A DNA stretch of 64,000 bases from NCBI GenBank assembly GCA_031292275.1, contig JARLHL010000100.1, forward strand, positions 1-64,000, written 5' to 3'. Made by a program: the position numbers and the translations under genes. The notes below the pieces were generated by a model, which saw only the letters and a list, made by a program, of their open reading frames with translations, did no database searches and was not told the DNA's origin. This DNA comes from Desulfocapsaceae bacterium. Its GTDB lineage: Bacteria; Desulfobacterota; Desulfobulbia; Desulfobulbales; Desulfocapsaceae. Below are positions 1 to 64,000 of this stretch, piece after piece (position 1 is the stretch's first letter; each line of letters begins with the position of its first letter).

Positions 1-624
1 AATTCATGATATAACAATGATATAAATAATACGTCCCACCCTATCGGTGATACCGATACTATCGGTATATACTCTACCTCACAGGGGCTTGACATTCATG
101 GCGGAATACAATGCGCAACTCAGGGTAACCCGAAACACCCCGCCCTCCGATCGCCCTTTTCCGGCAAGTCTCTTCCTGAATGCAAAGGAAGGTCGGATGG
201 GAGGGAGTATTTTCTCCCCGGTCCGGAAAAGACAGACCTGAGCCGGCAGCAGGAATGAAAAACGCATGGATCTTGGGTTACTGTGCATTTCCTGTCTTGC
301 TGGAATCTTCCGTAATTGCCATTAATCTGCCGGTTAATGAATCCTTGACCCGAACAATATATTTAGTTAGACTTCTTCAACAGGATTCGCATTTTTCTTA
401 TTTTTACGGCAGCATTTTCCGCAATATCTCGCAGAAACATCCATACTCATTTCCGCCGAAATCAGTGAAATTCCGACGATATGTATCTTGCAGAAACGTG
501 TACGAAAGTCCTTTTCAGGGACGTTGCACGAAGAGCGGTGTGAAGAAGAATAAGTGGTTTTTTAAATCGTTCTTTAAGATTTGACCACACGTACTTTATT
601 GCAGTCGAGAATGCGAAGGAGAGT
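1..624. other. Gene-poor left flank with a repeated TATCGGT palindrome
   Basis: No open frame here looks protein-like on either strand; the short frames have no ribosome-binding site and no recognisable composition. The one structured piece is at 42-67, where TATCGGT occurs at 42-48, its complement at 52-58, and again at 60-66. The last two form a perfect 17-bp palindrome (51-67). This looks like a repressor or activator site, but the gene it serves is not evident and probably lies left of the window. Confidence 0.4.
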
Positions 625-722
625 TGGCGGAAGTGCATGGGAATCGAACCCACCCGAGAGGCTATTAACCCCTCACACCGGATTTGAAGTCCGGGAGGAC
701 CACCAGTGTCCTATCCACTTCC
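625..722 (-). tRNA. selC: tRNA-Sec (anticodon UCA)
   Basis: The minus strand folds as a selenocysteine tRNA of 98 nt: a long acceptor arm beginning GGAAGTG pairing with CACTTCC, an extended D arm (GGAC with GTCC), an anticodon stem CCGGA/TCCGG around the loop CTTCAAA (anticodon TCA), a long variable arm, a T arm with GTTCGATTC, discriminator G and an encoded CCA (625-627). The eighth acceptor position is a G-G mismatch by my alignment, unlike the 8-bp acceptor of E. coli selC. It reads UGA as selenocysteine when a SECIS element is present, and fdhA in this window has exactly such a codon. selA, selB and selD are not in the window. Confidence 0.95.
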
Positions 723-766
723 CTGGAAATCAGAGAATCAAAAACAGGCGTTTATACTAATAGGTG

Positions 767-840
767 TTGACCATGAAAACAACTCTTTATTATAATGCCG
801 AATCCAATTATTGAAAATTGAGATATCTTATCGATATCTC
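767..840 (+). promoter_or_regulatory. Sigma70-like promoter and leader inverted repeat for the acidic-tail protein
   Basis: TTGACC (767-772) and TATAAT (791-796) are separated by 18 bp. Downstream, in the expected leader, lies an inverted repeat GAGATATC (820-827) TTATC GATATCTC (833-840), which could be an operator or an RNA hairpin. The next gene starts at 868. Confidence 0.5.
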
Positions 841-867
841 TAAAAAATCCTCGAATACAACTAAACT

Positions 868-1242
868 ATGCAGTGTGATAGACTTATAAAGCTTATAAAA
901 ACGTGGTATGTGAGTGTCCGGGATGAGACAATGGCTCCGGCCCGCATGATTTCCTTCATTGAACAGCATGTCGCCAGTTGCAGTATCTGCCAGCAGGATC
1001 CTGCTATTCGCGATGAGATTGCCAAGATAACCGAAATTATACTGCCCGAGTCAAAGATCCCCAAGGCCATTCGCTCATCGCAGCTAGATGATGACGATCT
1101 CGACGATGACGATCTCGACGATGACGATGTCTTGGACAGCGATGACGATGATGATGATCTCGATGACGACGGACTGGGGGACGACATTGTCGAGGATGAT
1201 CTTGACGACGACAGTGATCTTCTGGAGCCGGATGAGCTCTAG
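868..1242 (+). CDS. Hypothetical protein with zinc-finger-like motif and Asp-rich C-terminal tail
   Basis: This 124-residue protein is unrecognised. The N-terminal half carries H-x3-C-x2-C (EQHVASCSICQQ, about residues 32-43), the pattern of anti-sigma-factor or zinc-finger modules. From about residue 72 the protein is almost entirely Asp and Leu, built from an imperfect DLDDDD repeat that at the DNA level is a GATGACGATCTC minisatellite (about 1084-1230). A sigma70-like promoter precedes it, but no clear Shine-Dalgarno site. No membrane segment is visible. The acidic tail could bind metal or basic proteins; that is speculation. The tail is prone to slippage, so length variation between strains is expected. 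Confidence 0.75.
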   Translation: MQCDRLIKLIKTWYVSVRDETMAPARMISFIEQHVASCSICQQDPAIRDEIAKITEIILPESKIPKAIRSSQLDDDDLDDDDLDDDDVLDSDDDDDDLDDDGLGDDIVEDDLDDDSDLLEPDEL

Positions 1243-1331
1243 AATCCCCTGTCGGACCCTGACTGGTCCCCTGTTGCTCTGTTTGTCAGGGCAACAGGGT
1301 TTCCTCCATCCCTTCTTCGCATCGGCTTCTC

Positions 1332-2111
1332 CTAGCCCGTTTCCCACTCCTTTAATTTTCCTTCAATAAACTCAGTAACCTTCTGATGCTCTTCCCCTCC
1401 TTTCCCCTGAACACGAAGGGATTCGCCAAAGGAGAACCGGACCACCTCAGATACATCAATTTTACCGAAATCTTTTATTATTTTTCCATTTTTCCAGGAA
1501 CTTGTCCGCAAGGCAAGCGGGATAATGGGAACCCCTGCCTTTTTCGCGAGCTTCACCCCTATGGAACTCATCTGTTCAGGATCAAAAGAAGGAGACCGGG
1601 TGGTCTGTGGAAAAACGATTACTGATATTCCTCTCTGAAGCCTGTCGACACCCTCCTTCATTACCGTCTGCAAATCATGCTTCGGATTGATCCGGGTGAC
1701 GGCGATGGGATTGCGGGACCGCATGATGTGCCTGAAGACAGGATAGGTCAGCAGACTCTCTTTGACAATGAAGGTTATCGCCTTTATCGGGCCGATAATC
1801 ACCGGCAGGACAACGCTCTCCATGAGGCTCATATGATTGCCGATTATCACACAGGGACCTTCCAGATCCCGGAGATGCTCAATCCCGGAGATATGGAAAC
1901 AAACCCCGATCCTTTCCAGCTGTCTGAAAACATTAAAGCTGCTCGTGATCCATTCCTGATCGTTATAGATTCCCCGCCTGGCCAACCTGCTGGCCCTGAT
2001 GACAATCGCGATAAAACGGCAATAAAATCTGATCGACGGGACCAATCTTGTCAGAAAGGAGGCCCGTTGAGGTGTGGTCAGGTAGGTTGTTTGTATATCG
2101 AGCTGTTTCAT
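1332..2111 (-). CDS. PlsC-like lysophospholipid acyltransferase (variant motifs)
   Basis: The 259-residue protein has the fold signature of 1-acyl-sn-glycerol-3-phosphate acyltransferases, which transfer an acyl chain to lysophospholipid at the inner membrane. The block NHMSLME (His93 to Glu98) corresponds to the catalytic NHx4D motif, but the acidic partner is Glu. The block FPQTTRS (167-173) corresponds to FPEGTRS, with Gln and Thr replacing Glu and Gly. A hydrophobic stretch near residues 28-40 could anchor it. Family membership is secure; the substrate is not, and the changed motifs suggest a divergent subfamily rather than the housekeeping PlsC. It is a single gene, divergent from the HsdR-N-like gene. 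Confidence 0.85.
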   Translation of the reverse strand: MKQLDIQTTYLTTPQRASFLTRLVPSIRFYCRFIAIVIRASRLARRGIYNDQEWITSSFNVFRQLERIGVCFHISGIEHLRDLEGPCVIIGNHMSLMESVVLPVIIGPIKAITFIVKESLLTYPVFRHIMRSRNPIAVTRINPKHDLQTVMKEGVDRLQRGISVIVFPQTTRSPSFDPEQMSSIGVKLAKKAGVPIIPLALRTSSWKNGKIIKDFGKIDVSEVVRFSFGESLRVQGKGGEEHQKVTEFIEGKLKEWETG

Positions 2112-2426
2112 TGATCCGTCTCCTGCCTCATAAGCATCCGGTTTCTAAGTGGGACAAAATATATCAAATACGCAAAATTGTAAAGTGATGATGCCCATGA
2201 ATATTGAGGCCCGCAGGCTTCCGGGCGGAGAGATCGGGTGCTGCGCATCACACCGTTTCGTTGCTCTGCAAAGCAGGCAGGCACAGCAGGGCCATTTGCC
2301 ATCACCCTTTCCGGGGTCTCCTCTTTTTCCATCATCCCACCGTTGACAAGCAGATGTAAAGGCAATAGATATTAACCCTTCAGAGGATAACCATTTGCCG
2401 CTCGTTGGCGCTGTCAGAGGATTAGC
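2112..2426. other. Divergent intergenic region, nothing recognised
   Basis: This is the 315-bp space between the acyltransferase (minus) and the gene at 2427 (plus). I see no RNA gene, strong hairpin with a T-tract, or convincing promoter pair. Confidence 0.4.
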
Positions 2427-2969
2427 ATGCCGGAACATTTTTCCCATCATCTCATCTATGGCACCCTTGCTGATTATCTCACCGGGGAAGAACTGACTGA
2501 CACCGATGACGAAAGACTGCGCCAGACCATCTACCGCATGATGGTGGAAATAAAGGGATACGATAAAAATGAACTGATTCCCAGGGCCTACATCGATACC
2601 CTCTTTAGCCGCTGCTTTGTCAGGTCAACCATTGATCTCACCGTCACAATCCAGAGTCTGTCCTTTATGATAATCCGCTACGGCCCGGGCTCACTGGTGA
2701 GCAGGGAACGTTCAGCCCTCGCTGCGGCCAGGGTTCTTCATCGGGAATATCGCATTCCTCTTGCAGTTGTAACCAATGGCCGTGAGGCTGAATTGCTTGA
2801 TACTGCAACTGGCAAGATTCTTGGAAATGGATTAAGCTCTATCCCTGACCGTGAAGCCGCATCAATCCTGCTGCCCTCGCTGGCATTTTTGCCCAAACAG
2901 GAGGCGGACAAGCTTGAACGGGAAAAGCGTATCCTGAATGCTTTCGATGTCGAACGATGCTGTCTCTAG
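2427..2969 (+). CDS. HsdR N-terminal-like (PD-(D/E)XK-type) domain protein
   Basis: This 180-residue protein resembles the free-standing type I restriction HsdR N-terminal domain family (HSDR_N_2): a helical start, then STIDLTV (the Asp-bearing strand), a strand ending IIRYGPGS, and SRERSALAAARVLH, the helix that follows the nuclease core. The usual E-x-K strand reads MIIRYG here, so the Lys is missing and nuclease activity is doubtful. An AGAGGA ribosome-binding site lies just ahead of the ATG. It stands alone, with no HsdM or HsdS nearby, and is probably not a restriction gene. An 8-bp hairpin (2959-2977) spans its stop codon. Confidence 0.75.
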   Translation: MPEHFSHHLIYGTLADYLTGEELTDTDDERLRQTIYRMMVEIKGYDKNELIPRAYIDTLFSRCFVRSTIDLTVTIQSLSFMIIRYGPGSLVSRERSALAAARVLHREYRIPLAVVTNGREAELLDTATGKILGNGLSSIPDREAASILLPSLAFLPKQEADKLEREKRILNAFDVERCCL

Positions 2970-3017
2970 GAGACAGCGGCAGGATCCGAACTCTTCAACA
3001 ATGAAAAGGAAGTCGCC

Positions 3018-4367
3018 ATGACAAGCACACAGAAGAATTGGACCAAATCAAGCTGGAGAGACCACGTTGCCCTCCAGCAGCCGCAATGGCCGGACCAGGG
3101 CGAGGTTGACAGGGTTCTCGCCGATCTCTCCCAGTTGCCTCCTCTGGTGTTTGCAGGTGAAATCCGCTCCCTGAAAGAACTGCTGGCAAAAGCCGTCACC
3201 GGAGAGGCCTTTTTGCTGCAAGGCGGTGACTGCTCCGAAGACTTTTCTCAGATTACGGCCCCAAAGATCAGAGAGACGCTGAAAGTCCTCCTGCAGATGT
3301 CCATCATCCTGACCTATGCCGGCGGCAAACCGGTGATTAAGGTCGGCCGCATAGCCGGCCAGTTCGCCAAACCCCGATCCTCGGATACGGAAACAATCAA
3401 CGGTATCGAGATCCCGTCCTACCGCGGCGACATGGTGAACCGGCCTGAACCGACCCTGGAGGCCCGGACCCCCAACCCTAAGTACATGCTGAAGGGCTAT
3501 AATATGTCGGCGGCCACCTTAAACCTCCTGCGGGCCTTCACCCGGGGGGGCTTTGCGTCCTTAAACAGGGTCCATGCCTGGAATCAGGAGTTCGTGGTGC
3601 AGTCCCCCATGGGCCGATCCTACGAACGGCTGGCAAAACACATCCAGCAGGCCATTAAATTTATGGAAATCATCGGCATCCCGGCCGACAATCCGCAGCT
3701 CAGAGAGGCCCAGGTATTCACCTCCCATGAGGCACTTCTGCTTGGCTATGAGGAGGCGCTGACCCGCCAGGATTCACTGACCGGCGGCTGGTATGACTGT
3801 TCCGCCCATCTCCTCTGGATAGGGGAGCGGACCAGGCAGCTTGACGGAGCCCATCTGGAATTTTTCCGGGGAGTCTTGAATCCCATCGCGGTCAAAATCG
3901 GTCCTGATTATGATTTGGACAATATTAAAAAACTCATCGATACACTGAATCCGGACAACGAGGCCGGGCGCCTGACGCTGATCACTCGGCTGGGCATGAA
4001 GAAGATCGAGAAGATCCTGCCTCCCCTGCTCCGGGAGGCAAAACGGGAAGGCTACAAGATTGTCTGGAGCTGCGACCCGATGCACGCCAATACCTACACC
4101 GCGGAATCAGGGCATAAGACAAGAAATTTCAATGACATTCTTTCAGAAATCACCTGTTTTTTCGAGACCCACTGGGCAGAGGGAACAGTCCCGGGAGGCC
4201 TGCATTTCGAAATGACAGGCGAAAATGTCACAGAGTGTACCGGCGGCGCACGGAACATCATGGATGAAGAGCTTCACCGAAACTACCTGACCACCTGTGA
4301 TCCCCGCCTGAATGCCGAACAGAGCCTGGAGGTCGCCTTTCAGATTGCCGAGATGATCAGGAGCTGA
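3018..4367 (+). CDS. 3-deoxy-7-phosphoheptulonate synthase, class II
   Basis: This 449-residue enzyme is a plant-type (class II) DAHP synthase, the first step of the shikimate pathway, condensing phosphoenolpyruvate and erythrose 4-phosphate in the cytosol. The family blocks are clear: FLLQGGDCSEDF near residue 70, KVGRIAGQFAKPRS, GGFASLNRVHAWN, and the C-terminal GGLHFEMTGENVTEC. The metal-binding Cys is that of LLQGGDC, with the His of WSCDPMHANT and the Glu of HFEMTG. Length matches the family. The ATG follows AAGGAAG at good spacing. A hairpin 22 bp after the stop probably ends the transcript. Confidence 0.96.
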   Translation: MTSTQKNWTKSSWRDHVALQQPQWPDQGEVDRVLADLSQLPPLVFAGEIRSLKELLAKAVTGEAFLLQGGDCSEDFSQITAPKIRETLKVLLQMSIILTYAGGKPVIKVGRIAGQFAKPRSSDTETINGIEIPSYRGDMVNRPEPTLEARTPNPKYMLKGYNMSAATLNLLRAFTRGGFASLNRVHAWNQEFVVQSPMGRSYERLAKHIQQAIKFMEIIGIPADNPQLREAQVFTSHEALLLGYEEALTRQDSLTGGWYDCSAHLLWIGERTRQLDGAHLEFFRGVLNPIAVKIGPDYDLDNIKKLIDTLNPDNEAGRLTLITRLGMKKIEKILPPLLREAKREGYKIVWSCDPMHANTYTAESGHKTRNFNDILSEITCFFETHWAEGTVPGGLHFEMTGENVTECTGGARNIMDEELHRNYLTTCDPRLNAEQSLEVAFQIAEMIRS

Positions 4368-4388
4368 TAAACCCCAAAGCTCTACAAT

Positions 4389-4418
4389 CCCATGCCGTCG
4401 TTTCACAGACGGCATGGG
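4389..4418 (+). terminator. Hairpin after DAHP synthase
   Basis: A perfect 11-bp stem, CCCATGCCGTC (4389-4399) with GACGGCATGGG (4408-4418), closes an 8-nt loop. No T-tract follows, so it is either a weak terminator or an mRNA 3'-end stabiliser. Confidence 0.5.
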
Positions 4419-4580
4419 CCCCCATCCCTTACTGCCTTGCCTGCATGCCCGCTGGATTACATTTCAGTAATCTTTCTTGACGAAAGATGTATCGGTTTTA
4501 CCCTTTTCTGTATCGAAACGACAAGCCTGTCTTTCTCTTTGCGGGAAGATATCATCCTTTCAACTTTTGGAGGCATAGTG

Positions 4581-6032
4581 ATGCAGAAACAACTTTTATA
4601 CGTCTCCAGGGTCATGGCATTCCTGGTCCTTGGGATGCTGCTCCTGGCGCATACTGTTCCGACGGCTTCGGCCGATGACGATGCCGAATTTTTAAACCGT
4701 TCGTCCAAGGCCTTTACCAGCGTGGTGAAAAAAGTTATGCCTGCCGTGGTCCATATCCGGGTTGAGAAGACAGTTAAAAGCGCCGGAGGTTTCAACGGCG
4801 GCGATGATTTTTACAATAATCCTTTTTTTGAGCAGTTTTTTGGCCCTCAATTCCGGCAGCAGCCCCGTCAGTTCAAACAGCAGGGCCAGGGCTCAGGCTT
4901 TATTATCAGCAAAGACGGGCAGATCCTGACCAATAACCATGTGGTGGAGGGTGCCGACACCATTACCGTCATTCTCTCCGACAATCAGAAGGTCAAGGCC
5001 AGGCTGATCGGAGCTGATCCCCAGACTGACATCGCCCTATTGAAGATTGATGACGGCGATAATCTTCCCATTGTCCCCCTGGGTGATTCAGATGCCCTGG
5101 AGGTGGGGGAATGGGTCATCGCCATCGGTAATCCCTTCGGCCTGAGCCAGACGGTGACTGTCGGTGTCGTCAGCGCCAAGGGCAGAAACCAGGTCGGTAT
5201 CAACGACTATGAGAACTTCATCCAGACTGACGCCGCCATCAATCCGGGCAACTCGGGCGGCCCGCTCCTGAATATCCATGGCGAGGTTGTAGGCATCAAT
5301 TCCGCCCTCTATACCAGGACCGGCGGCTATATGGGCATAGGCTTTGCCATCCCTGTCAATATGGTCAAGACCGTCGAAGCCCAGCTCAAGGCCAAGGGCA
5401 AGGTGACCAGAGGCTGGATCGGCGTTGCCATCCAGAATGTGGACGAGAATCTGGCCAAGTCCTTCAACCTGCAGAAGGCCGAGGGAATCCTGGTCAGCGA
5501 GGTGCAGCAGGGCTCTCCCTCGGAAAAAGCCGGCCTCAAACAGGGGGATGTTATCCTGCGTCTGAATGGTAAGCCGCTGGATGACGTCAGTGACCTGCGC
5601 AATCAAATATCCCTGCTCCCCCCCGGTTCCAAGGCCGTTCTGCAGATCGTGCGTGACGGTAAAACCCAGGATACGGAAATTACCATAGCCGAGCAGCCGG
5701 CGAATTTCAGCAAAATAGCCAAAGGAGAAGGCGACACCGCCACAGGACTCAGGCAATTCGGGCTTACAATGCAGGATCTCACCCCGGAGCTGGCGGAGCA
5801 ATTTGGTTATAAACGGGATCAGGGGATTATCATCAAGGGCGTTGAGCCCGGCAGCACGGCCGCCATGGCCGGTCTGAAACCCGGCCTCCTTGTGGAAGAG
5901 GTAAACAGGGAAAAGGTTCGTAATCTGCAGGAGTTGGACAAGGTACTCCAAAAATCCGCCGGGTCCAAGCGGATCCTGCTGCGGGTGCGCAACGGAGACT
6001 TCAGTCAATATGTGGTGCTGACCACCGAATAA
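4581..6032 (+). CDS. Do-family periplasmic serine protease (DegP/HtrA-like)
   Basis: This secreted protease/chaperone is 483 residues long. I start it at the ATG at 4581 because TTGGAGG lies at correct spacing and a signal peptide begins there (hydrophobic residues 11-24, cleavage near ASA at 29-31). The trypsin-like domain has the triad His120 (TNNHVVEG), Asp150 (DPQTDIALL) and Ser225 (NPGNSGGPLL). Two PDZ domains follow (about 268-355 and 395-475). It degrades or refolds misfolded envelope proteins. Its length and two PDZ domains fit DegP/MucD; DegS has only one. Confidence 0.95.
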   Translation: MQKQLLYVSRVMAFLVLGMLLLAHTVPTASADDDAEFLNRSSKAFTSVVKKVMPAVVHIRVEKTVKSAGGFNGGDDFYNNPFFEQFFGPQFRQQPRQFKQQGQGSGFIISKDGQILTNNHVVEGADTITVILSDNQKVKARLIGADPQTDIALLKIDDGDNLPIVPLGDSDALEVGEWVIAIGNPFGLSQTVTVGVVSAKGRNQVGINDYENFIQTDAAINPGNSGGPLLNIHGEVVGINSALYTRTGGYMGIGFAIPVNMVKTVEAQLKAKGKVTRGWIGVAIQNVDENLAKSFNLQKAEGILVSEVQQGSPSEKAGLKQGDVILRLNGKPLDDVSDLRNQISLLPPGSKAVLQIVRDGKTQDTEITIAEQPANFSKIAKGEGDTATGLRQFGLTMQDLTPELAEQFGYKRDQGIIIKGVEPGSTAAMAGLKPGLLVEEVNREKVRNLQELDKVLQKSAGSKRILLRVRNGDFSQYVVLTTE

Positions 6033-6044
6033 AGGACCGCGGAC

Positions 6045-6073
6045 GCTGATTCCGGAATCGATCCGGGATCAGC
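6045..6073. terminator. Hairpin between convergent genes
   Basis: GCTGATTCCGG (6045-6055) pairs with CCGGGATCAGC (6063-6073) with one wobble. It sits 12 bp after the protease stop, between convergent genes. There is no T-run, so intrinsic termination is only possible. Confidence 0.4.
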
Positions 6074-6090
6074 GCCAGGCCCTGCAGGCT

Positions 6091-6137
6091 TTATATGAAA
6101 GTCTCCCAGAAGCAGCATCCTTGCCATACTGAAATGA
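6091..6137. repeat. Dispersed intergenic repeat, copy 1
   Basis: This 47-bp stretch aligns without gaps to 29111-29157, with 37 of 47 positions identical. Shared blocks include GAAAGTCTC, AGCAGC, TTGCC and GAAATGA. Both copies are intergenic. No open frame or transposase accompanies either copy. Confidence 0.5.
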
Positions 6138-6188
6138 GGAACTTTCATGTTTCGCTTGTGGCTGGTCATTCCGGTCCAGCCATGCTGG

Positions 6189-7553
6189 TTAGAGTGCCTG
6201 CCTTTTTCTTTTACCGGCAATCTTCCGGAAGATTTTTTTGATGACCGGAAGCATGTTGAGCTTCTCGCTGGAGATCCGCCGCACCACCACATCGGTATTG
6301 GCAATTATTGTGGCATTCCGTCTTTTCTTTCTGGTAAAGTAGGCCATTTCACCAAAGACATTGCCGGCAACCAGAGTTGCAACCAGATTCCCGTTTTCAT
6401 CCAAGGCGTTTACACTGCCGCTGTCGAGATAATACACCCCGTTGGGCGGCTCATTGATACGCATGAGGACATCACCCTTCTTCCTCCACTCCAGTTTGAA
6501 ATGGCGTTCCCAATCGGTATCGACCACCAGGGCCTGGTAAAATTCGAGATCCATGGCCCGCAGCAGTTCGTTGGAGAGATGCAGAATGCGGGTTCCCATT
6601 GATTCCCCCGTCGTCTCATTGACCTTCATTCCGATCTTTCTGAAATCTTCGCTGGGGTAAGGCATGTTCCTGATATAGGTCAGGATACGATCCGAGGCGA
6701 TGTCCTCCCTGCCGGTCATCTCCACAAAGAACCTCTGGGCTTCCTCCAGTTTCTCCCTGGCCATGGGGAAATCCGGCCTGATGCCCTGGAGCGAATTTCC
6801 GCAGAACAATTCGATAGCCCGGTTTTTCATGGAGATAAACTGCTGGATCATTCCGGGATCAAGATCCCTGGAGCAACCGTGAATCCCCGGCTTATAGAGC
6901 GAATAGACATGGATCGGGTGATTGAAGTTCTTCGGGGTCACCTTGCCTATACACACCAGCGATCCGGATTCATCCGTCTGCCAGAAGGCAACCTCCTTGT
7001 CCATCAGGAATGTAGTGCCGAAATAGCCGCACAGTTCCTCAAGACGCCGGGAAACAGCAAAACTTGCCCCGAATCGCATCGTCTTACCGCCGAGCAGGAC
7101 CTCAACAATATCACCTAAAAAAAGACCGATACGGGTAGGGGGAATCAGGCCATCTTCAACGGCACAGGCAATATTGATTGCAGCCTGCAGGGCCCTGATG
7201 CACATGCCGGATTTGCCGCATTCCCCTTCCCTTCTTTCAAAGATCGCTATGGCCCCGTCGCCTGCAGAGGGCTCAATCTCCTGCAGACACTCATCAACCT
7301 GAATGATTTTCTGCAGATTGCGATGATACTCCACGATAAAATCACGAATCTCATGGGGCCGCATATCTTCTGTGATCTGCGTATAGCGAACCATATCAGA
7401 GAGAAGGATGACAACCTCCTTCTCTGTGCCGCCATCAGGGCCTGATGTAGTCGAGCCGTCCAGTATCATCGTGGTCCGATTGAGAGTCTGCAAACACTGT
7501 TCTGAGCCTTTGGGAGTGCTCAGTGCACCGCCCAAAGGCTGCCCCTGACTCAA
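6189..7553 (-). CDS. Class III cyclase-homology domain fused to a cyclic-nucleotide-binding domain
   Basis: This is a 454-residue cytosolic signalling protein. Residues about 46-190 form a cyclase homology domain, with LLSDMVRYT holding the first metal Asp and SAGDGAIAIF the second. The C-terminus (about 345-440) is a cNMP-binding fold with GVYYLDSGSVNAL and the FGEMAYFT cassette. The block corresponding to GDAVNLASRLE reads GASFAVSRRLE, so the purine-specifying Asp and transition-state Asn are absent and cyclase activity is doubtful. The start overlaps the stop of the carboxylase alpha gene by 4 bp, so it is co-translated with the acyl-CoA carboxylase. It may sense a nucleotide; its target is unknown. 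Confidence 0.8.
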   Translation of the reverse strand: MSQGQPLGGALSTPKGSEQCLQTLNRTTMILDGSTTSGPDGGTEKEVVILLSDMVRYTQITEDMRPHEIRDFIVEYHRNLQKIIQVDECLQEIEPSAGDGAIAIFERREGECGKSGMCIRALQAAINIACAVEDGLIPPTRIGLFLGDIVEVLLGGKTMRFGASFAVSRRLEELCGYFGTTFLMDKEVAFWQTDESGSLVCIGKVTPKNFNHPIHVYSLYKPGIHGCSRDLDPGMIQQFISMKNRAIELFCGNSLQGIRPDFPMAREKLEEAQRFFVEMTGREDIASDRILTYIRNMPYPSEDFRKIGMKVNETTGESMGTRILHLSNELLRAMDLEFYQALVVDTDWERHFKLEWRKKGDVLMRINEPPNGVYYLDSGSVNALDENGNLVATLVAGNVFGEMAYFTRKKRRNATIIANTDVVVRRISSEKLNMLPVIKKIFRKIAGKRKRQAL

Positions 7554-9562
7554 GTCTTCTTGAAGCGGATGAGGACATTCCCCGATTCCACCGCATCCCC
7601 GGCTTTCACCAGGACCTCTTCAATGACTCCGTCGCCGGGAGATGAGACCGCGCTTTCCATCTTCATAGACTCAAGAATCACCAGTTCCTGGCCTTTGAAC
7701 ACCTGCGCCCCTTTCTCAGCCTTGACATCCACCACCAGGCCCGGCATCGGGCATTCGAGGATATTCTCCGCAACCTTTACCGAGGGAACCGGCATATAGT
7801 GTGACAGCTTCCATTCCCGGGGGTTATAAATCTCAAAGAGATGAGAGAGACCGCAATAGGCTGCAACAATGAAATTTCCTTCATAATTCAAGCGAAAATG
7901 AAATTCTTCTTCATTGATGCTGAGCTTCAGTCTACGGCGGTAAAACTCCGGTTGCGGGGTGACAACACGGTAGATGTCATCGTTCACGCGGATCCGCCAC
8001 TGAAGATCCGAGCCATTCTTATCAAGCCGAATCTTGAAAATATTTCCCTGGCTCCTGGCGACATATTCGTAGGTATTCTTGGAAAAATGACTGGCTCCCA
8101 CCCGGGACTTCAGCGGCAGGAGGGCATGCTGCACCAGGCTCTTGCGCAGATGGTGCATCAGCGTGGTGGCGATCGCCATCGCATGGAGAGAAAAGAGCGG
8201 CGCATCGATCTTATTGCTCTCGTCAAAGATATAGGTGGGAATGAAATCCGTGGAAAGATCGCCCTTGATGAATACCGGGTGGTTGAGAATCCGGTTGGCA
8301 AAATCGATATTGGTAAAGACCCCCTCGACATGATAGCCGTTCAGGGCCTGCACCATGCGTTGGCGTGCAATCTCTCTATCCTCCCCCCAGGTGATGACCT
8401 TGGCCAGCATGGGATCATAAAAGACCCCCACGGAACTGCCGGCCGCCACCCCGGAATCCACCCGGACACGCTTGCCCCTGGGCGCGGCATAACGGGTGAT
8501 CAGCCCCACCGAGGGGGCAAAATCGCGGGCCGGATTCTCGGCACAGATCCGCACCTCGATGGACCAGCCCTTGAGAGCGACATCCTTCTGGGCAATGGGC
8601 AGAGTCTCTCCGGACGAGATGCGGAGCTGAAGCTCCACCAGATCAAGATTATTGACCATCTCGGTTACCGGATGCTCCACCTGCAAACGGGTATTCATCT
8701 CCAGAAAAAAGAACTCCTGGTTTTCATCGAGGATGAATTCCACCGTACCGGCGTTGGTGTAGCCCGCCTTTTTGGCCAGGGAGCACGCCAGACTTCCCAT
8801 TTTCTCGCGCAGGCCAGCATCCAGGGCGCAGGAGGGCGATTCTTCGATAATCTTCTGATAGCGCCGCTGAATAGAGCACTCCCGCTCTCCCAGATGCACC
8901 ACATTGCCATGGTTGTCCGCCATGATCTGGATCTCAATATGCCGCGGCCGTTTTATATAGCGCTCGACAAAGATGCGTGCATCGCCGAAGGATTTCTGGG
9001 TCTCCTTCTGACACAGGCTCAGGGCGGAGGCCAGTTCCTCGGGTCTGTCTACTGCCCGCATACCTTTACCGCCGCCGCCGGCTGCAGGCTTCAGCAAAAC
9101 CGGATAGCCGACCTCGCCGGCCACCTTGGTGGCCGCCTCCAGATTGGCCACCGGTTCGACGTGCCCCGGTACTGTCGGCACCCCTGCCTGGATAGCCAGC
9201 TTTTTGGCCTCGATCTTATCACCCATGGCCGCAATGACCTTGGCAGGCGGTCCGATGAAGACCAGGCCTGCAGCCGCCACTTTTTCGGCAAAGACAGCGT
9301 TCTCTGAAAGAAAGCCGTAGCCGGGATGGATGGCCTGACACCCCGTACCCAGGGCAGCTTCAATGATTTTATCCATATTCAGATAGGATTCAACCGGGCG
9401 GGCTCCACCCAAAAGCACCGCCTCATCGGCATTGATGACATGCAGGCTCCTGAAATCCGGATCCGAATATACAGCCACGGTTCGAACACCGAGGCGTTTG
9501 CAGGTATTGAGTATTCGTACGGCAATTTCACCGCGATTGGCTATTAGGATTTTCTCAAACAT
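7550..9562 (-). CDS. Acyl-CoA (probably propionyl-CoA) carboxylase alpha chain: biotin carboxylase + BCCP
   Basis: This 670-residue fusion begins with a biotin carboxylase domain (MFEKILIANRGEIAVRIL; ATP-grasp loop GGGGKGMRAV; EMNTRLQVEHPVTE) over residues 1-445. A linker domain follows, then a C-terminal biotinyl domain whose acceptor Lys634 lies in ESMKMES (EAMKM is usual). It carboxylates its biotin using ATP and bicarbonate; the beta chain just upstream transfers the carboxyl group to an acyl-CoA. Fused BC-BCCP plus a PccB-like beta chain is typical of propionyl- or acetyl-CoA carboxylases; in this lineage propionyl-CoA/methylmalonyl-CoA metabolism is the likeliest role. It lies 8 bp after the beta gene. 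Confidence 0.93.
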   Translation of the reverse strand: MFEKILIANRGEIAVRILNTCKRLGVRTVAVYSDPDFRSLHVINADEAVLLGGARPVESYLNMDKIIEAALGTGCQAIHPGYGFLSENAVFAEKVAAAGLVFIGPPAKVIAAMGDKIEAKKLAIQAGVPTVPGHVEPVANLEAATKVAGEVGYPVLLKPAAGGGGKGMRAVDRPEELASALSLCQKETQKSFGDARIFVERYIKRPRHIEIQIMADNHGNVVHLGERECSIQRRYQKIIEESPSCALDAGLREKMGSLACSLAKKAGYTNAGTVEFILDENQEFFFLEMNTRLQVEHPVTEMVNNLDLVELQLRISSGETLPIAQKDVALKGWSIEVRICAENPARDFAPSVGLITRYAAPRGKRVRVDSGVAAGSSVGVFYDPMLAKVITWGEDREIARQRMVQALNGYHVEGVFTNIDFANRILNHPVFIKGDLSTDFIPTYIFDESNKIDAPLFSLHAMAIATTLMHHLRKSLVQHALLPLKSRVGASHFSKNTYEYVARSQGNIFKIRLDKNGSDLQWRIRVNDDIYRVVTPQPEFYRRRLKLSINEEEFHFRLNYEGNFIVAAYCGLSHLFEIYNPREWKLSHYMPVPSVKVAENILECPMPGLVVDVKAEKGAQVFKGQELVILESMKMESAVSSPGDGVIEEVLVKAGDAVESGNVLIRFKKT

Positions 9563-9570
9563 TCTCTACC

Positions 9571-11121
9571 TCACAGGGGGATATTACCGTGTTTACGATC
9601 GGGCCGGCTATTCTTTTTGCTCTCCAGGAACTGCAGAGTCCTGATGAGCCGATGCCTGGTATCACGCGGGAAGATAACGTCGTCAATGTATCCCCGTTTG
9701 GCGGCCAAAAACGGATTCATAAAGTGCTTACGGTAGTTCTCCATTTTTTCATTGAACAGGGACTCAGGGTTCTCGGCTGCTTTGATTTCCCTGCGATAAA
9801 TGACCTCCGTGGCGCCTCTCGCTCCCATCACCGCGATCTCCGCCGTCGGCCAGGCGTAATTGATGTCGCAATGGATATGCTTGGAATTCATAACGATATA
9901 GGCGCCGCCGTAGGCCTTGCGCACGATTACCGTCATCCTCGGCACCGTGGCCTCGGTAAAGGCATAGAGGAGTTTGGCCCCATGGCGGATGATACCGCCG
10001 TGCTCCTGTTCCGGTCCCGGCATGAAACCGGGGACATCCACCAGACAGACCAGCGGGATATTGAAGGCGTCGCAGAAGCGGACAAAACGGGCGCCTTTGG
10101 TGGAGGCATTGTTGTCCAGGGCCCCGGCCAGGACGGCGGGCTGATTGGCCACCAGGCCTATGGTCTGTCCGCCCAGCCGTCCGAGACCGCAGATGATGTT
10201 GGGGGCATAATGTGGCTGGACCTCCAGGAACTCGGCCCCGTCCAGGATGCTTTTGATAAGGACATTCATATCATAGCTCTGGTTGGGATTCGAGGGAACC
10301 AGGTAGTCCAAGGCCGGATCGGTACGCTCCGGCGGATCGTTGAGATCCAGAATGGGCGCCTTCTGGCGATTATTGGAAGGCAGATAGCTGATCAACTGCC
10401 GCACCGCCCGCAGGCAGAGGATATCGTTGGGATAGACGAACTGCGCCACACCGCTCTTCTGGGCATGGGTCCGGGAGCCGCCCAATTCCTCCGAGGTGAT
10501 GTCCTTGTGGATAACCGTCTTGACCACATTGGGTCCGGTCACGAACATATAGGAGGTCTGCTCAACCATGAAGACGAAATCAGTAATGGCAGGACTGTAG
10601 ACGGCTCCTCCAGCACAAGGTCCCATGATGCAGGAAATCTGGGGGATCACACCGCTGGCGTTGACATTCCGGTGGAAGATCTCTCCATAGGCCGCAAGGG
10701 CGTCCACGCCCTCCTGAATCCTGGCGCCGCCAGAATCGTTGAGGCCGATGACCGGAGACCCGACCCGGGCGGCCAGGTCCATAATCTTGCAGATTTTCTG
10801 TGAATGACCCTCACCGAGTGAACCGCCGGTGACGGTGAAGTCCTGACTGAAGACAAAGACCTCCCTGCCGTTGATAGTGCCGTGGCCGGTGATAACCCCG
10901 TCCCCCGGATATTCCTCGCTGGCACTGGCTGCGCAGCGGCCCACCTTGAGAATATCCAGTTCTTCAAACGATCCTTCATCCAGTAGCAGGTCTATCCGTT
11001 CCCTGGCTGTAAGCTTTCCCCCATTGTGCTGGTGATCTATCCGCTTTTGCCCTCCCCCCTCAAGGGCATCTTCACGTAACTCATAGAGTTCCAGTATGTT
11101 GCTGTGCATTATTTCGACCAT
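9571..11121 (-). CDS. Acyl-CoA carboxylase beta chain (PccB-like carboxyltransferase)
   Basis: This protein is about 516 residues. I prefer the second ATG (11121), which has AGGAG six bases ahead; the first ATG abuts that site. It has the two crotonase-type halves of a PccB/YngE carboxyltransferase: [31 protein letters not shown], the oxyanion-hole segment [18 protein letters not shown], and [27 protein letters not shown] in the second half, then [12 protein letters not shown]. It transfers the carboxyl group from biotin to acyl-CoA. Length matches the family. It is followed after 8 bp by the alpha chain and preceded by a possible small membrane protein (11210-11326). Confidence 0.93.
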
Positions 11122-11209
11122 GAACATCTCCTCTTAACAGACTATAGATGACCTACATATATTGACACAAGTCCTTAATATCACTCGACAGAAACCTTCG
11201 AATGATCTG

Positions 11210-11326
11210 TTATTTCAACATTCCTATACACACTATCATGATGATAACCGCGATAAAAAACAAACCGACTTTCATACAGACCGTATGATCCTCTTCATGG
11301 CCATGATCATTTCCCTGTCCGCTCAT
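11210..11326 (-). CDS. Predicted 38-residue single-span membrane protein upstream of the carboxylase genes
   Basis: This short frame encodes a His/Asp/Glu-rich start (MSGQGNDHGHEEDH) followed by one strong transmembrane helix (about residues 20-36) and a terminal Lys. AAGGTG lies 5-10 bases before the ATG. The gene points the same way as the acyl-CoA carboxylase genes and ends 88 bp before them. Its ATG overlaps the stop of the upstream 67-codon frame (aATGA), which suggests coupling. It is not a typical OadG/gamma subunit, because the helix is C-terminal. It could be a small operon-linked membrane peptide or a chance frame. Confidence 0.5.
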   Translation of the reverse strand: MSGQGNDHGHEEDHTVCMKVGLFFIAVIIMIVCIGMLK

Positions 11327-11526
11327 TTTTCACCTTCAATTACGCAGGATTTATTATTAAGAGGCCTTTGGGGCAACCAAAAACGTGCATCCGCCGGATC
11401 AATCACGGGCACACCCCGTGTACCTCTTGCCTCTTCCAGAGTCTCCTGACTCTGCAGACAGCAGAGTACAATATTATCTGAGCCGCCAAAATATTCAGTG
11501 GTGTTTACGAAAGGCCAGCAGCGCAT
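11323..11526 (-). CDS. Possible small protein, unrecognised
   Basis: This 67-codon frame ends in TGA that overlaps the ATG of the 38-residue membrane protein. The peptide is mixed hydrophilic with CLQSQETLEEARG and PVIDPADARFW; I recognise no family. No good ribosome-binding site is visible and the upstream frame closes 12 codons earlier. Kept mainly because of the tight overlap. Confidence 0.3.
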   Translation of the reverse strand: MRCWPFVNTTEYFGGSDNIVLCCLQSQETLEEARGTRGVPVIDPADARFWLPQRPLNNKSCVIEGEK

Positions 11527-11814
11527 CCAACCCCTGCATGCACAACCAGGGGCACCAATCTAAAACCAAGCATATTTGAATACATAAAACCAATGCCGAT
11601 TGCAATAACTATTGCAATTGCAATAGCTGTCAGAAGGGGAAGAGCGGCATCAGAAAGGGGTTTCGATCCGGTCCGGAAACCAGGTCTCCGGACCGGATCG
11701 AAGTTCTCAGGCTGCAAGAATCCTGGCAGAGCCGAGCAATAAAACCGGGCCGATACGTTTCACGGTATTTTCCACCCGGCATAGCCCTGGCTGCGCGAAT
11801 CCATATCCCTCTTC
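11527..11814. other. Intergenic region with a 16-bp perfect inverted repeat
   Basis: Between radA (minus) and the small frames lies TTCGATCCGGTCCGGA (11662-11677), its exact inverse (11687-11702) and a 9-nt loop. It is the strongest hairpin in the first 20 kb, but neither strand has a T-tract after it. It may still be the radA 3' end. To its left is a run of TTGCAAT-like repeats (11598-11625). Confidence 0.5.
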
Positions 11815-13191
11815 CTATCGGCCCCTGCCGTTGAAAAGATAACGAAAAACATCCTGGACTGTGGAGACGCACAAGGTCTCCATCTCCGTTTTCCATCCCC
11901 CCCGGTCCCGGTTTCCTTTGGGCATCATAAACCGGGTAAACCCGAGACGCTCGGCCTCCCGAACCCGCATGTCCATCTGGCCGATGGCCCGTATTTCACC
12001 GGCCAGACCGACCTCACCGCAGACAACAGTGGCGGAGGAAATGGGCTGATCCAGAAGGCTTGAGGCTAATGCACAGATGACACCCAAGTCCAATGCCGGT
12101 TCGTCGATACGGATACCCCCGGCAATATTAAGAAATATATCATGACCATACAAATCAAGCCCCGCTTTTTTTTCCAAAACTGCGCAGAGCAGGGACAGAC
12201 GTTGCGGATCGGCACCGATAGCCGTCCTGCGGGCCGTTCCCAGGTTCGTCGGGCTGACCAGGGCCTGGATCTCCACCAGGATCGGCCGCGTTCCCTCAAC
12301 ACTCGGCAGAACCACCGATCCGGGCACGTCCAGAGGCCTCTCGGCCAGGAAGATCTCGGAAGGGTTGGTGACTTCCATCAAGCCCTCGCCCTTCATCTCG
12401 AAGACCCCGAGTTCGTTTGCCGAGCCGAATCGATTCTTGACTGTCCTCAGGATCCGAAAGGCATGGCTGCGGTCGCCCTCGAAGTAGAGCACGGTATCCA
12501 CCATATGCTCAAGGGTCTTCGGACCTGCCAGCGCCCCGTCCTTGGTCACATGCCCGACCAGCATCACCGGGATATTTTCCTTCTTTGCCATCGTCAGCAG
12601 GCGGAAGGCTGACTCCCGCACCTGGGTCACGGATCCCGGGGCGGAGGGGATATCATCACAGGTCAGCGTCTGGATCGAATCCACGGCCAGCAATCCAGGC
12701 CGCATCTCCTCGGTCATCGCAATGATCTGCTCGACACTGCAGGCTGTGGCGATGAATTCCTGGGGATGCAGGGCGCCAAGCCGTGTAGCCCGCATCTTGA
12801 TCTGCCGCGCTGATTCCTCACCGGAGATATAAAGAACCTGACGCCCCTGTCTGGCGATGGCGGCCAGGGTCTGGAGGATCAGGGTCGATTTGCCGATACC
12901 GGGATCGCCGCCGATCAGCACCAGAGAACCGGGGACAATCCCCCCGCCGAGGACCCGGTCCAGTTCCCCTATGGAGGTGACAATACGCTCCTCCTCGCCA
13001 TCGGGCGCCAGATGCAGCGGCACCGGACGGTCTACGGGACCTTCCTTGCCGGACTTTGCGGCAGGACGTCTAACCTCTTCGGCAAAGCTCTCCCAGTCAT
13101 GACAGTCCGGACAGCGTCCCAGCCATTTGATGCTCTGATAGCCGCAGGAGCGGCAGGAAAAGACGGTCTGATTTTTCTTTTTGATTGTCAT
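11815..13191 (-). CDS. radA: DNA repair protein RadA/Sms
   Basis: This RecA-like branch-migration ATPase acts in recombinational repair. It is 458 residues from the ATG at 13191; an earlier ATG at 13227 has a better AAAGG site and would add 12 residues. The N-terminal zinc finger is CRSCGY-x8-CPDC, the Walker A is GDPGIGKST, the RadA-specific KNRFG motif is present (VKNRFGSANELG), and the C-terminal Lon-like domain includes GGIRIDEPALDLG. Length matches the family. It is divergent from the EI24 gene. Confidence 0.95.
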   Translation of the reverse strand: MTIKKKNQTVFSCRSCGYQSIKWLGRCPDCHDWESFAEEVRRPAAKSGKEGPVDRPVPLHLAPDGEEERIVTSIGELDRVLGGGIVPGSLVLIGGDPGIGKSTLILQTLAAIARQGRQVLYISGEESARQIKMRATRLGALHPQEFIATACSVEQIIAMTEEMRPGLLAVDSIQTLTCDDIPSAPGSVTQVRESAFRLLTMAKKENIPVMLVGHVTKDGALAGPKTLEHMVDTVLYFEGDRSHAFRILRTVKNRFGSANELGVFEMKGEGLMEVTNPSEIFLAERPLDVPGSVVLPSVEGTRPILVEIQALVSPTNLGTARRTAIGADPQRLSLLCAVLEKKAGLDLYGHDIFLNIAGGIRIDEPALDLGVICALASSLLDQPISSATVVCGEVGLAGEIRAIGQMDMRVREAERLGFTRFMMPKGNRDRGGWKTEMETLCVSTVQDVFRYLFNGRGR

Positions 13192-13354
13192 TTTATGCAC
13201 TGTATACGAAGATGGCAAAAAAGTCATCTGCAAGCCTTTACGAATGATTTAAAAGCCCTATTATTACAGCACGCCAAGGTCTTTTGACTGCGCACTTTTG
13301 CTCTGGAGCAGCAATCAATCGCCTCCATCCTCCAACAACCCGGTTGCCGACCCC

Positions 13355-14104
13355 ATGTGGATCCCACTTTCTCAATCAGCCTCTTTCCTGGTCTCCCGTA
13401 AAAGGCTCCTCTTGCTGAGTTTGCTGCTTTTTCTGGTCACCCTGGCGATCACGACCCTCTTCTACGAGATCAGCACCCGGTACATTGACCAATTCGTCGG
13501 CAGCCATTTCCTTCAGGGCCCGGATACCGCAACGGTCTGGGGGTGGATCAAATATCAGGGCTGGTGCATCCTCAAGTGGATCTCCATGATCATTTCCAGG
13601 ATAATCGCCTTTTATCTGGCCTTCCTGGCAGCCTACAGCCTGACTACGCCCGGTTACTGCCTGCTCAGCACCTCGGTTGAAAAAATGCATGCCGACATCC
13701 GCGAAGAAGGGTTTTCCCTCCATGGCATCCTCATCGATATACTTGAAGGCTGCAAAATCGGCCTCTTCGGCCTGCTGGTCACCTGTCTCGCCCTGGCCAT
13801 CAATTTTATCCCCGCCATAGGCCAAATCCTTGTGTTCCTGCTCTACGGCTATTATTCCTCCCTGATGTTTATCGACTACCCGGCTTCCCGCCGCCATTGG
13901 TCTCTGGGACGCAAAATCGACTGGCTCAGGAGGCATTCCTTCACAGCCCTGCGCCTGGGCCTACTCCCTGCCGTCATCAGCATGATCCCGATGGTGAATG
14001 TCTTCCTGATGGCCCTGCTGTTTCCGCTGTTCACCGTCCATGCAACCCTGAATTTCCAGGCCCTGGAGTCGGCAGGGGACCGGCAGGCTGCACCATCCCT
14101 GTAA
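13355..14104 (+). CDS. EI24/CysZ-like integral membrane protein
   Basis: This protein has 249 residues from the ATG at 13355; a TTG at 13298 would add 19 more. Neither start has a clear ribosome-binding site. It has four or five hydrophobic segments: about residues 16-36, 70-100, 135-170 and 205-230. The spacing and blocks such as LLYGYYSSLMFIDYPASRR (longest matching part) followed by KIDWLRRHSFTALRLG fit the EI24 family, related to CysZ. The function in this lineage is unknown. It precedes the CYTH gene by 28 bp and may be cotranscribed. Confidence 0.8.
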   Translation: MWIPLSQSASFLVSRKRLLLLSLLLFLVTLAITTLFYEISTRYIDQFVGSHFLQGPDTATVWGWIKYQGWCILKWISMIISRIIAFYLAFLAAYSLTTPGYCLLSTSVEKMHADIREEGFSLHGILIDILEGCKIGLFGLLVTCLALAINFIPAIGQILVFLLYGYYSSLMFIDYPASRRHWSLGRKIDWLRRHSFTALRLGLLPAVISMIPMVNVFLMALLFPLFTVHATLNFQALESAGDRQAAPSL

Positions 14105-14132
14105 AGCAGAGAAAAAGGAGAGACATCCTGAT

Positions 14133-14606
14133 ATGGGAAAAGAGATAGAGAGAAAATTTTTGCTCGCAGGCGATGAGTGGCGGAAAAACGCCAGAGGGCA
14201 CGTTTTTCGCCAGGGCTATATCGGCAGCAGACCAGGGCGGACGGTCAGGGTGCGGACCTGCAACAATACCGGTTTCCTGACCCTTAAGGGCAAGAGCAGC
14301 GGTATCACCAGGCTTGAGTTTGAATATCCGATCCCGCTGAGCGATGCCAATACCCTGCTCGCCGAACTGTGTGAGCAGCCGCTGGTGGAGAAGATCAGAT
14401 ACCTGGTGGATTATGAAGGCTTCAGGTGGGAGATAGACGAATTCCTGGGTGATAATGCCGGACTCTGTATCGCCGAGATCGAGCTTTCAGCCGAAGACCA
14501 GCCCTTCCCCAGACCTCCCTGGCTGGGAGAAGAGGTGTCTGGAGACATCCGGTACTACAACTCAAACCTCCGGGAAAACCCCTTTAAAAACTGGAAGAAG
14601 CAATAG
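14133..14606 (+). CDS. CYTH-domain protein (inorganic triphosphatase-like)
   Basis: This 157-residue CYTH fold begins with the signature EIERK (residues 4-8). It continues with the alternating charged strands expected inside the tunnel: TVRVRT, LTLKGK, RLEFEYPI, EKIRYLVD, WEIDEFLG and CIAEIELS. Such proteins hydrolyse tripolyphosphate or nucleoside triphosphates with Mg2+ in the cytosol; a class IV adenylate cyclase is a less likely reading for so short a protein. GGAGAG precedes the ATG. Confidence 0.9.
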   Translation: MGKEIERKFLLAGDEWRKNARGHVFRQGYIGSRPGRTVRVRTCNNTGFLTLKGKSSGITRLEFEYPIPLSDANTLLAELCEQPLVEKIRYLVDYEGFRWEIDEFLGDNAGLCIAEIELSAEDQPFPRPPWLGEEVSGDIRYYNSNLRENPFKNWKKQ

Positions 14607-14634
14607 ACTGTTCCCCCGCTCAAAACGGCTCGAA

Positions 14635-15477
14635 TCATCCTTCTGTAAAAATTTCCGGATCGATATTTCCCTCACAGACCCGGGTAACCGGTCCCGACAG
14701 GGTGGCGAAAAAGTCGTCGGTGAGCGCAATATCCAGTTTTCCTCCAGGCATATGGACAGTAATGTCCCGGTTGCAGAGGCCAAGCCTGCAGGCAACCGCG
14801 GCGGCGGCAACGCTGCTGCTGCCGGAAGCCAGGGTATAGCCCGCCCCCCTCTCCCATATTTCGATCCTGATATTCCCGCGATCCATGACTTTCAGAAACT
14901 GGACATTCGTCCGCCGGGGAAAACGGGGGTCGGTCTCAAGAAGCGGCCCATACTGGCGGGCCATCGCCGGTGAAATGTCATCGCAGAGGACAACACAGTG
15001 GGGATTGCCAATCGTAGCGGCACAGAACACAAAGGTGGTACCGCCGATACGGATATTCTCCTTCAGTACCTCCCGTTCCTCTCCCGCCACGGGTATTTTG
15101 GTGCTGAGAAAACTGACCTTGCCCATTTCCACCGTGACGTTCCTTCCACCCTGCCCGACCCGGCATTTTACGGCTCCTCCCAGGGTTTCCACAGTAAAGG
15201 AATCAGCGTCTGTTTCCCCCGCGTCCCGCAGATATCGTGAGAAGATGCGAAGGCCGTTACCGCTCTTTTCAGCTTCACTTCCATCAGGGTTGAAAATACG
15301 CAGCCCGAAATTGCAGATTTTACTCTCAAGAGGACCAAGCAGTATGCCGTCAGAGCCGATCCCGAAGTTACGGTTACAGATCCGCTGAATCTGTCCAACA
15401 TCGAGATCTCTTTCCAGATCCTGTGGGCGCATCACGAGATAGTCATTGCCAAGCCCGTGGTATTTAACGTATTTCAT
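14635..15477 (-). CDS. Diaminopimelate epimerase-like protein lacking both catalytic cysteines
   Basis: This 280-residue protein follows the DapF fold along its whole length: MKYVKYHGLGNDYLV, FGIGSDGIL, FNPDGSEAEKSGNGLRIF, GNPHCVVL, NVQFLKV and ERGAGYTLASGSSS. DapF interconverts LL- and meso-diaminopimelate with two cysteines. At the first site, usually xCGNG, this protein has SGNG (Ser72). At the second, usually ACGSG, it has ASGSS (Ser218). Everything around them is conserved. It is either a serine-using subfamily or has another activity. The start is set by GGGAG six bases before the second of two ATGs. A normal dapF may exist elsewhere in the genome. Confidence 0.85.
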   Translation of the reverse strand: MKYVKYHGLGNDYLVMRPQDLERDLDVGQIQRICNRNFGIGSDGILLGPLESKICNFGLRIFNPDGSEAEKSGNGLRIFSRYLRDAGETDADSFTVETLGGAVKCRVGQGGRNVTVEMGKVSFLSTKIPVAGEEREVLKENIRIGGTTFVFCAATIGNPHCVVLCDDISPAMARQYGPLLETDPRFPRRTNVQFLKVMDRGNIRIEIWERGAGYTLASGSSSVAAAAVACRLGLCNRDITVHMPGGKLDIALTDDFFATLSGPVTRVCEGNIDPEIFTEG

Positions 15478-15653
15478 CATATTCTCCCGTGACTCGCCAA
15501 ATAGTCTGATGCACTCATATTCATCTCCTGTTAACAGGCATTCCAGCACCTTTCCGCGACCAGGGCCCACGGACAGGTGCTGGTTCGGAATACCCGGTGA
15601 TATCCGGACAACCAAGCCTGCAGAAACAGCCGGGAAGAGGTAAGGATCGGTCT

Positions 15654-16169
15654 TTAGTTACAGGATGTCCCGGCGCCGCCGATATACCAGCGACCCTTTT
15701 TCCAAACGAAGTCAAGCTCACTGACGCAGGCCTCATTGATCCAGAAGAACAGCCGGACCTCTGCCCGGTTGGAAGAAAATTCCAGTTCCGGGTTCCAGGC
15801 GCCGGCCCTGGCCATCAGGCTGAGTTTTTCTTTTCGTGAGCGCAGGTCTTCCCGCGATGGCTCCTGACCTGAGTCCTCATTCACTTCAGTGATGCTCTCC
15901 GGCATGCGGGAAAGGACAAAATGCTCATCCTTTTTTTCGTCACTGCAGAGCATCCCGTATACCAGTCGCCAGAGATCATCCGGGGCTTTTTCGCGTTTTC
16001 TGGAAGCAATCGACTGACGAAGCTGGGTCTTCATGGTCTGGCTGCAGGCTGCCGTATAGATGTCCCCGTGAATCACAAGAGAATGAATATCCCTATCAAA
16101 CTCACCGGCCCATGCCGTACGGGCAAAAAGCAGAAGCGCCAGACATACAATTTTTTTCATCACTCTCAA
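15654..16169 (-). CDS. Exported hypothetical protein
   Basis: This 171-residue protein has a Sec signal peptide (MKKIVCLALLLFA, cleavage near AWA at about residue 21). The mature part has cysteines at about 42, 75, 148 and 170, suggesting disulfides, and a C-terminal strand-rich stretch (RLFFWINEACVSELDFVW). I recognise no family. It sits between dapF-like and the mod operon, all on the minus strand, but with large gaps. Confidence 0.7.
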   Translation of the reverse strand: MRVMKKIVCLALLLFARTAWAGEFDRDIHSLVIHGDIYTAACSQTMKTQLRQSIASRKREKAPDDLWRLVYGMLCSDEKKDEHFVLSRMPESITEVNEDSGQEPSREDLRSRKEKLSLMARAGAWNPELEFSSNRAEVRLFFWINEACVSELDFVWKKGRWYIGGAGTSCN

Positions 16170-16435
16170 TTCTTATAAACGCAATCTTTCACCGATCCTG
16201 CTGAGAAATCAGAAACATTCAGCTGGAGTGGCGGACAGGATCACTCTCGGTACGAAAAAGAATGATCCGTTCTGGAGGTACTGCAGATGCGATGCAGGCA
16301 GTCCCCGCACGTTTTCTTTTATTGAGGGCTATCCTACTGTATCCTTGCGTAATAATCCAGAAAACTCAGCAAAAACCGCAGTATTTCACCGCACAGATCA
16401 TAAGCGGCACTTTGTCATTGAAAACGGTCGGGCTG

Positions 16436-17491
16436 CTAGAACAGGCGGCGGAAGGCCGACGCCTTGATGACGGCAATCACCTCTTTCCCCTCTTCCAGGC
16501 CCAGTTCCCGCAGGGATTCCGGCACAATCTGGGCGATGAGCTGATCTGCGCCGCACTGGAGTTCGACCCGGACCCGGTTCCCCGCCGCAATGTGTTTGCC
16601 GACCCGGCAGGGAAGAAGGTTCCTGGCGCTGGTCGCCTCGGGATGACGTTTAAAGAGCAGGATCTCCCGGGCGTCCAGCTCGAAGATGTTTTCATACCCA
16701 TCTCCGCCCTCGGTGAGAATCAGCCGGTGGCCGCCCCATTCATAGGCCCAAAGGTCCCCGCAGGCTTCCGGCTGCCCCAACCGCAGCAGGTTGGCATATC
16801 CCTGCCTGGAGCCCGCCCACGACGAGCGGGCAAGCTCCTCGGCACTGATCTGTCTGTTCACCCGCCCCTCTTCGATAACCAGGACCTGCCGGGTCATCAG
16901 CCGCATCTCCAGAAGCGAATGACTGATAAAGAGAAGCGGGATGTCAAAGCTTGCAAAGAATCGGATCAGATAGGGGATGATCTGAAACTTCATCTCCTCG
17001 TCCAGGCCAGTCAGGGGCTCATCCATCAGGATCAGCCGGGGGCAGGTCAGCACTGTCCTGGCCAGGGCTACCCGCTGCCGTTCGCCGCCGGAAAGCAGGT
17101 TGACGCCGCGATCGAGCAGGTGATGCAGGTTGAGCACATCAATTATGGCGTCGGGCTGCAGATGACGATCCTGCGCCGGTGTACGCTGCCAGCCATAGAG
17201 GAGATTGCGGCGGACACTCATATGAGGAAAGAGATGGGCCCCCTGAAAGACCACCCCGACCCGGCGCTTCTCCGGCGGCAGATTGATCCCCGCGGCGCTG
17301 TCAAAAAGGGTGATGTCCCCCAGGCGGATATGGCCGCGGTCCGGCTTCAGCAGGCCGGCCAGCAGATGCATCAGGGTCGACTTGCCGCTGCCCGAGGCGC
17401 CAAAGATGCCCACCCGCCGGCCCGTCAGACTGAAACGGACATCACAAGAGAAGTCGCCCTGTTTTTTTTGAATGGCCACATCAAGTTGCAT
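16436..17491 (-). CDS. modC: Molybdate ABC transporter ATP-binding protein
   Basis: This 351-residue ATPase drives molybdate (or tungstate) import. Visible are the Walker A GASGSGKST (31-39), Q-loop VVFQGAHLFP, signature LLSGGERQRVALAR, Walker B LILMDEP, the switch His in FISHS, and a C-terminal TOBE/mop domain (about 285-350). It starts 4 bp after the modB stop, so translation is probably coupled. Confidence 0.94.
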   Translation of the reverse strand: MQLDVAIQKKQGDFSCDVRFSLTGRRVGIFGASGSGKSTLMHLLAGLLKPDRGHIRLGDITLFDSAAGINLPPEKRRVGVVFQGAHLFPHMSVRRNLLYGWQRTPAQDRHLQPDAIIDVLNLHHLLDRGVNLLSGGERQRVALARTVLTCPRLILMDEPLTGLDEEMKFQIIPYLIRFFASFDIPLLFISHSLLEMRLMTRQVLVIEEGRVNRQISAEELARSSWAGSRQGYANLLRLGQPEACGDLWAYEWGGHRLILTEGGDGYENIFELDAREILLFKRHPEATSARNLLPCRVGKHIAAGNRVRVELQCGADQLIAQIVPESLRELGLEEGKEVIAVIKASAFRRLF

Positions 17492-17495
17492 GGAT

Positions 17496-18176
17496 TTACC
17501 GTCTCTTCAGGCTGCTGGCCACCGATCCGCTGGCCAGCAGGACCAAGAGGGAAAGCATGATGGAGACCAGACAGAGGGAGAGCGCCATTCGGTCGCCGCC
17601 GGGAGCACTGGTGTATTCATAGATCGCCAGCGGGATGGTCTGGGTGACGCCCGGAATATTGCCGGCAAGGATAATCGTGGCCCCGAATTCTCCCAGACTG
17701 CGGGCAAACATCAGGGTCATCCCGGCCAGCACAGCCCTGGCTGAAAGGGGAAGGGTGATGGTGAAAAAGGCATCCCAGGCCCCTGCCCCCATGGTCCTTG
17801 CAGCCTTGCCGTAGACGGAATCCACGGATTCCATACCCAGGCGGATGGAACGCACCAGAAGCGGAAATCCGACGACGGAAGAGGCAATGATCGCCCCGGT
17901 CAGGGTGAAGATGATCTGGATATGGAAATGGGCCAGCAGCCGGCCGATATAGCCGTGGCGTCCGAAGAGGACCAGCAGCAGGTATCCGACCACCACGGGA
18001 GGGAGGACCAGCGGCAGGTTGACGATGCCCTCCAGAAGGGTCTTGCCGGGGATTCGGGTGTGAGCAAGCAGGTAGGCGACGCCAATTCCCAGGGGAGTCG
18101 ACACCAGGGTTGCGGTGCAGGCCACCTCCAGGGAGAGGAGGATGGCCTGTGTATCCGAGGGCTGCAGAAAGGACAT
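17496..18176 (-). CDS. modB: Molybdate ABC transporter permease
   Basis: This is an inner-membrane permease of about 226 residues from the ATG at 18176, whose N-terminus (MSFLQPSDTQAILLSLEVA) aligns with ModB starts; a GTG at 18212 would overlap modA by 14 bp. Five or six hydrophobic segments are visible. The EAA loop (ESVDSVYGKAARTMGAGAWD) that docks on the ATPase is clear, followed by FFTITLPLSARAVLAG. It forms the ModABC importer with its neighbours. Confidence 0.93.
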   Translation of the reverse strand: MSFLQPSDTQAILLSLEVACTATLVSTPLGIGVAYLLAHTRIPGKTLLEGIVNLPLVLPPVVVGYLLLVLFGRHGYIGRLLAHFHIQIIFTLTGAIIASSVVGFPLLVRSIRLGMESVDSVYGKAARTMGAGAWDAFFTITLPLSARAVLAGMTLMFARSLGEFGATIILAGNIPGVTQTIPLAIYEYTSAPGGDRMALSLCLVSIMLSLLVLLASGSVASSLKRR

Positions 18177-18198
18177 GGATGAGACGGACTCCGGGATC

Positions 18199-18960
18199 CT
18201 ATTTGCCGACACTGAAACCGTATTTTTCGAACACCTGCATGGCCTCGGGACTGATGAGAAAATCGTAGAAGGCTCTAGCCTCGGGATTTTGCGTGCCTTC
18301 GATGGTCAGGGCGACGGGGTAGGTCACACGATCGTAGAGGTCCTGCGGGACCTCGAAGAGAATGACCGCCTGCTCCGCCAGCAGGGCATCCGTCCTGTAG
18401 ACGAAGGCCCCGTCGGTCTCGCCCCGGTCGGCATAGGTCAAGGCCTGCCGGACATCCTTGGCCATAATCAGCTGCCTGGCCTCTTCAAGTTTCCGATATA
18501 TGCCCGCTTTTTCCATGGCCTGGGATGCATACTCGCCTGCAGGCACGCTTTTAGGACTGCCGATGGCGATCTGCCTGAGGTTCAGGATATCGGCCATGGA
18601 GGTGACGGCCGGATTCTTTTTGCCTATGAAGACCAAGGTGTTGCCGACAAGATTTCTCTCCGAGGCCGGATCGATCCTTTTTTGATCATGCAGGAAATCC
18701 ATCCATTTTTTATTGGCGGAGATGAAGATATCCGCAGGCGCCCCTTCGTTGATCTGCTTGGCCATGGCTCCAGACGACCCGATATTGGTCAGAATCTGGG
18801 CATGATCGCCAGCGGCGCCAAACCGGGCGATCAGCTCCTTCAAGGCCTCGGTCATGCTGGCCGGACCGGAGAGCCGTACAGGCTCCGCCGCCTGCAGGGA
18901 TGAAACCGCCAGAAGGACACCTGCAAAAATCAGAGAAATCGTGGTGATAAGCTTTTTCAT
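18199..18960 (-). CDS. modA: Molybdate ABC transporter substrate-binding protein
   Basis: This 253-residue periplasmic protein has a signal peptide ending near SLQAAE (residue 25). Its solute-binding blocks include LSGPASMTEALKELI, IGSSGAMAKQINEGAPADIFISA, GNTLVFIGKK, and DPEARAFYDF-like ENPEARAFYDFL at the C-terminus. It captures molybdate or tungstate for ModBC. An AGAGG site precedes the ATG. It lies 137 bp after modE on the same strand; I see no separate ModE palindrome there, so the operon may be read from the modE promoter. Confidence 0.94.
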   Translation of the reverse strand: MKKLITTISLIFAGVLLAVSSLQAAEPVRLSGPASMTEALKELIARFGAAGDHAQILTNIGSSGAMAKQINEGAPADIFISANKKWMDFLHDQKRIDPASERNLVGNTLVFIGKKNPAVTSMADILNLRQIAIGSPKSVPAGEYASQAMEKAGIYRKLEEARQLIMAKDVRQALTYADRGETDGAFVYRTDALLAEQAVILFEVPQDLYDRVTYPVALTIEGTQNPEARAFYDFLISPEAMQVFEKYGFSVGK

Positions 18961-19097
18961 ATTGTGCCTCTTCGTGTTTTACGTTGCGGGCTCCTTTGGG
19001 CAAGGCATCCAAGGCCCGGAGAAAATCCCACCGCAGACCTCCCTCCCTTGCCGCAGGAACCGGAAACTTTCCTGCCATGACCCGGATCAATATCCAC

Positions 19098-19907
19098 TCA
19101 GGCAATGGCCAAAAGGACGTCGGAGGCCTTGATAATTGCCGCGATCTTCATCCCCTCAACCAGGCCCAGCCGCTTTACGCTCTGGGAGGTCAGAATCGAG
19201 GTGACGGTATTGCCGGCATCCAGGTCAATGATCACCTCATCGTTGACGACGCCGGGAATGATGCGATTGACCTGACCCTCGAGAATATTCCGGGCGGAGA
19301 TCTTCTGCCGGTCCACCTCAAGCGCCAGCATCACCGATGGGGCCTTTACAATAGCCAGCACCTCCGTGCCGGACTGCAGGCCCAACCGCTGCACCGAGTT
19401 TTCGGTGATCACCGACACGATCGTATCCCTCCCTTTCAGGGCCACGGTGACCACCGAGTTCACCGCCCCTCTTTCGATCTTGGCTACATTGCCAAGCCAG
19501 ACATTCCGGGCACTGATCTTCATTTCGATTCTCCTTAAAGTCTTGAGGGTATTGAAGGCCTCTTCCGGGGAAAAATAAAAATAATTCAAAAAGCTGGTGA
19601 ATTCGCGCTGCAGGAGATTGGCCCGCTTGAGAAAATCGTGTCCCGCTTCAGTGAGTACCGTCCCGCCGCCGCCGCTGCCGCCCACCTGGCGGCTGATCAG
19701 GGGATGCGGCGAGAGGTTGTTCAAGGTCTCAATGCGTTCCCAGGCGGCCTTATAACTCATGCCGACGGTCTTGGCGGCCCGATTGATCGAACCGCTGGCG
19801 TGAATCTCTTCCAGGAGAAGAACCAGGGCGTTCTTCTCATCCCGGGCACCGATCATATGCCGGAGAAACAGCGAATCCGTGGAGGGTATTTGGTGTTTTT
19901 TGGTCAT
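19098..19907 (-). CDS. modE: ModE-type molybdate-responsive regulator
   Basis: This 269-residue regulator binds molybdate and represses mod transport genes. The N-terminal winged helix (about 25-110) has SINRAAKTVGMSYKAAWERI and SGGGGTVLTEAG. Two mop/TOBE domains follow: KISARNVWLGNV to VMLALE, and KISARNILEGQV to VLLAIA. I use the ATG at 19907; the longer frame begins with TTG. A near-ideal ModE operator lies 18 bp upstream, implying autoregulation. Confidence 0.94.
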   Translation of the reverse strand: MTKKHQIPSTDSLFLRHMIGARDEKNALVLLLEEIHASGSINRAAKTVGMSYKAAWERIETLNNLSPHPLISRQVGGSGGGGTVLTEAGHDFLKRANLLQREFTSFLNYFYFSPEEAFNTLKTLRRIEMKISARNVWLGNVAKIERGAVNSVVTVALKGRDTIVSVITENSVQRLGLQSGTEVLAIVKAPSVMLALEVDRQKISARNILEGQVNRIIPGVVNDEVIIDLDAGNTVTSILTSQSVKRLGLVEGMKIAAIIKASDVLLAIA

Positions 19908-19924
19908 AGTCAATTCCGCAGCGT

Positions 19925-19951
19925 TTCGTTATTCTGTATCAGAATAACGAA
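19925..19951. promoter_or_regulatory. ModE operator
   Basis: A perfect 12-bp inverted repeat, TTCGTTATTCTG and CAGAATAACGAA, surrounds TAT. It matches the CGTTAT...ATAACG layout of known ModE boxes and sits just upstream of modE, where bound ModE would block the modE-modABC transcript. Confidence 0.8.
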
Positions 19952-20140
19952 TTACATAATAGCCTTCCAAAAGTAAAGCGGAATTTTAGTCAGCGGGTGT
20001 GGAAATCCAGCCTTCAGTCCGATGTATTGCCGTGCCTTGCACAGCCCTCTTTTCGAATCATCTCCACCAAAGAGGATCCCGGCACAGCCTGAAGCACTGT
20101 ACCGAGACCCTCTTTTCTGCCGTCGCCTGTCTGCCTCCTC

Positions 20141-22831
20141 CTACACCTTTTCCACCCGGACGGCGCAGGATTTATACTCCGGGGTCCCGGTGATCGGGTC
20201 CCGGTGTTCCGAGGTCAGCACATTGGTCAACGCGTTCTCATGATGGAAGGTCATAAAGACGCTTCCGCTCTGGGAGCGGTCGGTGACCTTGGCCCGGACC
20301 TGCAGCTCACCCCGGCGCGACGAGACCTTTACCCAGTCCATATGGGCAATCCCCAGCGCCCCGGCATCCTCCGGGCTGATCTCGATCAGCTCCTCCGGGA
20401 CCACCTCTGCAATTCCCGCGCACCTCCGGGTCATGGAGCCATTATTATAATGCTCACGGATCCGCCCTGTTATCAGCACCAGCGGGTAGGTCTCATCGGC
20501 CACCTCGGCCGAGCCCTGGTGATCAAGGGGCATGAACTGGGCCAGACCGCCGGGCCGGGAGAACAGGTCGGTATAGAGCGTGGTCGTGCCCGGATGATCC
20601 TTGGTCGGACAGGGCCACTGGATGCCCTTCTTCTCAATACGATCATAGCTGATACCGCCGTAGATCGGGACCAGGCTGGCAATCTCATCCATGATCTCCG
20701 AGGGATGAGAGTAGGTCATCGGATAGCCCATCAAGGTCGAGATCCGGCTGATCACCTCCCATTCGGCCATACCGGCGATGGGTTCGATGGCCTTACGGAT
20801 ACGCTGGACCCGGCGCTCGCCGTTGGTGAAAGTCCCGTCCTTTTCGGCAAAGCTGGCACCGGGCAGGATCACATGGGCGTACTTGGTCGTCTCGGTCGGA
20901 AAGATGTCCTGAACCACCAGGAAGTCCACACTCTCCAGGGCCTTACGCACATGATGGAGGTCGGGATCGGTCTGGGCCGGATCCTCGCCCAAAATAAAGA
21001 TCCCCTTGAAATTCCCCCGGGTGCATTCATCAAGCATCTCCACCGACTTCAGCCCCGGTTTATCCTTGATGGTCACGCCCCAGGCCTTCTGGAATTTCTC
21101 CCGGCATTTGGGGTCGGTAACGGACTGGTATCCGGGCAGGGTCGCAGGCAGCGGCCCAAGATCGGAGGCTCCCTGGACGTTGTTCTGGCCGCGCAGGGCC
21201 ATGATGCCTGTGGCGGGCCTGCCGATATGACCGCAGACCAGGGCCAGGTTGGCGATGGCCATCGCGTTTTCGGTACCGGTCTGGTGTTCGGTGACCCCCA
21301 GCCCGTAGACGATCATGGATTTGTCGGCCCGGGCATAGAGCCTGGCCGCTTCGATGATCTTATCGCGGCCCACGCCGGTCAGCTCTTCCACCCGGTCGAA
21401 ATCGTACTCCCGGACCTTGGCCTGCAATTTCTCGAGGCCTTCGGTCCGCTTGCTGATAAATTCGGCATTCTCCCAGCCATTTTCCAGGATAACCCGGATA
21501 ATCCCGTTCAAGAGGGCGATATTGCTGCCTGGTTTCAGGTTCAGCCAGACATCGGCCCGCCGGGCCATCCAGGTTTTTCTGGGGTCGGCGACGACGAGTT
21601 TGGCCCCGTTGGCCAGGGCCTTCTTCAGATGAAGCGAGACAATGGGATGCCCCTCCGTCGGGTTGGACCCGAAGAGGAAGAGGGTATCCATATCGGGCAT
21701 CTGATCAAGCGAGTTCGTTGCAGCGCCAGCACCGAGACTTGTGGCCAGACCGGCCACCGTCGGAGCGTGTCAGACCCGGGCGCAGTTGTCCACATTATTG
21801 GAGCCCACCGCGCAGCGCACCCATTTAGACAACAGGTAGTTTTCTTCATTAGAGCAGCGGGACGAGGAAAAACCGCCCACCTTGTCTGCCCCGTGTTCCT
21901 CGATCAGGGCTCTGAATCTGCTGGCCACCAGGCCCAGCGCCTCATCCCAGCTGGCCTCCCGGAAACCTTCGCCTTCCCGAATGAGCGGGGTTTTCAGACG
22001 TTCGGCACTCTGGATAAAGTCGTAGCCGTACCGGCCCTTGATGCAGAGATTCCCTTTATTCACCGGGGCCGTAAGGTCCGATGTAACCCGGATGACCTTG
22101 TCGTTTTTGACGTTGAGATAAAAATTGCAGCCGGTACCGCAGTAGGAACAGGTGGTCTTGACCTTGCGGACATCGCCCGACCGCCCCTTGCCCCGGCCCT
22201 TTTTGTCGGTCAGCGCCCCGGTGGGACAGGTGGAGACGCACTGGCCGCAGAATTCACAGTTCTCAAGACTGCGGGGCTTACTGAAGGCCGTCTCGGGGAT
22301 GGCGTTGAAGCCGCGGTTGGCCAGATCGATGGTGCCGGCCATGACCACCTCATTGCAGATCCGGGTACAACGGCCGCAGACGATGCACTTGTTGGGCTCG
22401 AAGGTGATAAAAGGGTTGTCTTCCCGGATCGGCAGCTGCCACTGCTCGCCCTGGAAGCGGTCCAGACTGGCGCCGTAGAGATAGGCCATCTCCTGAAGGC
22501 TGCAGTCTCCCGAGGCCTCGCAGCACATGCAGTCGTTGGGGTGATTGGAGAGCAGGAGCTCCAATACCGTCTTCCTGAGACGGGTCAAACGGGGAGACTC
22601 GGTGGTGATCTCCATTCCGGCCTCGCCCGGCGTGGTGCAGGAGGCCAGGGGGACGGGCCTGCCTTTGACTTCCACCAGACAGAGCCGACAGCCCCCGTGG
22701 GGTTTCAATCGTTCGTCGTAGCAGAGGGTCGGGATAGAGATCCCCGCATCCTTGCAGACCTCAAGAATGGTCTTCCCCTTTGGGAAGTGTACGTCCATTC
22801 CGTTGATTTTCATCTTGATCAGTTCGTTCAT
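20141..22831 (-). CDS. fdhA: Formate dehydrogenase alpha subunit, selenocysteine-containing (one gene through in-frame UGA)
   Basis: This 896-residue selenoprotein oxidises formate (or reduces CO2) at a molybdenum/tungsten bis-pterin centre. The reading frame is closed by TGA at 21770-21772, but the same frame runs on without a break to 20141, and the residues around it, NCARV-U-HAPTVAGL, are those of the Sec active site (Sec354). The start at 22831 has GGAGA ahead of it. In order: NuoG-like [2Fe-2S] domain (Cys37, 48, 51, 65), the Cys-rich segment CMCCEASGDC, two [4Fe-4S] ferredoxin motifs, the CSYCGTGC cluster, the pterin domains, and a C-terminal molydopterin-binding domain (LITGRIREHYNNG). 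It looks soluble, without a twin-arginine signal. No electron-transfer partner subunit adjoins; modE and the mod transporter follow. Confidence 0.95.
21741..21757 (-). promoter_or_regulatory. Bacterial SECIS hairpin in fdhA
   Basis: Twelve nucleotides after the UGA, GTGGCC (21757-21752) and GGCCAC (21746-21741) form a perfect 6-bp stem around the loop GGTCT. The E. coli fdhF SECIS has the same GGUCU apical loop. This recruits SelB with Sec-tRNA. It lies within the coding frame. Confidence 0.85.
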
Positions 22832-22969
22832 TGCTGTAATCTCCAGTTCCAAAAAGGGCCCCGAGGGGGAGGAAGAAGCGCAATAAGGGCAATGCCGATC
22901 ATTTTTCCACAAACCGGACAATCACCCGAGGACTCGATGAAGCAGCGCGGTTTACATGGCGACAATAGG

Positions 22970-22997
22970 GTTATAGGAGATTTTTTCAAAGAGTCAA
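22970..22997 (-). promoter_or_regulatory. Probable fdhA promoter
   Basis: On the minus strand TTGACT (22997-22992) and TATAAC (22975-22970) are 16 bp apart, about 140 bp ahead of the fdhA start. The rest of the 378-bp divergent region to the thioesterase gene shows no further feature; I find no ModE palindrome. Confidence 0.5.
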
Positions 22998-23209
22998 TCA
23001 AATTGCGTTAATGCCGCATCTCCATACTGTTTCGTACAAATAATAACTTCAGATAACAGCCCTGGAAGTGAGACGTTATGAGAAGGACCGGCCAGGAGAC
23101 AGGAAATACATTGGACAGCCCCATTCCGAATGGATATAAATGACGGAATGAATCAGGAAAATGGAAGCAGAAACCATCACTGTCAGGAAAAATATTCAAG
23201 GATGTCAGG

Positions 23210-23740
23210 ATGAAAGTCAAAGTAACCGGCAAGCAGCCCAACGCCCGGATGTGTTTTGTCTGCGGGTTCCAAAATACATTCGGACTCAAAAGCCGTTTCT
23301 TCGAACTGGAAAACGGGGAGACCATGGCCCTTTTTCAACCGGCAGAAGAGCACCAGGGGTATCCGGGCCGGTTGCACGGGGGACTGGCTGCAACCATCCT
23401 GGACGAGACCATCGGCAGGGCAATCATGCCTCTCTATCAGGACAATATCTGGGGAGTGACGGTGGAATTCACCATGAGCCTCAGAAAACCCGTCCCCCTT
23501 GACCGCGAGGTCCGGGTCATCGGCAGGATCACCAAGGACGGCAAGCGCTTTTTTGAGGGAAGCGGTGAAATCGTCCTCGAAGACGGAAGCGTGGCCGTCT
23601 CAGGAAAGGGTCGGTATCTGAAGATGCCCATTGACAAGATTGCCGATCTGGACGTTGAGGGCGGCGAATGGGTGGCGGTGGCAGAGGCGGGAGATCCGGA
23701 GTTTATCGATTTACCTCTGAAGGCATATCCGCAGGAGTGA
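23210..23740 (+). CDS. PaaI-family hotdog thioesterase with N-terminal CxxC
   Basis: This 176-residue hotdog-fold protein probably hydrolyses acyl-CoA thioesters. The core has GRLHGGLAATILDETIGRA, where the His-Gly-Gly and the helix Asp/Glu mark the active site, and the strand VTVEFTMSLRKPVPL. The N-terminus carries CFVCG, a feature of a subset of this family that may bind metal. Its last 38 bp overlap the end of the convergent giant kinase gene. Confidence 0.88.
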   Translation: MKVKVTGKQPNARMCFVCGFQNTFGLKSRFFELENGETMALFQPAEEHQGYPGRLHGGLAATILDETIGRAIMPLYQDNIWGVTVEFTMSLRKPVPLDREVRVIGRITKDGKRFFEGSGEIVLEDGSVAVSGKGRYLKMPIDKIADLDVEGGEWVAVAEAGDPEFIDLPLKAYPQE

Positions 23741-26700
23741 CGGGCAGGCTGATGGTGAAGGTGGAGCCCTGCCCCGGTTTTGAGGAACAGGTAATGGTGC
23801 CGCCGTGGCCGGCAATAATACCGTAGGAGACAGGCAGCCCCAGTCCGGTCCCCTCCGCCGTCGGCTTGGTGGAGAAAAAGGGCTCGAAGATATGCTCCAG
23901 GTCTTCAGACCGTATCCCCTCCCCGGTATCCTTGACGGCAATGAAGACCGACTCTCCGTTTCCCGAGGTTGAAACGGTGATGCAGCCGCCCTCTGCAGGC
24001 ATCGCATCCACGGCATTGATGGTGAGGTTCACCAGGACCTGGGTGATCTGATCCTCCACCGCCACAATCTCCGGGAGGCTCAGGTCATAGGCCTTGACGA
24101 TGGCAATTTTTCTGTATTTCAGATTTTTTTTCTGAAAGAGCAGCACATTGTCGATGGTGCGGTGAATATTGAAGCGCGTATGCTTTCCCGAGGACGGCCG
24201 GTTGAGCTGCTGCAGGTCGTTGATCAGGAGTTTCATTCTGTCACACTCCTCAAGTCCGATAGCAAGCAGATCACGATCCTCCCGGCTGAGGGCGGGGCGT
24301 CTTTGGATATCCTCGATCAGATACCGCACCCCGATCAGAGGGTTGCCGAATTCGTGGGCGATGGAGGCGGATAAGCGCCCCAGGGCGGACAGCTTTTCGG
24401 CGTGCAGGAGCTGCAGTTGGGCCTCCTGCCGCTTGTCTCTCTCCTCATGCAGCCGCTCGACAGTCCTGGAAAGCCTCTCATAGAGGTTGGAATTCCGCAG
24501 CGACAGCGCCGCAAGAGAGCACAGAAGCCGGATCAATTCCTGACAGGCCGGCGGAAAGGCAGAGGCTGTCAGGTTATTTTCCATATAGACGATACACAGG
24601 ATGTCATCCTGATGGACGATGGGGGTACAGAGGATGGATTTCGGCTTGGCGCGAAACAGATAGGCATCCCCGGCAAAAGGCCCTGCCTCACCCGGATCAT
24701 CCAGGACCACGGTCGTCCCGGTCCGGGCAACGGCCTCGATAACGCTCAGCGGGGTATCCCGGGGTGAGGCCAGCATATGGGATTTCACAACCTGCCTGCC
24801 GCTCATCGTTCCCTTTGCCCTGACGCACCAGCCCTCCTTTTCCCGAAGGAAGAGCAGACCCTGCTGGGCACCGGCACTTTCGACCATGATGCCGGTCATC
24901 TTAAGAAGCAGGTCTTCCAACATGATTTCGTCCATGAGTCTTCTGGAGGCATCGACAACGACCTTCGCGTCGATCATCAGGACGGGCTCGGCAGCAGGCT
25001 GGGCTGCGCCTGCGTCGGAAACCCCGGAGGCCATCGCATCCAACTGCCCGACCTTGGCCCAGGCCCCCCATCGCTCATAGCGGCAGCGGGCCTCCCGGAT
25101 ATACACCCGGGCAAGATGTTCCCGCCCCCTGCCGTCATGGTAGCGCGAGGCAAGCTCGTAGGCAAGGCCCTCCTCCTGGAGGAAACCGCTCTCCCGGGCC
25201 TGTCTGATGGCGCGATCAAAGCACTCCAGGGCCTCGCGGCCGAGGATGCGTTCCCTTTCAGCCTCCACCAGCCAGTATTTGTGCAGATAATTCATCGGGG
25301 CATAGTCGGCCCATTTCCGCATCTTCCGCTGCGAGGCGGAAACCCTTTTCCATATGGCCTTTTTCCCGGCAGCCGAGGCCTTGTCATAGAGGGCCAGGTC
25401 TATCAGAGAGCTGTAAAAATTAAACAGCGGGATAAGGATAGAGGCCTCAATGGGCGAGAGGTACTCTCTGGCGGCAGCCAGGCTTTCCCGGGCCTGTTCC
25501 AGATCGAGGAAGAGATAGGCATGGGCCATCTTCAGAAGATGGGCAAGAAAGAGGGTCCCTTTATCGCCGGCCTCGGCATGCAGGGGAAGCATGGAGGACT
25601 CGTCATAGAATGTGCCGATAAAGCGGGCCGGACGTTCATTCCTGCCCAGGAGATTTTCGACTGCCTGTTGGTAGAGTCTGTGACGATCCAGAGGAATTTT
25701 CCGCCCCAGCCGCTGGATGGCTTCTCCGTTCTTCTCCAGCTCTTCCCGGGTCTCGGGGAGGGGGCCGCCGATCCAATACCGGTGTGAAGAGCAGGCGAGG
25801 AGTGCATCGGCTGCGAATTCGACATCGCCCTCTTCCAAGCCATACCGGTATGCAGTACGCAGGGCGGGGAGGGTAACGCTGATATGTTCCTGCCAGGGAA
25901 TGATCAGCCTGTTGACATTGTACAGGGTCTCCGGAGATACCCTCCCCTCCCGCTGTTTCTGCAGATCCAGGGCCAGCATGCCGAAGGCATGGCCACGCCT
26001 GACATTTCCCCCCGGCATTCCGCATTGAAAAACTCCGTACGGCGCATATCCGAGTCCCGCCGACTGCAGGGCGTTGCCATGCCGGAGAGAAAGGACAATG
26101 GCCTGGCGGACGATGAGCGGAAAGAGCTCGGGGGCCAGAATGCGGGCGATCAGTCCCACATCCGAGAGCAGTTCCATGATTATCTTTCGGGTCGGATCCG
26201 TCATCGCCGGCAAATGAAGCAGGTCATCGATCCGGGCATTGGCGAGGAGGAGGTGCATCTTCCGTCTTGCTAGATGGATATGGATTTTTCCGGGCCGGGC
26301 CGGAAAGCTCACCCCCAGAGAGGCAAGGACTGTCAACCCGGTCCGCAACGCCTCCGCCGGCTGATTCCGCTCCTTCAGGTAGCGCAGCATCTGCTGACAG
26401 GCCCTGGCTTTGTCCAATGCGGTTGCTCCATTGTTCCAGACACTGTTGACCAGCAAATCCGTCCCTTCCGGGCTGCGGCAGCCTGCTCTTATGGTCTCCA
26501 GATGGAGGGCAAGGGCCAGATCGTAGTGGTTTTTCCAGCTGCCTGCCGGCAGCAGCCCGAGCCCGGTCTCAAAAAAGACGGCTGCCTGATGAAAGGCCGC
26601 CAGGGCGAGGGCCTGACGGCCTGCCATCAGGTTTTTCCGGGCCAGATCCACCTTTGCTTTAGGATCGGCTGTGTCGACCATGCCGGCATTGAGGTGATGG

Positions 26701-28853
26701 ACTCTGTCCAAAAACTGCTCGTCCCCTGCAAGCCTCTGGGCGATGGCACGGTGGATTCCCGCCATCTCCTCCTCCGAAATCAGCGAAGAGGCCGCCTGTC
26801 GGATCAGATCATGGCCAAATTCATAGGCGACAGAGGAAGAGGGGAACAGGCGTCCTGCCGGTCCGGATCGGAACGAAGGGCTGGGTGAAGGATAATCTTG
26901 CCGGACCAGCAGGCCTTCATCAAGGAGGATCTGCAGATCCTCCGGCAGCGCAGAGGCGGACTGATCGCAGCTTAGGGCGGCAAGATCTATGACTTCGCCG
27001 AGGCAGGCTGCCAGTTTCAGGAGCCCCAGGGACGGCTTGGGCAGTGTTTTCATCCTTGCCGCAAACATCCCTGCCAGGTCTGCCGGCGCATTCTGCCCTG
27101 CGATGGCCTCCATATTCCATCGCCAGCTTTCCCTGACAATATCAAAAAACACATATCCCGCCCTGTAGGCGGCAAGGAGAAACTCCTCCAAAACCAAAGG
27201 GATGCCCCGGCTCTTTTCCTGGCAGACCAGGGCCAACTCGGCGACCCGTTGGTGTGTGGAAAACAGGGTCTCGGCCAGCAGTCCGGTCACGTCTTCAAGA
27301 GTCAGGGGGGCCAGATCGATGGAATGTATCCCAGGCCCTGCATCGTGCAGCCTGGTCTTCATGGCCTGCAGCGGCTCCGGAGAGGTCTCCCCGCTCTCCG
27401 AGCAGATGAGCAGCAGGCCATGAACGGAGGGATCCGTCAGAAGATCGCCGATGAGCCTGAGACTGTCTGGATCCGCCCATTGCACATCATCCAGAAAAAG
27501 AACGAACGGACTCCTGCAGGCCGTACAGGCCCGGATAAAATTGCAGAGGACCAAACGGAACCGGTGGGCCGTCTGTGCGGGCTCCAGTCCCGGGACCGGC
27601 GGTTGTGCGCCGAGGATGCCTTCCATCTCCGGAACAAGATCGAGGATAATCCGGCCGTTGGGATGTATAGCGGCGAGGAGCTCCCTTTTCCAGTGGTGGA
27701 TTGCGACATCGTCTTCGGCAAGGATGAGGCGTACCAGTCCCCTGAACGCCCTGAGAAGAGGCATATACGGAAAGCCGCCCTCACCCTGCACCGATTTTCC
27801 GGACAGGAAATATCCTCCCTGTCCCGCCACGGTCTTCCGCATGGCCTGCACAAGGGAGGTCTTGCCGATCCCCGAAACTCCTCTGACAATGACCGCCCTC
27901 CTGGCACCGAAGCCCGCATCGGCACAAGCCGACCGTAAGACCTCCTGCTCCCGGATATGACCGATACCCTTAGCAATCCTGAAGGTGCCGGACACCTCCT
28001 GGAGGCCAAGGACAAAGTCTAAAACCCCGCCGACGGTCTTGATATCATGCAGACACCGGAAAAGGTCGTTGCGCAGTCCCCTGCAGCTCTGATAACGATC
28101 TGCAGGGGACTTTTCCAGCAGCTTTAAGACCATTCTCGACAGGACCAGAGGGATATCGGGATGTATGGTATGCGGCGGCCGGGGTGGTTGGCTGAGATGA
28201 AGGCGGATCATCTCGCTGCTGTTGTCGCTCTGAAAGGGCGGGATCCCGGTCAGGAGTTCATAGATAATTATTCCCAGTGAGTATAAATCGGAACGACGGT
28301 CCGACATCGCATGGATCCGGCCCAGCAGTTCGGGGGCTGCATAGAGAAGACTTTTCTCCGGGAAAAAGGAACGGGAAGGAAGAGGAGCCGCACCCCGGGA
28401 GGCCATGCAGAAATCGAATATCTTCAACTGACCGGAGTCGGGATTATACAGGATTCCGGCGGGATTCAAATTCTGATGCGTGATCCCTTTCCGGTGAATA
28501 TCATCCAGGGCCTCGGTGAGCTGAACGGCAATCTGCAGGTATTTTTCCAGGGAAGAGGGGAAGGCATCCCGCAGACCCGCCAGCGGCACCCCCTGGAAAT
28601 CCTCCAGGACCATGGCCAGACTGTTCCCGTAGGGCTGGAGGCCAAAGGCCCGGATGATCCGATCGGAACTGAATGCGCGGATTATCTCGTATTCTCTCTG
28701 CAGCCCGGCCATTTGCCCCGGACTTGGCGGATCTCCCTTCAGGACCTTCAGTATGACAGTCCCCTGCCCCCTGCGATCTCTCCCGCGGAAGATGAAGAAT
28801 CGGCTGCTTTCACTGATCTGCTCGATGATCTCTGGAGTGGAAGGTATCTGCAT
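23703..28853 (-). CDS. Giant sensor kinase: Ser/Thr (pseudo)kinase - AAA ATPase - helical repeats - GAF - histidine kinase
   Basis: The protein has 1716 residues. Residues 1-265 are a eukaryote-type kinase fold with the ATP Lys (VILKVL) and APE (YAAPELLG), but the catalytic loop reads HQNLNPAG instead of HRDLKPxN and DFG reads DFC, so this domain is probably inactive. About 295-600 is an AAA/STAND ATPase (GVSGIGKTSL; FVLFLDDVQWAD). About 650-1250 is helical repeats. A GAF domain (about 1290-1450) is followed by HisKA (IAHEFGNPLIG) and HATPase (NLTINAVDAMP, DTGEGI, GTGLGL), which look active. No membrane segment is seen. No response regulator adjoins. No clear ribosome-binding site precedes the ATG. 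Confidence 0.93.
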   Translation of the reverse strand: MQIPSTPEIIEQISESSRFFIFRGRDRRGQGTVILKVLKGDPPSPGQMAGLQREYEIIRAFSSDRIIRAFGLQPYGNSLAMVLEDFQGVPLAGLRDAFPSSLEKYLQIAVQLTEALDDIHRKGITHQNLNPAGILYNPDSGQLKIFDFCMASRGAAPLPSRSFFPEKSLLYAAPELLGRIHAMSDRRSDLYSLGIIIYELLTGIPPFQSDNSSEMIRLHLSQPPRPPHTIHPDIPLVLSRMVLKLLEKSPADRYQSCRGLRNDLFRCLHDIKTVGGVLDFVLGLQEVSGTFRIAKGIGHIREQEVLRSACADAGFGARRAVIVRGVSGIGKTSLVQAMRKTVAGQGGYFLSGKSVQGEGGFPYMPLLRAFRGLVRLILAEDDVAIHHWKRELLAAIHPNGRIILDLVPEMEGILGAQPPVPGLEPAQTAHRFRLVLCNFIRACTACRSPFVLFLDDVQWADPDSLRLIGDLLTDPSVHGLLLICSESGETSPEPLQAMKTRLHDAGPGIHSIDLAPLTLEDVTGLLAETLFSTHQRVAELALVCQEKSRGIPLVLEEFLLAAYRAGYVFFDIVRESWRWNMEAIAGQNAPADLAGMFAARMKTLPKPSLGLLKLAACLGEVIDLAALSCDQSASALPEDLQILLDEGLLVRQDYPSPSPSFRSGPAGRLFPSSSVAYEFGHDLIRQAASSLISEEEMAGIHRAIAQRLAGDEQFLDRVHHLNAGMVDTADPKAKVDLARKNLMAGRQALALAAFHQAAVFFETGLGLLPAGSWKNHYDLALALHLETIRAGCRSPEGTDLLVNSVWNNGATALDKARACQQMLRYLKERNQPAEALRTGLTVLASLGVSFPARPGKIHIHLARRKMHLLLANARIDDLLHLPAMTDPTRKIIMELLSDVGLIARILAPELFPLIVRQAIVLSLRHGNALQSAGLGYAPYGVFQCGMPGGNVRRGHAFGMLALDLQKQREGRVSPETLYNVNRLIIPWQEHISVTLPALRTAYRYGLEEGDVEFAADALLACSSHRYWIGGPLPETREELEKNGEAIQRLGRKIPLDRHRLYQQAVENLLGRNERPARFIGTFYDESSMLPLHAEAGDKGTLFLAHLLKMAHAYLFLDLEQARESLAAAREYLSPIEASILIPLFNFYSSLIDLALYDKASAAGKKAIWKRVSASQRKMRKWADYAPMNYLHKYWLVEAERERILGREALECFDRAIRQARESGFLQEEGLAYELASRYHDGRGREHLARVYIREARCRYERWGAWAKVGQLDAMASGVSDAGAAQPAAEPVLMIDAKVVVDASRRLMDEIMLEDLLLKMTGIMVESAGAQQGLLFLREKEGWCVRAKGTMSGRQVVKSHMLASPRDTPLSVIEAVARTGTTVVLDDPGEAGPFAGDAYLFRAKPKSILCTPIVHQDDILCIVYMENNLTASAFPPACQELIRLLCSLAALSLRNSNLYERLSRTVERLHEERDKRQEAQLQLLHAEKLSALGRLSASIAHEFGNPLIGVRYLIEDIQRRPALSREDRDLLAIGLEECDRMKLLINDLQQLNRPSSGKHTRFNIHRTIDNVLLFQKKNLKYRKIAIVKAYDLSLPEIVAVEDQITQVLVNLTINAVDAMPAEGGCITVSTSGNGESVFIAVKDTGEGIRSEDLEHIFEPFFSTKPTAEGTGLGLPVSYGIIAGHGGTITCSSKPGQGSTFTISLPVTPADMPSEVNR

Positions 28854-29253
28854 GGCAGTTTTGCGATAGCTTCGGTGGTGTAGACCGTCACCGGTTCACC
28901 TGATAATTTTTGCGCTGAAAAAGGGAGTTTCAAAACCATTATACATGCTTATCTCACTAAAACAACAATATTGCCCGTTGATAAAGATGGGCGTCTGCCA
29001 AAATTTCCGTAATCCGGCATCGACCTGCCGCCTGGCGTACACCCTGCGTCGAGGATCAACGTTAATTTTTTCCATTTTGGAACCGATAAGGGGTATATCC
29101 GCCCAGGCATTTATAGGAAAGTCTCGCCAAAGCAGCGGCATTGCCTTGTTGAAATGACATGCACATGACCGGGAGGGATACAGGAGAGATTCCCGCCGGC
29201 CCGGAAGATTAGCCATATTTTTCATCCCCTGCTGATCAGCTGAAGAGGTAGGT
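28854..29253. other. Divergent intergenic region
   Basis: This 400-bp space between the giant kinase and the DUF1566 gene holds copy 2 of the 47-bp dispersed repeat (29111-29157). I see no other RNA or protein feature. Confidence 0.4.
29111..29157. repeat. Dispersed intergenic repeat, copy 2
   Basis: This is the partner of 6091-6137 (37/47 identical, ungapped). It lies about 260 bp ahead of the giant kinase start and about 100 bp ahead of the DUF1566 gene. Confidence 0.5.
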
Positions 29254-29775
29254 ATGCCACTTGTCCAACACCCTATAGTCGGACAACAGGTCCCTGAGGA
29301 AAAGGGGGCTTCGCAAAAACCATCTGTGGTCCAAAACCTGTATCGTCCCGAAATACTGGCCCGTGATGGCCGGTATGTGGCCTATGAGAATCGGGTGATA
29401 TGCGACTGTTACAGCGGGCTTGAATGGCTCCCCGGCCCGGACACTGATATAAGCTGGGAAGTGGGCTGGAGGTGGGTGGGCAGTGTCTCCACTGGCGGCG
29501 GTGGCTGGCGGCTGCCCACGCTCCTGGAACTGCAGGGTCTGTTCAAGAAAAACCGCGCGGGGGACAACATCTCTCCACTGTTTGCAATTGGTGTCACCGA
29601 TGTCTGGAGCTGCGAGACTGCCGATGAATCATCGGCCTGGGGCTTTAATTTCCTCCCGGGCAATCAATTTTGGACCCACAAGACCTCTTCCAGGAGGTTC
29701 CGCGTCCTGGCCGTCCGTTCCAGGAGATACTATGTCTATACCCTGAAGAGAGGGACATCATCGACCACGGCCTGA
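29254..29775 (+). CDS. DUF1566 (Lcl-like) domain protein
   Basis: This 173-residue protein carries the DUF1566 pattern: the tag DCYSGLEWLPGPD, then GGWRLPTLLELQGLF, VWSCETADESSAWGFNF and a terminal FRVLAVRS. Related domains occur in secreted or surface proteins and fold like C-type lectins, but I see no signal peptide here. GAAGAGG precedes the ATG. The function is unknown. Confidence 0.82.
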   Translation: MPLVQHPIVGQQVPEEKGASQKPSVVQNLYRPEILARDGRYVAYENRVICDCYSGLEWLPGPDTDISWEVGWRWVGSVSTGGGGWRLPTLLELQGLFKKNRAGDNISPLFAIGVTDVWSCETADESSAWGFNFLPGNQFWTHKTSSRRFRVLAVRSRRYYVYTLKRGTSSTTA

Positions 29776-30036
29776 TCCCATCATAGCCTGATCAGGCCTG
29801 CCTGGCAGTCGGAAAGGAGCCAGGGGCCTGATAAAAACCTCTTGTCCGGAATTGCAAATGATGGTAAGGATATCCTTATCTTAGGATCTCTGCAGGCACA
29901 TCTATTGCCCCTCTTTGCGGATGTCCCGGCCGGCCCTCCCCTGTCTGCAAAAATCGGCTGCCTTCCGGCTGTCTCTTGCAGGGGTGCAGGCCCTGGTCCG
30001 CATACCGCCAACCTCCTTCGCAAGGTTTTCGCAAGC

Positions 30037-30762
30037 ATGCTCAATCCGCCCGATCTCCAGCCAATAGGCATCATCCATTCGTGTTACCCGGAAAAATTCG
30101 GTATTCCCCGCCAGCCCGGCCTGGTCAAATCGGCCACGGCCAGACTGGAAATGCTGGCTCCTTTCAACCGGCCGGAGATGTTCAAGGGGCTGGATCGTTT
30201 CTCGCATATCTGGCTGCAGTTTATATTTCACGAAACCCTGGCAGAGGGATGGAGGGCCACCATCCGGCCACCGTGGCTGGGAGGGCGGGAACGGGTGGGA
30301 ATATTCGCCAGCCGCTCCCCGCATCGCCCCAATCACCTGGGCCTGTCCGTTGTCCGTCTGATCAGGATCGTCAGGGAGGGAAAAGGGATCTTCTGCGATC
30401 TGGCCGAGATCGATCTTCTCGACCAGACCCCGGTGATCGACATCAAACCCTATATTCCCTACAGCGACCGGATTTTGGAAGCCAGCGACGGGTATACCCT
30501 CCCCGCCGGCAGCAACACGACGGCGGTGGTCTTCTCTGAGCAAGCCCGGGATTTCTGCCGCCGATATGAGATGAGGACAGGGCGTAAACTGTACGACCTT
30601 GTTTGCGAAACCCTGTCCCTGGATCCTCGCCCGGCCAGCCACCGTGCCAGGACAGGCGAATACGGGACTTTATTCTGGGACATCAACGTCCGCTGGCAGG
30701 TTGAGGCAGATGGATTCCTGGTCCTGGACTGCGCGGAAAAAAAGGGGAGGACAGACCGATGA
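30037..30762 (+). CDS. trmO: tRNA N6-threonylcarbamoyladenosine methyltransferase TrmO
   Basis: This protein of 241 residues methylates t6A37 of tRNAs. I start it at the ATG at 30037; the frame extends further upstream but without family similarity. Typical blocks: PIGIIHSCYPEKFGIPRQP, LDRFSHIWLQFIFH, VGIFASRSPHRPNHLGLSV, and DIKPYIPYSD. The C-terminal extension (about 150-241) matches bacterial TrmO. Its stop codon directly abuts the stop of lptC on the other strand. Confidence 0.92.
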   Translation: MLNPPDLQPIGIIHSCYPEKFGIPRQPGLVKSATARLEMLAPFNRPEMFKGLDRFSHIWLQFIFHETLAEGWRATIRPPWLGGRERVGIFASRSPHRPNHLGLSVVRLIRIVREGKGIFCDLAEIDLLDQTPVIDIKPYIPYSDRILEASDGYTLPAGSNTTAVVFSEQARDFCRRYEMRTGRKLYDLVCETLSLDPRPASHRARTGEYGTLFWDINVRWQVEADGFLVLDCAEKKGRTDR

Positions 30763-31341
30763 TCAAAGGTGGCCAAAACCCTGCATGGAGGCATGGACCC
30801 GGCCGCCGACATCGTAGGTATTCTGCAGCAGGGAGTAGGTCATGCTGCTGCCGATAATCTCTACGCCGTTTCCTGCTATCCTGGTCGTCCCCGGACAGAT
30901 GACCTTTTTGGTATTGTCGTTGTAATCCAGACGGTCCGTATAGAGCCGATAATTATCCTTCTCCCGGATAGCTATCACCTTGGTGGTCAGGACCAACTGT
31001 CTGGATACAGTATTATAGAGGCCGTTTCTGGCGGTCACATTGGTTTTTTCACCGTTATCGCTATAGATGTCGGCATTAACAGCCTCAAGCAGGAAATCGT
31101 TGGGCCGGGTCCCGGTCAAGGCCCTTGCCGCCCTTATATCGGCGGTCTTGACACCTTTGTCGGTCTGTAAAATATTGGCGTTTTCGATGACGAAATGGTG
31201 CTCGTCGGTCTTGCGGTTGGCAAATTCAGGATCATAACCTCCCCGGGGAGCGAGAAAACGGGCCACGGGCGCCTGCCAGAAAGGAAAGGTCAGGATCAGG
31301 ACAAGAGGGATCAGCCAGACGCTGTTTCTGCGGCTTATCAT
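30763..31341 (-). CDS. lptC: LPS export protein LptC
   Basis: This 192-residue bitopic protein has one N-terminal membrane helix (about 8-25) and a periplasmic beta-jellyroll (residues 45-185). It bridges LptB2FG to LptA in lipopolysaccharide export. Its ATG overlaps the kdsC stop (ATGA), and it is the last of pyrG-kdsA-kdsC-lptC here. lptA and lptB do not follow, because the convergent trmO begins immediately. Confidence 0.88.
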   Translation of the reverse strand: MISRRNSVWLIPLVLILTFPFWQAPVARFLAPRGGYDPEFANRKTDEHHFVIENANILQTDKGVKTADIRAARALTGTRPNDFLLEAVNADIYSDNGEKTNVTARNGLYNTVSRQLVLTTKVIAIREKDNYRLYTDRLDYNDNTKKVICPGTTRIAGNGVEIIGSSMTYSLLQNTYDVGGRVHASMQGFGHL

Positions 31342-31982
31342 CGGTTTGTATACCGTTGCAGGAACTGCTCTTTAAGGCCTTTTGCCTCCAGCAGAAAGGT
31401 GCATAGCTCCCGAACGGCACCATGGCCGCCCATCCTGGTGGAAACGAAATGGGAGCTCTGTTTGACCTCGTCGACGGCATTGGCCGGGGCTGCCGCCAGT
31501 CCGACCCGGGTGAGGAGGACCAGATCAAGCCAATCGTCGCCCATATAGGCAATCTCAAAGGGCTTCAGGCCGGACTCACGCATGATTGCCTGATAAGCCG
31601 TCAGCTTGTTGGCAATGCCCTGGTGGACATAGCGCATCTGCAGGTCCCGGGCCCGCCTGGCAACGGCCTCCGAGGTCCTGGCCGTGATCACTCCGGTCTC
31701 AAGTCCCGCCTCCCGGAGCAGACGCAGCCCGAAACCGTCCTGGGTGTTGAATGTCTTCCCCTCCGCACCCGCATCGGCATAGTGGATCGAGCCGTCGGTG
31801 AGGACGCCGTCGACATCGAGCAGAAGAAGCCTGATGGGCTCAGCCCTAGCAAGCAGCGCCTGCCGCCGAACAGCATCCTGCTCTGCCTCGGCAATACGAT
31901 TCCTGGCCAGATCCCGGTAGCCTTCCATCAGCTCGCAATCAGAGGGATAGGCCTCCGGGGATGGGGTGCATGGATCGGTCAC
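31338..31982 (-). CDS. kdsC: 3-deoxy-D-manno-octulosonate 8-phosphate phosphatase
   Basis: This 214-residue HAD phosphatase removes the phosphate from Kdo-8-P. The catalytic motif is LLLDVDGVLTDG, with VITARTSEA as motif II and YMGDDWLDL as motif IV. The start is GTG at 31982, 4 bp after kdsA; it gives an unusual charged N-terminal helix of about 45 residues ahead of the core. An ATG at 31928 is an alternative. Confidence 0.93.
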   Translation of the reverse strand: MTDPCTPSPEAYPSDCELMEGYRDLARNRIAEAEQDAVRRQALLARAEPIRLLLLDVDGVLTDGSIHYADAGAEGKTFNTQDGFGLRLLREAGLETGVITARTSEAVARRARDLQMRYVHQGIANKLTAYQAIMRESGLKPFEIAYMGDDWLDLVLLTRVGLAAAPANAVDEVKQSSHFVSTRMGGHGAVRELCTFLLEAKGLKEQFLQRYTNR

Positions 31983-31986
31983 AAAA

Positions 31987-35002
<3,016 letters not shown>

Positions 35003-36154
35003 ATGCAGAGGAAACTATCTGATAATCAGGCGGTCATACAGCTGAAAATGGAGGCGGATCTCCTGTCTGAAAAGTGCATTGCATGCGGCCTCTGCCAGCA
35101 AGAATGCGCTTTTTTACAGAAATACGGCAGCCCCAAAAACATCGCGGGCACCTACGGCCCTGCGTCGACTGAGGACCGGTCCATGGCCTTCGAGTGCAGC
35201 CTCTGCCAGCTTTGTGCCGCGGTCTGTCCGGTGGGGCTCAATCCCGCCGCCCTGTTTCTGGAAATGCGCAGGACAGCCGCGAGCCGGGGGACAGCAGATT
35301 TTTCCTGCTACCATCGCATTCTGAACTATGAGAGACGGGGCATCTCCCGGTGGTATTCCTCTTATGCCCTTCCCGAGGGCTGCGATACGATCCTCTTTCC
35401 CGGCTGCGCGCTGGCAGGAACAAGGCCCGCCCGGGTCCGGCAGCTCTACGAGCATCTGCTGACGACCATCCCCCGGCTCGGCCTGGTGCTGGACTGCTGC
35501 ACCAAACCCTCACACAGCCTGGGCCGGGAAGGGTATTTCCGCTCCGTTTTCAGTGAGATGAGGGACTATCTCCTCCAGCATGGCGTCAGGAACGTTCTGG
35601 TGGCCTGTCCGAGCTGCTACGTGGTCTTTCAACAGTATGGAGGCGGCCTTCAGGTAAAGACTGTCTATGAGCATCTGGCGGCAAACCCCTTGCCGGTGCG
35701 GGCCCGCGCTGACGCAACCGTCACCATTCACGATCCCTGCAGCACGCGGAATGAAAGGCATATCCATGAAGCTGTCCGCCGGCTCGTCGTCCAGAGCTCA
35801 CTCTCAATCCGGGAAATGAGGCACCATGGCCCTGAAACCCTCTGCTGCGGTGAAGGCGGGGCGGTGGGCTATATCAATCCCTCTCTCTCCAAGGGATGGG
35901 GAGAAAAACGCCGGCAAGAGGCAGGCGGCGCCAGGATGATTACCTATTGCGCAGGATGTGCCCAGCTGCTGGGAGCAGGGGTTATCCACATTCTTGACCT
36001 CCTCTTTGCGCCGGAGGCAAGCCTGGCCGGCCGGGTCAAGGTGGCAAAGCCCCCCTGGACCTCTGTCAACCGCCTGTTTCTCAAGCGCCATTTTCAAAAG
36101 ACGATCAAGGCGTCGATCTCCCGTGTCAGGACCTTCACCGGCGACCTCGATTGA
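35003..36154 (+). CDS. Fe-S oxidoreductase with two CCG domains (GlpC/HdrB/D-like)
   Basis: This 383-residue protein has two [4Fe-4S] motifs near the N-terminus (CIACGLCQQEC from Cys25, and CSLCQLCAAVCP) and two cysteine-rich CCG domains (LDCCTKPSH with CPSCYVVF; TLCCGEGGAVG with YCAGCAQLL). The layout is that of GlpC, LutA or HdrD-type subunits that pass electrons to or from quinone or disulfide. No partner subunit adjoins, so the substrate is unknown. A C-terminal basic helix may contact a membrane. Confidence 0.88.
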   Translation: MQRKLSDNQAVIQLKMEADLLSEKCIACGLCQQECAFLQKYGSPKNIAGTYGPASTEDRSMAFECSLCQLCAAVCPVGLNPAALFLEMRRTAASRGTADFSCYHRILNYERRGISRWYSSYALPEGCDTILFPGCALAGTRPARVRQLYEHLLTTIPRLGLVLDCCTKPSHSLGREGYFRSVFSEMRDYLLQHGVRNVLVACPSCYVVFQQYGGGLQVKTVYEHLAANPLPVRARADATVTIHDPCSTRNERHIHEAVRRLVVQSSLSIREMRHHGPETLCCGEGGAVGYINPSLSKGWGEKRRQEAGGARMITYCAGCAQLLGAGVIHILDLLFAPEASLAGRVKVAKPPWTSVNRLFLKRHFQKTIKASISRVRTFTGDLD

Positions 36155-36361
36155 AAAAAGGCCCCTGGAACCGAGGCATGCCGCCCCGGGAATGCGGCAG
36201 ACTTCACTGGCCGCCGGGGAAATGCCAAGGCTGAGACCTTCATGCAGAAGATATTGAAAACATGAAAGGGCTGTGTTAGGTTGCCCGGAATGTCTTTTGC
36301 CTTTGGGTCAGCCCCCCTTTCGGGGCCGTCCTTCTTTTATCCTTTTCTCTCCCCGGTCATT

Positions 36362-37024
36362 ATGGAAATCATAAAAACTTGCGTCGAGATGTGTACGTAC
36401 GCCGTTAATTTTATTCTGCATCTTGACGTTCATCTAGTTGAAATTTTTCAGCAATACGGAACTTTAACCTATGCCATCCTGTTTCTGATCGTATTTTGCG
36501 AAACCGGTCTGGTGGTGACCCCCTTTCTGCCGGGGGACTCGCTTCTGTTTGCGGCAGGCGCGCTGGCTGCAGGGAGCGCCCTGGACATCAAGATACTGCT
36601 GGTGGCCCTGTTTATTGCGCCCCTGCTGGGAGATCAGGTCAACTATTGGCTGGGCAGGCTTGTGGGCAGCAAGCTGCCTTTTTCAGAGGATGCCCGGATC
36701 CTGAAAAAGCAGTATCTGGACAAGACCCATTCCTACTACGAAAAATTTGGCGGCAAGACGGTGATAATCGCCCGGTTCGTCCCCATTGTCCGCACCTTTG
36801 CCCCCTTTGTCGCCGGAATCGGCAGGATGCACTATCTGAAATTCATCAGCTTCAGCATCGCAGGCGCCCTGCTCTGGGTCGGGTCTTTTCTGCTGGGGGG
36901 CTACTACTTCGGAAACATCCCCTTCATTAAGAAAAATTTTACCATCACCATCATGGTCATCATCCTCATCTCCCTGCTGCCGGGGCTGATCGAATATATG
37001 CGTCACCGCAGGTCCAAATCCTGA
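36362..37024 (+). CDS. DedA-family (VTT domain) membrane protein
   Basis: This 220-residue inner-membrane protein starts at the ATG at 36362. DedA hallmarks: FCETGLVVTPFLPGDSLLF with E and the P-G-D re-entrant loop, GDQVNYWLGRLVG, and FVPIVRTFAPFVAGIGRM. Such proteins are linked to lipid scrambling, undecaprenyl-phosphate or proton-motive-force functions. About five hydrophobic segments. Confidence 0.9.
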   Translation: MEIIKTCVEMCTYAVNFILHLDVHLVEIFQQYGTLTYAILFLIVFCETGLVVTPFLPGDSLLFAAGALAAGSALDIKILLVALFIAPLLGDQVNYWLGRLVGSKLPFSEDARILKKQYLDKTHSYYEKFGGKTVIIARFVPIVRTFAPFVAGIGRMHYLKFISFSIAGALLWVGSFLLGGYYFGNIPFIKKNFTITIMVIILISLLPGLIEYMRHRRSKS

Positions 37025-37139
37025 GAGGGATCCTGGTATTTTCCGGCACAATAAGGGAATCGTGTATAAATAAGAGGGAGGCAGTCCCGGGTGCCCTTGC
37101 TGGCCAGGAGGCCTGCGGGGCCGCCTGACGCCAGGGCGC

Positions 37140-38270
37140 TCAAACCAGATCGGCCATCACCCGGTTGGCCAGGGCCCTGCCCTTGGCAGTCAGGCGCAGA
37201 TAGGGCTTTTCAAATTCCACCAGCGAGAGATTCACCAGCCTTTCCAGGGCCTCGCCGTAATACAGCTGCAGATCGATGCCATAGCGTCTGAACAGACGCT
37301 CCGCTGATATGCCGGTGACCATGCGCAACCCCATGATGACGCTCTCCCGGAACGAGGCCTCGGAATCGAGTATCTCCCGGTCTTGAGTGACGCTCTCGCC
37401 CCGCTCCATATTCTGGCAGTAGACCAGGGGATCCTCGATGTTCTTCACCCGTTCTCCGGCCAGATAGCGTACCGCCCCGGCGCCGATCCCGTAATACTCC
37501 TCATTGAGCCAGTAGTTGATATTGTGCCTGCACTCAAAGCCCGGCCTGGCATAGTTGGATATCTCATACTGCCAGAAATCCGCGGCCCGGCAAAGCTCCG
37601 GCGTCAGCACATCCATCCTTTCTATCTCCTCCTCGTCTGGAAGAGACAGACGGCCCTGGTCCCTCTGGACGTAGAAGGGGGTGCCCTCCTCCACGGAGAG
37701 CTGATAGAGGGAGAGATGATCCGGGTTGAGCGAGATTGCGGACTGCAGATTCCAACGCCATGAATCCAGAGTCTGACCGGGAAGGCCGGAGATCAGGTCG
37801 ATATTGATATTGGCAAACCCTGCGTTTCGAACCATCTCCGCCGCGTCCCAGGCCTCCTGGGCGGTATGAATCCTTCCCAGTTGCTGCAGCTCCCGGTCGA
37901 GGAAAGATTGGACGCCTAGCGATACCCTGTTGACTCCGCTTTCTTTCAAGCTCATCAACTGTATGAAATCAACGGTCTTCGGATTGATCTCCATCGATAT
38001 TTCAGCCTGCTGGTGGAGCCTGAATCTCTGCCGGCAGAAGTTCAGCACGCTGGAAATATGGTCGGCGGACAGAAGTGAGGGAGTGCCTCCACCGATAAAA
38101 ATGGTCTCAAGGGGCTCATCAGGCTGACCGTGAGCAGTCAGCATGCTGATCTCTTTTCCCAGGGCCTCCACATACCGGTCGAAAAGGTGGGACATGCCGG
38201 GAAAGGAGACAAAGGAGCAGTACGCACACTTACTGAGACAAAAAGGGATGTGGATATAGAGATTTGCCAT
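37140..38270 (-). CDS. hemW: Heme chaperone HemW (radical SAM)
   Basis: This 376-residue radical-SAM protein of the HemN-like family inserts heme rather than oxidising coproporphyrinogen. The start MANLYIHIPFCLSKCAYC contains CxxxCxxC. FIGGGTPSLL, SMEINPKT, GVNRVSLGVQSF and a C-terminal HemN domain are present. The length (about 376) and lack of the HemN N-terminal extension support HemW. It starts 13 bp after radC. Confidence 0.92.
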   Translation of the reverse strand: MANLYIHIPFCLSKCAYCSFVSFPGMSHLFDRYVEALGKEISMLTAHGQPDEPLETIFIGGGTPSLLSADHISSVLNFCRQRFRLHQQAEISMEINPKTVDFIQLMSLKESGVNRVSLGVQSFLDRELQQLGRIHTAQEAWDAAEMVRNAGFANINIDLISGLPGQTLDSWRWNLQSAISLNPDHLSLYQLSVEEGTPFYVQRDQGRLSLPDEEEIERMDVLTPELCRAADFWQYEISNYARPGFECRHNINYWLNEEYYGIGAGAVRYLAGERVKNIEDPLVYCQNMERGESVTQDREILDSEASFRESVIMGLRMVTGISAERLFRRYGIDLQLYYGEALERLVNLSLVEFEKPYLRLTAKGRALANRVMADLV

Positions 38271-38283
38271 GATCGGGACTGTT

Positions 38284-39036
38284 TCAGGAGGAGGTCTTGC
38301 GCGAAATGCCGCCGACGCTGACGATCGCCCGGCATTCTTCCCGTATCTGGTCCATCAGTCCCTGATCTGCAAAGCTGAAGAACCCGTCCCCGATGATCAG
38401 ATGGTCGAGGAGCTGAATATCCAGAAAACGCGCGACAAGAAAAAGAGTTTGCGTCAAATGCCTGTCCTGTTGTGAAGGTTGAAGAGAGCCGGACGGATGA
38501 TTGTGGGCGATAACCAGGGCCGCAGCATTATGATGGAGCGCCCTGATCACCAGCTCCCGCGGATAGACTGTGGTATTGGCCAGGGTCCCCTCCGCCAGGA
38601 TCTCCGAGTCGATCACCGCATGCGAAGAATCGAGAAAGATGACCGTAAATATCTCTTTTTTCAGCCCCCGCATGGAATGCAGGAGATACTCCTTCACCTG
38701 CTCGGAGGAATGCAGATATCTCTTGCCGCGCAGCCGTTCTTTCAGATATCGCCTGGCCACCGCCTGCACGAAATGAACGGCAAAGCTGTTCTTCGGTCCA
38801 ATCCCTTCAATCTGCTGCAGATCACCGGCCGAGGCCTCCAGGACCGAAGAAAAGGAGCCAAAACGGCTCAGGGCTGCACGGGCCGGATCCTTACAGTCCG
38901 TGCGGGGAGTACCGAAAGACAGGAGGAGCTCGAGAACCTCGGCGTCACTGAGGCTGTCCAGCCCCTTTTCCTGAAACCGGTCACGGAGCCGGCCCCGATG
39001 CCCCTGTCCTTTTTCCTGCCAGCGATCCTTTTCCAC
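38284..39036 (-). CDS. radC: RadC-family JAB-domain protein
   Basis: This 250-residue protein has an N-terminal helix-hairpin-helix (LQQIEGIGPKNSFAVHF) and a C-terminal JAMM metalloprotease-like domain with HNHPSGSLQPSQQD. The role of RadC is unsettled despite its repair-associated name. It begins 11 bp after gatB and is probably cotranscribed. Confidence 0.93.
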   Translation of the reverse strand: MEKDRWQEKGQGHRGRLRDRFQEKGLDSLSDAEVLELLLSFGTPRTDCKDPARAALSRFGSFSSVLEASAGDLQQIEGIGPKNSFAVHFVQAVARRYLKERLRGKRYLHSSEQVKEYLLHSMRGLKKEIFTVIFLDSSHAVIDSEILAEGTLANTTVYPRELVIRALHHNAAALVIAHNHPSGSLQPSQQDRHLTQTLFLVARFLDIQLLDHLIIGDGFFSFADQGLMDQIREECRAIVSVGGISRKTSS

Positions 39037-39047
39037 GTTTCACTCAA

Positions 39048-40484
39048 TCAGGCATTCAGCGCCTTGGAGAAGAGCTCATTTGCAAGCTGGGGATTGGCCT
39101 TCCCCTTCGTCTTCTGCATCAGCTGACCGACGAAAAAACCCATCAGCTTGGTCTTCCCGCCCCGGAATTCTTCAACCTGCTGCGGATGGGCGGCCACGAT
39201 TTCCTGCACCAGGGTCAGGAGTTCGCCCTGATCGGAGACCTGGACCAGATTCTGCTCCCGGACTATATTCTCCGGTGATTTGCCCGTCTCCATCATCGTC
39301 TGAAAGACGGTCTTTGCTATCTTACCGTTGATACTCCCCTTTTCCAAAAGATCGATGAGCAGTCCCAAAGATTTCGGCTCGATCTTGCAGGTGGAGCTGA
39401 TCCAGGGCCCAACCTCCCCCTGTATCTCCCGCAGGAACTCGGTCATAATCCAGTTTGATAATTTCTTCGGCGCGTTGCATACCTGCAGGGCGGCCTCGAA
39501 GTAGTCGGCCAGTTCGCGGCTCCCGGTCAGGATCTGGGCATCGTAGACGGGCAGGCCGAAGGTCTCGACAAACCGTTTCTGCCGTTCATCGGGCAATTCG
39601 GGAAGCATGGATCGCACCTGATCGATCCAATCCTCGTCGATCACCACCGGGATCAGGTCCGGGCATGGAAAATATCTGTAATCATGGGCATCTTCCTTAC
39701 CCCGCATGGATTCTGTCCGGTTCTGGTCGGGATTCCAGAGAAGAGTCTCCTGGATAACCGTCCCCCCGTCCAGTATGATGTCGCGCTGGCGCCTCACCTC
39801 ATACTCCAGGGCAGCCTGAACATTCTTGAATGAATTCATATTCTTCAGCTCAGTCCTGGTCCCCAGCTTTTCCTGCCCCAGCGGCCGCAGGGATATATTG
39901 GCATCGCAGCGGAAACTCCCCTCCTGCATATTGCCGTCACAGATATCCAGATAACGCAACAGCAGGTGGAGTTTCCGGAGGTAGGCCACAGCCTCCTCCG
40001 GCGAGCGCATATCCGGCTCCGAGACGATTTCGAGCAGGGGCGTGCCAGTACGGTTCAGGTCGACATAGGAGATGGGCTCATGCTCGTCATGGAGAAGTTT
40101 GCCGGCGTCTTCCTCCATATGGATCCTGGTAATGCCGATCTTCCTGGTACAGCCGTCAACGTCGATCTCGATACATCCGTGCTCGATAATCGGCAAGTCA
40201 AACTGGGAGGTCTGATACCCCTTGGGTAAATCTGGATAAAAATAATTTTTCCTGGCAAACTGACTGAAGGTGTTGATCGTCGAACCCGTCGAAAGGCCGA
40301 GTTTGATCGCGAACTCAACGACCTTCTTGTTCAGAACGGGCAATACCCCCGGCATACCCAGGCAGATTTCACAGGTCTGGGTATTTGGGGAGGCCCCGAA
40401 GGCCGTCGAGCATCCGCAAAAAATCTTCGATTGTGTTTTCAGCTGGGCATGAATTTCCAGCCCGATTACAGTTTCTAACTTCAT
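39048..40484 (-). CDS. gatB: Asp-tRNA(Asn)/Glu-tRNA(Gln) amidotransferase subunit B
   Basis: This 478-residue subunit binds mischarged tRNA and transamidates it with GatC and GatA. The start [17 protein letters not shown], the CGCS motif, [10 protein letters not shown], and the YqeY-like tail domain (residues about 400-478) are all present. The ATG at 40484 has GGGA ahead. gatA and gatC are not adjacent, which is usual. Confidence 0.96.
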
Positions 40485-40516
40485 ATTGTTCCCATTGTCC
40501 GTGCTGACACTTTTCC

Positions 40517-41068
40517 CTACATCGATGCTACGGAAGTGTTGACCCAGTTTCTCATTTTCAGGATTTCCTCCCTCCATTGCGCACCGATGCGGATCTCCAG
40601 AAACATCCGGAAGAGATCGGTGACAATACGAATGAGCTCTTCAAATAAATACACGCGCTCGAGAATCATGCCTTCCGTCTCCGCCTTGTTGTTTACCGGA
40701 TCTCCCTCCTCCGATTCCGCGGTCTTCGGCAGGCGAACATTGCGAAATTCCATGCTGCCCGCAGCCAGGGTAAATGACCATTCATGCTGATCCTGCTCCA
40801 GACGCAGCCTGGCCTGCTCCAGTTTCTTCCCAATGGACATCCCGGTCCTGGCCTCTTTGAGCTCCGTCTGCAATCCCCGGCAGATCAGCTTTTCATTGGC
40901 CTCGCCCTCTCCATATTCAAGAAGCATATGTTTCTCGAAGATGATGCTGATATCGCCCTGCCCGGGCAAGGCCACACTGCCTCCCCGTTCCTCGCTCTTC
41001 CACCAGAGCCAGGTCAGAAACTCCTGCCCCAAAAACTTCTTTTCCGCTATAATATCGACTAAATCCAT
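40517..41068 (-). CDS. RdgC-like C-terminal region as a separate protein
   Basis: This 183-residue protein contains [36 protein letters not shown] and [21 protein letters not shown]. These resemble the C-terminal half of long RdgC (recombination-associated) proteins. Here it is a separate gene, 133 bp after the RdgC-N-like gene and 32 bp ahead of gatB. I see no frameshift joining the two. The match is by motif memory and moderate in strength. Confidence 0.7.
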
Positions 41069-41201
41069 AGTATTACAACCAGTATGATTTCAATAAACGC
41101 ATTATTACATTATTCAGGTCCGATCCGGCTTTGATGCGACCCGGGTGAGAGCGGCGCAGAGGCAAGGAGACCCGTCATTTTTTCGCTGCATCACCGGACC
41201 T

Positions 41202-41807
41202 TCATATAAAGATATCCGGTGCAATCGTGGAGAGCCTCCTCATATCGTCCTCGCTGAGAATATTCTCAGCCGTTGTATAGGGTACCTGCTGCATCAGGGT
41301 AAGCCCGAAAGACTGTTTAAAAAAATCCTCCAGAAGGGTATGCGCCTTCTTGTTGGTGGTAAAGAAAAGGAGCGTTGAATCTGCCAGGTTCCAGGAGAGG
41401 TCAAAGACCGATGGCAGGGGAATTGCCTTTCTCATCAGCTCAGTGTGAATCCTTTCCTTGATCTCCACCCGCAAGGTCCTGCTGATCTTGGGGATCTGCT
41501 TCTCCGCTTTTATCCGTTCCTCTTCCTTCTGGACAAATTTTTTCAGAATTGCCGGAGAGACCTTACGCTCATCATATCGTAGCGAAAGCGTTATAAAATT
41601 GCCGTTGGCATATGATCCGTACCTGAATTCGGAGTCGAACATGCTCATCAGGGAAACCCAGCCCAGCGAGCTTTCGTCATATGTCTCGTCAATATCCTTA
41701 AAAGCAAAAAGATGCACCCTTTCAGCAAGATAATCCCATGAATTTTCAGGCAATTCTCCCTGAACAGAAAATCGGACAAAGCTGGCAGTGCCATGAAGTA
41801 AGCCCAT
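41202..41807 (-). CDS. RdgC-like N-terminal region
   Basis: This 201-residue protein resembles the N-terminal ring-forming portion of RdgC: MGLLHGTASFVRF, LRYDERKVSPAILKKFV, and LADSTLLFFTTNKKAHTLLEDFF. RdgC binds duplex DNA and curbs RecA. Paired with the next gene it would make a full RdgC, so in this organism the protein is probably two chains. Confidence 0.7.
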   Translation of the reverse strand: MGLLHGTASFVRFSVQGELPENSWDYLAERVHLFAFKDIDETYDESSLGWVSLMSMFDSEFRYGSYANGNFITLSLRYDERKVSPAILKKFVQKEEERIKAEKQIPKISRTLRVEIKERIHTELMRKAIPLPSVFDLSWNLADSTLLFFTTNKKAHTLLEDFFKQSFGLTLMQQVPYTTAENILSEDDMRRLSTIAPDIFI

Positions 41808-42071
41808 CGTGTTTTTAGCCTCCCTGTAAATGGGACTATTGTATCCTGACTTCCCTAATAAATAACCCTTTATTTAAATCAACCAGGTAATAATCATGTT
41901 TTTCATCACGGCCAATCAAAAAGAGCGAAAAAATTCGCTCCTGAATTGCGGAAGACATATACCATATCAAATTAATCTCTTATGAGATGACTGGTGAATT
42001 TTACGCCTGCCTTTTAGCAAATTCGATTCTGCTCCGGCCGCCAATGGCAAAAAAAACAGGGCCCTTTTTCC
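41808..42071. other. AT-rich intergenic spacer before tRNA genes
   Basis: No gene seen. It separates the minus-strand rdgC-like genes from the plus-strand tRNA-Lys and must contain the former's promoter. Confidence 0.4.
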
Positions 42072-42100
42072 TTGACACATTGTAAATGTCTTTGTATAAA
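42072..42100 (+). promoter_or_regulatory. Sigma70 promoter of tRNA-Lys/tRNA-Glu
   Basis: TTGACA (42072-42077), a 17-bp spacer and TATAAA (42095-42100) precede tRNA-Lys by 19 bp; an almost consensus promoter expected for stable RNA. Confidence 0.85.
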
Positions 42101-42119
42101 ACTTTCCTTCAGACTCAAA

Positions 42120-42195
42120 GGGTCGTTAACTCAGTCGGTAGAGTATCTGCCTTTTAAGCAGAGAGTCGCGCGTTCAAGTCGCGCACGACCCACCA
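42120..42195 (+). tRNA. tRNA-Lys (UUU)
   Basis: A 76-nt cloverleaf: acceptor GGGTCGT/ACGACCC, anticodon loop CTTTTAA (anticodon TTT), T-loop TTCAAGT, discriminator A and encoded CCA (42193-42195). Confidence 0.97.
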
Positions 42196-42204
42196 CGATC
42201 ATTG

Positions 42205-42282
42205 GTCCTCATCGTCTAGTCAGGTCCAGGACACCGGCCTTTCACGCCGGCAACACCGGTTCAAATCCGGTTGGGGACGCCA
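42205..42282 (+). tRNA. tRNA-Glu (UUC), prophage integration target
   Basis: A 78-nt cloverleaf starting GTCCTCATCG, anticodon loop CTTTCAC (anticodon TTC), T arm CCGG TTCAAAT CCGG, discriminator G and encoded CCA. The last 45 nt are repeated at 52912-52956, so the prophage integrates here and restores the tRNA 3' end. The integrase reading frame ends inside the tRNA. Confidence 0.97.
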
Positions 42283-42303
42283 AATAATTTCGGTTATTTA
42301 GCG
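42238..42303. repeat. attL direct repeat
   Basis: The first 45 nt (the tRNA-Glu 3' part) are identical to 52912-52956, and the following 21 nt match with two differences (64/66 overall). Confidence 0.93.
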
Positions 42304-43375
42304 TTTGTTGTAAGAATTTCTTCTTCTTTCTTGGGGCCTTTCGGGGGCCTTTGGGAGAAAAAGCACCATTTAAGCCGGTCAGGGCTGCAACTACTGACCG
42401 GCTTTCTTGCATTTGATGCACATACCTTTCCGTAGTCGAAAGATGGTCATGTCTCAGGTGATTCTGGATGTCCACCGTAGGAACTCCTTTTGCTGCCAAT
42501 ATCGAGGCACACAGATGCCGGATCCCATGAAAGCCGAATCTTTCAACTTTTGCCCGGATGCATAACCGAGGTAACCAATGCAGACGGTATTGATACGGTT
42601 TATCCGTCCCCGGTTCACAGAATACCCATTTCCACTTCCCTGTCACCTTATGTTGCTCTCTCAATGCCTCCATGGCCTCATCGGTCATTGAGATCCAGGC
42701 GTTTTTTGTGGTTCCAAGCTTGTTTTTTTTCCAGTGCAGAGAAATCCGACCATTGATAAAATCAACGTCTACCCACCGCAACTGAAAAAGCTCTGCCCTT
42801 CTTGCCGCTGAATACAAGTACACAATCAGCATTCGCTTATCTTGCGGCTCTGTACAAACATCATAAACCCGGTTGAATTCGGCCAGCGATGGAACACGCC
42901 GACTCTGCCGGACCTCCCCTTGCTTGCTCACCCGTGAAAAAGGGTTATCAAAAGGAATGCCAATATAATTCCGCCCCCAATTCCAGGCCGCAGACAGATT
43001 TTTTCTGTCCTTATTGGCAGCATTACCGCTTCGATTTTGGGCTTGGGTCTGAAAGTGCTTGAGCAGCTCAAAGGGCTTCAAATCTTCTGCGGGCTTGTTC
43101 GGATCAACGCCACCTGCAAACAGATCACGAAAAGCCGTCACTTTCTCGTCGTATGTTTTCTTAACAAATTTCATCTTGCAGAAATCAAGATATGCAGTCG
43201 CCCATTCCAGTAACGAGGTTATGGGGGTCTTTTCTTCTTCCAGAGTCAATATCTCGGATCTTTGCGCCGCCTCCCATTCCAGCGCCTCCCGTTTTGTTTG
43301 GCACCTGTGTTTTGACTTCCGTCCTTGTTTCTTGATTTGGGCGATCCACTGCCCTGATTTGTCCTTGTATGGCAT
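42242..43375 (-). CDS. int: Prophage tyrosine integrase
   Basis: This 377-residue site-specific recombinase has an N-terminal arm-binding AP2-like part (MPYKDKSGQWIAQIKKQGRK), a core-binding domain, and a catalytic domain with Arg in SAARRAELFQLRW, the HxxR block GFHGIRHLCAS and the nucleophile Tyr in TERYVHQM. Its last codons (SPTGFEPVLPA) are translated from the tRNA-Glu sequence, so the C-terminus is specified by the attachment site. It overlaps the upstream HTH gene by 191 bp. Confidence 0.95.
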   Translation of the reverse strand: MPYKDKSGQWIAQIKKQGRKSKHRCQTKREALEWEAAQRSEILTLEEEKTPITSLLEWATAYLDFCKMKFVKKTYDEKVTAFRDLFAGGVDPNKPAEDLKPFELLKHFQTQAQNRSGNAANKDRKNLSAAWNWGRNYIGIPFDNPFSRVSKQGEVRQSRRVPSLAEFNRVYDVCTEPQDKRMLIVYLYSAARRAELFQLRWVDVDFINGRISLHWKKNKLGTTKNAWISMTDEAMEALREQHKVTGKWKWVFCEPGTDKPYQYRLHWLPRLCIRAKVERFGFHGIRHLCASILAAKGVPTVDIQNHLRHDHLSTTERYVHQMQESRSVVAALTGLNGAFSPKGPRKAPRKKKKFLQQTLNNRNYLASPTGFEPVLPA

Positions 43376-43541
43376 GTAGCAGCTCCTTTTCGTAAAATCT
43401 TATCGGACCTGAACCTGCATCAAGGCGAAATCCACCATAAATCCGATAGTACTTTCTCAGCCTTCGAGCGTCAATTCCTGTTTCCCTCGCAGCCTGCGCT
43501 GAATCAAGGAGTCTGCCAAGTTCCTGAATAATGATACTCAC
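43185..43541 (-). CDS. Small HTH protein, possible excisionase
   Basis: This 118-residue protein starts with LLDSAQAARETGIDARRLRKYYRIYG followed by FYEKELLHAI, a MerR/Xis-like helix-turn-helix arrangement. The tail is low-complexity. It overlaps int by 191 bp in another frame and the Zn-ribbon gene by 38 bp; the location beside int suits an excisionase. Confidence 0.6.
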   Translation of the reverse strand: MSIIIQELGRLLDSAQAARETGIDARRLRKYYRIYGGFRLDAGSGPIRFYEKELLHAIQGQIRAVDRPNQETRTEVKTQVPNKTGGAGMGGGAKIRDIDSGRRKDPHNLVTGMGDCIS

Positions 43542-43743
43542 AAATACACCTCACTTTAACTTTAACGGAAACACTATTCTGGTTTTCAATATTTGACCAA
43601 GAGCAGGAATAAAGATTACATTCCTCCTGGATTTTACTTTCACATTCAGGACAAAGAGATTGACTTAGCTCTGCTTCATTAATGCAGCAATACGGGCAAA
43701 TAGTTTTCCTCGATATTTCATACTTGCAATATGTTGGAGTCAT
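43504..43743 (-). CDS. Small Cys-rich (Zn-ribbon-like) phage protein
   Basis: This 79-residue protein has CPYC near residue 17, CPEC near 32, and further Cys and His residues to the C-terminus, consistent with one or two zinc ribbons. Its ATG overlaps the stop of the HTH gene (ATGA). The function is unknown. Confidence 0.6.
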   Translation of the reverse strand: MTPTYCKYEISRKTICPYCCINEAELSQSLCPECESKIQEECNLYSCSWSNIENQNSVSVKVKVRCICEYHYSGTWQTP

Positions 43744-43988
43744 TTTGATTCACCATACCTTTGATATGCACCCTGGCGGGAAACTCCGAGAACTTCACCT
43801 ATATGCGACCAGGACCGGCCTTGTTTATTTTGACCTTGAATTGCAATCTTCATAGCCTGGTCAAACTGGTCCCGGAGTGCTACCAATTGCGCAAGCTCAG
43901 GTTCATCGGCATCAGCGACACGCTGACCGGCAGCACGTATCATCCTGGACAACATCTTCAGCCATTCCGAAGTTTCATTCTTTCCCAT
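43740..43988 (-). CDS. Small HTH protein
   Basis: This 82-residue protein has an alpha-helical start and a C-terminal helix-turn-helix RSWSHIGEVLGVSRQGAYQRYG. AAAAGG precedes the ATG, and the 35 bp around this start are repeated (33/35) at the methyltransferase start. It is probably a phage regulator lying between Rep and int. Confidence 0.75.
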   Translation of the reverse strand: MGKNETSEWLKMLSRMIRAAGQRVADADEPELAQLVALRDQFDQAMKIAIQGQNKQGRSWSHIGEVLGVSRQGAYQRYGESK

Positions 43989-44007
43989 AGCGTCAACCTT
44001 TTGTTTA
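43973..44007 (-). repeat. Duplicated translation-start segment, copy A
   Basis: These 35 bp span the ribosome-binding site and first six codons of the HTH gene and match 46592-46626 at 33 of 35 positions. Confidence 0.85.
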
Positions 44008-44025
44008 CAAGAAAAGCTGAAATAC

Positions 44026-45474
44026 CTATCCGGCCATGGTACAGTTTATTTCATTGCGCTTTTTCTTCATCTTCTTGATAAAGGCTTCTTGATCGTCAAA
44101 AAATTCGTACAAATCCTCTTCAATAAGCTGCTGAACAATATAAATTATCTTGTCGATATCGTTTGACCTTACGTCATGAAATGCAGCTATAGACATTGCA
44201 ATGCCTCTGGCTTGCTTACGGAGTGTCATCATATCTTTATGGGTAACAGGCTTACTCCGGATCAAACCGAAAACACCTGTCCAGACAACAGCACGGACCT
44301 TTTCCCAAAATTCAGAAGCTTCTGCCCTGCTTTGATGGTGATTACGGTCAACGTCTTTTTTGGTATGCTTCGTCCAGGACATAGTGAGATACTGCCAAAG
44401 CGAAGCAAGGGAAAGGACCAGGTCTGCAACAGTATCAATTTTCTTTTCTTTTGAAATATCAGCAAATTCTCGAAGATTAGGACGGCGGATTCTGTACTCG
44501 ACACGGGTAACCGGCAGATCATTGAATTTTTCCAGACCCCATATTTCGGCGAAAATTTCTTGTTTATGCGCTGAATGGGTGGTTTTTAGTTCGGTTACTT
44601 TATCGTAGATATTCAAGACCATGCCGCTCCTGGAGCCGATGGTACAACTGGTAAATTTTCGATGTGTATACCGAGAACTAAAATCAATCGTTTCATTCTT
44701 GGATTCAATTGTCTCATTTTCCACTCCAAGAGCTTCATACTCGGCAAGAATTGATTCAATTTCATCTGTATTGGCATCTTTTGTGACTGGAATCTCACTC
44801 CAAGGATTGAAGTTAACTGACTTGGCTACCCACTTGTTTTGGTTATCGATATCGAGGTTTTTTATATCAGTTCCAACAAAATCAGAAGCAAGATGAACTT
44901 CAGAAACACGCTCTTTTGCAATCTTTGCACCGTACCAATCAAAAAACACCTTGATTTGATCGTAAATAGAATGAAAACCGGGAGTCCAGCAGGATAAAGA
45001 GCCAATTTCAAGTCTACATGTCGGAATCTTTCCATCTGATTTTCTTTTGTTGAACATCAACGTCACATCTCCGGATGTGAGACGGAAAGAATATTTCGAC
45101 GTACCAGATCTATGCAAATTCCAGTCGTAGCCTCGTTCTTTGCAAACGGGTATGGAATCCATGTCATAGTCCTGGGCTCGTTTCTTCGCCTCATCAAGCA
45201 CGGTAAAAAAAACATCGGTTTTCCATTCCAGCCAAAAAGACACTTTTAAAAAATCCAACCCTCGTGACACTGCCACCGGCCTCCGTGGCAAGGTCGGGGT
45301 GGCTACTGGCAGGTCACATACTATTCGGGCTTGTGACCTGCTTTTCTTCGTGGCTCCGTTCAGCTTGGCGGCAAGTGCGGCTTCACCTGGTATTTGAATT
45401 GACTTGCATTCAGTGTGCAGGCAAAAAGGATGATAATGATTCCACTGCTGAGAAATGAAGGGTATCTGATTCAT
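44026..45474 (-). CDS. Phage replication initiator (rolling-circle/Rep_trans-like)
   Basis: This 482-residue protein resembles inovirus and plasmid rolling-circle initiators: FLKVSFWLEW, CRLEIGSLSC, the strand VSEVHLASDFVG, then GMVLNIYDKVTEL and VTRVEYRIRRPNLREF. Such proteins nick the replicative form to begin plus-strand synthesis. The first ATG has no good ribosome-binding site, so the true start may be internal. The call rests on motif layout and context. Confidence 0.75.
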   Translation of the reverse strand: MNQIPFISQQWNHYHPFCLHTECKSIQIPGEAALAAKLNGATKKSRSQARIVCDLPVATPTLPRRPVAVSRGLDFLKVSFWLEWKTDVFFTVLDEAKKRAQDYDMDSIPVCKERGYDWNLHRSGTSKYSFRLTSGDVTLMFNKRKSDGKIPTCRLEIGSLSCWTPGFHSIYDQIKVFFDWYGAKIAKERVSEVHLASDFVGTDIKNLDIDNQNKWVAKSVNFNPWSEIPVTKDANTDEIESILAEYEALGVENETIESKNETIDFSSRYTHRKFTSCTIGSRSGMVLNIYDKVTELKTTHSAHKQEIFAEIWGLEKFNDLPVTRVEYRIRRPNLREFADISKEKKIDTVADLVLSLASLWQYLTMSWTKHTKKDVDRNHHQSRAEASEFWEKVRAVVWTGVFGLIRSKPVTHKDMMTLRKQARGIAMSIAAFHDVRSNDIDKIIYIVQQLIEEDLYEFFDDQEAFIKKMKKKRNEINCTMAG

Positions 45475-45755
45475 GGCGTCTAAGAAAAAAGTTTCAAAAT
45501 TGAAAGTTCAAATCGAAAGGGAAAAAGAGAAAAACCCGGCCATAATTTTAATAAACGCGCTCCAACTATCCAGTGGGCATTTCCGCGCATAAAAATTATT
45601 CTTGGCCGACTCTCTTTTTTTTCGATTTGGAAAAGTGAGGGTAAAAAAACACCCCAGGCATAGAAACTTAGTCAATCTCGACCGAGGAATTTCTGAAGGA
45701 GGCGGAACTACACAGACAGGTTTACACTTGGTATGTTGTCGAAGAAGTTTCATGT
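45475..45755. other. Rep-methyltransferase intergenic region
   Basis: These 281 bp hold a weak frame (45508-45753, minus) of low-complexity hydrophobic and basic composition that I do not accept as a gene. An origin could be here, since Rep is next to it, but I found no convincing nick-site hairpin. Confidence 0.35.
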
Positions 45756-46607
45756 TTATGAAACCTCCATTATTGCTCTGCCTATTATTTCTAGTATTTG
45801 AGGGACGACAGAGTTACCCAGGGCTTTCAATCGTTTAGATCGGTCCAACCGTCTGGAAACCCCATCATCCATTCGACAAAGGCCGGCTGCAACTTCAATC
45901 CAGCGCTTGTCATTACGTTCGGTAATTGGTCGTTGTATCCTTTCCCTCTGGAATCTCTTGATCGGGGGGTTGGCAGAATAGGTGTTGAAAGAAGTCGGTT
46001 CAATTTCCAAATATCGGTCCTTAAACTCCTTCCTTGCCCGCCACCATGTGTACCCGTCTGATCCGAAGCGGCGGGAGTGGCCAATAATCCAAACCCGATC
46101 CCTTCGGTGTGGGGCATTGACGGCACAAGCTGGAATAATAAACGTCCAGCAGGTGTAACCTTCACCTTCCAGGTCAGAAAGCACCTGGTCGAAGACCAAT
46201 CCATCGTTAAGAGAGACGAGACCTTTGACGTTTTCAAAAACGAACCACTCCGGTTCAAACTCCCGTACAAGTCTAGTAGCCTCCGGCCAGAGCCAGCGGT
46301 CATCTTCCTTGCCTCGTCGCTTCCCGGCACAACTGGATGGCTGACAGGGCAAACCTCCGCAAATAAGGTCAACTGTTTCGGTGATGTCTGTTGCATGTAG
46401 GTTCCTTATATCTTTATAAATCGGCACATCAGGCCAGTGTTTACGCAGCACTCTGCGGGGAAACTCGTCAATCTCGCAAAATGCAATTGTTTTCATCCCG
46501 GAACGTTCCAGGCCAAGAGAGAAGCCGCCTATTCCTGAAAAGAGATCGAGAACATTAACACATGATGGTTTCATGATTTGCAATGATGAGATTTCATTCT
46601 TTTCCAT
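45756..46607 (-). CDS. DNA cytosine-5 methyltransferase (Dcm-type)
   Basis: This 283-residue enzyme is complete: motif I DLFSGIGGFSLGLERSG, motif IV GGLPCQPSS with the catalytic Cys, motif VI FENVKG, motif VIII HRRDRVWIIG, and motif X KALGNSVVPQ. The region for target recognition is short. I start at 46607, where AAAGG precedes ATG and the segment duplicates the HTH gene start; the frame is open further upstream to 46754. No cognate restriction gene is present, so it probably protects or marks phage DNA. A second frame (45827-46396) overlaps it. Confidence 0.93.
   Translation of the reverse strand: MEKNEISSLQIMKPSCVNVLDLFSGIGGFSLGLERSGMKTIAFCEIDEFPRRVLRKHWPDVPIYKDIRNLHATDITETVDLICGGLPCQPSSCAGKRRGKEDDRWLWPEATRLVREFEPEWFVFENVKGLVSLNDGLVFDQVLSDLEGEGYTCWTFIIPACAVNAPHRRDRVWIIGHSRRFGSDGYTWWRARKEFKDRYLEIEPTSFNTYSANPPIKRFQRERIQRPITERNDKRWIEVAAGLCRMDDGVSRRLDRSKRLKALGNSVVPQILEIIGRAIMEVS
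45827..46396 (-). CDS. Overlapping out-of-frame ORF inside the methyltransferase gene
   Basis: This 189-residue frame lies wholly inside the methyltransferase, same strand, different phase. It has its own AAGGA seven bases before ATG. The peptide carries a pattern I know from many phage proteins found next to Dcm genes: PGSDEARKMTAGSGRRL, STRCFLTWKVKVTPAGRLLF, LVPSMPHTEG, GLLATPAASD, and an ending FVEWMMGFPDGWTDL. That is too family-like to be a shadow. The function is unknown. The alternative reading is a frame that looks conserved only because the methyltransferase is. Confidence 0.65.
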   Translation of the reverse strand: MQQTSPKQLTLFAEVCPVSHPVVPGSDEARKMTAGSGRRLLDLYGSLNRSGSFLKTSKVSSLLTMDWSSTRCFLTWKVKVTPAGRLLFQLVPSMPHTEGIGFGLLATPAASDQTGTHGGGQGRSLRTDIWKLNRLLSTPILPTPRSRDSRGKGYNDQLPNVMTSAGLKLQPAFVEWMMGFPDGWTDLND

Positions 46608-46626
46608 AGCATCAACCTTTTGTTTA
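46592..46626 (-). repeat. Duplicated translation-start segment, copy B
   Basis: This matches 43973-44007 at 33/35 positions and includes the methyltransferase ribosome-binding site and first codons. Confidence 0.85.
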
Positions 46627-46772
46627 TCAATTGGATTAATGTATTTAGCAGTTTTTTGCTCAGATTGGTGCAGATCGGCGCTAGCGCCAGAAGACGAAAG
46701 GTAACTCTTTGGTTCTTTATTCAATTGTATTGATATTAGAGGAGTATTAAACATTTTCTTGGATCCGAATAA

Positions 46773-47648
46773 TCAGATAGGTTTAGGACAATAAACACTA
46801 TACGGGCCTCGAATATTCCCCTTATACACAGGGCGAGTTTTCCCAGGATAAACGCCATGCCGTTTCTTGTAATACTCGCGCGCAGCCGGGATCTGATCGA
46901 CCGGCAAACCTTGTAAAGAAGATCGTCGGGCAACATCATCAAAGGCAAAAATTTCAAATGAGGAATACATGCTTGCAGTATCCTTATGAAGAAAGCGCAG
47001 ATCGATTGAATGCTTCTGGCCAGCGCCAGGCCCTTTACCAGCATATTTCCGAACAATGAGAAATGCCGGAACCGGCGATAAAGAGAAAGGAAGAAAAGGA
47101 GCTTTTACTTTTCGAAGATTTCGAAATCTTGATTCAAGTTCAACGAAGAAACGGATCTGCTTGTCTAGCATCTCAATTGAATGAGCAACAAGAATAACTC
47201 TCCACCCGTTTTTCCGAGCCTGACTAAAAAAGTCGATATACTCCTTATTTTTGTTATACGCCCTGGCGTTAAAGAACATATGAGCCTCATCGATAACTAA
47301 AAGGCCGTATGCTTCCCTTTTCTTACTCATCCGGCCTTGACATAATTCCCGCATCTTCTTCCCTTCTCGGCCGGAAATTTCCATTATCGAATCAATGCAC
47401 CCGATCTTAAAACACCTTTTTCGCAGTCCTTCAGCGACTTCAAACCGATCCGAAAGACCCAAACGAGCAAATAGCCCTCTACCACTGAGAAGCCATGCCC
47501 AGTCCGGCGTAAAATTGAAATTAGTAGCGACAACACCACCAAAAAGAAGATGTTCAACAGCCTCACACATCGATACAGCACTCTTGCCACTACCAAGAGA
47601 GCCTTGTATAACCTCAATTTGACCTTCCATTTCAAGTGGCGTAGGCAT
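46773..47648 (-). CDS. Zot/pI-family phage morphogenesis ATPase
   Basis: This 291-residue protein has Walker A QGSLGSGKSA (about 15-24), Walker B LLVIDEAHMFF and HSIEML, the form of zonular-occludens-toxin-like pI proteins. These power assembly and extrusion of filamentous phages at the inner membrane. A membrane helix is not obvious. AAGG precedes the ATG. It is the strongest single marker for an inovirus. Confidence 0.93.
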   Translation of the reverse strand: MPTPLEMEGQIEVIQGSLGSGKSAVSMCEAVEHLLFGGVVATNFNFTPDWAWLLSGRGLFARLGLSDRFEVAEGLRKRCFKIGCIDSIMEISGREGKKMRELCQGRMSKKREAYGLLVIDEAHMFFNARAYNKNKEYIDFFSQARKNGWRVILVAHSIEMLDKQIRFFVELESRFRNLRKVKAPFLPFSLSPVPAFLIVRKYAGKGPGAGQKHSIDLRFLHKDTASMYSSFEIFAFDDVARRSSLQGLPVDQIPAAREYYKKRHGVYPGKTRPVYKGNIRGPYSVYCPKPI

Positions 47649-47669
47649 ATTATGACCTTAATTTTCAAA

Positions 47670-48941
47670 TTAACCCCATGTTGACCAAAGTCGTATAGTT
47701 ACAAGAGTCATTGCAACATTAAAGAAAAGAACAATCATTATTTTGAAAGTTAAAACAACAGGATTAAAAATTGATAAATCACAGACCATTGTACCAAATT
47801 TACCAAAAGGCAATTGGAACACAGGCGCATTACCAATAGAATTAAAAGCTGAAACATAACCTAACAAGGAACTAAAGTACGCAACAGGAAGACATGCTTG
47901 TATTTGAGTTTTAATACCCTGCCATTCAGAAAAATCAAGCTTAGCACCAGTACCAGTATAGGGACCCATTGTTTGAGGATTTGCTTTTGCTTGTTCGTCA
48001 GCAACTTCCTGCGCTTGCGCTGCAGTAGCATTTTGGGCAGCTATCTGAGCATCGACATTAGTTGGATTAGCAGCAGCTATTTGCTGAACACCCGTTACAG
48101 AATTATTGAGCGCAGCAATGGCAGATTGCGCTAACTGAGTATTAGTCTGCTGCGCAGTTGGTGCCGGATCAGTAGGCTTCATAACACCGGGTTGTGCTGC
48201 AATAAAATTCGCAAGGTCTTGCCTTGCAGCAGGTACAGCAGCAATAGCAGGAGCCATTGCACCGGCAACAGGAGGATTATTTTGTTGTGGTGTTACGGGG
48301 TCAATCGCATCAGCAACGATAGGACAATTATACACATAATACTGCTCATGGTATTGGTCAGTATAAAGCCCTTTGTCAACATACAAGACACCAACTGTTG
48401 CCGATTGCAAATGTGGTTGACCAACCCATGACAAGAATGGAGCTGTTGAAGATGTGTACGAGGAGTTTATGCCAACATATTGCCATGGACCTAATATCTT
48501 GAAAGCATTACCTGAATTATCATGATAAACTTGACCAGTTTGATCAACAGTACCTGTATTAGCAACTGGCGTAAGTGTTGAATTTATAGCATTTTTGAGA
48601 TTTTGATACATACCCGAAGCAGTAGCAGTAAGAGCATTATTAAAAGCTACACCGTCTGCCTGTAAAGTTGTACCGACAGCATAAACAAAACCAGCAGTAA
48701 GAGACCCATATGCTGCATTATAAGCAAAAGCATTTACCGCAAGATTTGTTCCCTGGTTTGTTATATCTCCAACAAGATTCGGATGTTGCGATATATAAGT
48801 AGATGCCCCAACAACGCCTAAAGAAATAGCTCCAGCAAGAGGAACAAGTAAAACACCAGGATTAGAATAAGAATCCCTAAGATTATAACTGAGTGTTAAT
48901 ACAACAGAAATGATTACGCAAAGAGACCGATATCGTTTCAT
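47670..48941 (-). CDS. pIII-like minor coat/adsorption protein
   Basis: This 423-residue protein has an N-terminal hydrophobic segment (signal-like, residues 6-20), Gly/Asn/Thr-rich N domains, a long Ala/Gln/Pro-rich middle (NPPVAGAMAPA, AAQNATAAQAQEVADEQ) and a C-terminal membrane helix (LTFKIMIVLFFNVAMTLVTI) with a short tail. This fits the attachment protein at the phage tip. Position directly upstream of the Zot gene agrees. Confidence 0.8.
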   Translation of the reverse strand: MKRYRSLCVIISVVLTLSYNLRDSYSNPGVLLVPLAGAISLGVVGASTYISQHPNLVGDITNQGTNLAVNAFAYNAAYGSLTAGFVYAVGTTLQADGVAFNNALTATASGMYQNLKNAINSTLTPVANTGTVDQTGQVYHDNSGNAFKILGPWQYVGINSSYTSSTAPFLSWVGQPHLQSATVGVLYVDKGLYTDQYHEQYYVYNCPIVADAIDPVTPQQNNPPVAGAMAPAIAAVPAARQDLANFIAAQPGVMKPTDPAPTAQQTNTQLAQSAIAALNNSVTGVQQIAAANPTNVDAQIAAQNATAAQAQEVADEQAKANPQTMGPYTGTGAKLDFSEWQGIKTQIQACLPVAYFSSLLGYVSAFNSIGNAPVFQLPFGKFGTMVCDLSIFNPVVLTFKIMIVLFFNVAMTLVTIRLWSTWG

Positions 48942-48944
48942 GTT

Positions 48945-49220
48945 TTATATCCAGCGAAGAAAACATTTAATAGAAAAATAAATAGTTGCGGATGAAGCCC
49001 AAAAAGAAATTGATGAAAGTATTCCGCCTACAGGAAAAAACCAACATATAGCGTTTAAAGTCACACTATCAGGCAAAGCTGGAAAAGACGGAGGATTAAC
49101 AGCAGTAGGAAAAGCCGAAATAATCAGCGAAACAAAAAGGTATAATCCATGGCTTAATGCATTAATTATATTGATAAAACAATCAATGAGCCAATTAAAT
49201 AAATCACCCCAACTTGGCAT
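48945..49220 (-). CDS. Phage membrane protein (pVI-like minor coat)
   Basis: This 91-residue protein starts at the ATG at 49220 with GGAGG 8 bases ahead. It has three hydrophobic stretches (about 9-22, 26-39, 58-85), like the DUF2523/pVI class that sits between the pIII-like and pI-like genes in inoviruses. Confidence 0.75.
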   Translation of the reverse strand: MPSWGDLFNWLIDCFINIINALSHGLYLFVSLIISAFPTAVNPPSFPALPDSVTLNAICWFFPVGGILSSISFWASSATIYFSIKCFLRWI

Positions 49221-49221
49221 A

Positions 49222-49518
49222 TTATCGTCCTCCAAACGTAATTACAGAGGGATTAGACGAAACTTCAGAAGGATGTTTTTTCAAAATATAAAAAGGTAAA
49301 AGAGGTATGATTTTTCGAGAAACAATTTCAACAACATCCTCATTACCAGGAATCACAACAGGAGATTTACCGGGACATGAATATGCAATAACAGTTTGAG
49401 ATCGACCGTTGAAATAAACAGAACAATCAGATTGATTTGCTGATGATTGATATGAAAAAAACAAAATGGATGAAAAAACTAAGATAAAACCAAAGAGAAA
49501 ACAGAAATAATTTTTCAT
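49222..49518 (-). CDS. Exported small phage protein
   Basis: This 98-residue protein has a signal peptide (FCFLFGFILVFSSILFF, cleavage near SSA), two cysteines in the mature part (DCSVYF and AYSCPG), and a proline-rich end. GGGAG precedes the ATG. The stop is 1 bp from the next start. It may be a minor structural or periplasmic assembly protein. Confidence 0.7.
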   Translation of the reverse strand: MKNYFCFLFGFILVFSSILFFSYQSSANQSDCSVYFNGRSQTVIAYSCPGKSPVVIPGNEDVVEIVSRKIIPLLPFYILKKHPSEVSSNPSVITFGGR

Positions 49519-49538
49519 TACAAAATCTCCCTAATTTC

Positions 49539-49591
49539 AAAAAAGCCTGCTAACTGGAAACGCTCTTTCAAGAACTCTCCAGATAGCAGGC
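49539..49591 (-). terminator. Rho-independent terminator after the major coat gene
   Basis: On the minus strand GCCTGCTATCTGGA pairs with TCCAGTTAGCAGGC (one mismatch pair), and TTTTTT follows. It ends transcription after the coat protein gene, a standard inovirus way to make coat mRNA abundant. Confidence 0.88.
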
Positions 49592-49627
49592 ACCCCAGCA
49601 ACACCCTATAGAAGGGTGCCAAGTTTA

Positions 49628-49765
49628 TTACCGGGTAAAGTGCTTGAACAATCTCCAGGCCACACCGATAGCCAAAATTGAACCTCCAATGGGAAGGGCA
49701 GCAGTGACAGCAGGGGAAATCATTCCAGTTACAGCAGTTACAACACCAGTCCAGTCGATTGTCAT
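49628..49765 (-). CDS. Major coat protein (pVIII-like)
   Basis: This is a 45-residue protein: an acidic/amphipathic start (MTIDWTGVV), one hydrophobic helix in the middle (AALPIGGSILAIGVAW) and a basic end (RLFKHFTR). That is the architecture of filamentous phage major coat proteins. AAGGAG lies ahead of the ATG and a strong terminator behind. It appears to lack a separate signal peptide. Confidence 0.88.
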   Translation of the reverse strand: MTIDWTGVVTAVTGMISPAVTAALPIGGSILAIGVAWRLFKHFTR

Positions 49766-49777
49766 GTTAAATTCTCC

Positions 49778-49903
49778 TTAAAAATTGAGTGTGGATTTGA
49801 ACCACAAGAATATTTTGCTCACCGACCAAGCGAGCAACCAAGGCAGGAGACCCAATGTCGCACCTGCCAAAAAAAAATCAGTATTAAAATGATAAGTTAT
49901 CAT
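49778..49903 (-). CDS. Tiny phage membrane protein (41 residues)
   Basis: The frame encodes MITYHFNTDFFLAGATL, then a hydrophobic helix (LGLLPWLLAWSVSKIFLWF) and a short tail. Its ATG overlaps the stop of the preceding 39-residue gene (ATGA). It resembles the pVII/pIX class of end-cap proteins in size and position. Confidence 0.75.
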   Translation of the reverse strand: MITYHFNTDFFLAGATLGLLPWLLAWSVSKIFLWFKSTLNF

Positions 49904-50019
49904 GCTTTAAATGAGATCGACACAATTACAGCGATCAAGAGACCTGACATAAATGACATCATGTCGCCGATACAATTAACGGTTTGTTGTAGTAAATTTG
50001 CGATATCAGTTATAGACAT
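49900..50019 (-). CDS. Tiny phage membrane protein (39 residues)
   Basis: The frame encodes MSITDIANLLQQTVNCIGDM followed by a hydrophobic helix (SFMSGLLIAVIVSISF) and KA. TTTGGAG precedes the ATG. It lies just after the 50048-50092 hairpin and before the 41-residue gene, as expected for pVII/pIX-like proteins. Confidence 0.75.
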   Translation of the reverse strand: MSITDIANLLQQTVNCIGDMMSFMSGLLIAVIVSISFKA

Positions 50020-50047
50020 AAAAAACTCCAAAGACGGTCAGTCTCAC

Positions 50048-50092
50048 CTTTGATAACGGTCTCCTGCGGGCGCTCGGAAACCGTTATCAAAG
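50048..50092. other. Intergenic phage hairpin (packaging-signal or terminator candidate)
   Basis: A perfect 13-bp stem, CTTTGATAACGGT (50048-50060) with ACCGTTATCAAAG (50080-50092), holds a 19-nt GC-rich loop. It lies between the ssDNA-binding and small coat genes. No T-tract follows, so an inovirus packaging signal or an mRNA processing site are options. Confidence 0.45.
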
Positions 50093-50116
50093 CCATTCCG
50101 GCCCGGAAAAAGGGCG

Positions 50117-50416
50117 TCAAATAGCCCAAAGATAGTGGGGATAGTGAAAACGGCCTTTTTGATCTTTCCATGGACGACATTGAGCCTCCACTTCGATCGT
50201 AATGTCTTGACCATTTGCACCAAATTTGGAGCGAGCCATAACACAAAATTGCTTTGGATGGGAATAAACATCCGATGACGGCGTTACGATGATGTTCTCA
50301 ATAATCGGAAAATTTTCCTTATCCGTTCCAACCTGTTCAGTAGATTTGATACGTCCTGAAATCCAAAAAACGCCTGGTTTTTGATTGGGTATTTTTTGCG
50401 ATTTGTTTTCATCCAT
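50117..50416 (-). CDS. Putative phage ssDNA-binding protein (pV-like)
   Basis: This 99-residue protein is strand-rich: GVFWISGRIKS, IIENIIVTP, QFCVMARSKFG, DITIEVEAQCRPW. AGGAGG gives a very strong start, fitting an abundant protein. Position ahead of the coat genes matches gene V in inoviruses. The identity rests on size, context and fold pattern. Confidence 0.65.
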   Translation of the reverse strand: MDENKSQKIPNQKPGVFWISGRIKSTEQVGTDKENFPIIENIIVTPSSDVYSHPKQFCVMARSKFGANGQDITIEVEAQCRPWKDQKGRFHYPHYLWAI

Positions 50417-50481
50417 GGTTTTTCCTCCTGGTTTTTCCTTTGTGTTTTGATATCAAATTGCTTTAATGTCTAAAATGGGAC

Positions 50482-50670
50482 TTAAAATTTGAAGTTTTCA
50501 GTATTACGAAGCCGGATAGTTACGTTCTGATCACAAGAGCGAAATCTCGATTCAACTAATCTGACCAAAGGGGAATACAGAAACACTTCGGTCAATTTGG
50601 AAGCATTGTTTGGTAAGGTGCAATTAAAGCACTCTTCAGGAGTAACGGACTTTGTTTTCTTGATTCGCAT
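50482..50670 (-). CDS. Small phage protein, unrecognised
   Basis: A 62-residue protein with basic N-terminus (MRIKKTKSVTPEECFNC) and two pairs of cysteines. AAGG lies 8 bases before the ATG. It is the first minus-strand gene facing the divergent repressor, so may act early. Confidence 0.55.
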   Translation of the reverse strand: MRIKKTKSVTPEECFNCTLPNNASKLTEVFLYSPLVRLVESRFRSCDQNVTIRLRNTENFKF

Positions 50671-50740
50671 TTTGGTTACCTTAGTTTGATAAGTTTTATA
50701 ATTTATTCATGACTACATTTTTAATACATTCGATTTAGCT

Positions 50741-51226
50741 ATGTCAACACATAAAAATATAGAAATAGAAAAAATTGGCGAAAAAATAAGATTATTCAGG
50801 AAAGAAATGGGAATGAATCTTATTCAATTTGCTGATTTAATTGGGATTAAACACAGCTCACTGTCAAATATAGAAAACAACAAAACAAAACCATCGGCAG
50901 AAACCCTTTCAAAGCTATGTATTTATACAAACATAAATATTGAATGGCTTTTAGCAGGTGAAGAAAAAGAAAGGATAGAAAGGAATCCAGCAGAGAATCA
51001 AAATCAAACAAAAACACCACGATTTTTCACTCCAATAATCGGTGAAATTGAAATGTGGTTAAAGGAAGCTACAGGAAAAGAACCAATGATGGCGTCATGG
51101 TTTGCGGTCGAATTAAAAAAGAAGTTTCCAGAATTTAAAGAATGGTGCGAAAAAAAGAGGGATTCTTTATCAAATGAAACATTACACGATAATAAAGAAC
51201 CAGAAATAATAAAGAAAGTATCTTGA
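50741..51226 (+). CDS. XRE-family phage repressor
   Basis: This 161-residue protein has an N-terminal helix-turn-helix (NLIQFADLIGIKHSSLSNIE, TKPSAETLSKLC, WLLAGE) and a C-terminal domain without protease motifs. It is divergent to the phage structural operon across a 70-bp A/T-rich gap, the layout of a CI-like lysogeny switch. I see no autocleavage site. Confidence 0.88.
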   Translation: MSTHKNIEIEKIGEKIRLFRKEMGMNLIQFADLIGIKHSSLSNIENNKTKPSAETLSKLCIYTNINIEWLLAGEEKERIERNPAENQNQTKTPRFFTPIIGEIEMWLKEATGKEPMMASWFAVELKKKFPEFKEWCEKKRDSLSNETLHDNKEPEIIKKVS

Positions 51227-51276
51227 ATAAGCACAAAACAGCTAATTTTTCAATACTATAATGAGCAATATTATTG

Positions 51277-51909
51277 CTATAGCTGTGTTTTTTTGACGCT
51301 TTTCACTTCAGCCCTTCTAAATTTTCTTTCACTGCCATCAAATTTCAAAACAGTTATAATGCCATCATTTTCGGTAGCATTTTGGGTTATTAAATTTTCA
51401 CCACTTATAAGTTGGATAATATACCAATAGTCACTTTTGTTTATATTATGAGTTGAAAGATTCTCTTTAACTATTGAAGAATCTTTAAGAAAATTTTGAT
51501 TGATTTCATCTTTTTTAGAATGTTGAACATTATTTTGAGGTATGGATTGTGAAATAATACTATTCGGAACAACTGAAGAAGAGGCTGAAGCTATTTGTGG
51601 TTCTTTTAAATGAACGGTAGATTTTCCATAAGGTGATACACTAATAAAAACAAACAATACAAAAGAAAAACAAACACTTATAATAGCAATTGATAAGACA
51701 AATAAGAAAATATTTCTTTGTAAATAAAAAGACTTACGCTTTGTTATTTCTGAAAAAAATTTACTAAAATTAATGCCAAAATCCTTACGATTCTTGTCTG
51801 CAAAGCTATGTCCATAATAACGATTGAATATGAAAATCAATGCAGTTGTTAAAGAACCAACAAAATAACCAGTAAAAAGTAAATGATATGCACTCACAAT
51901 CTCCTCCAA
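51277..51909 (-). CDS. Low-GC membrane protein, prophage cargo
   Basis: This 210-residue protein has two membrane helices (about 8-28 and 65-92), a Ser/Asn-rich linker and a C-terminal strand-rich domain (YWYIIQLISGENLITQNATENDG...FRRAEVKSVKK) resembling a small extracytoplasmic beta domain. Base composition is much lower in GC than the host. The family is unknown. A role in exclusion or host surface change is possible but unproven. Confidence 0.65.
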   Translation of the reverse strand: MEEIVSAYHLLFTGYFVGSLTTALIFIFNRYYGHSFADKNRKDFGINFSKFFSEITKRKSFYLQRNIFLFVLSIAIISVCFSFVLFVFISVSPYGKSTVHLKEPQIASASSSVVPNSIISQSIPQNNVQHSKKDEINQNFLKDSSIVKENLSTHNINKSDYWYIIQLISGENLITQNATENDGIITVLKFDGSERKFRRAEVKSVKKTQL

Positions 51910-52097
51910 GACATTTGTGCTTGATGTACTTTGAATGTACTTTTTTTCAAATAATAGAGGAATATTAGGCTGAATACAAGTTAGTAAGTACTCATTTTAA
52001 CATAACAAGGCTTAAAGGAGAGCGCTAAATTCCGGCCTTTCGCACCGATAATACTGGTTCTAGTGGTCAAGCGAGGGAAATATTAGTTGCAAAGTGT

Positions 52098-52111
52098 TGA
52101 CAAATATGTCA
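52098..52111 (+). promoter_or_regulatory. Operator-like palindrome at the toxin-antitoxin promoter
   Basis: TGACA and TGTCA flank AATA, overlapping a TTGACA hexamer (52097-52102) just before the toxin gene. This would suit autorepression by the antitoxin. Confidence 0.45.
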
Positions 52112-52122
52112 GCATTCATAAT

Positions 52123-52467
52123 ATGAAAAATACACGACCTATTTCATGGATTAAAGCGGCACGAAAAGACTTCGAAGAATTTCCTAACGATGTGCAGGGC
52201 GACATGCTGAGTGCGCTTACGGTTGCCGCAGAAGGTGGTAAATCCGACAATACCAAGCCATTCAAAGGTCTCGAAGGCGGTGTATTTGAAATCTCACTTA
52301 AGCATTTTGGGGACGCTTTTCGTGTTCTCTATGCCGTGAAAATCGGTTCAGATATCTGGGTAATCCACGCCTTTCAAAAGAAATCAAAAACCGGAATCAA
52401 AACACCTCACAACGATGTTGAAATTATCCGTGATCGACTGAAACGATTAAAAGAGGTTTTAAAATGA
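52123..52467 (+). CDS. HigB/Gp49-like toxin (RelE superfamily)
   Basis: This 114-residue protein matches phage-derived Gp49-like toxins: ISWIKAARKDFEEFP, GFEGGVFEI-like GLEGGVFEISLKHFGDAFRVLYAVKIG, IWVIHAFQKKSKTGIKTP, and a terminal RLKRLKE. These are ribosome-dependent mRNA interferases. The start is the ATG at 52123. The antitoxin ATG overlaps its stop. Confidence 0.9.
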   Translation: MKNTRPISWIKAARKDFEEFPNDVQGDMLSALTVAAEGGKSDNTKPFKGLEGGVFEISLKHFGDAFRVLYAVKIGSDIWVIHAFQKKSKTGIKTPHNDVEIIRDRLKRLKEVLK

Positions 52468-52775
52468 ACGATAATTTTGAATTGATACGCGGCAGCGGGA
52501 ATGTTTTCCATGATTTCGGTCGAGCAAACGCTGGTCTTGAGCAGGTACGCGCCATTCTTGCCGCGGAGATCGTACGCACACTCGACGCGCGGGGCCTTTC
52601 GACACGCGAGGCCGAAAAGTTAACAGGTGTATCGCATTCAGAGTTTTCACGCATCCGTAATGCGAAACTTGGTCGATTCACACTTGATCGGATGATTACA
52701 ATCCTTGGAAAACTTGATGAAGACGTTGAAGTAAATGTCACCTTTCGACCACATTTCACCTGTGCTTCGATATAA
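52464..52775 (+). CDS. HigA-like XRE antitoxin
   Basis: This 103-residue protein has a helix-turn-helix of the HTH_37 type (GLSTREAEKLTGVSHSEFSRI, FTLDRMITILGKL) and a C-terminal strand (VEVNVTF). It pairs with the toxin by 4-bp overlap (ATGA). It differs in GC content from the phage core, so was probably acquired separately. Confidence 0.9.
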   Translation: MNDNFELIRGSGNVFHDFGRANAGLEQVRAILAAEIVRTLDARGLSTREAEKLTGVSHSEFSRIRNAKLGRFTLDRMITILGKLDEDVEVNVTFRPHFTCASI

Positions 52776-52911
52776 CCTGTTTTTCTCCTTGATCGGTTGG
52801 GGGCCTGTCTGGGGGCCTCTTGAGTTTTTCTGTATGCTTTTACCTGCTAATATTGCCCTGTGATGAACAGTAAAAACGCATGGTGGATAAGTCTTGATTG
52901 CGTCAGACCGA

Positions 52912-52977
52912 CCTTTCACGCCGGCAACACCGGTTCAAATCCGGTTGGGGACGCCAGATAATTTCGGTAATTTAGCG
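52912..52977. repeat. attR direct repeat
   Basis: The right copy of the tRNA-Glu-derived repeat: 45 bp exact, then 21 bp with two differences. It lacks the 5' half of the tRNA, so it is not a functional tRNA gene. Confidence 0.93.
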
Positions 52978-53077
52978 GATTATCAATAATGACCGATCTT
53001 TCTTCGGAGGTCTTTTGGAGGCTTTTCGATGAAAATGTACCATTCAAGCCGATCCGTGCCTCAATCACTGATCGGCT
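52916..53077 (-). pseudogene. Remnant of a second integrase (C-terminal about 53 codons)
   Basis: Read on the minus strand from 53077, the frame SRSVIEARIGLNGTFSS ... NYRNYLASPTGFEPVLPA parallels the intact integrase ending SRSVVAALTGLNGAFSP ... NNRNYLASPTGFEPVLPA. The similarity stops abruptly upstream of 53077. It is the stump of an older element integrated at the same tRNA. Confidence 0.82.
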
Positions 53078-53253
53078 TTTTTTTCGTTTGGTGGATCATC
53101 TTTCAGTTGTTAAATCGCAACGCCGAGAACGTGTAAACCCCGGTTAATCCAGCGCATTACTTTATTGGACATGTGTATTATATAATCCGGCAAAGCGTTT
53201 GAGGAACGCACTCACACCGCATGCCTGAATCTGCGGTGCGCCTTGAATCCCTT

Positions 53254-54078
53254 TTACTTTGAGGACCGCTGCATACCTGCCAAGAAAACTTGCGGTTCCT
53301 TACGAGCAGCGCAGTTGTCAGTTAGCCAGGCGGTGATCTTTTTCATCATCTCGTCATCCCAATACCTGGACTCTGTTGGACAGTTCTTGATGCAAGCGCA
53401 ACAGCGAATGCATCGATCAATTGCTGTTGCCACGCTTTCATTGACTGAGATTGCCGCAGTCGGGCATACTGCGGCGCACGTACCGCAAAGCGTGCATGTT
53501 TGTTCTTTTGTCTGTGGCGTAACAGGCATGGAGCGGACTCCGCCTTCGTAGGGGTACCTGCCGGGAATGTTGAGTTCCACGTGGGCATCGACAGATGGGA
53601 GCATTTCGACTGTCTTTTTGATCCTTGTTCCAAATTCCATGGCCTTTTGAACATCCACACTATCCGGACGACCATTGGCTATAGGGGCATCCGCGGTTGC
53701 AAAAGAGTGCTCGCCAATGAATGCACCACCAGCAACCGGACAACAGCCCAACTCGATTGCAAGGTTGTTCAATTCCAACAATGAATCCTCAAAATCGCGG
53801 TTCCCATAGACAACCACGGACACCGCCAGGGTCTTGCCTGGTTTGAGTTGTTTGAATCGTTTGATTGCTTCAGCCGGCAAACGGCCCCCATAAACCGGAG
53901 ATCCAAAGATGATAAGCTCATCGGAAAGGGATGGAATTACACTGCTCCCTTCATCCGGAAGTGTCAAATTGTAATGCTCGACATGTTCGGCATTAAAACC
54001 TTTCGCTAAGCTTTCCAATACCTTCTGCGTGGTACCGGTGGGCGAAAAATAAATGAGCTTTATCTTCTTAATTTTCAT
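53254..54078 (-). CDS. EFR1-family flavodoxin/ferredoxin protein
   Basis: This 274-residue protein joins an N-terminal flavodoxin-like domain (IYFSPTGTTQKVL; FGSPVYGGRLP) to two C-terminal [4Fe-4S] motifs (CTLCGTCAAVCP; CIRCCACIKNCP). It probably shuttles electrons in the cytosol from reduced ferredoxin pools. GAAGGAG precedes the ATG. The partner is unknown. Confidence 0.92.
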   Translation of the reverse strand: MKIKKIKLIYFSPTGTTQKVLESLAKGFNAEHVEHYNLTLPDEGSSVIPSLSDELIIFGSPVYGGRLPAEAIKRFKQLKPGKTLAVSVVVYGNRDFEDSLLELNNLAIELGCCPVAGGAFIGEHSFATADAPIANGRPDSVDVQKAMEFGTRIKKTVEMLPSVDAHVELNIPGRYPYEGGVRSMPVTPQTKEQTCTLCGTCAAVCPTAAISVNESVATAIDRCIRCCACIKNCPTESRYWDDEMMKKITAWLTDNCAARKEPQVFLAGMQRSSK

Positions 54079-54472
54079 TTTGTCTCCTTCGGGACACGGG
54101 GGGATAGAATTTTACGCGTTAACGTGCTGACGAATACAAGACACCCGATATTACATACAAACTTCAGATTTCGCAGCATATTCAACTGGCAGATGTCTGA
54201 GGGTTCCAGGGCAACGCATATCGGGTCTGCTGATTGTGCTGTCCTGCATCTCAGCCTCCGCACCCTTAATTCTGCAACAAAACGTCAGGAAATTACACAG
54301 AAACATTAATTATTCAACCCGCCGAAACAGGTAGACGGGTTCTTCTGCCGATTTTCGCCTCCGGTTACAAAATTATGTCCAGATAAGGCGAGTCCGCTGA
54401 CATGAGCTGGAAAAAGTATGCATGTTATTCCGTTTGCTGTTTCAGCAAATTCTTGGAAAATTGTCCGGCAAT
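54079..54472. other. Intergenic region, nothing recognised
   Basis: Upstream of the flavodoxin/ferredoxin gene. No RNA gene, strong hairpin or protein-like frame seen in 394 bp. Confidence 0.4.
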
Positions 54473-56041
54473 TCACTTCCATTCCAACAAACGCCGTTGC
54501 CCTGATAGAGAGCGGACATGAGTCGCATCATGTCCCACTTCAAGACAGCCTAAATATTTACCCTGTTTATTCCATAAGGCCAGATATTGGATGTGGATAA
54601 ATTTTCCTCCGAGTTCCAGCCAGAATTCTGCATTTTTCCGTTCCCCTTTTTTGAAAGCATCGAGTATCTCGGTCACCATGTGAACGGATTTGGGTGGGTG
54701 GCAGTTTTTGACATCACGGCCAATAACTGATGCGCTCCGAGGAAAAATTCGATGACTGCTATCCGAATAATAGGCGACCTTGTCGTTTGCATCGACAAAG
54801 CTTATATCAAGAGGCAGATTGCACAGCATCTCATTGATCACTTCCAGGGGGAGTCGGCCTATTGCGAGGTCGATTTCGCCAGTTGATGCGAATTCGGACA
54901 CCTGAGCCATAACGGCGGCCGTCCATGCATTTCCGGGCTGCACATCAAATGCGTACCCGATCTCGTCATCCCCGAGGCGGCAGCGACTCCAATCTGCTTC
55001 GGTTAAGGTCTGCAGGGTCATCGGAAACAGAATCTGCTCTTCCTTCTGGATCATATCCTCAACTGATTCGGCGAGATCCAATAAAGCATTCCTTGCTGCA
55101 GTTCTCTCTCCACCGGCCAGTAATTCTCCGGTCAGACGAAATTTGCTCCGAATATCATCATGCACTTCCCACATGACTTTCCCTGGGGCTTCAATACCAT
55201 GCTGCTCCAGAAGGGGGAAAAGCTGATTTTCTTTCCGTATATAGTGGAGATCAACACCTGCGAGTTCCTTTTCAAGGGAACGAAGATGATTTACGACAAA
55301 GGACCAGATCGTCTCGCCAGGTTCCTCGCCCATCCTTTGCACCTCTTGTTTTATGGCGGCGGTGAGTTCCCTGGCCTTCTTGTTTTCTTCCATGGAGGTA
55401 TGGACAGGATGTCCCGGGGGCATTGACGGCACCTCTTGACGCTCCAGTGCATTCTGGAACAGAGCGACGTGATGATTACACAGTTTTTTTATTTCCGATT
55501 CTGGTAAGCCCTCATTGACCAGAGTCTGTTCCAGTGAGGCTATCTCTTGAGGTGTTATATCACCGACGGTCTGTTCAAATTTCTCCTGGACTTGCTTGAA
55601 ATCAGTACCATTGTGCAGTTCCAGGAGTATTTCTTTGAGCAATACCAGGCGTTGTTCGTCTGAGAGTTTCCCCTCTTTTTTTTCATATTTCTGCACAGCC
55701 GGTGGCACTATCTCGACGCTTTTCCCTGTTGATGACATAATTTTTCCTGCGATGAAAAGCATAAGTTCAAGAATATCTTCCTTCCCCAATTCCGCTGCTT
55801 TCTCAAGAGTCGCGATTCGTCCCATCGTCTGACGCAATACTGGGTTTTTCAGCTTTTCGAATGCCTTGTTGCGCTCTGCCAACCGTTCAATAAGAAAAGG
55901 AAATTCCTTCACCAAATTATAAATTGTCGTTTCTTTTGCAAGCAGCATCGCCGCCTCCACTGGCATAATTTCATCCCTCAAGCTGACATATTGCTGAAAA
56001 GATGGCAACAGGTAGTCAGTTCCTTCCAGGAGCCATTTCAT
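54473..56041 (-). CDS. DUF1858-DUF438-hemerythrin-PAS protein
   Basis: This 522-residue protein starts with a DUF1858-like helical segment (TTIYNLVKEFPFLIERLAE) and a DUF438 domain (LSDEQRLVLLKEILLELHNG), then a hemerythrin-like four-helix bundle with metal-ligand histidines and glutamates (HLRSLEKELAGVDLHYIRKENQLFPLLEQHG, EEQILFP) and a C-terminal PAS domain (LPLDISFVDANDKVAYYSDS). The combination is typical of anaerobes and is thought to sense oxygen, NO or redox state. It lacks an output domain. AGAGGT precedes the ATG. Confidence 0.9.
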   Translation of the reverse strand: MKWLLEGTDYLLPSFQQYVSLRDEIMPVEAAMLLAKETTIYNLVKEFPFLIERLAERNKAFEKLKNPVLRQTMGRIATLEKAAELGKEDILELMLFIAGKIMSSTGKSVEIVPPAVQKYEKKEGKLSDEQRLVLLKEILLELHNGTDFKQVQEKFEQTVGDITPQEIASLEQTLVNEGLPESEIKKLCNHHVALFQNALERQEVPSMPPGHPVHTSMEENKKARELTAAIKQEVQRMGEEPGETIWSFVVNHLRSLEKELAGVDLHYIRKENQLFPLLEQHGIEAPGKVMWEVHDDIRSKFRLTGELLAGGERTAARNALLDLAESVEDMIQKEEQILFPMTLQTLTEADWSRCRLGDDEIGYAFDVQPGNAWTAAVMAQVSEFASTGEIDLAIGRLPLEVINEMLCNLPLDISFVDANDKVAYYSDSSHRIFPRSASVIGRDVKNCHPPKSVHMVTEILDAFKKGERKNAEFWLELGGKFIHIQYLALWNKQGKYLGCLEVGHDATHVRSLSGQRRLLEWK

Positions 56042-56348
56042 AAACAGTACCTCTAAGCATCTCTTCTTCAGGCGCTATTTGTGACAAAGTCTCTTTTTGA
56101 ACAGGTGGGACAATGGTATCCCCAATTCTCCTCCTCTTCGTAGCCTCAATAATTTAAGAGGTGAATTGAGCGAGGTCAATGTTTGGCGCCCCTAAACGGC
56201 AAGATCCAACGTCCTGGGAAACATGATTAGGAGAGATACCATCGTGTGACGGCACACAGGGTTATGAGCAGGAAAGGACCGATATTTTGCGGGTTCGCAG
56301 CAAAAATCATTCTATCCCCGATTTTGATGGGGGGGAAGGAGAAGGATT
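56042..56348. other. Intergenic region, nothing recognised
   Basis: 307 bp between two minus-strand genes; no structured or coding feature recognised. Confidence 0.4.
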
Positions 56349-56906
56349 TCATATTATTCTCATCGGCCGGAGTTTTTGTAAAAAATACCACAAAGAGGAT
56401 AAACCAGGACCCCCGAAAAATAAGAGTAAGCCTATAATGACCTGAACGGCCATGCCAAATGCGTATGCCCAGGAACCGGCTGAGATTTCTCGTCTGATTG
56501 TTTCCACTCCGGGGTTTTTTAATGCCTGAAGATTCGCCGCAAATTGTACGAAATGCGGAATTGCAGTGACGACCATAATAAGACCAACGACGGAGAAGGC
56601 GATGGATTGAATATTTTTTGCCGTCAGCTCCGCATTTTCAATTATCAACTCATCTTTTGTGATCATTTGTCTTGCCAAGGATTTACTGAAAATAATAAAA
56701 CAGAGGCCGACCAGAATGAGCAGACCGAATGAAATGAGAATTCCGATTAATATAAAATCAGTTTCCATTGGCCCATTGTCCATCTCTGTATTTAATCCTC
56801 GCATGGCAGCGACATGAAATACGTCCCGGAGCTGAGGAATAGCTTGAATAATTGCATAAATTCCAGCCAGTTTTAAAGATAGTGAGGCTATTTGATTTTG
56901 ATTCAT
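56349..56906 (-). CDS. Four-helix membrane protein, unrecognised
   Basis: This 185-residue protein starts at the ATG at 56906 (GGAGAATAAT ahead). It has four hydrophobic segments: residues about 8-22, 50-72, 95-118 and 145-175. No charged catalytic motif stands out. It ends with a basic stretch. I recognise no family. Confidence 0.7.
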   Translation of the reverse strand: MNQNQIASLSLKLAGIYAIIQAIPQLRDVFHVAAMRGLNTEMDNGPMETDFILIGILISFGLLILVGLCFIIFSKSLARQMITKDELIIENAELTAKNIQSIAFSVVGLIMVVTAIPHFVQFAANLQALKNPGVETIRREISAGSWAYAFGMAVQVIIGLLLFFGGPGLSSLWYFLQKLRPMRII

Positions 56907-57212
56907 TTTTATTATTCTCCCTATGAGCTCAAGTTGAACGACGCTCACGCAAATGTAGATATTGAGTTTCGATGGTATTTTCTGCTGTCGTTCCTGCAAA
57001 CAGAGCGTTCAGGCTCATGTGCGGAAAAGCCCGACAAAATGAAACCTCTTTTTGGAGCGCCCTTGGTTTATTCTCCTTCATGCTATCAGCACTCCAGCGG
57101 AGATCGCCGATACCTGCCTTCCATTTGACATAATCCTGCAGAGCCGTATCGGAGCCATTTGGAATACGCTCGGAATAGCCAAAAGCTGTCCAGATACCAT
57201 GATCTTGCGCGT
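56907..57212. other. Intergenic region, nothing recognised
   Basis: 306 bp without a convincing frame; part of the decayed accessory region. Confidence 0.35.
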
Positions 57213-57440
57213 CTATTCTTCACTGTATCCGGGCTTGGTGGGCTTCTTTTGAGCCCGCCTCTCCTTCCAACCGTGTGCTTTGAAATTATTGATCAAAACG
57301 GTGGCCTGGCGGTTATTGAGTCTGGCTGCTGAATCGACCTGGAAATGCATTTGCAGAATATGACGGTAAGCCTCATCGGAGAGGGCGAGTTCTTTTTTGG
57401 CTATGTTGATTTTGGCCAGGGCTGTCTTTGATGGTGCCAT
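57213..57440 (-). CDS. Mu GemA (gp16)-like protein, isolated
   Basis: This 75-residue protein resembles the start of DUF1018/GemA regulators of Mu-type phages: LAKINIAKKELALSDEAYRHILQMHF, SAARLNNRQATVLINNFKAHGWK. It is shorter than full GemA and no other Mu genes are near, so it is a relic or a domesticated piece. Confidence 0.7.
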   Translation of the reverse strand: MAPSKTALAKINIAKKELALSDEAYRHILQMHFQVDSAARLNNRQATVLINNFKAHGWKERRAQKKPTKPGYSEE

Positions 57441-57662
57441 ATCTATACTCTTGGGTATGGTTTTACTGCTTATGAAATGTTTCGCTTACAGCATTCGTTT
57501 GTATGGAATCATTTTCATTGTTGCGGTCAAATGAAAGGGGCTGGTTCATTTTTTTTCTTACATTTGGTCTGGTTTTTCAACCAGGGCCGGAATGATTCTG
57601 CCAAATCACGGCAAAATAAATTCAATTTCCTTGAGATTTCCTTGACTGGCATCCTTTTACCA

Positions 57663-57904
57663 GGACACTTCAGAGATGACGTGGTCGCCTTGAAAGCAGA
57701 GGCGTTCGCCCTTTTTTGGGACACCTCTTTTTCTTGTCGTGCAAACAGTTGCGGTTGCTATCTGGATTGATCTGAACGTCTCCGGTTTGACAAAGTTCGA
57801 TGTTTATTCCTTTATCCTGCTCAATCTTGCCTTCAGTCTCCAGGCAGCCTATGCCGCTCCTTATTCTTCTTGCACAGACACGGCAGGAGGACCGCGATTA
57901 AACA
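57663..57904 (+). pseudogene. DUF1003-family membrane protein, frameshifted remnant
   Basis: Three frames join to give the DUF1003 pattern. DDVVALKAEAFALFWD ends in a T6/G3 run (57712-57720). The next frame gives TPLFLVVQTVAVAIWIDLN and FDVYSFILLNLAFSLQAAYAA to about 57856. The third gives LLILLAQTRQEDRD, followed at once by TAA. Two frameshifts and a stop in 240 bp mean the gene is dead. No intact copy is in the window. Confidence 0.75.
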
Positions 57905-58061
57905 CATGGCATGCGCAGACGCACAATTTTGCCTGACAGGACAACGGCTCTGAAGAAACATACCGGCAAGATGATGCAGGTGACGTTTGTGAAATAAAAG
58001 AATATTTCTTGCTGACTGTTCGACTTTGCCATGATAACATGACTGGTCTGTAGACACTGAT
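57905..58061. other. Intergenic region upstream of the riboswitch
   Basis: Expected to hold the kup promoter; no clear consensus pair identified. Confidence 0.35.
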
Positions 58062-58232
58062 CAGTCCATACCTTCAACAGGGATGGGCGGATCCCGAAAT
58101 GTCTCGGGCTGCCGAATCTCGTTCGGGAAAATGGGAGCGGGGGAACCAGGATTATGGGGCGTATCGCCGGAACTCGGCGTAGGGTGAACTCTTCCACCCA
58201 AGCCCGTCAGCTAACCTCGCAGGCATTGAAGG
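58062..58232 (+). promoter_or_regulatory. c-di-AMP riboswitch (ydaO/yuaA class) in the kup leader
   Basis: The leader contains the ydaO/yuaA hallmarks in order: GGGGGAACC (58139-58147), TGGGGCGTATC (58155-58165 approx), GGGTGAACTCTTCCACCC (58182-58199) and the invariant CCGTCAGCTAACCTCGCAGGC (58204-58224). The class binds cyclic di-AMP and usually turns off potassium uptake and cell-wall genes. The kup ORF begins about 60 bp later. Confidence 0.88.
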
Positions 58233-58244
58233 GAAAGCGTTCTC

Positions 58245-58273
58245 TGTATCATGGAGACTTTTCCCATGATACA
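58245..58273 (+). promoter_or_regulatory. Expression-platform hairpin between riboswitch and kup
   Basis: TGTATCATGG (58245-58254) pairs perfectly with CCATGATACA (58264-58273). No T-run follows; the kup Shine-Dalgarno TTGGAG (58277-58282) begins 3 bases later, so control of initiation or Rho access is more likely than intrinsic termination. Confidence 0.6.
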
Positions 58274-58289
58274 TTATTGGAGATGCGCT

Positions 58290-60230
58290 ATGTCCACGCA
58301 AAATACTGTTGCGGGAGTTGCAAGCCCACCAGCAGCTCAGCCTGTTTTATTGCCGTCACCCCCTGGCAAGCTGAAAACCTCAGGTCTTGCCCTTGCTGCT
58401 CTGGGTATTATCTACGGTGATATCGGAACCAGTCCGCTCTACACCATTAAGGAATGTTTTACCGGGAAACACGGAATGTCAGTCATCCCCGGCAATATAA
58501 CCGGAATCATGTCCATGGTATTCTGGTCGCTGATCATCGTTGTCAGCGTGAAATACGTCATATTTTTTCTCCGTGCCGACAATAATGGAGAGGGAGGAAC
58601 CTTCTCTCTTTTGGCCACCCTGCGCAGTAAATTAAAGACAAATCCCAAGGCCTGGGCTTTTCTTACCATTCTAGCTGCTGCAGGAGCCTCCCTTCTCTAT
58701 GGGGATGGGGTTATCACCCCTGCAATTTCAGTGCTTTCGGCCATAGAGGGTCTGAATCTGGCGACGGACGCCGCTGCTCCCTATGTTGTCCCCTTGACCT
58801 GTGTCATTCTGATTGCACTCTTTTTGATTCAGAAACGCGGCACTGCGGCCATAGGCAAGATGTTTGGCCCTATCATGCTGGTCTGGTTCGCAACCATAGG
58901 TGTCCTGGGGCTCATATCCATCATTCATCAACCGGCGATTCTGGTAGCGCTCAACCCTTTCTGTGCCGTCCGTTTCTTCGCAGTCAACCACATCCACGGC
59001 ATTGTCGCCCTGGCCTCGGTCGTTCTTTGCATCACTGGAGGCGAGGCCCTCTATGCAGACATGGGGCACTTCGGTCGCTTGCCAATTCGACTCAGCTGGT
59101 ACTGTATTGTTCTCCCTGGTCTGGTTTTGAATTATTTCGGGCAGTGCGCCTTACTGCTGGATAACCCGGACGTCGCCAACGGTTATCCCTTCTATGCTTT
59201 AGCCCCGCAATCCCTGCTTTATCCTATGGTTGGCCTGGCCACTATCTCCACCATCATCGCCTCCCAGGCCATGATTTCAGGTGTGTACTCTCTCACTCAG
59301 CAGGCCATCCAGCTGGGATTCTCTCCGCGAATGCGAATCATACACACCTCGGAACATGCCAAAGGGCAAATATATATTCCGACCGTCAATTGGGCTCTAA
59401 TGATTGCCTGCCTCACCTTGGTTCTGGTCTTCGAGGAATCCAGCCGGTTGGCCTCGGCTTATGGAATAGCCGTGACGGCCACTATGGCGATTACCTCGTT
59501 CATGTATTTCAAGGTTACTCGCATCAAGTGGTGTTGGCCTCTGTTGCAAAGTCTCTTATTGTTGCTCCTTTTCCTGGCCTTTGACTGTTCCTTCCTGGGG
59601 GCCAATCTCCTGAAAGTGGTGGACGGAGGCTGGATCACCATCAGTATCGCTGCGGTCATAGCAACCAGCATGATCACTTGGCGTGACGGCAGGGCCTTTC
59701 TTGCCAAACATTACCGCGACATGCGAATGCCAACGGATGTTTTTCTCAAAGACGTGGAAGAGCTGAATCTGCCCCGCATCTCAGGGACAGCCGTCTTTAT
59801 GTCCATTACACCGGAAGGCATCCCTTATACCCTCCTGAATTTGTTGCAACATAATGAAGCCCTGCACCAGCGGGTGCTGCTCCTCTCCGTCCTGTCCGAG
59901 GAAACGCCAAAGGTGGGGAAGGAAGACCGGGTTAGCATCGAAGAATTGGGACATGGCTTTTTCAGAATCAAAGCCAGCTATGGATTTATGGAAACCCCAA
60001 ATATCATGAATGTTATCGATCTGCTCGATAAGAAAGGAATGACCGTGGATATTTATTCAACCTCCTTCTTCCTTGGCCGTGAAACCTTAATGGCAACAGG
60101 GAGAAACCCTATGGCCCAATGGCGGAAATTCCTTTTCATTTACATGTCTCGCAATGCCTGGAATGCCACCTCTTTTTTCGGTTTGCCGCCGGAGCGCGTC
60201 ATCGAACTGGGGATTCAGGTCCAAATCTAA
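58290..60230 (+). CDS. kup: Kup-family potassium transporter
   Basis: This 646-residue K+/H+ symporter starts at the ATG at 58290, 7 bases after TTGGAG. Family blocks: ALGIIYGDIGTSPLYTIKECF, DNNGEGGTFSLLATLRSK, LLYGDGVITPAISVLSAIEG, GGEALYADMGHFGR, YGIAVTATMAITSFMYF. About twelve membrane helices end near residue 460, and a cytosolic C-terminal domain follows. Expression is predicted to fall when c-di-AMP is high. Confidence 0.97.
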   Translation: MSTQNTVAGVASPPAAQPVLLPSPPGKLKTSGLALAALGIIYGDIGTSPLYTIKECFTGKHGMSVIPGNITGIMSMVFWSLIIVVSVKYVIFFLRADNNGEGGTFSLLATLRSKLKTNPKAWAFLTILAAAGASLLYGDGVITPAISVLSAIEGLNLATDAAAPYVVPLTCVILIALFLIQKRGTAAIGKMFGPIMLVWFATIGVLGLISIIHQPAILVALNPFCAVRFFAVNHIHGIVALASVVLCITGGEALYADMGHFGRLPIRLSWYCIVLPGLVLNYFGQCALLLDNPDVANGYPFYALAPQSLLYPMVGLATISTIIASQAMISGVYSLTQQAIQLGFSPRMRIIHTSEHAKGQIYIPTVNWALMIACLTLVLVFEESSRLASAYGIAVTATMAITSFMYFKVTRIKWCWPLLQSLLLLLLFLAFDCSFLGANLLKVVDGGWITISIAAVIATSMITWRDGRAFLAKHYRDMRMPTDVFLKDVEELNLPRISGTAVFMSITPEGIPYTLLNLLQHNEALHQRVLLLSVLSEETPKVGKEDRVSIEELGHGFFRIKASYGFMETPNIMNVIDLLDKKGMTVDIYSTSFFLGRETLMATGRNPMAQWRKFLFIYMSRNAWNATSFFGLPPERVIELGIQVQI

Positions 60231-60340
60231 ATTAATGATGTGGCTTACGCAGTCGAGCCACACAAAAACGCAATCTGCCCAAGGAGAAGATTGTAACCAA
60301 AGTTTACGTTTCATTGCTCCCCAAAACCTCGATTTGCAGC

Positions 60341-61261
60341 TTACCGAGTAGCCTTGAAGTTCCTGCTTTGAACAGCCTCTTGAAATGAGGCGAGGACCTC
60401 ATCGCATTGAGCCGTGATCTTGCGTTTTCTGCCAAGCGAAAGTTCTAATGACTTAATATTACTGTTTTGTCTGGACAGTTTAATTACCTTTTCCGTCACG
60501 GCCATGAAATCGGTAAAAGCAGTTATCGCCTGCACCAAAGGCTCTTTGCCTCCTTCAACATTATATCGTGACAACTCATCCAGGGATCGCGAGACTTCGC
60601 CTTCCTCAGCCTTCATCTGCGCCTCAATCAGATCCATTTTCTCATCGCTTGCCTCAGCGATATGGGGACTGTGAAGGTTGTAAATTTTCAGACCAGCCGT
60701 TATCGCACGACATACGGACTTTTCAATCCCTCCCTCATCGGGAGTTCCGCTCGCAAACTTGCCAACTTCTTCCAAGGCATGCTCAAATCGTCCAATGGCC
60801 TCGGAACCCTGTTCCACGGAAAGACTCGCGGCCTTGAGATTCGTATTTTGAACAGCAAGTTCCAGGATGGTTTGATCGAGCTTGCGGAACTCAGTCCAAC
60901 AACTGTCAAACTCACCAATAAACTTCCTCTCATCCTGCAGAGGGGCTTTGTCTATGAGGATATGCAGCTGCTTCAGGTTTACATCCACCTCCGACGATGC
61001 TGCGGAAGACTGGTCCGCAAATTTCTGAGATTCCTCATCGGTCAGGGCCATGACAGCGTCTTTCTCCATCTCGACCGATTTGAGGAGGTTAATGCGGATC
61101 TGGGAGAGGACTTCTCTTTTCTCAAGAATATTTATGTAGGTATCCTCAAGAGAAATAGCATTCTTGTAATGTTTTGATATGATGAACATAAGTGCTAGGA
61201 CACCAAGAATCCCAAAAACCCACGCCAAAGCATTTTGCCCTTTTCCGTTCAAAGATCGCAT
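60341..61261 (-). CDS. Standalone four-helix-bundle sensor domain protein
   Basis: This 306-residue protein has one N-terminal membrane helix (about 10-30) and a long alpha-helical remainder that resembles two 4HB_MCP chemoreceptor bundles: YINILEKREVLSQIRINLLKSVEMEKDAV, FIGEFDSCWTEFRKLDQTILELA, and a second set from about residue 165. There is no second membrane helix, HAMP, or signalling domain, so it is not a receptor by itself. AAGGGG precedes the ATG. Confidence 0.7.
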   Translation of the reverse strand: MRSLNGKGQNALAWVFGILGVLALMFIISKHYKNAISLEDTYINILEKREVLSQIRINLLKSVEMEKDAVMALTDEESQKFADQSSAASSEVDVNLKQLHILIDKAPLQDERKFIGEFDSCWTEFRKLDQTILELAVQNTNLKAASLSVEQGSEAIGRFEHALEEVGKFASGTPDEGGIEKSVCRAITAGLKIYNLHSPHIAEASDEKMDLIEAQMKAEEGEVSRSLDELSRYNVEGGKEPLVQAITAFTDFMAVTEKVIKLSRQNSNIKSLELSLGRKRKITAQCDEVLASFQEAVQSRNFKATR

Positions 61262-61437
61262 TCAAGCCCCTTCAGTTTGTTTGGATAAATGCAATATGAC
61301 TTTTGCATTGGGATAATACAATACACCTTTAAATTATTCTGATGCACAGTATTGGTATTCTACCTTACAGGGCGTAACCCTATAATCGATTTACAGTGTC
61401 TTTACATAATTTTCAGCAATTTTTGCTTTTTGTTTGA

Positions 61438-61653
61438 TCAGTACGGCGTTTTCTGCAGCATTCTGCCTGCACCGCTCCTTTTTTCACTGTCACCTATAGA
61501 GAAGATCTTTTGAAACGCCTCAATTACAGGCTCCTCAAATTCTTGTTCTCCCTGGTTTTTTCTTGGGGCATCCAGTATTCCGTTTGCAATCCGGATCGTA
61601 CTTCCATCCCTGAAATCTCGTGGTTTTTTCAGCAAATTTGCTTCATTGAACAT
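61438..61653 (-). CDS. Possible small protein, unrecognised
   Basis: A 71-codon frame (MFNEANLLKKPRDFRDGS...). Its composition is plausible, but there is no good ribosome-binding site and no family. The rest of 61262-61863 holds an inverted repeat (61774-61820) and no other feature. Confidence 0.3.
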   Translation of the reverse strand: MFNEANLLKKPRDFRDGSTIRIANGILDAPRKNQGEQEFEEPVIEAFQKIFSIGDSEKRSGAGRMLQKTPY

Positions 61654-61773
61654 GCACTCTTATAGAGCAGGATGATTCCGGGGAGGCAGGTTTTAAATCC
61701 AGTTCGGTTTTTTTCGGTACGCCTAAAAAATATGTTGCCAGACTCGGGAGCATGATTAGGTTACAATTTAGGA

Positions 61774-61820
61774 ATGATTCCGAAAGTGAATACTATTCCC
61801 GCTTAATGAAACGGAATCAT
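61774..61820 (+). promoter_or_regulatory. Spaced inverted repeat upstream of the secreted repeat protein
   Basis: ATGATTCCG (61774-61782) and CGGAATCAT (61812-61820) are 29 bp apart, ending 44 bp before the next ATG. Two half-sites on one face of DNA are possible. Confidence 0.4.
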
Positions 61821-61863
61821 CACGAATCCAAGATGTTACAAAATGACATATAAGAGGTTTACC

Positions 61864-62295
61864 ATGAAAATAACAACATTGTCCGTTATGACGGCTTTAG
61901 GGCTTGCACTGTTGAGCTCGTCATCGTTTGCAGCTACTGCTCTTGCAGGAGACTTGGGCGCAGGGGGAAGGATGACGAATCCAATGCTGCGTCCAGATCT
62001 TGAGACCAGATTTGTCGTGACAACCAACGGGCCGGTAAACAGTCAAGGGCAGGCAAACGAGCACTATGGCCTTGCTCCTGCCTGGAACCACCGGGAGACA
62101 AGAGAAACAATGGCCAATTCCATGCTTACCGATCCAGAGACTGATTTCATTGTCACTACCAGCGATCCAGTAAACAGACAAGAGCAGGCTAATGAACACT
62201 ATGGCCTCGCTCCTGCCTGGACCAGCCAGAATTCTAGGGAAGTTATGATTAACCCGATGTTCCAGGATCAGGACAAAGCGGTTGGCGGCAATTAA
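61864..62295 (+). CDS. Small secreted protein with internal repeats
   Basis: This 143-residue protein has a signal peptide (cleavage near FAATALAG, residues 22-29). The mature part has two near-copies of about 38 residues, each ending NEHYGLAPAW, with starts MTNPMLRPDLETRFVVTT and MANSMLTDPETDFIVTT, then a third partial start MINPMFQDQD. AGAGGT precedes the ATG and a strong terminator follows, so it is its own transcript. I recognise no family; it lies next to arsR but with a terminator between. Confidence 0.75.
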   Translation: MKITTLSVMTALGLALLSSSSFAATALAGDLGAGGRMTNPMLRPDLETRFVVTTNGPVNSQGQANEHYGLAPAWNHRETRETMANSMLTDPETDFIVTTSDPVNRQEQANEHYGLAPAWTSQNSREVMINPMFQDQDKAVGGN

Positions 62296-62326
62296 CGTTT
62301 TCCATTATCTTATTCATTAAAGGAAA

Positions 62327-62359
62327 GGCGGGACCGGAGATGGTTCTGCCTTTTTTTTT
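62327..62359 (+). terminator. Rho-independent terminator
   Basis: GGCGGGACC (62327-62335) pairs with GGTTCTGCC (62342-62350) using two wobbles, and nine Ts follow. It ends the secreted-protein transcript. Confidence 0.9.
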
Positions 62360-62378
62360 GTTGATTTTTATATTGTCC

Positions 62379-62424
62379 TTGACCCCCGTTGTGTACGTTA
62401 CTATATTTCGCCATATAACGAAAT
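62379..62424 (+). promoter_or_regulatory. arsR promoter and operator
   Basis: TTGACC (62379-62384), 17 bp, TATATT (62402-62407). The inverted repeat ATTTCG (62405-62410) / CGAAAT (62419-62424) overlaps the -10 region and would let ArsR block transcription; arsenite would release it. Confidence 0.75.
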
Positions 62425-62436
62425 GGAGGATGCTTA

Positions 62437-62844
62437 ATGGAAGAGGTGATTGCAATCGCCAAGGCTCTCTCGGATGAAAATCGTGTTCGTGCCCTAATGG
62501 TCTTGGGGGAGAAAGAAGTCTGTGTGTGCCAGCTGATAGAACTGCTTCAACTGGCTCCATCCACGGTTTCAAAACATATGTCGATTCTCAAACAGGCTAA
62601 ACTGGTTGATGGTCGCAAGAGGGGACGCTGGATGTACTATCGGTTGCCTGAAAAACCGGTCTCCATGACCGTTGAACGGGCTTTAGCCTGGGTACGTGCA
62701 TCGGCATCCGGGAATCATCGTATTCTTTTGGATGCGGAACAGATGAGCGCAATCCTGGAGATGGATCGCGAGCAGGTTTGTGAGCGTCAATCGCTTCAGC
62801 GGAAACAAATAGTTTTTAAGCGGAGACTGCCATCTGGAATATGA
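62437..62844 (+). CDS. arsR: ArsR-family metalloregulator
   Basis: This 135-residue winged-helix repressor has KEVCVCQLIELLQLAPSTVSKHMSIL: the Cys-Val-Cys pair in the recognition region binds As(III) or Sb(III). GGAGG lies ahead of the ATG. It precedes acr3 and probably controls both genes. Confidence 0.93.
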   Translation: MEEVIAIAKALSDENRVRALMVLGEKEVCVCQLIELLQLAPSTVSKHMSILKQAKLVDGRKRGRWMYYRLPEKPVSMTVERALAWVRASASGNHRILLDAEQMSAILEMDREQVCERQSLQRKQIVFKRRLPSGI

Positions 62845-62886
62845 CAGTGTAGATATGATCTGCCATACAAACGAGGGCTCCGGCGT

Positions 62887-63963
62887 ATGAAATTATCAGA
62901 AAAAAAACAGCTATCCTTTCTTGACCGATTTCTGACCGTGTGGATTTTTTCAACCATGTTCACAGGGGTGATGTGGGGGTATTTTTATCCAGGCATCCGC
63001 GGAGTTATCAATTATTTCCAGGTTGATACCACCAACATTCCGATTGCAATTGGACTTATTCTGATGATGTATCCGCCCTTGGCCAGGGTAAAATACGAAC
63101 AATTGCCGAAGGTTTTTAGAAATATTAAGGTTCTTGCTCTCTCCCTGGTGCAGAATTGGGTCATAGGGCCGGTCCTGATGTTTATTCTCGCCGTTGCCTT
63201 TTTATCCGGCCATTATGAATATATGGTGGGGTTGATTCTTATCGGACTTGCCCGCTGTATCGCGATGGTCATTGTCTGGAATGACCTGGCACATGGAGAC
63301 AGGGAATACTGTGCCGGGCTGGTGGCTTTTAACTCCATCTTTCAGGTGCTTTTTTTCCCGCTCTATGCCTATATTTTCATTACTGTCCTGCCAGGTCTGA
63401 TTGGCCGTCAGGGAGCGGTGGTGGACATCTCTATCGGCCGAATTGCCCAAAGCGTCTTCATCTATCTCGGTATTCCGTTCATTGCCGGGATGATCTCCCG
63501 GTATGTGGGAATCAAGATGCGGGGAATAAGCTGGTATGAAGAGAAATTTGTCCCGAAAATCAGTCCTATCACCCTGATTGCATTGCTGTTTACCATCCTG
63601 GTAATGTTTTCCCTCAAAGGCGAATATATTATCCAACTCCCCTTTGATGTCCTGCGGATTGCCCTCCCTCTCTGCATATATTTTGTGATCATGTTCTTCG
63701 TCTCATATTTTCTCTCAATGAAGGTGGGAGCGACCTATGAGCAGTCTACGACCTTAAGCTTTACCGCAGCCTCAAACAATTTCGAGCTTGCCATAGCTGT
63801 GGCGGTTGCGGTGTTCGGCATCGATTCAGGGGAGGCCTTTGCGGCTGTCATTGGCCCTTTGGTGGAGGTACCGGTATTGATCTTGCTTGTAAATGCCGCC
63901 TTCTGGTTCAAGCGCAAATATTTTCGCTACGCGGTGAAGGGACCTGCAGGATATGTCATTTGA
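62887..63963 (+). CDS. acr3: Arsenite efflux permease, ACR3 family
   Basis: This 358-residue permease has about ten membrane helices. [18 protein letters not shown] contains the conserved Cys essential in ACR3 proteins, and [24 protein letters not shown] is the signature with the conserved Glu. It exports As(III) across the inner membrane. It follows arsR by 42 bp. Confidence 0.95.
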
Positions 63964-64000
63964 CGCGCCAACAATAACATTCCGGTGGTTCAGGCACTTC

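Follow-up and report, generated by a model that had tools for sequence, protein, structure and literature searches.

The kup locus and its leader

The 64,000-nt stretch of Desulfocapsaceae DNA analysed here (the window) carries a potassium uptake gene, kup, whose start codon is the ATG at 58290 and whose leader contains an aptamer lying 50 nt ahead of the gene. The Kup protein scores 572.9 bits against TIGR00794 (cut-off 539.6) and 611 bits against PF02705, which bears out the link to potassium uptake proposed earlier from the letters alone (the sequence-only reading). A consensus promoter scan around the leader found nothing; several related leaders have TGGTAA-like motifs before the aptamer, pointing to a possible -10 element, from which transcription of kup would possibly start near 58045.

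58033 to 58038, plus strand: possible -10 element GATAAC of the kup promoter
58279 to 58283, plus strand: Shine-Dalgarno (SD) sequence GGAGA, 7 nt (counted from GGAG) before the start codon, as read from the sequence
58290 to 60230, plus strand: kup, K+ uptake protein of 646 aa (TIGR00794 above its cut-off, NF008015 below its cut-off, PF02705, PF22776)

Elsewhere in the window lie an arsR-family regulator and, behind it, a gene for ACR3 arsenite efflux (62437-63963, plus strand) and a selenocysteine tRNA (629-722, minus strand, 73.3 bits).

A c-di-AMP aptamer ahead of kup

58100 to 58240, plus strand: c-di-AMP (ydaO/yuaA) aptamer, RF00379 (cmscan, full model)
58110 to 58113, plus strand: 5' strand UGCC of aptamer helix P1, with its partner GGCA at 58222-58225 (Rfam alignment and pair check)
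58189 to 58194, plus strand: pseudoknot loop strand CUCUUC, complementary to 58228-58233
58228 to 58233, plus strand: aptamer 3' tail GAAGGG, the pseudoknot strand, whose last three bases also start the anti-sequestor helix (pair check, relatives)

The Rfam covariance model RF00379 (ydaO/yuaA, c-di-AMP) is matched by cmscan at 58100-58240 on the plus strand with 94.5 bits (E 5e-21), far over the gathering cut-off of 38 bits and among the best scores in the class; the alignment spans all 134 model positions, with zero non-standard pairs flagged. This search had been named as a check by the sequence-only reading, whose view of a well conserved ydaO/yuaA core it upholds over the full length. Judged by its match to the model, the kup leader carries a genuine c-di-AMP riboswitch of a known family. 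In P1, several relatives have UGCU:AGCA in place of UGCC:GGCA, a compensatory change. For the pseudoknot CUCUUC:GAAGGG, native loop/tail pairs exceed swapped ones among 26 distinct relatives (permutation p 1e-5, a guide rather than an exact value because the leaders are related). A crystallised RNA that we take to be from T. pseudethanolicus bears CUCCUUCG and CGAAGGAG; in the sequence given in PMC5393176, these stand at the loop and tail positions and have the same complementarity.

c-di-AMP signalling in the genome and the order

The source genome is a 4.14 Mb draft, 99.98% complete, and its single DAC-domain gene is a CdaA equivalog (TIGR00159, 237.9 bits against a cut-off of 188.8). The sequence-only reading had predicted c-di-AMP signalling in this Gram-negative bacterium and asked for a DisA or CdaA cyclase; CdaA is there, and from this gene, which passes the NCBIfam cut-off, the host is predicted to make c-di-AMP. 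The gene is part of a cdaA-ybbR locus, behind which begins a glmM-like ORF that by eye resembles a phosphosugar mutase. Directly upstream of cdaA-ybbR is a TrkA_N-TrkA_C-receiver fusion (L003, 2356-3354, minus strand), which may tie the cyclase locus to K+. A 331-aa DHH/DHHA1 protein (L123) is a candidate c-di-AMP phosphodiesterase; another DHHA1 match (L124) was set aside, as by eye it resembles a RecJ fragment, and no PgpH-type phosphodiesterase (PF07697) occurs in the source genome.

DAC genes are found in 143 of the 146 genomes of the order, and RF00379 riboswitches are patchy (24 of the 146; 13 of 93 in the family). Several relatives, G002 among them, have two to four DAC-domain matches each, some in open frames of about 480-520 aa, where the source genome has one. 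The source genome also holds a second RF00379 copy (L002, 93.8 bits). Behind it come first a short ORF (MQPIKFTTQRYPHRVQPI...), about 47 aa long and hydrophobic at its end, and next a gene resembling SLT transglycosylases; L114 has the same layout, with a short ORF beginning MQPTNFF. Since the starts of these two ORFs resemble those of KimA-like genes behind sister riboswitches, they may be gene remnants or encode a small membrane protein.

A helix that sequesters the Shine-Dalgarno sequence

58238 to 58254, plus strand: anti-SD strand of the sequestor, CGUUCUCUGUAUCAUGG, forming 17 pairs with 58264-58273, 58280-58283 and 58285-58287 (-18.8 kcal/mol)
58264 to 58287, plus strand: 3' side of the SD-sequestering helix, including the hairpin arm and the SD (minimum-energy fold, pair check)

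Between the aptamer and the start codon stands a 9-bp hairpin (arms 58246-58254 and 58264-58272) extended by U58245:A58273. The sequence-only reading had seen a hairpin here lacking a U-tract, and this holds: the arms are confirmed, AUUAUUGGAG comes after them, and a terminator scan of 57500-58400 found no terminator-like site on the plus strand. The leader thus lacks what defines an intrinsic terminator, a GC-rich hairpin directly followed by a U-tract. The same reading had the hairpin end three bases before the SD, which needs correction, as the SD lies 5-6 nt past the arm and the pairing runs into it. In the minimum-energy fold the hairpin is extended across UUAUUG, a small internal loop, into the SD and spacer, with CGUUCUC (58238-58244) pairing with GAGA (58280-58283) and GCG (58285-58287); because the pairing continues past the hairpin in this way, the SD lies inside an extended helix. 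The -18.8 kcal/mol between the anti-SD and the SD side compares with a mean of -9.5 for dinucleotide shuffles (p 0.0025).

Eleven leaders of the same family, seven ahead of kup and four ahead of trkH or trkA, share one layout: a tail GAAGGGAAAG or nearly so, a variable anti-SD segment, a strand resembling GCUUUUCC, and an SD close ahead of a start codon. The seven kup-linked leaders belong to this Kup and to six others at 72-84% identity over the compared part. The anti-SD/SD helices of the 11 differ in sequence and yet remain complementary, as in the compensatory pair UAUCAUGG:CCAUGAUA in this leader against UACCAUGG:CCAUGGUA in its congener L004, in UCUCUGGUUU:AAACUAGAGA of L011, in UCUCCAG:CUGGAGA of L113, and in CUCUGUGGC:GCCACAGGAG, with a bulge, of L117; the sequestor is weak in three relatives (L111, L115 and L119). 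Native anti-SD/SD pairs average -14.6 kcal/mol against -10.7 when swapped (permutation p 2e-4), the native SD being the best partner in four of the 11 anti-SD rows, and shuffle tests combined over the leaders give p 3e-6, although the leaders are related rather than independent, so that permutation p values of this kind overstate the evidence. The SD is therefore paired in one state, by a complementarity kept in relatives. The idea that the tail has a conserved partner upstream of the aptamer was also considered and rejected, as such pairing turned up in single species only (L112, for example).

In the four trk-linked leaders (L111, L112, L115 and L116) the sequestered SD and its ATG open a short ORF (39-52 aa, no common sequence), and in L112, L115 and L116 trkH or trkA begins roughly 185-215 nt beyond it. 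This ORF may be a leader ORF gating Rho, or what is left of a kup start since lost.

Other kup leaders in the order (L009, L016, L018, L025, L027, L028, L030 and L121) form a second set with the same relay in different letters: the tail is UGGGAG or UGAGAG, the hairpin is AGCCUC:GAGGCU or near it, and CUCC with a variable segment pairs with the SD region, the best duplex of L009 lying elsewhere around the SD. Of 40 leaders in the order, seven have U-tract terminators, GC-rich hairpins with 5-8 U; L005 and L006, among these seven, come from the genus of this leader, so that termination and translational platforms stand side by side within one genus.

The anti-sequestor helix

58231 to 58237, plus strand: 5' strand GGGAAAG of the anti-sequestor helix (helix A), pairing with 58259-58265; both strands are present throughout the 11 leaders of the family
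58253 to 58257, plus strand: decoy GGAGA, just before CUUUUCCC and able to hold the anti-SD UCUC (fold and pair check)
58258 to 58265, plus strand: 3' strand of helix A, CUUUUCCC (fold and pair check)

Helix A encloses both the anti-SD and the decoy. It shares GGG with the pseudoknot and, together with the decoy, UCUC with the sequestor, and each of these two pairs of structures is mutually exclusive. With the tail free, helix A is dominant in all 11 leaders when its 3' strand has just been transcribed (P 0.82-1.0), and it is still ahead just before the SD emerges in eight of them (0.34 in L117). In this leader and in L004 the 9-bp hairpin folds immediately upon transcription and has replaced helix A by the time the SD emerges, and the equilibrium fold of this leader has the SD paired whether the tail is free or not. 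For these two reasons the ON state is harder to make out in this leader than in relatives and would need kinetic control; early in transcription helix A is favoured in most leaders, least clearly in this one. Helix A alone is not better than shuffles, in a test made weak by a segment too short and biased.

Proposed mechanism and alternatives

We propose that the c-di-AMP riboswitch probably turns kup off at translation by sequestering its SD, a reading supported by comparison, which shows the aptamer, its pseudoknot and an SD-sequestering helix whose complementarity is kept in relatives. CdaA would supply the c-di-AMP, whose level, according to the literature, is high under K+ sufficiency; bound to the aptamer, it would stabilise the pseudoknot, which would hold the 3' tail GAAGGG. 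A tail held in this way would be unable to pair with CUUUUCCC, so that the anti-SD (UCUC and its neighbours) would pair with the SD GGAGA, hiding it from the ribosome and shutting Kup off. Without ligand, the tail would pair with CUUUUCCC first, the upstream decoy GGAGA would trap the anti-SD, and the SD would be left free for Kup to be made. More tentatively, the order may have a recurrent translational platform in which pseudoknot and anti-sequestor compete for the tail, its relay kept although nearly all letters have changed between the two versions ahead of kup, with trk-linked copies gating a short leader ORF and not the transporter.

The sequence-only reading had allowed for translation or Rho rather than intrinsic termination. 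Its doubt about termination agrees with the lack of a terminator; as to the rest, the comparison favours direct SD sequestration over Rho. Were Rho involved, SD sequestration would halt translation and Rho would then terminate the untranslated kup message, so that transcript and protein would both fall. The absence of an intrinsic terminator is compatible with this, as is the short ORF well upstream of trk as the controlled start in trk-linked relatives, provided that its translation shields the message. Against it, the leader's best C-over-G stretch reaches 1.56, short of the 90th percentile of the window, nothing stands out in the early kup sequence, and a terminator-less Streptomyces c-di-AMP riboswitch is called Rho-independent in a statement quoted in PMC9960051; we regard a Rho-dependent switch as unlikely. 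That the hairpin, stable and placed between aptamer and start codon, acts as an intrinsic terminator or pause site despite its missing U-tract could appeal to the other leaders of the order that use terminators, two of them in the same genus; it is highly improbable, given that AUUAUUGGAG and no U run follows the hairpin, that the plus-strand scan is empty, that the real terminators of relatives are GC-rich with 5-8 U, and that the SD complementarity would be left unexplained.

An opposite polarity, with c-di-AMP freeing the SD, is conceivable insofar as the SD is paired by default at equilibrium, which would make the unliganded state OFF. Because pseudoknot and helix A draw on one and the same GGG, however, ligand binding is expected to work against the fold that frees the SD; the c-di-AMP riboswitches known from K+ uptake genes turn them off (PMC6488665, PMC9960051), and an ON switch would increase K+ uptake when K+ is plentiful, all of which makes this polarity very unlikely. 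The patchy distribution of the riboswitch, in only 13 of the 93 family genomes, might suggest a decayed, unresponsive aptamer with an ordinary constitutive hairpin before kup, but a score among the class best with all model positions matched, and platform complementarity maintained through compensatory changes, leave this with almost no probability. For the model of translational control, the comparison names the exact bases to mutate.

Comparison with known c-di-AMP riboswitches

The riboswitch belongs to a known family with a less common expression platform, unusual but not unprecedented; the aptamer, its target and its occurrence in Proteobacteria were already known or predicted, and the introduction of PMC6488665 refers to predictions of such riboswitches before kup, Proteobacteria being one of the phyla. 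In the searchable papers, the c-di-AMP riboswitches that have been studied mostly stop transcription, a translational mode having first been reported in 2023 in one actinobacterium; we found no publication describing translational control by c-di-AMP riboswitches in this lineage, in a literature largely excluding subscription journals. The Bacillus subtilis ydaO/kimA leader (RF00379; ydaO crystal structure 4QLM) has the same aptamer, the loop/3'-tail pseudoknot, a downstream K+ uptake gene and the expected OFF logic, from which the kup leader differs by having no intrinsic terminator, a platform that hides the SD, and a Gram-negative host lineage. Likewise, the Bacillus thuringiensis kdpFABC riboswitch is an experimentally established c-di-AMP OFF switch of a K+ uptake operon (PMC6488665), with the logic and the kind of target suggested here for kup, but it works by intrinsic termination. 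Closer to hand, L005 and L006 of the same genus have an aptamer of the same family, and the Kup-like transporter behind it is about 41% identical to this Kup; they differ from this leader in that a GC-rich hairpin with eight successive U forms an intrinsic terminator.

The nearest precedent for the platform is RSnlpC, the nlpC riboswitch of Corynebacterium glutamicum, for which reporters give evidence of translational control with no terminator, and in which CUCC is proposed to change partners, from an upstream GGAG in the ligand-free RNA to the GGAG of the RBS once ligand is bound (PMC9960051). The kup leader shares with it the aptamer class, the lack of a terminator and the same CUCC/GGAG idea. 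RSnlpC differs in serving a cell-wall peptidase gene in an actinobacterium and in being backed by reporters, whereas the pairing proposed for the kup and trk leaders rests on cross-species comparison; this comparison lends independent support to translational control by c-di-AMP in a Gram-negative lineage, on a classic K+ uptake target.
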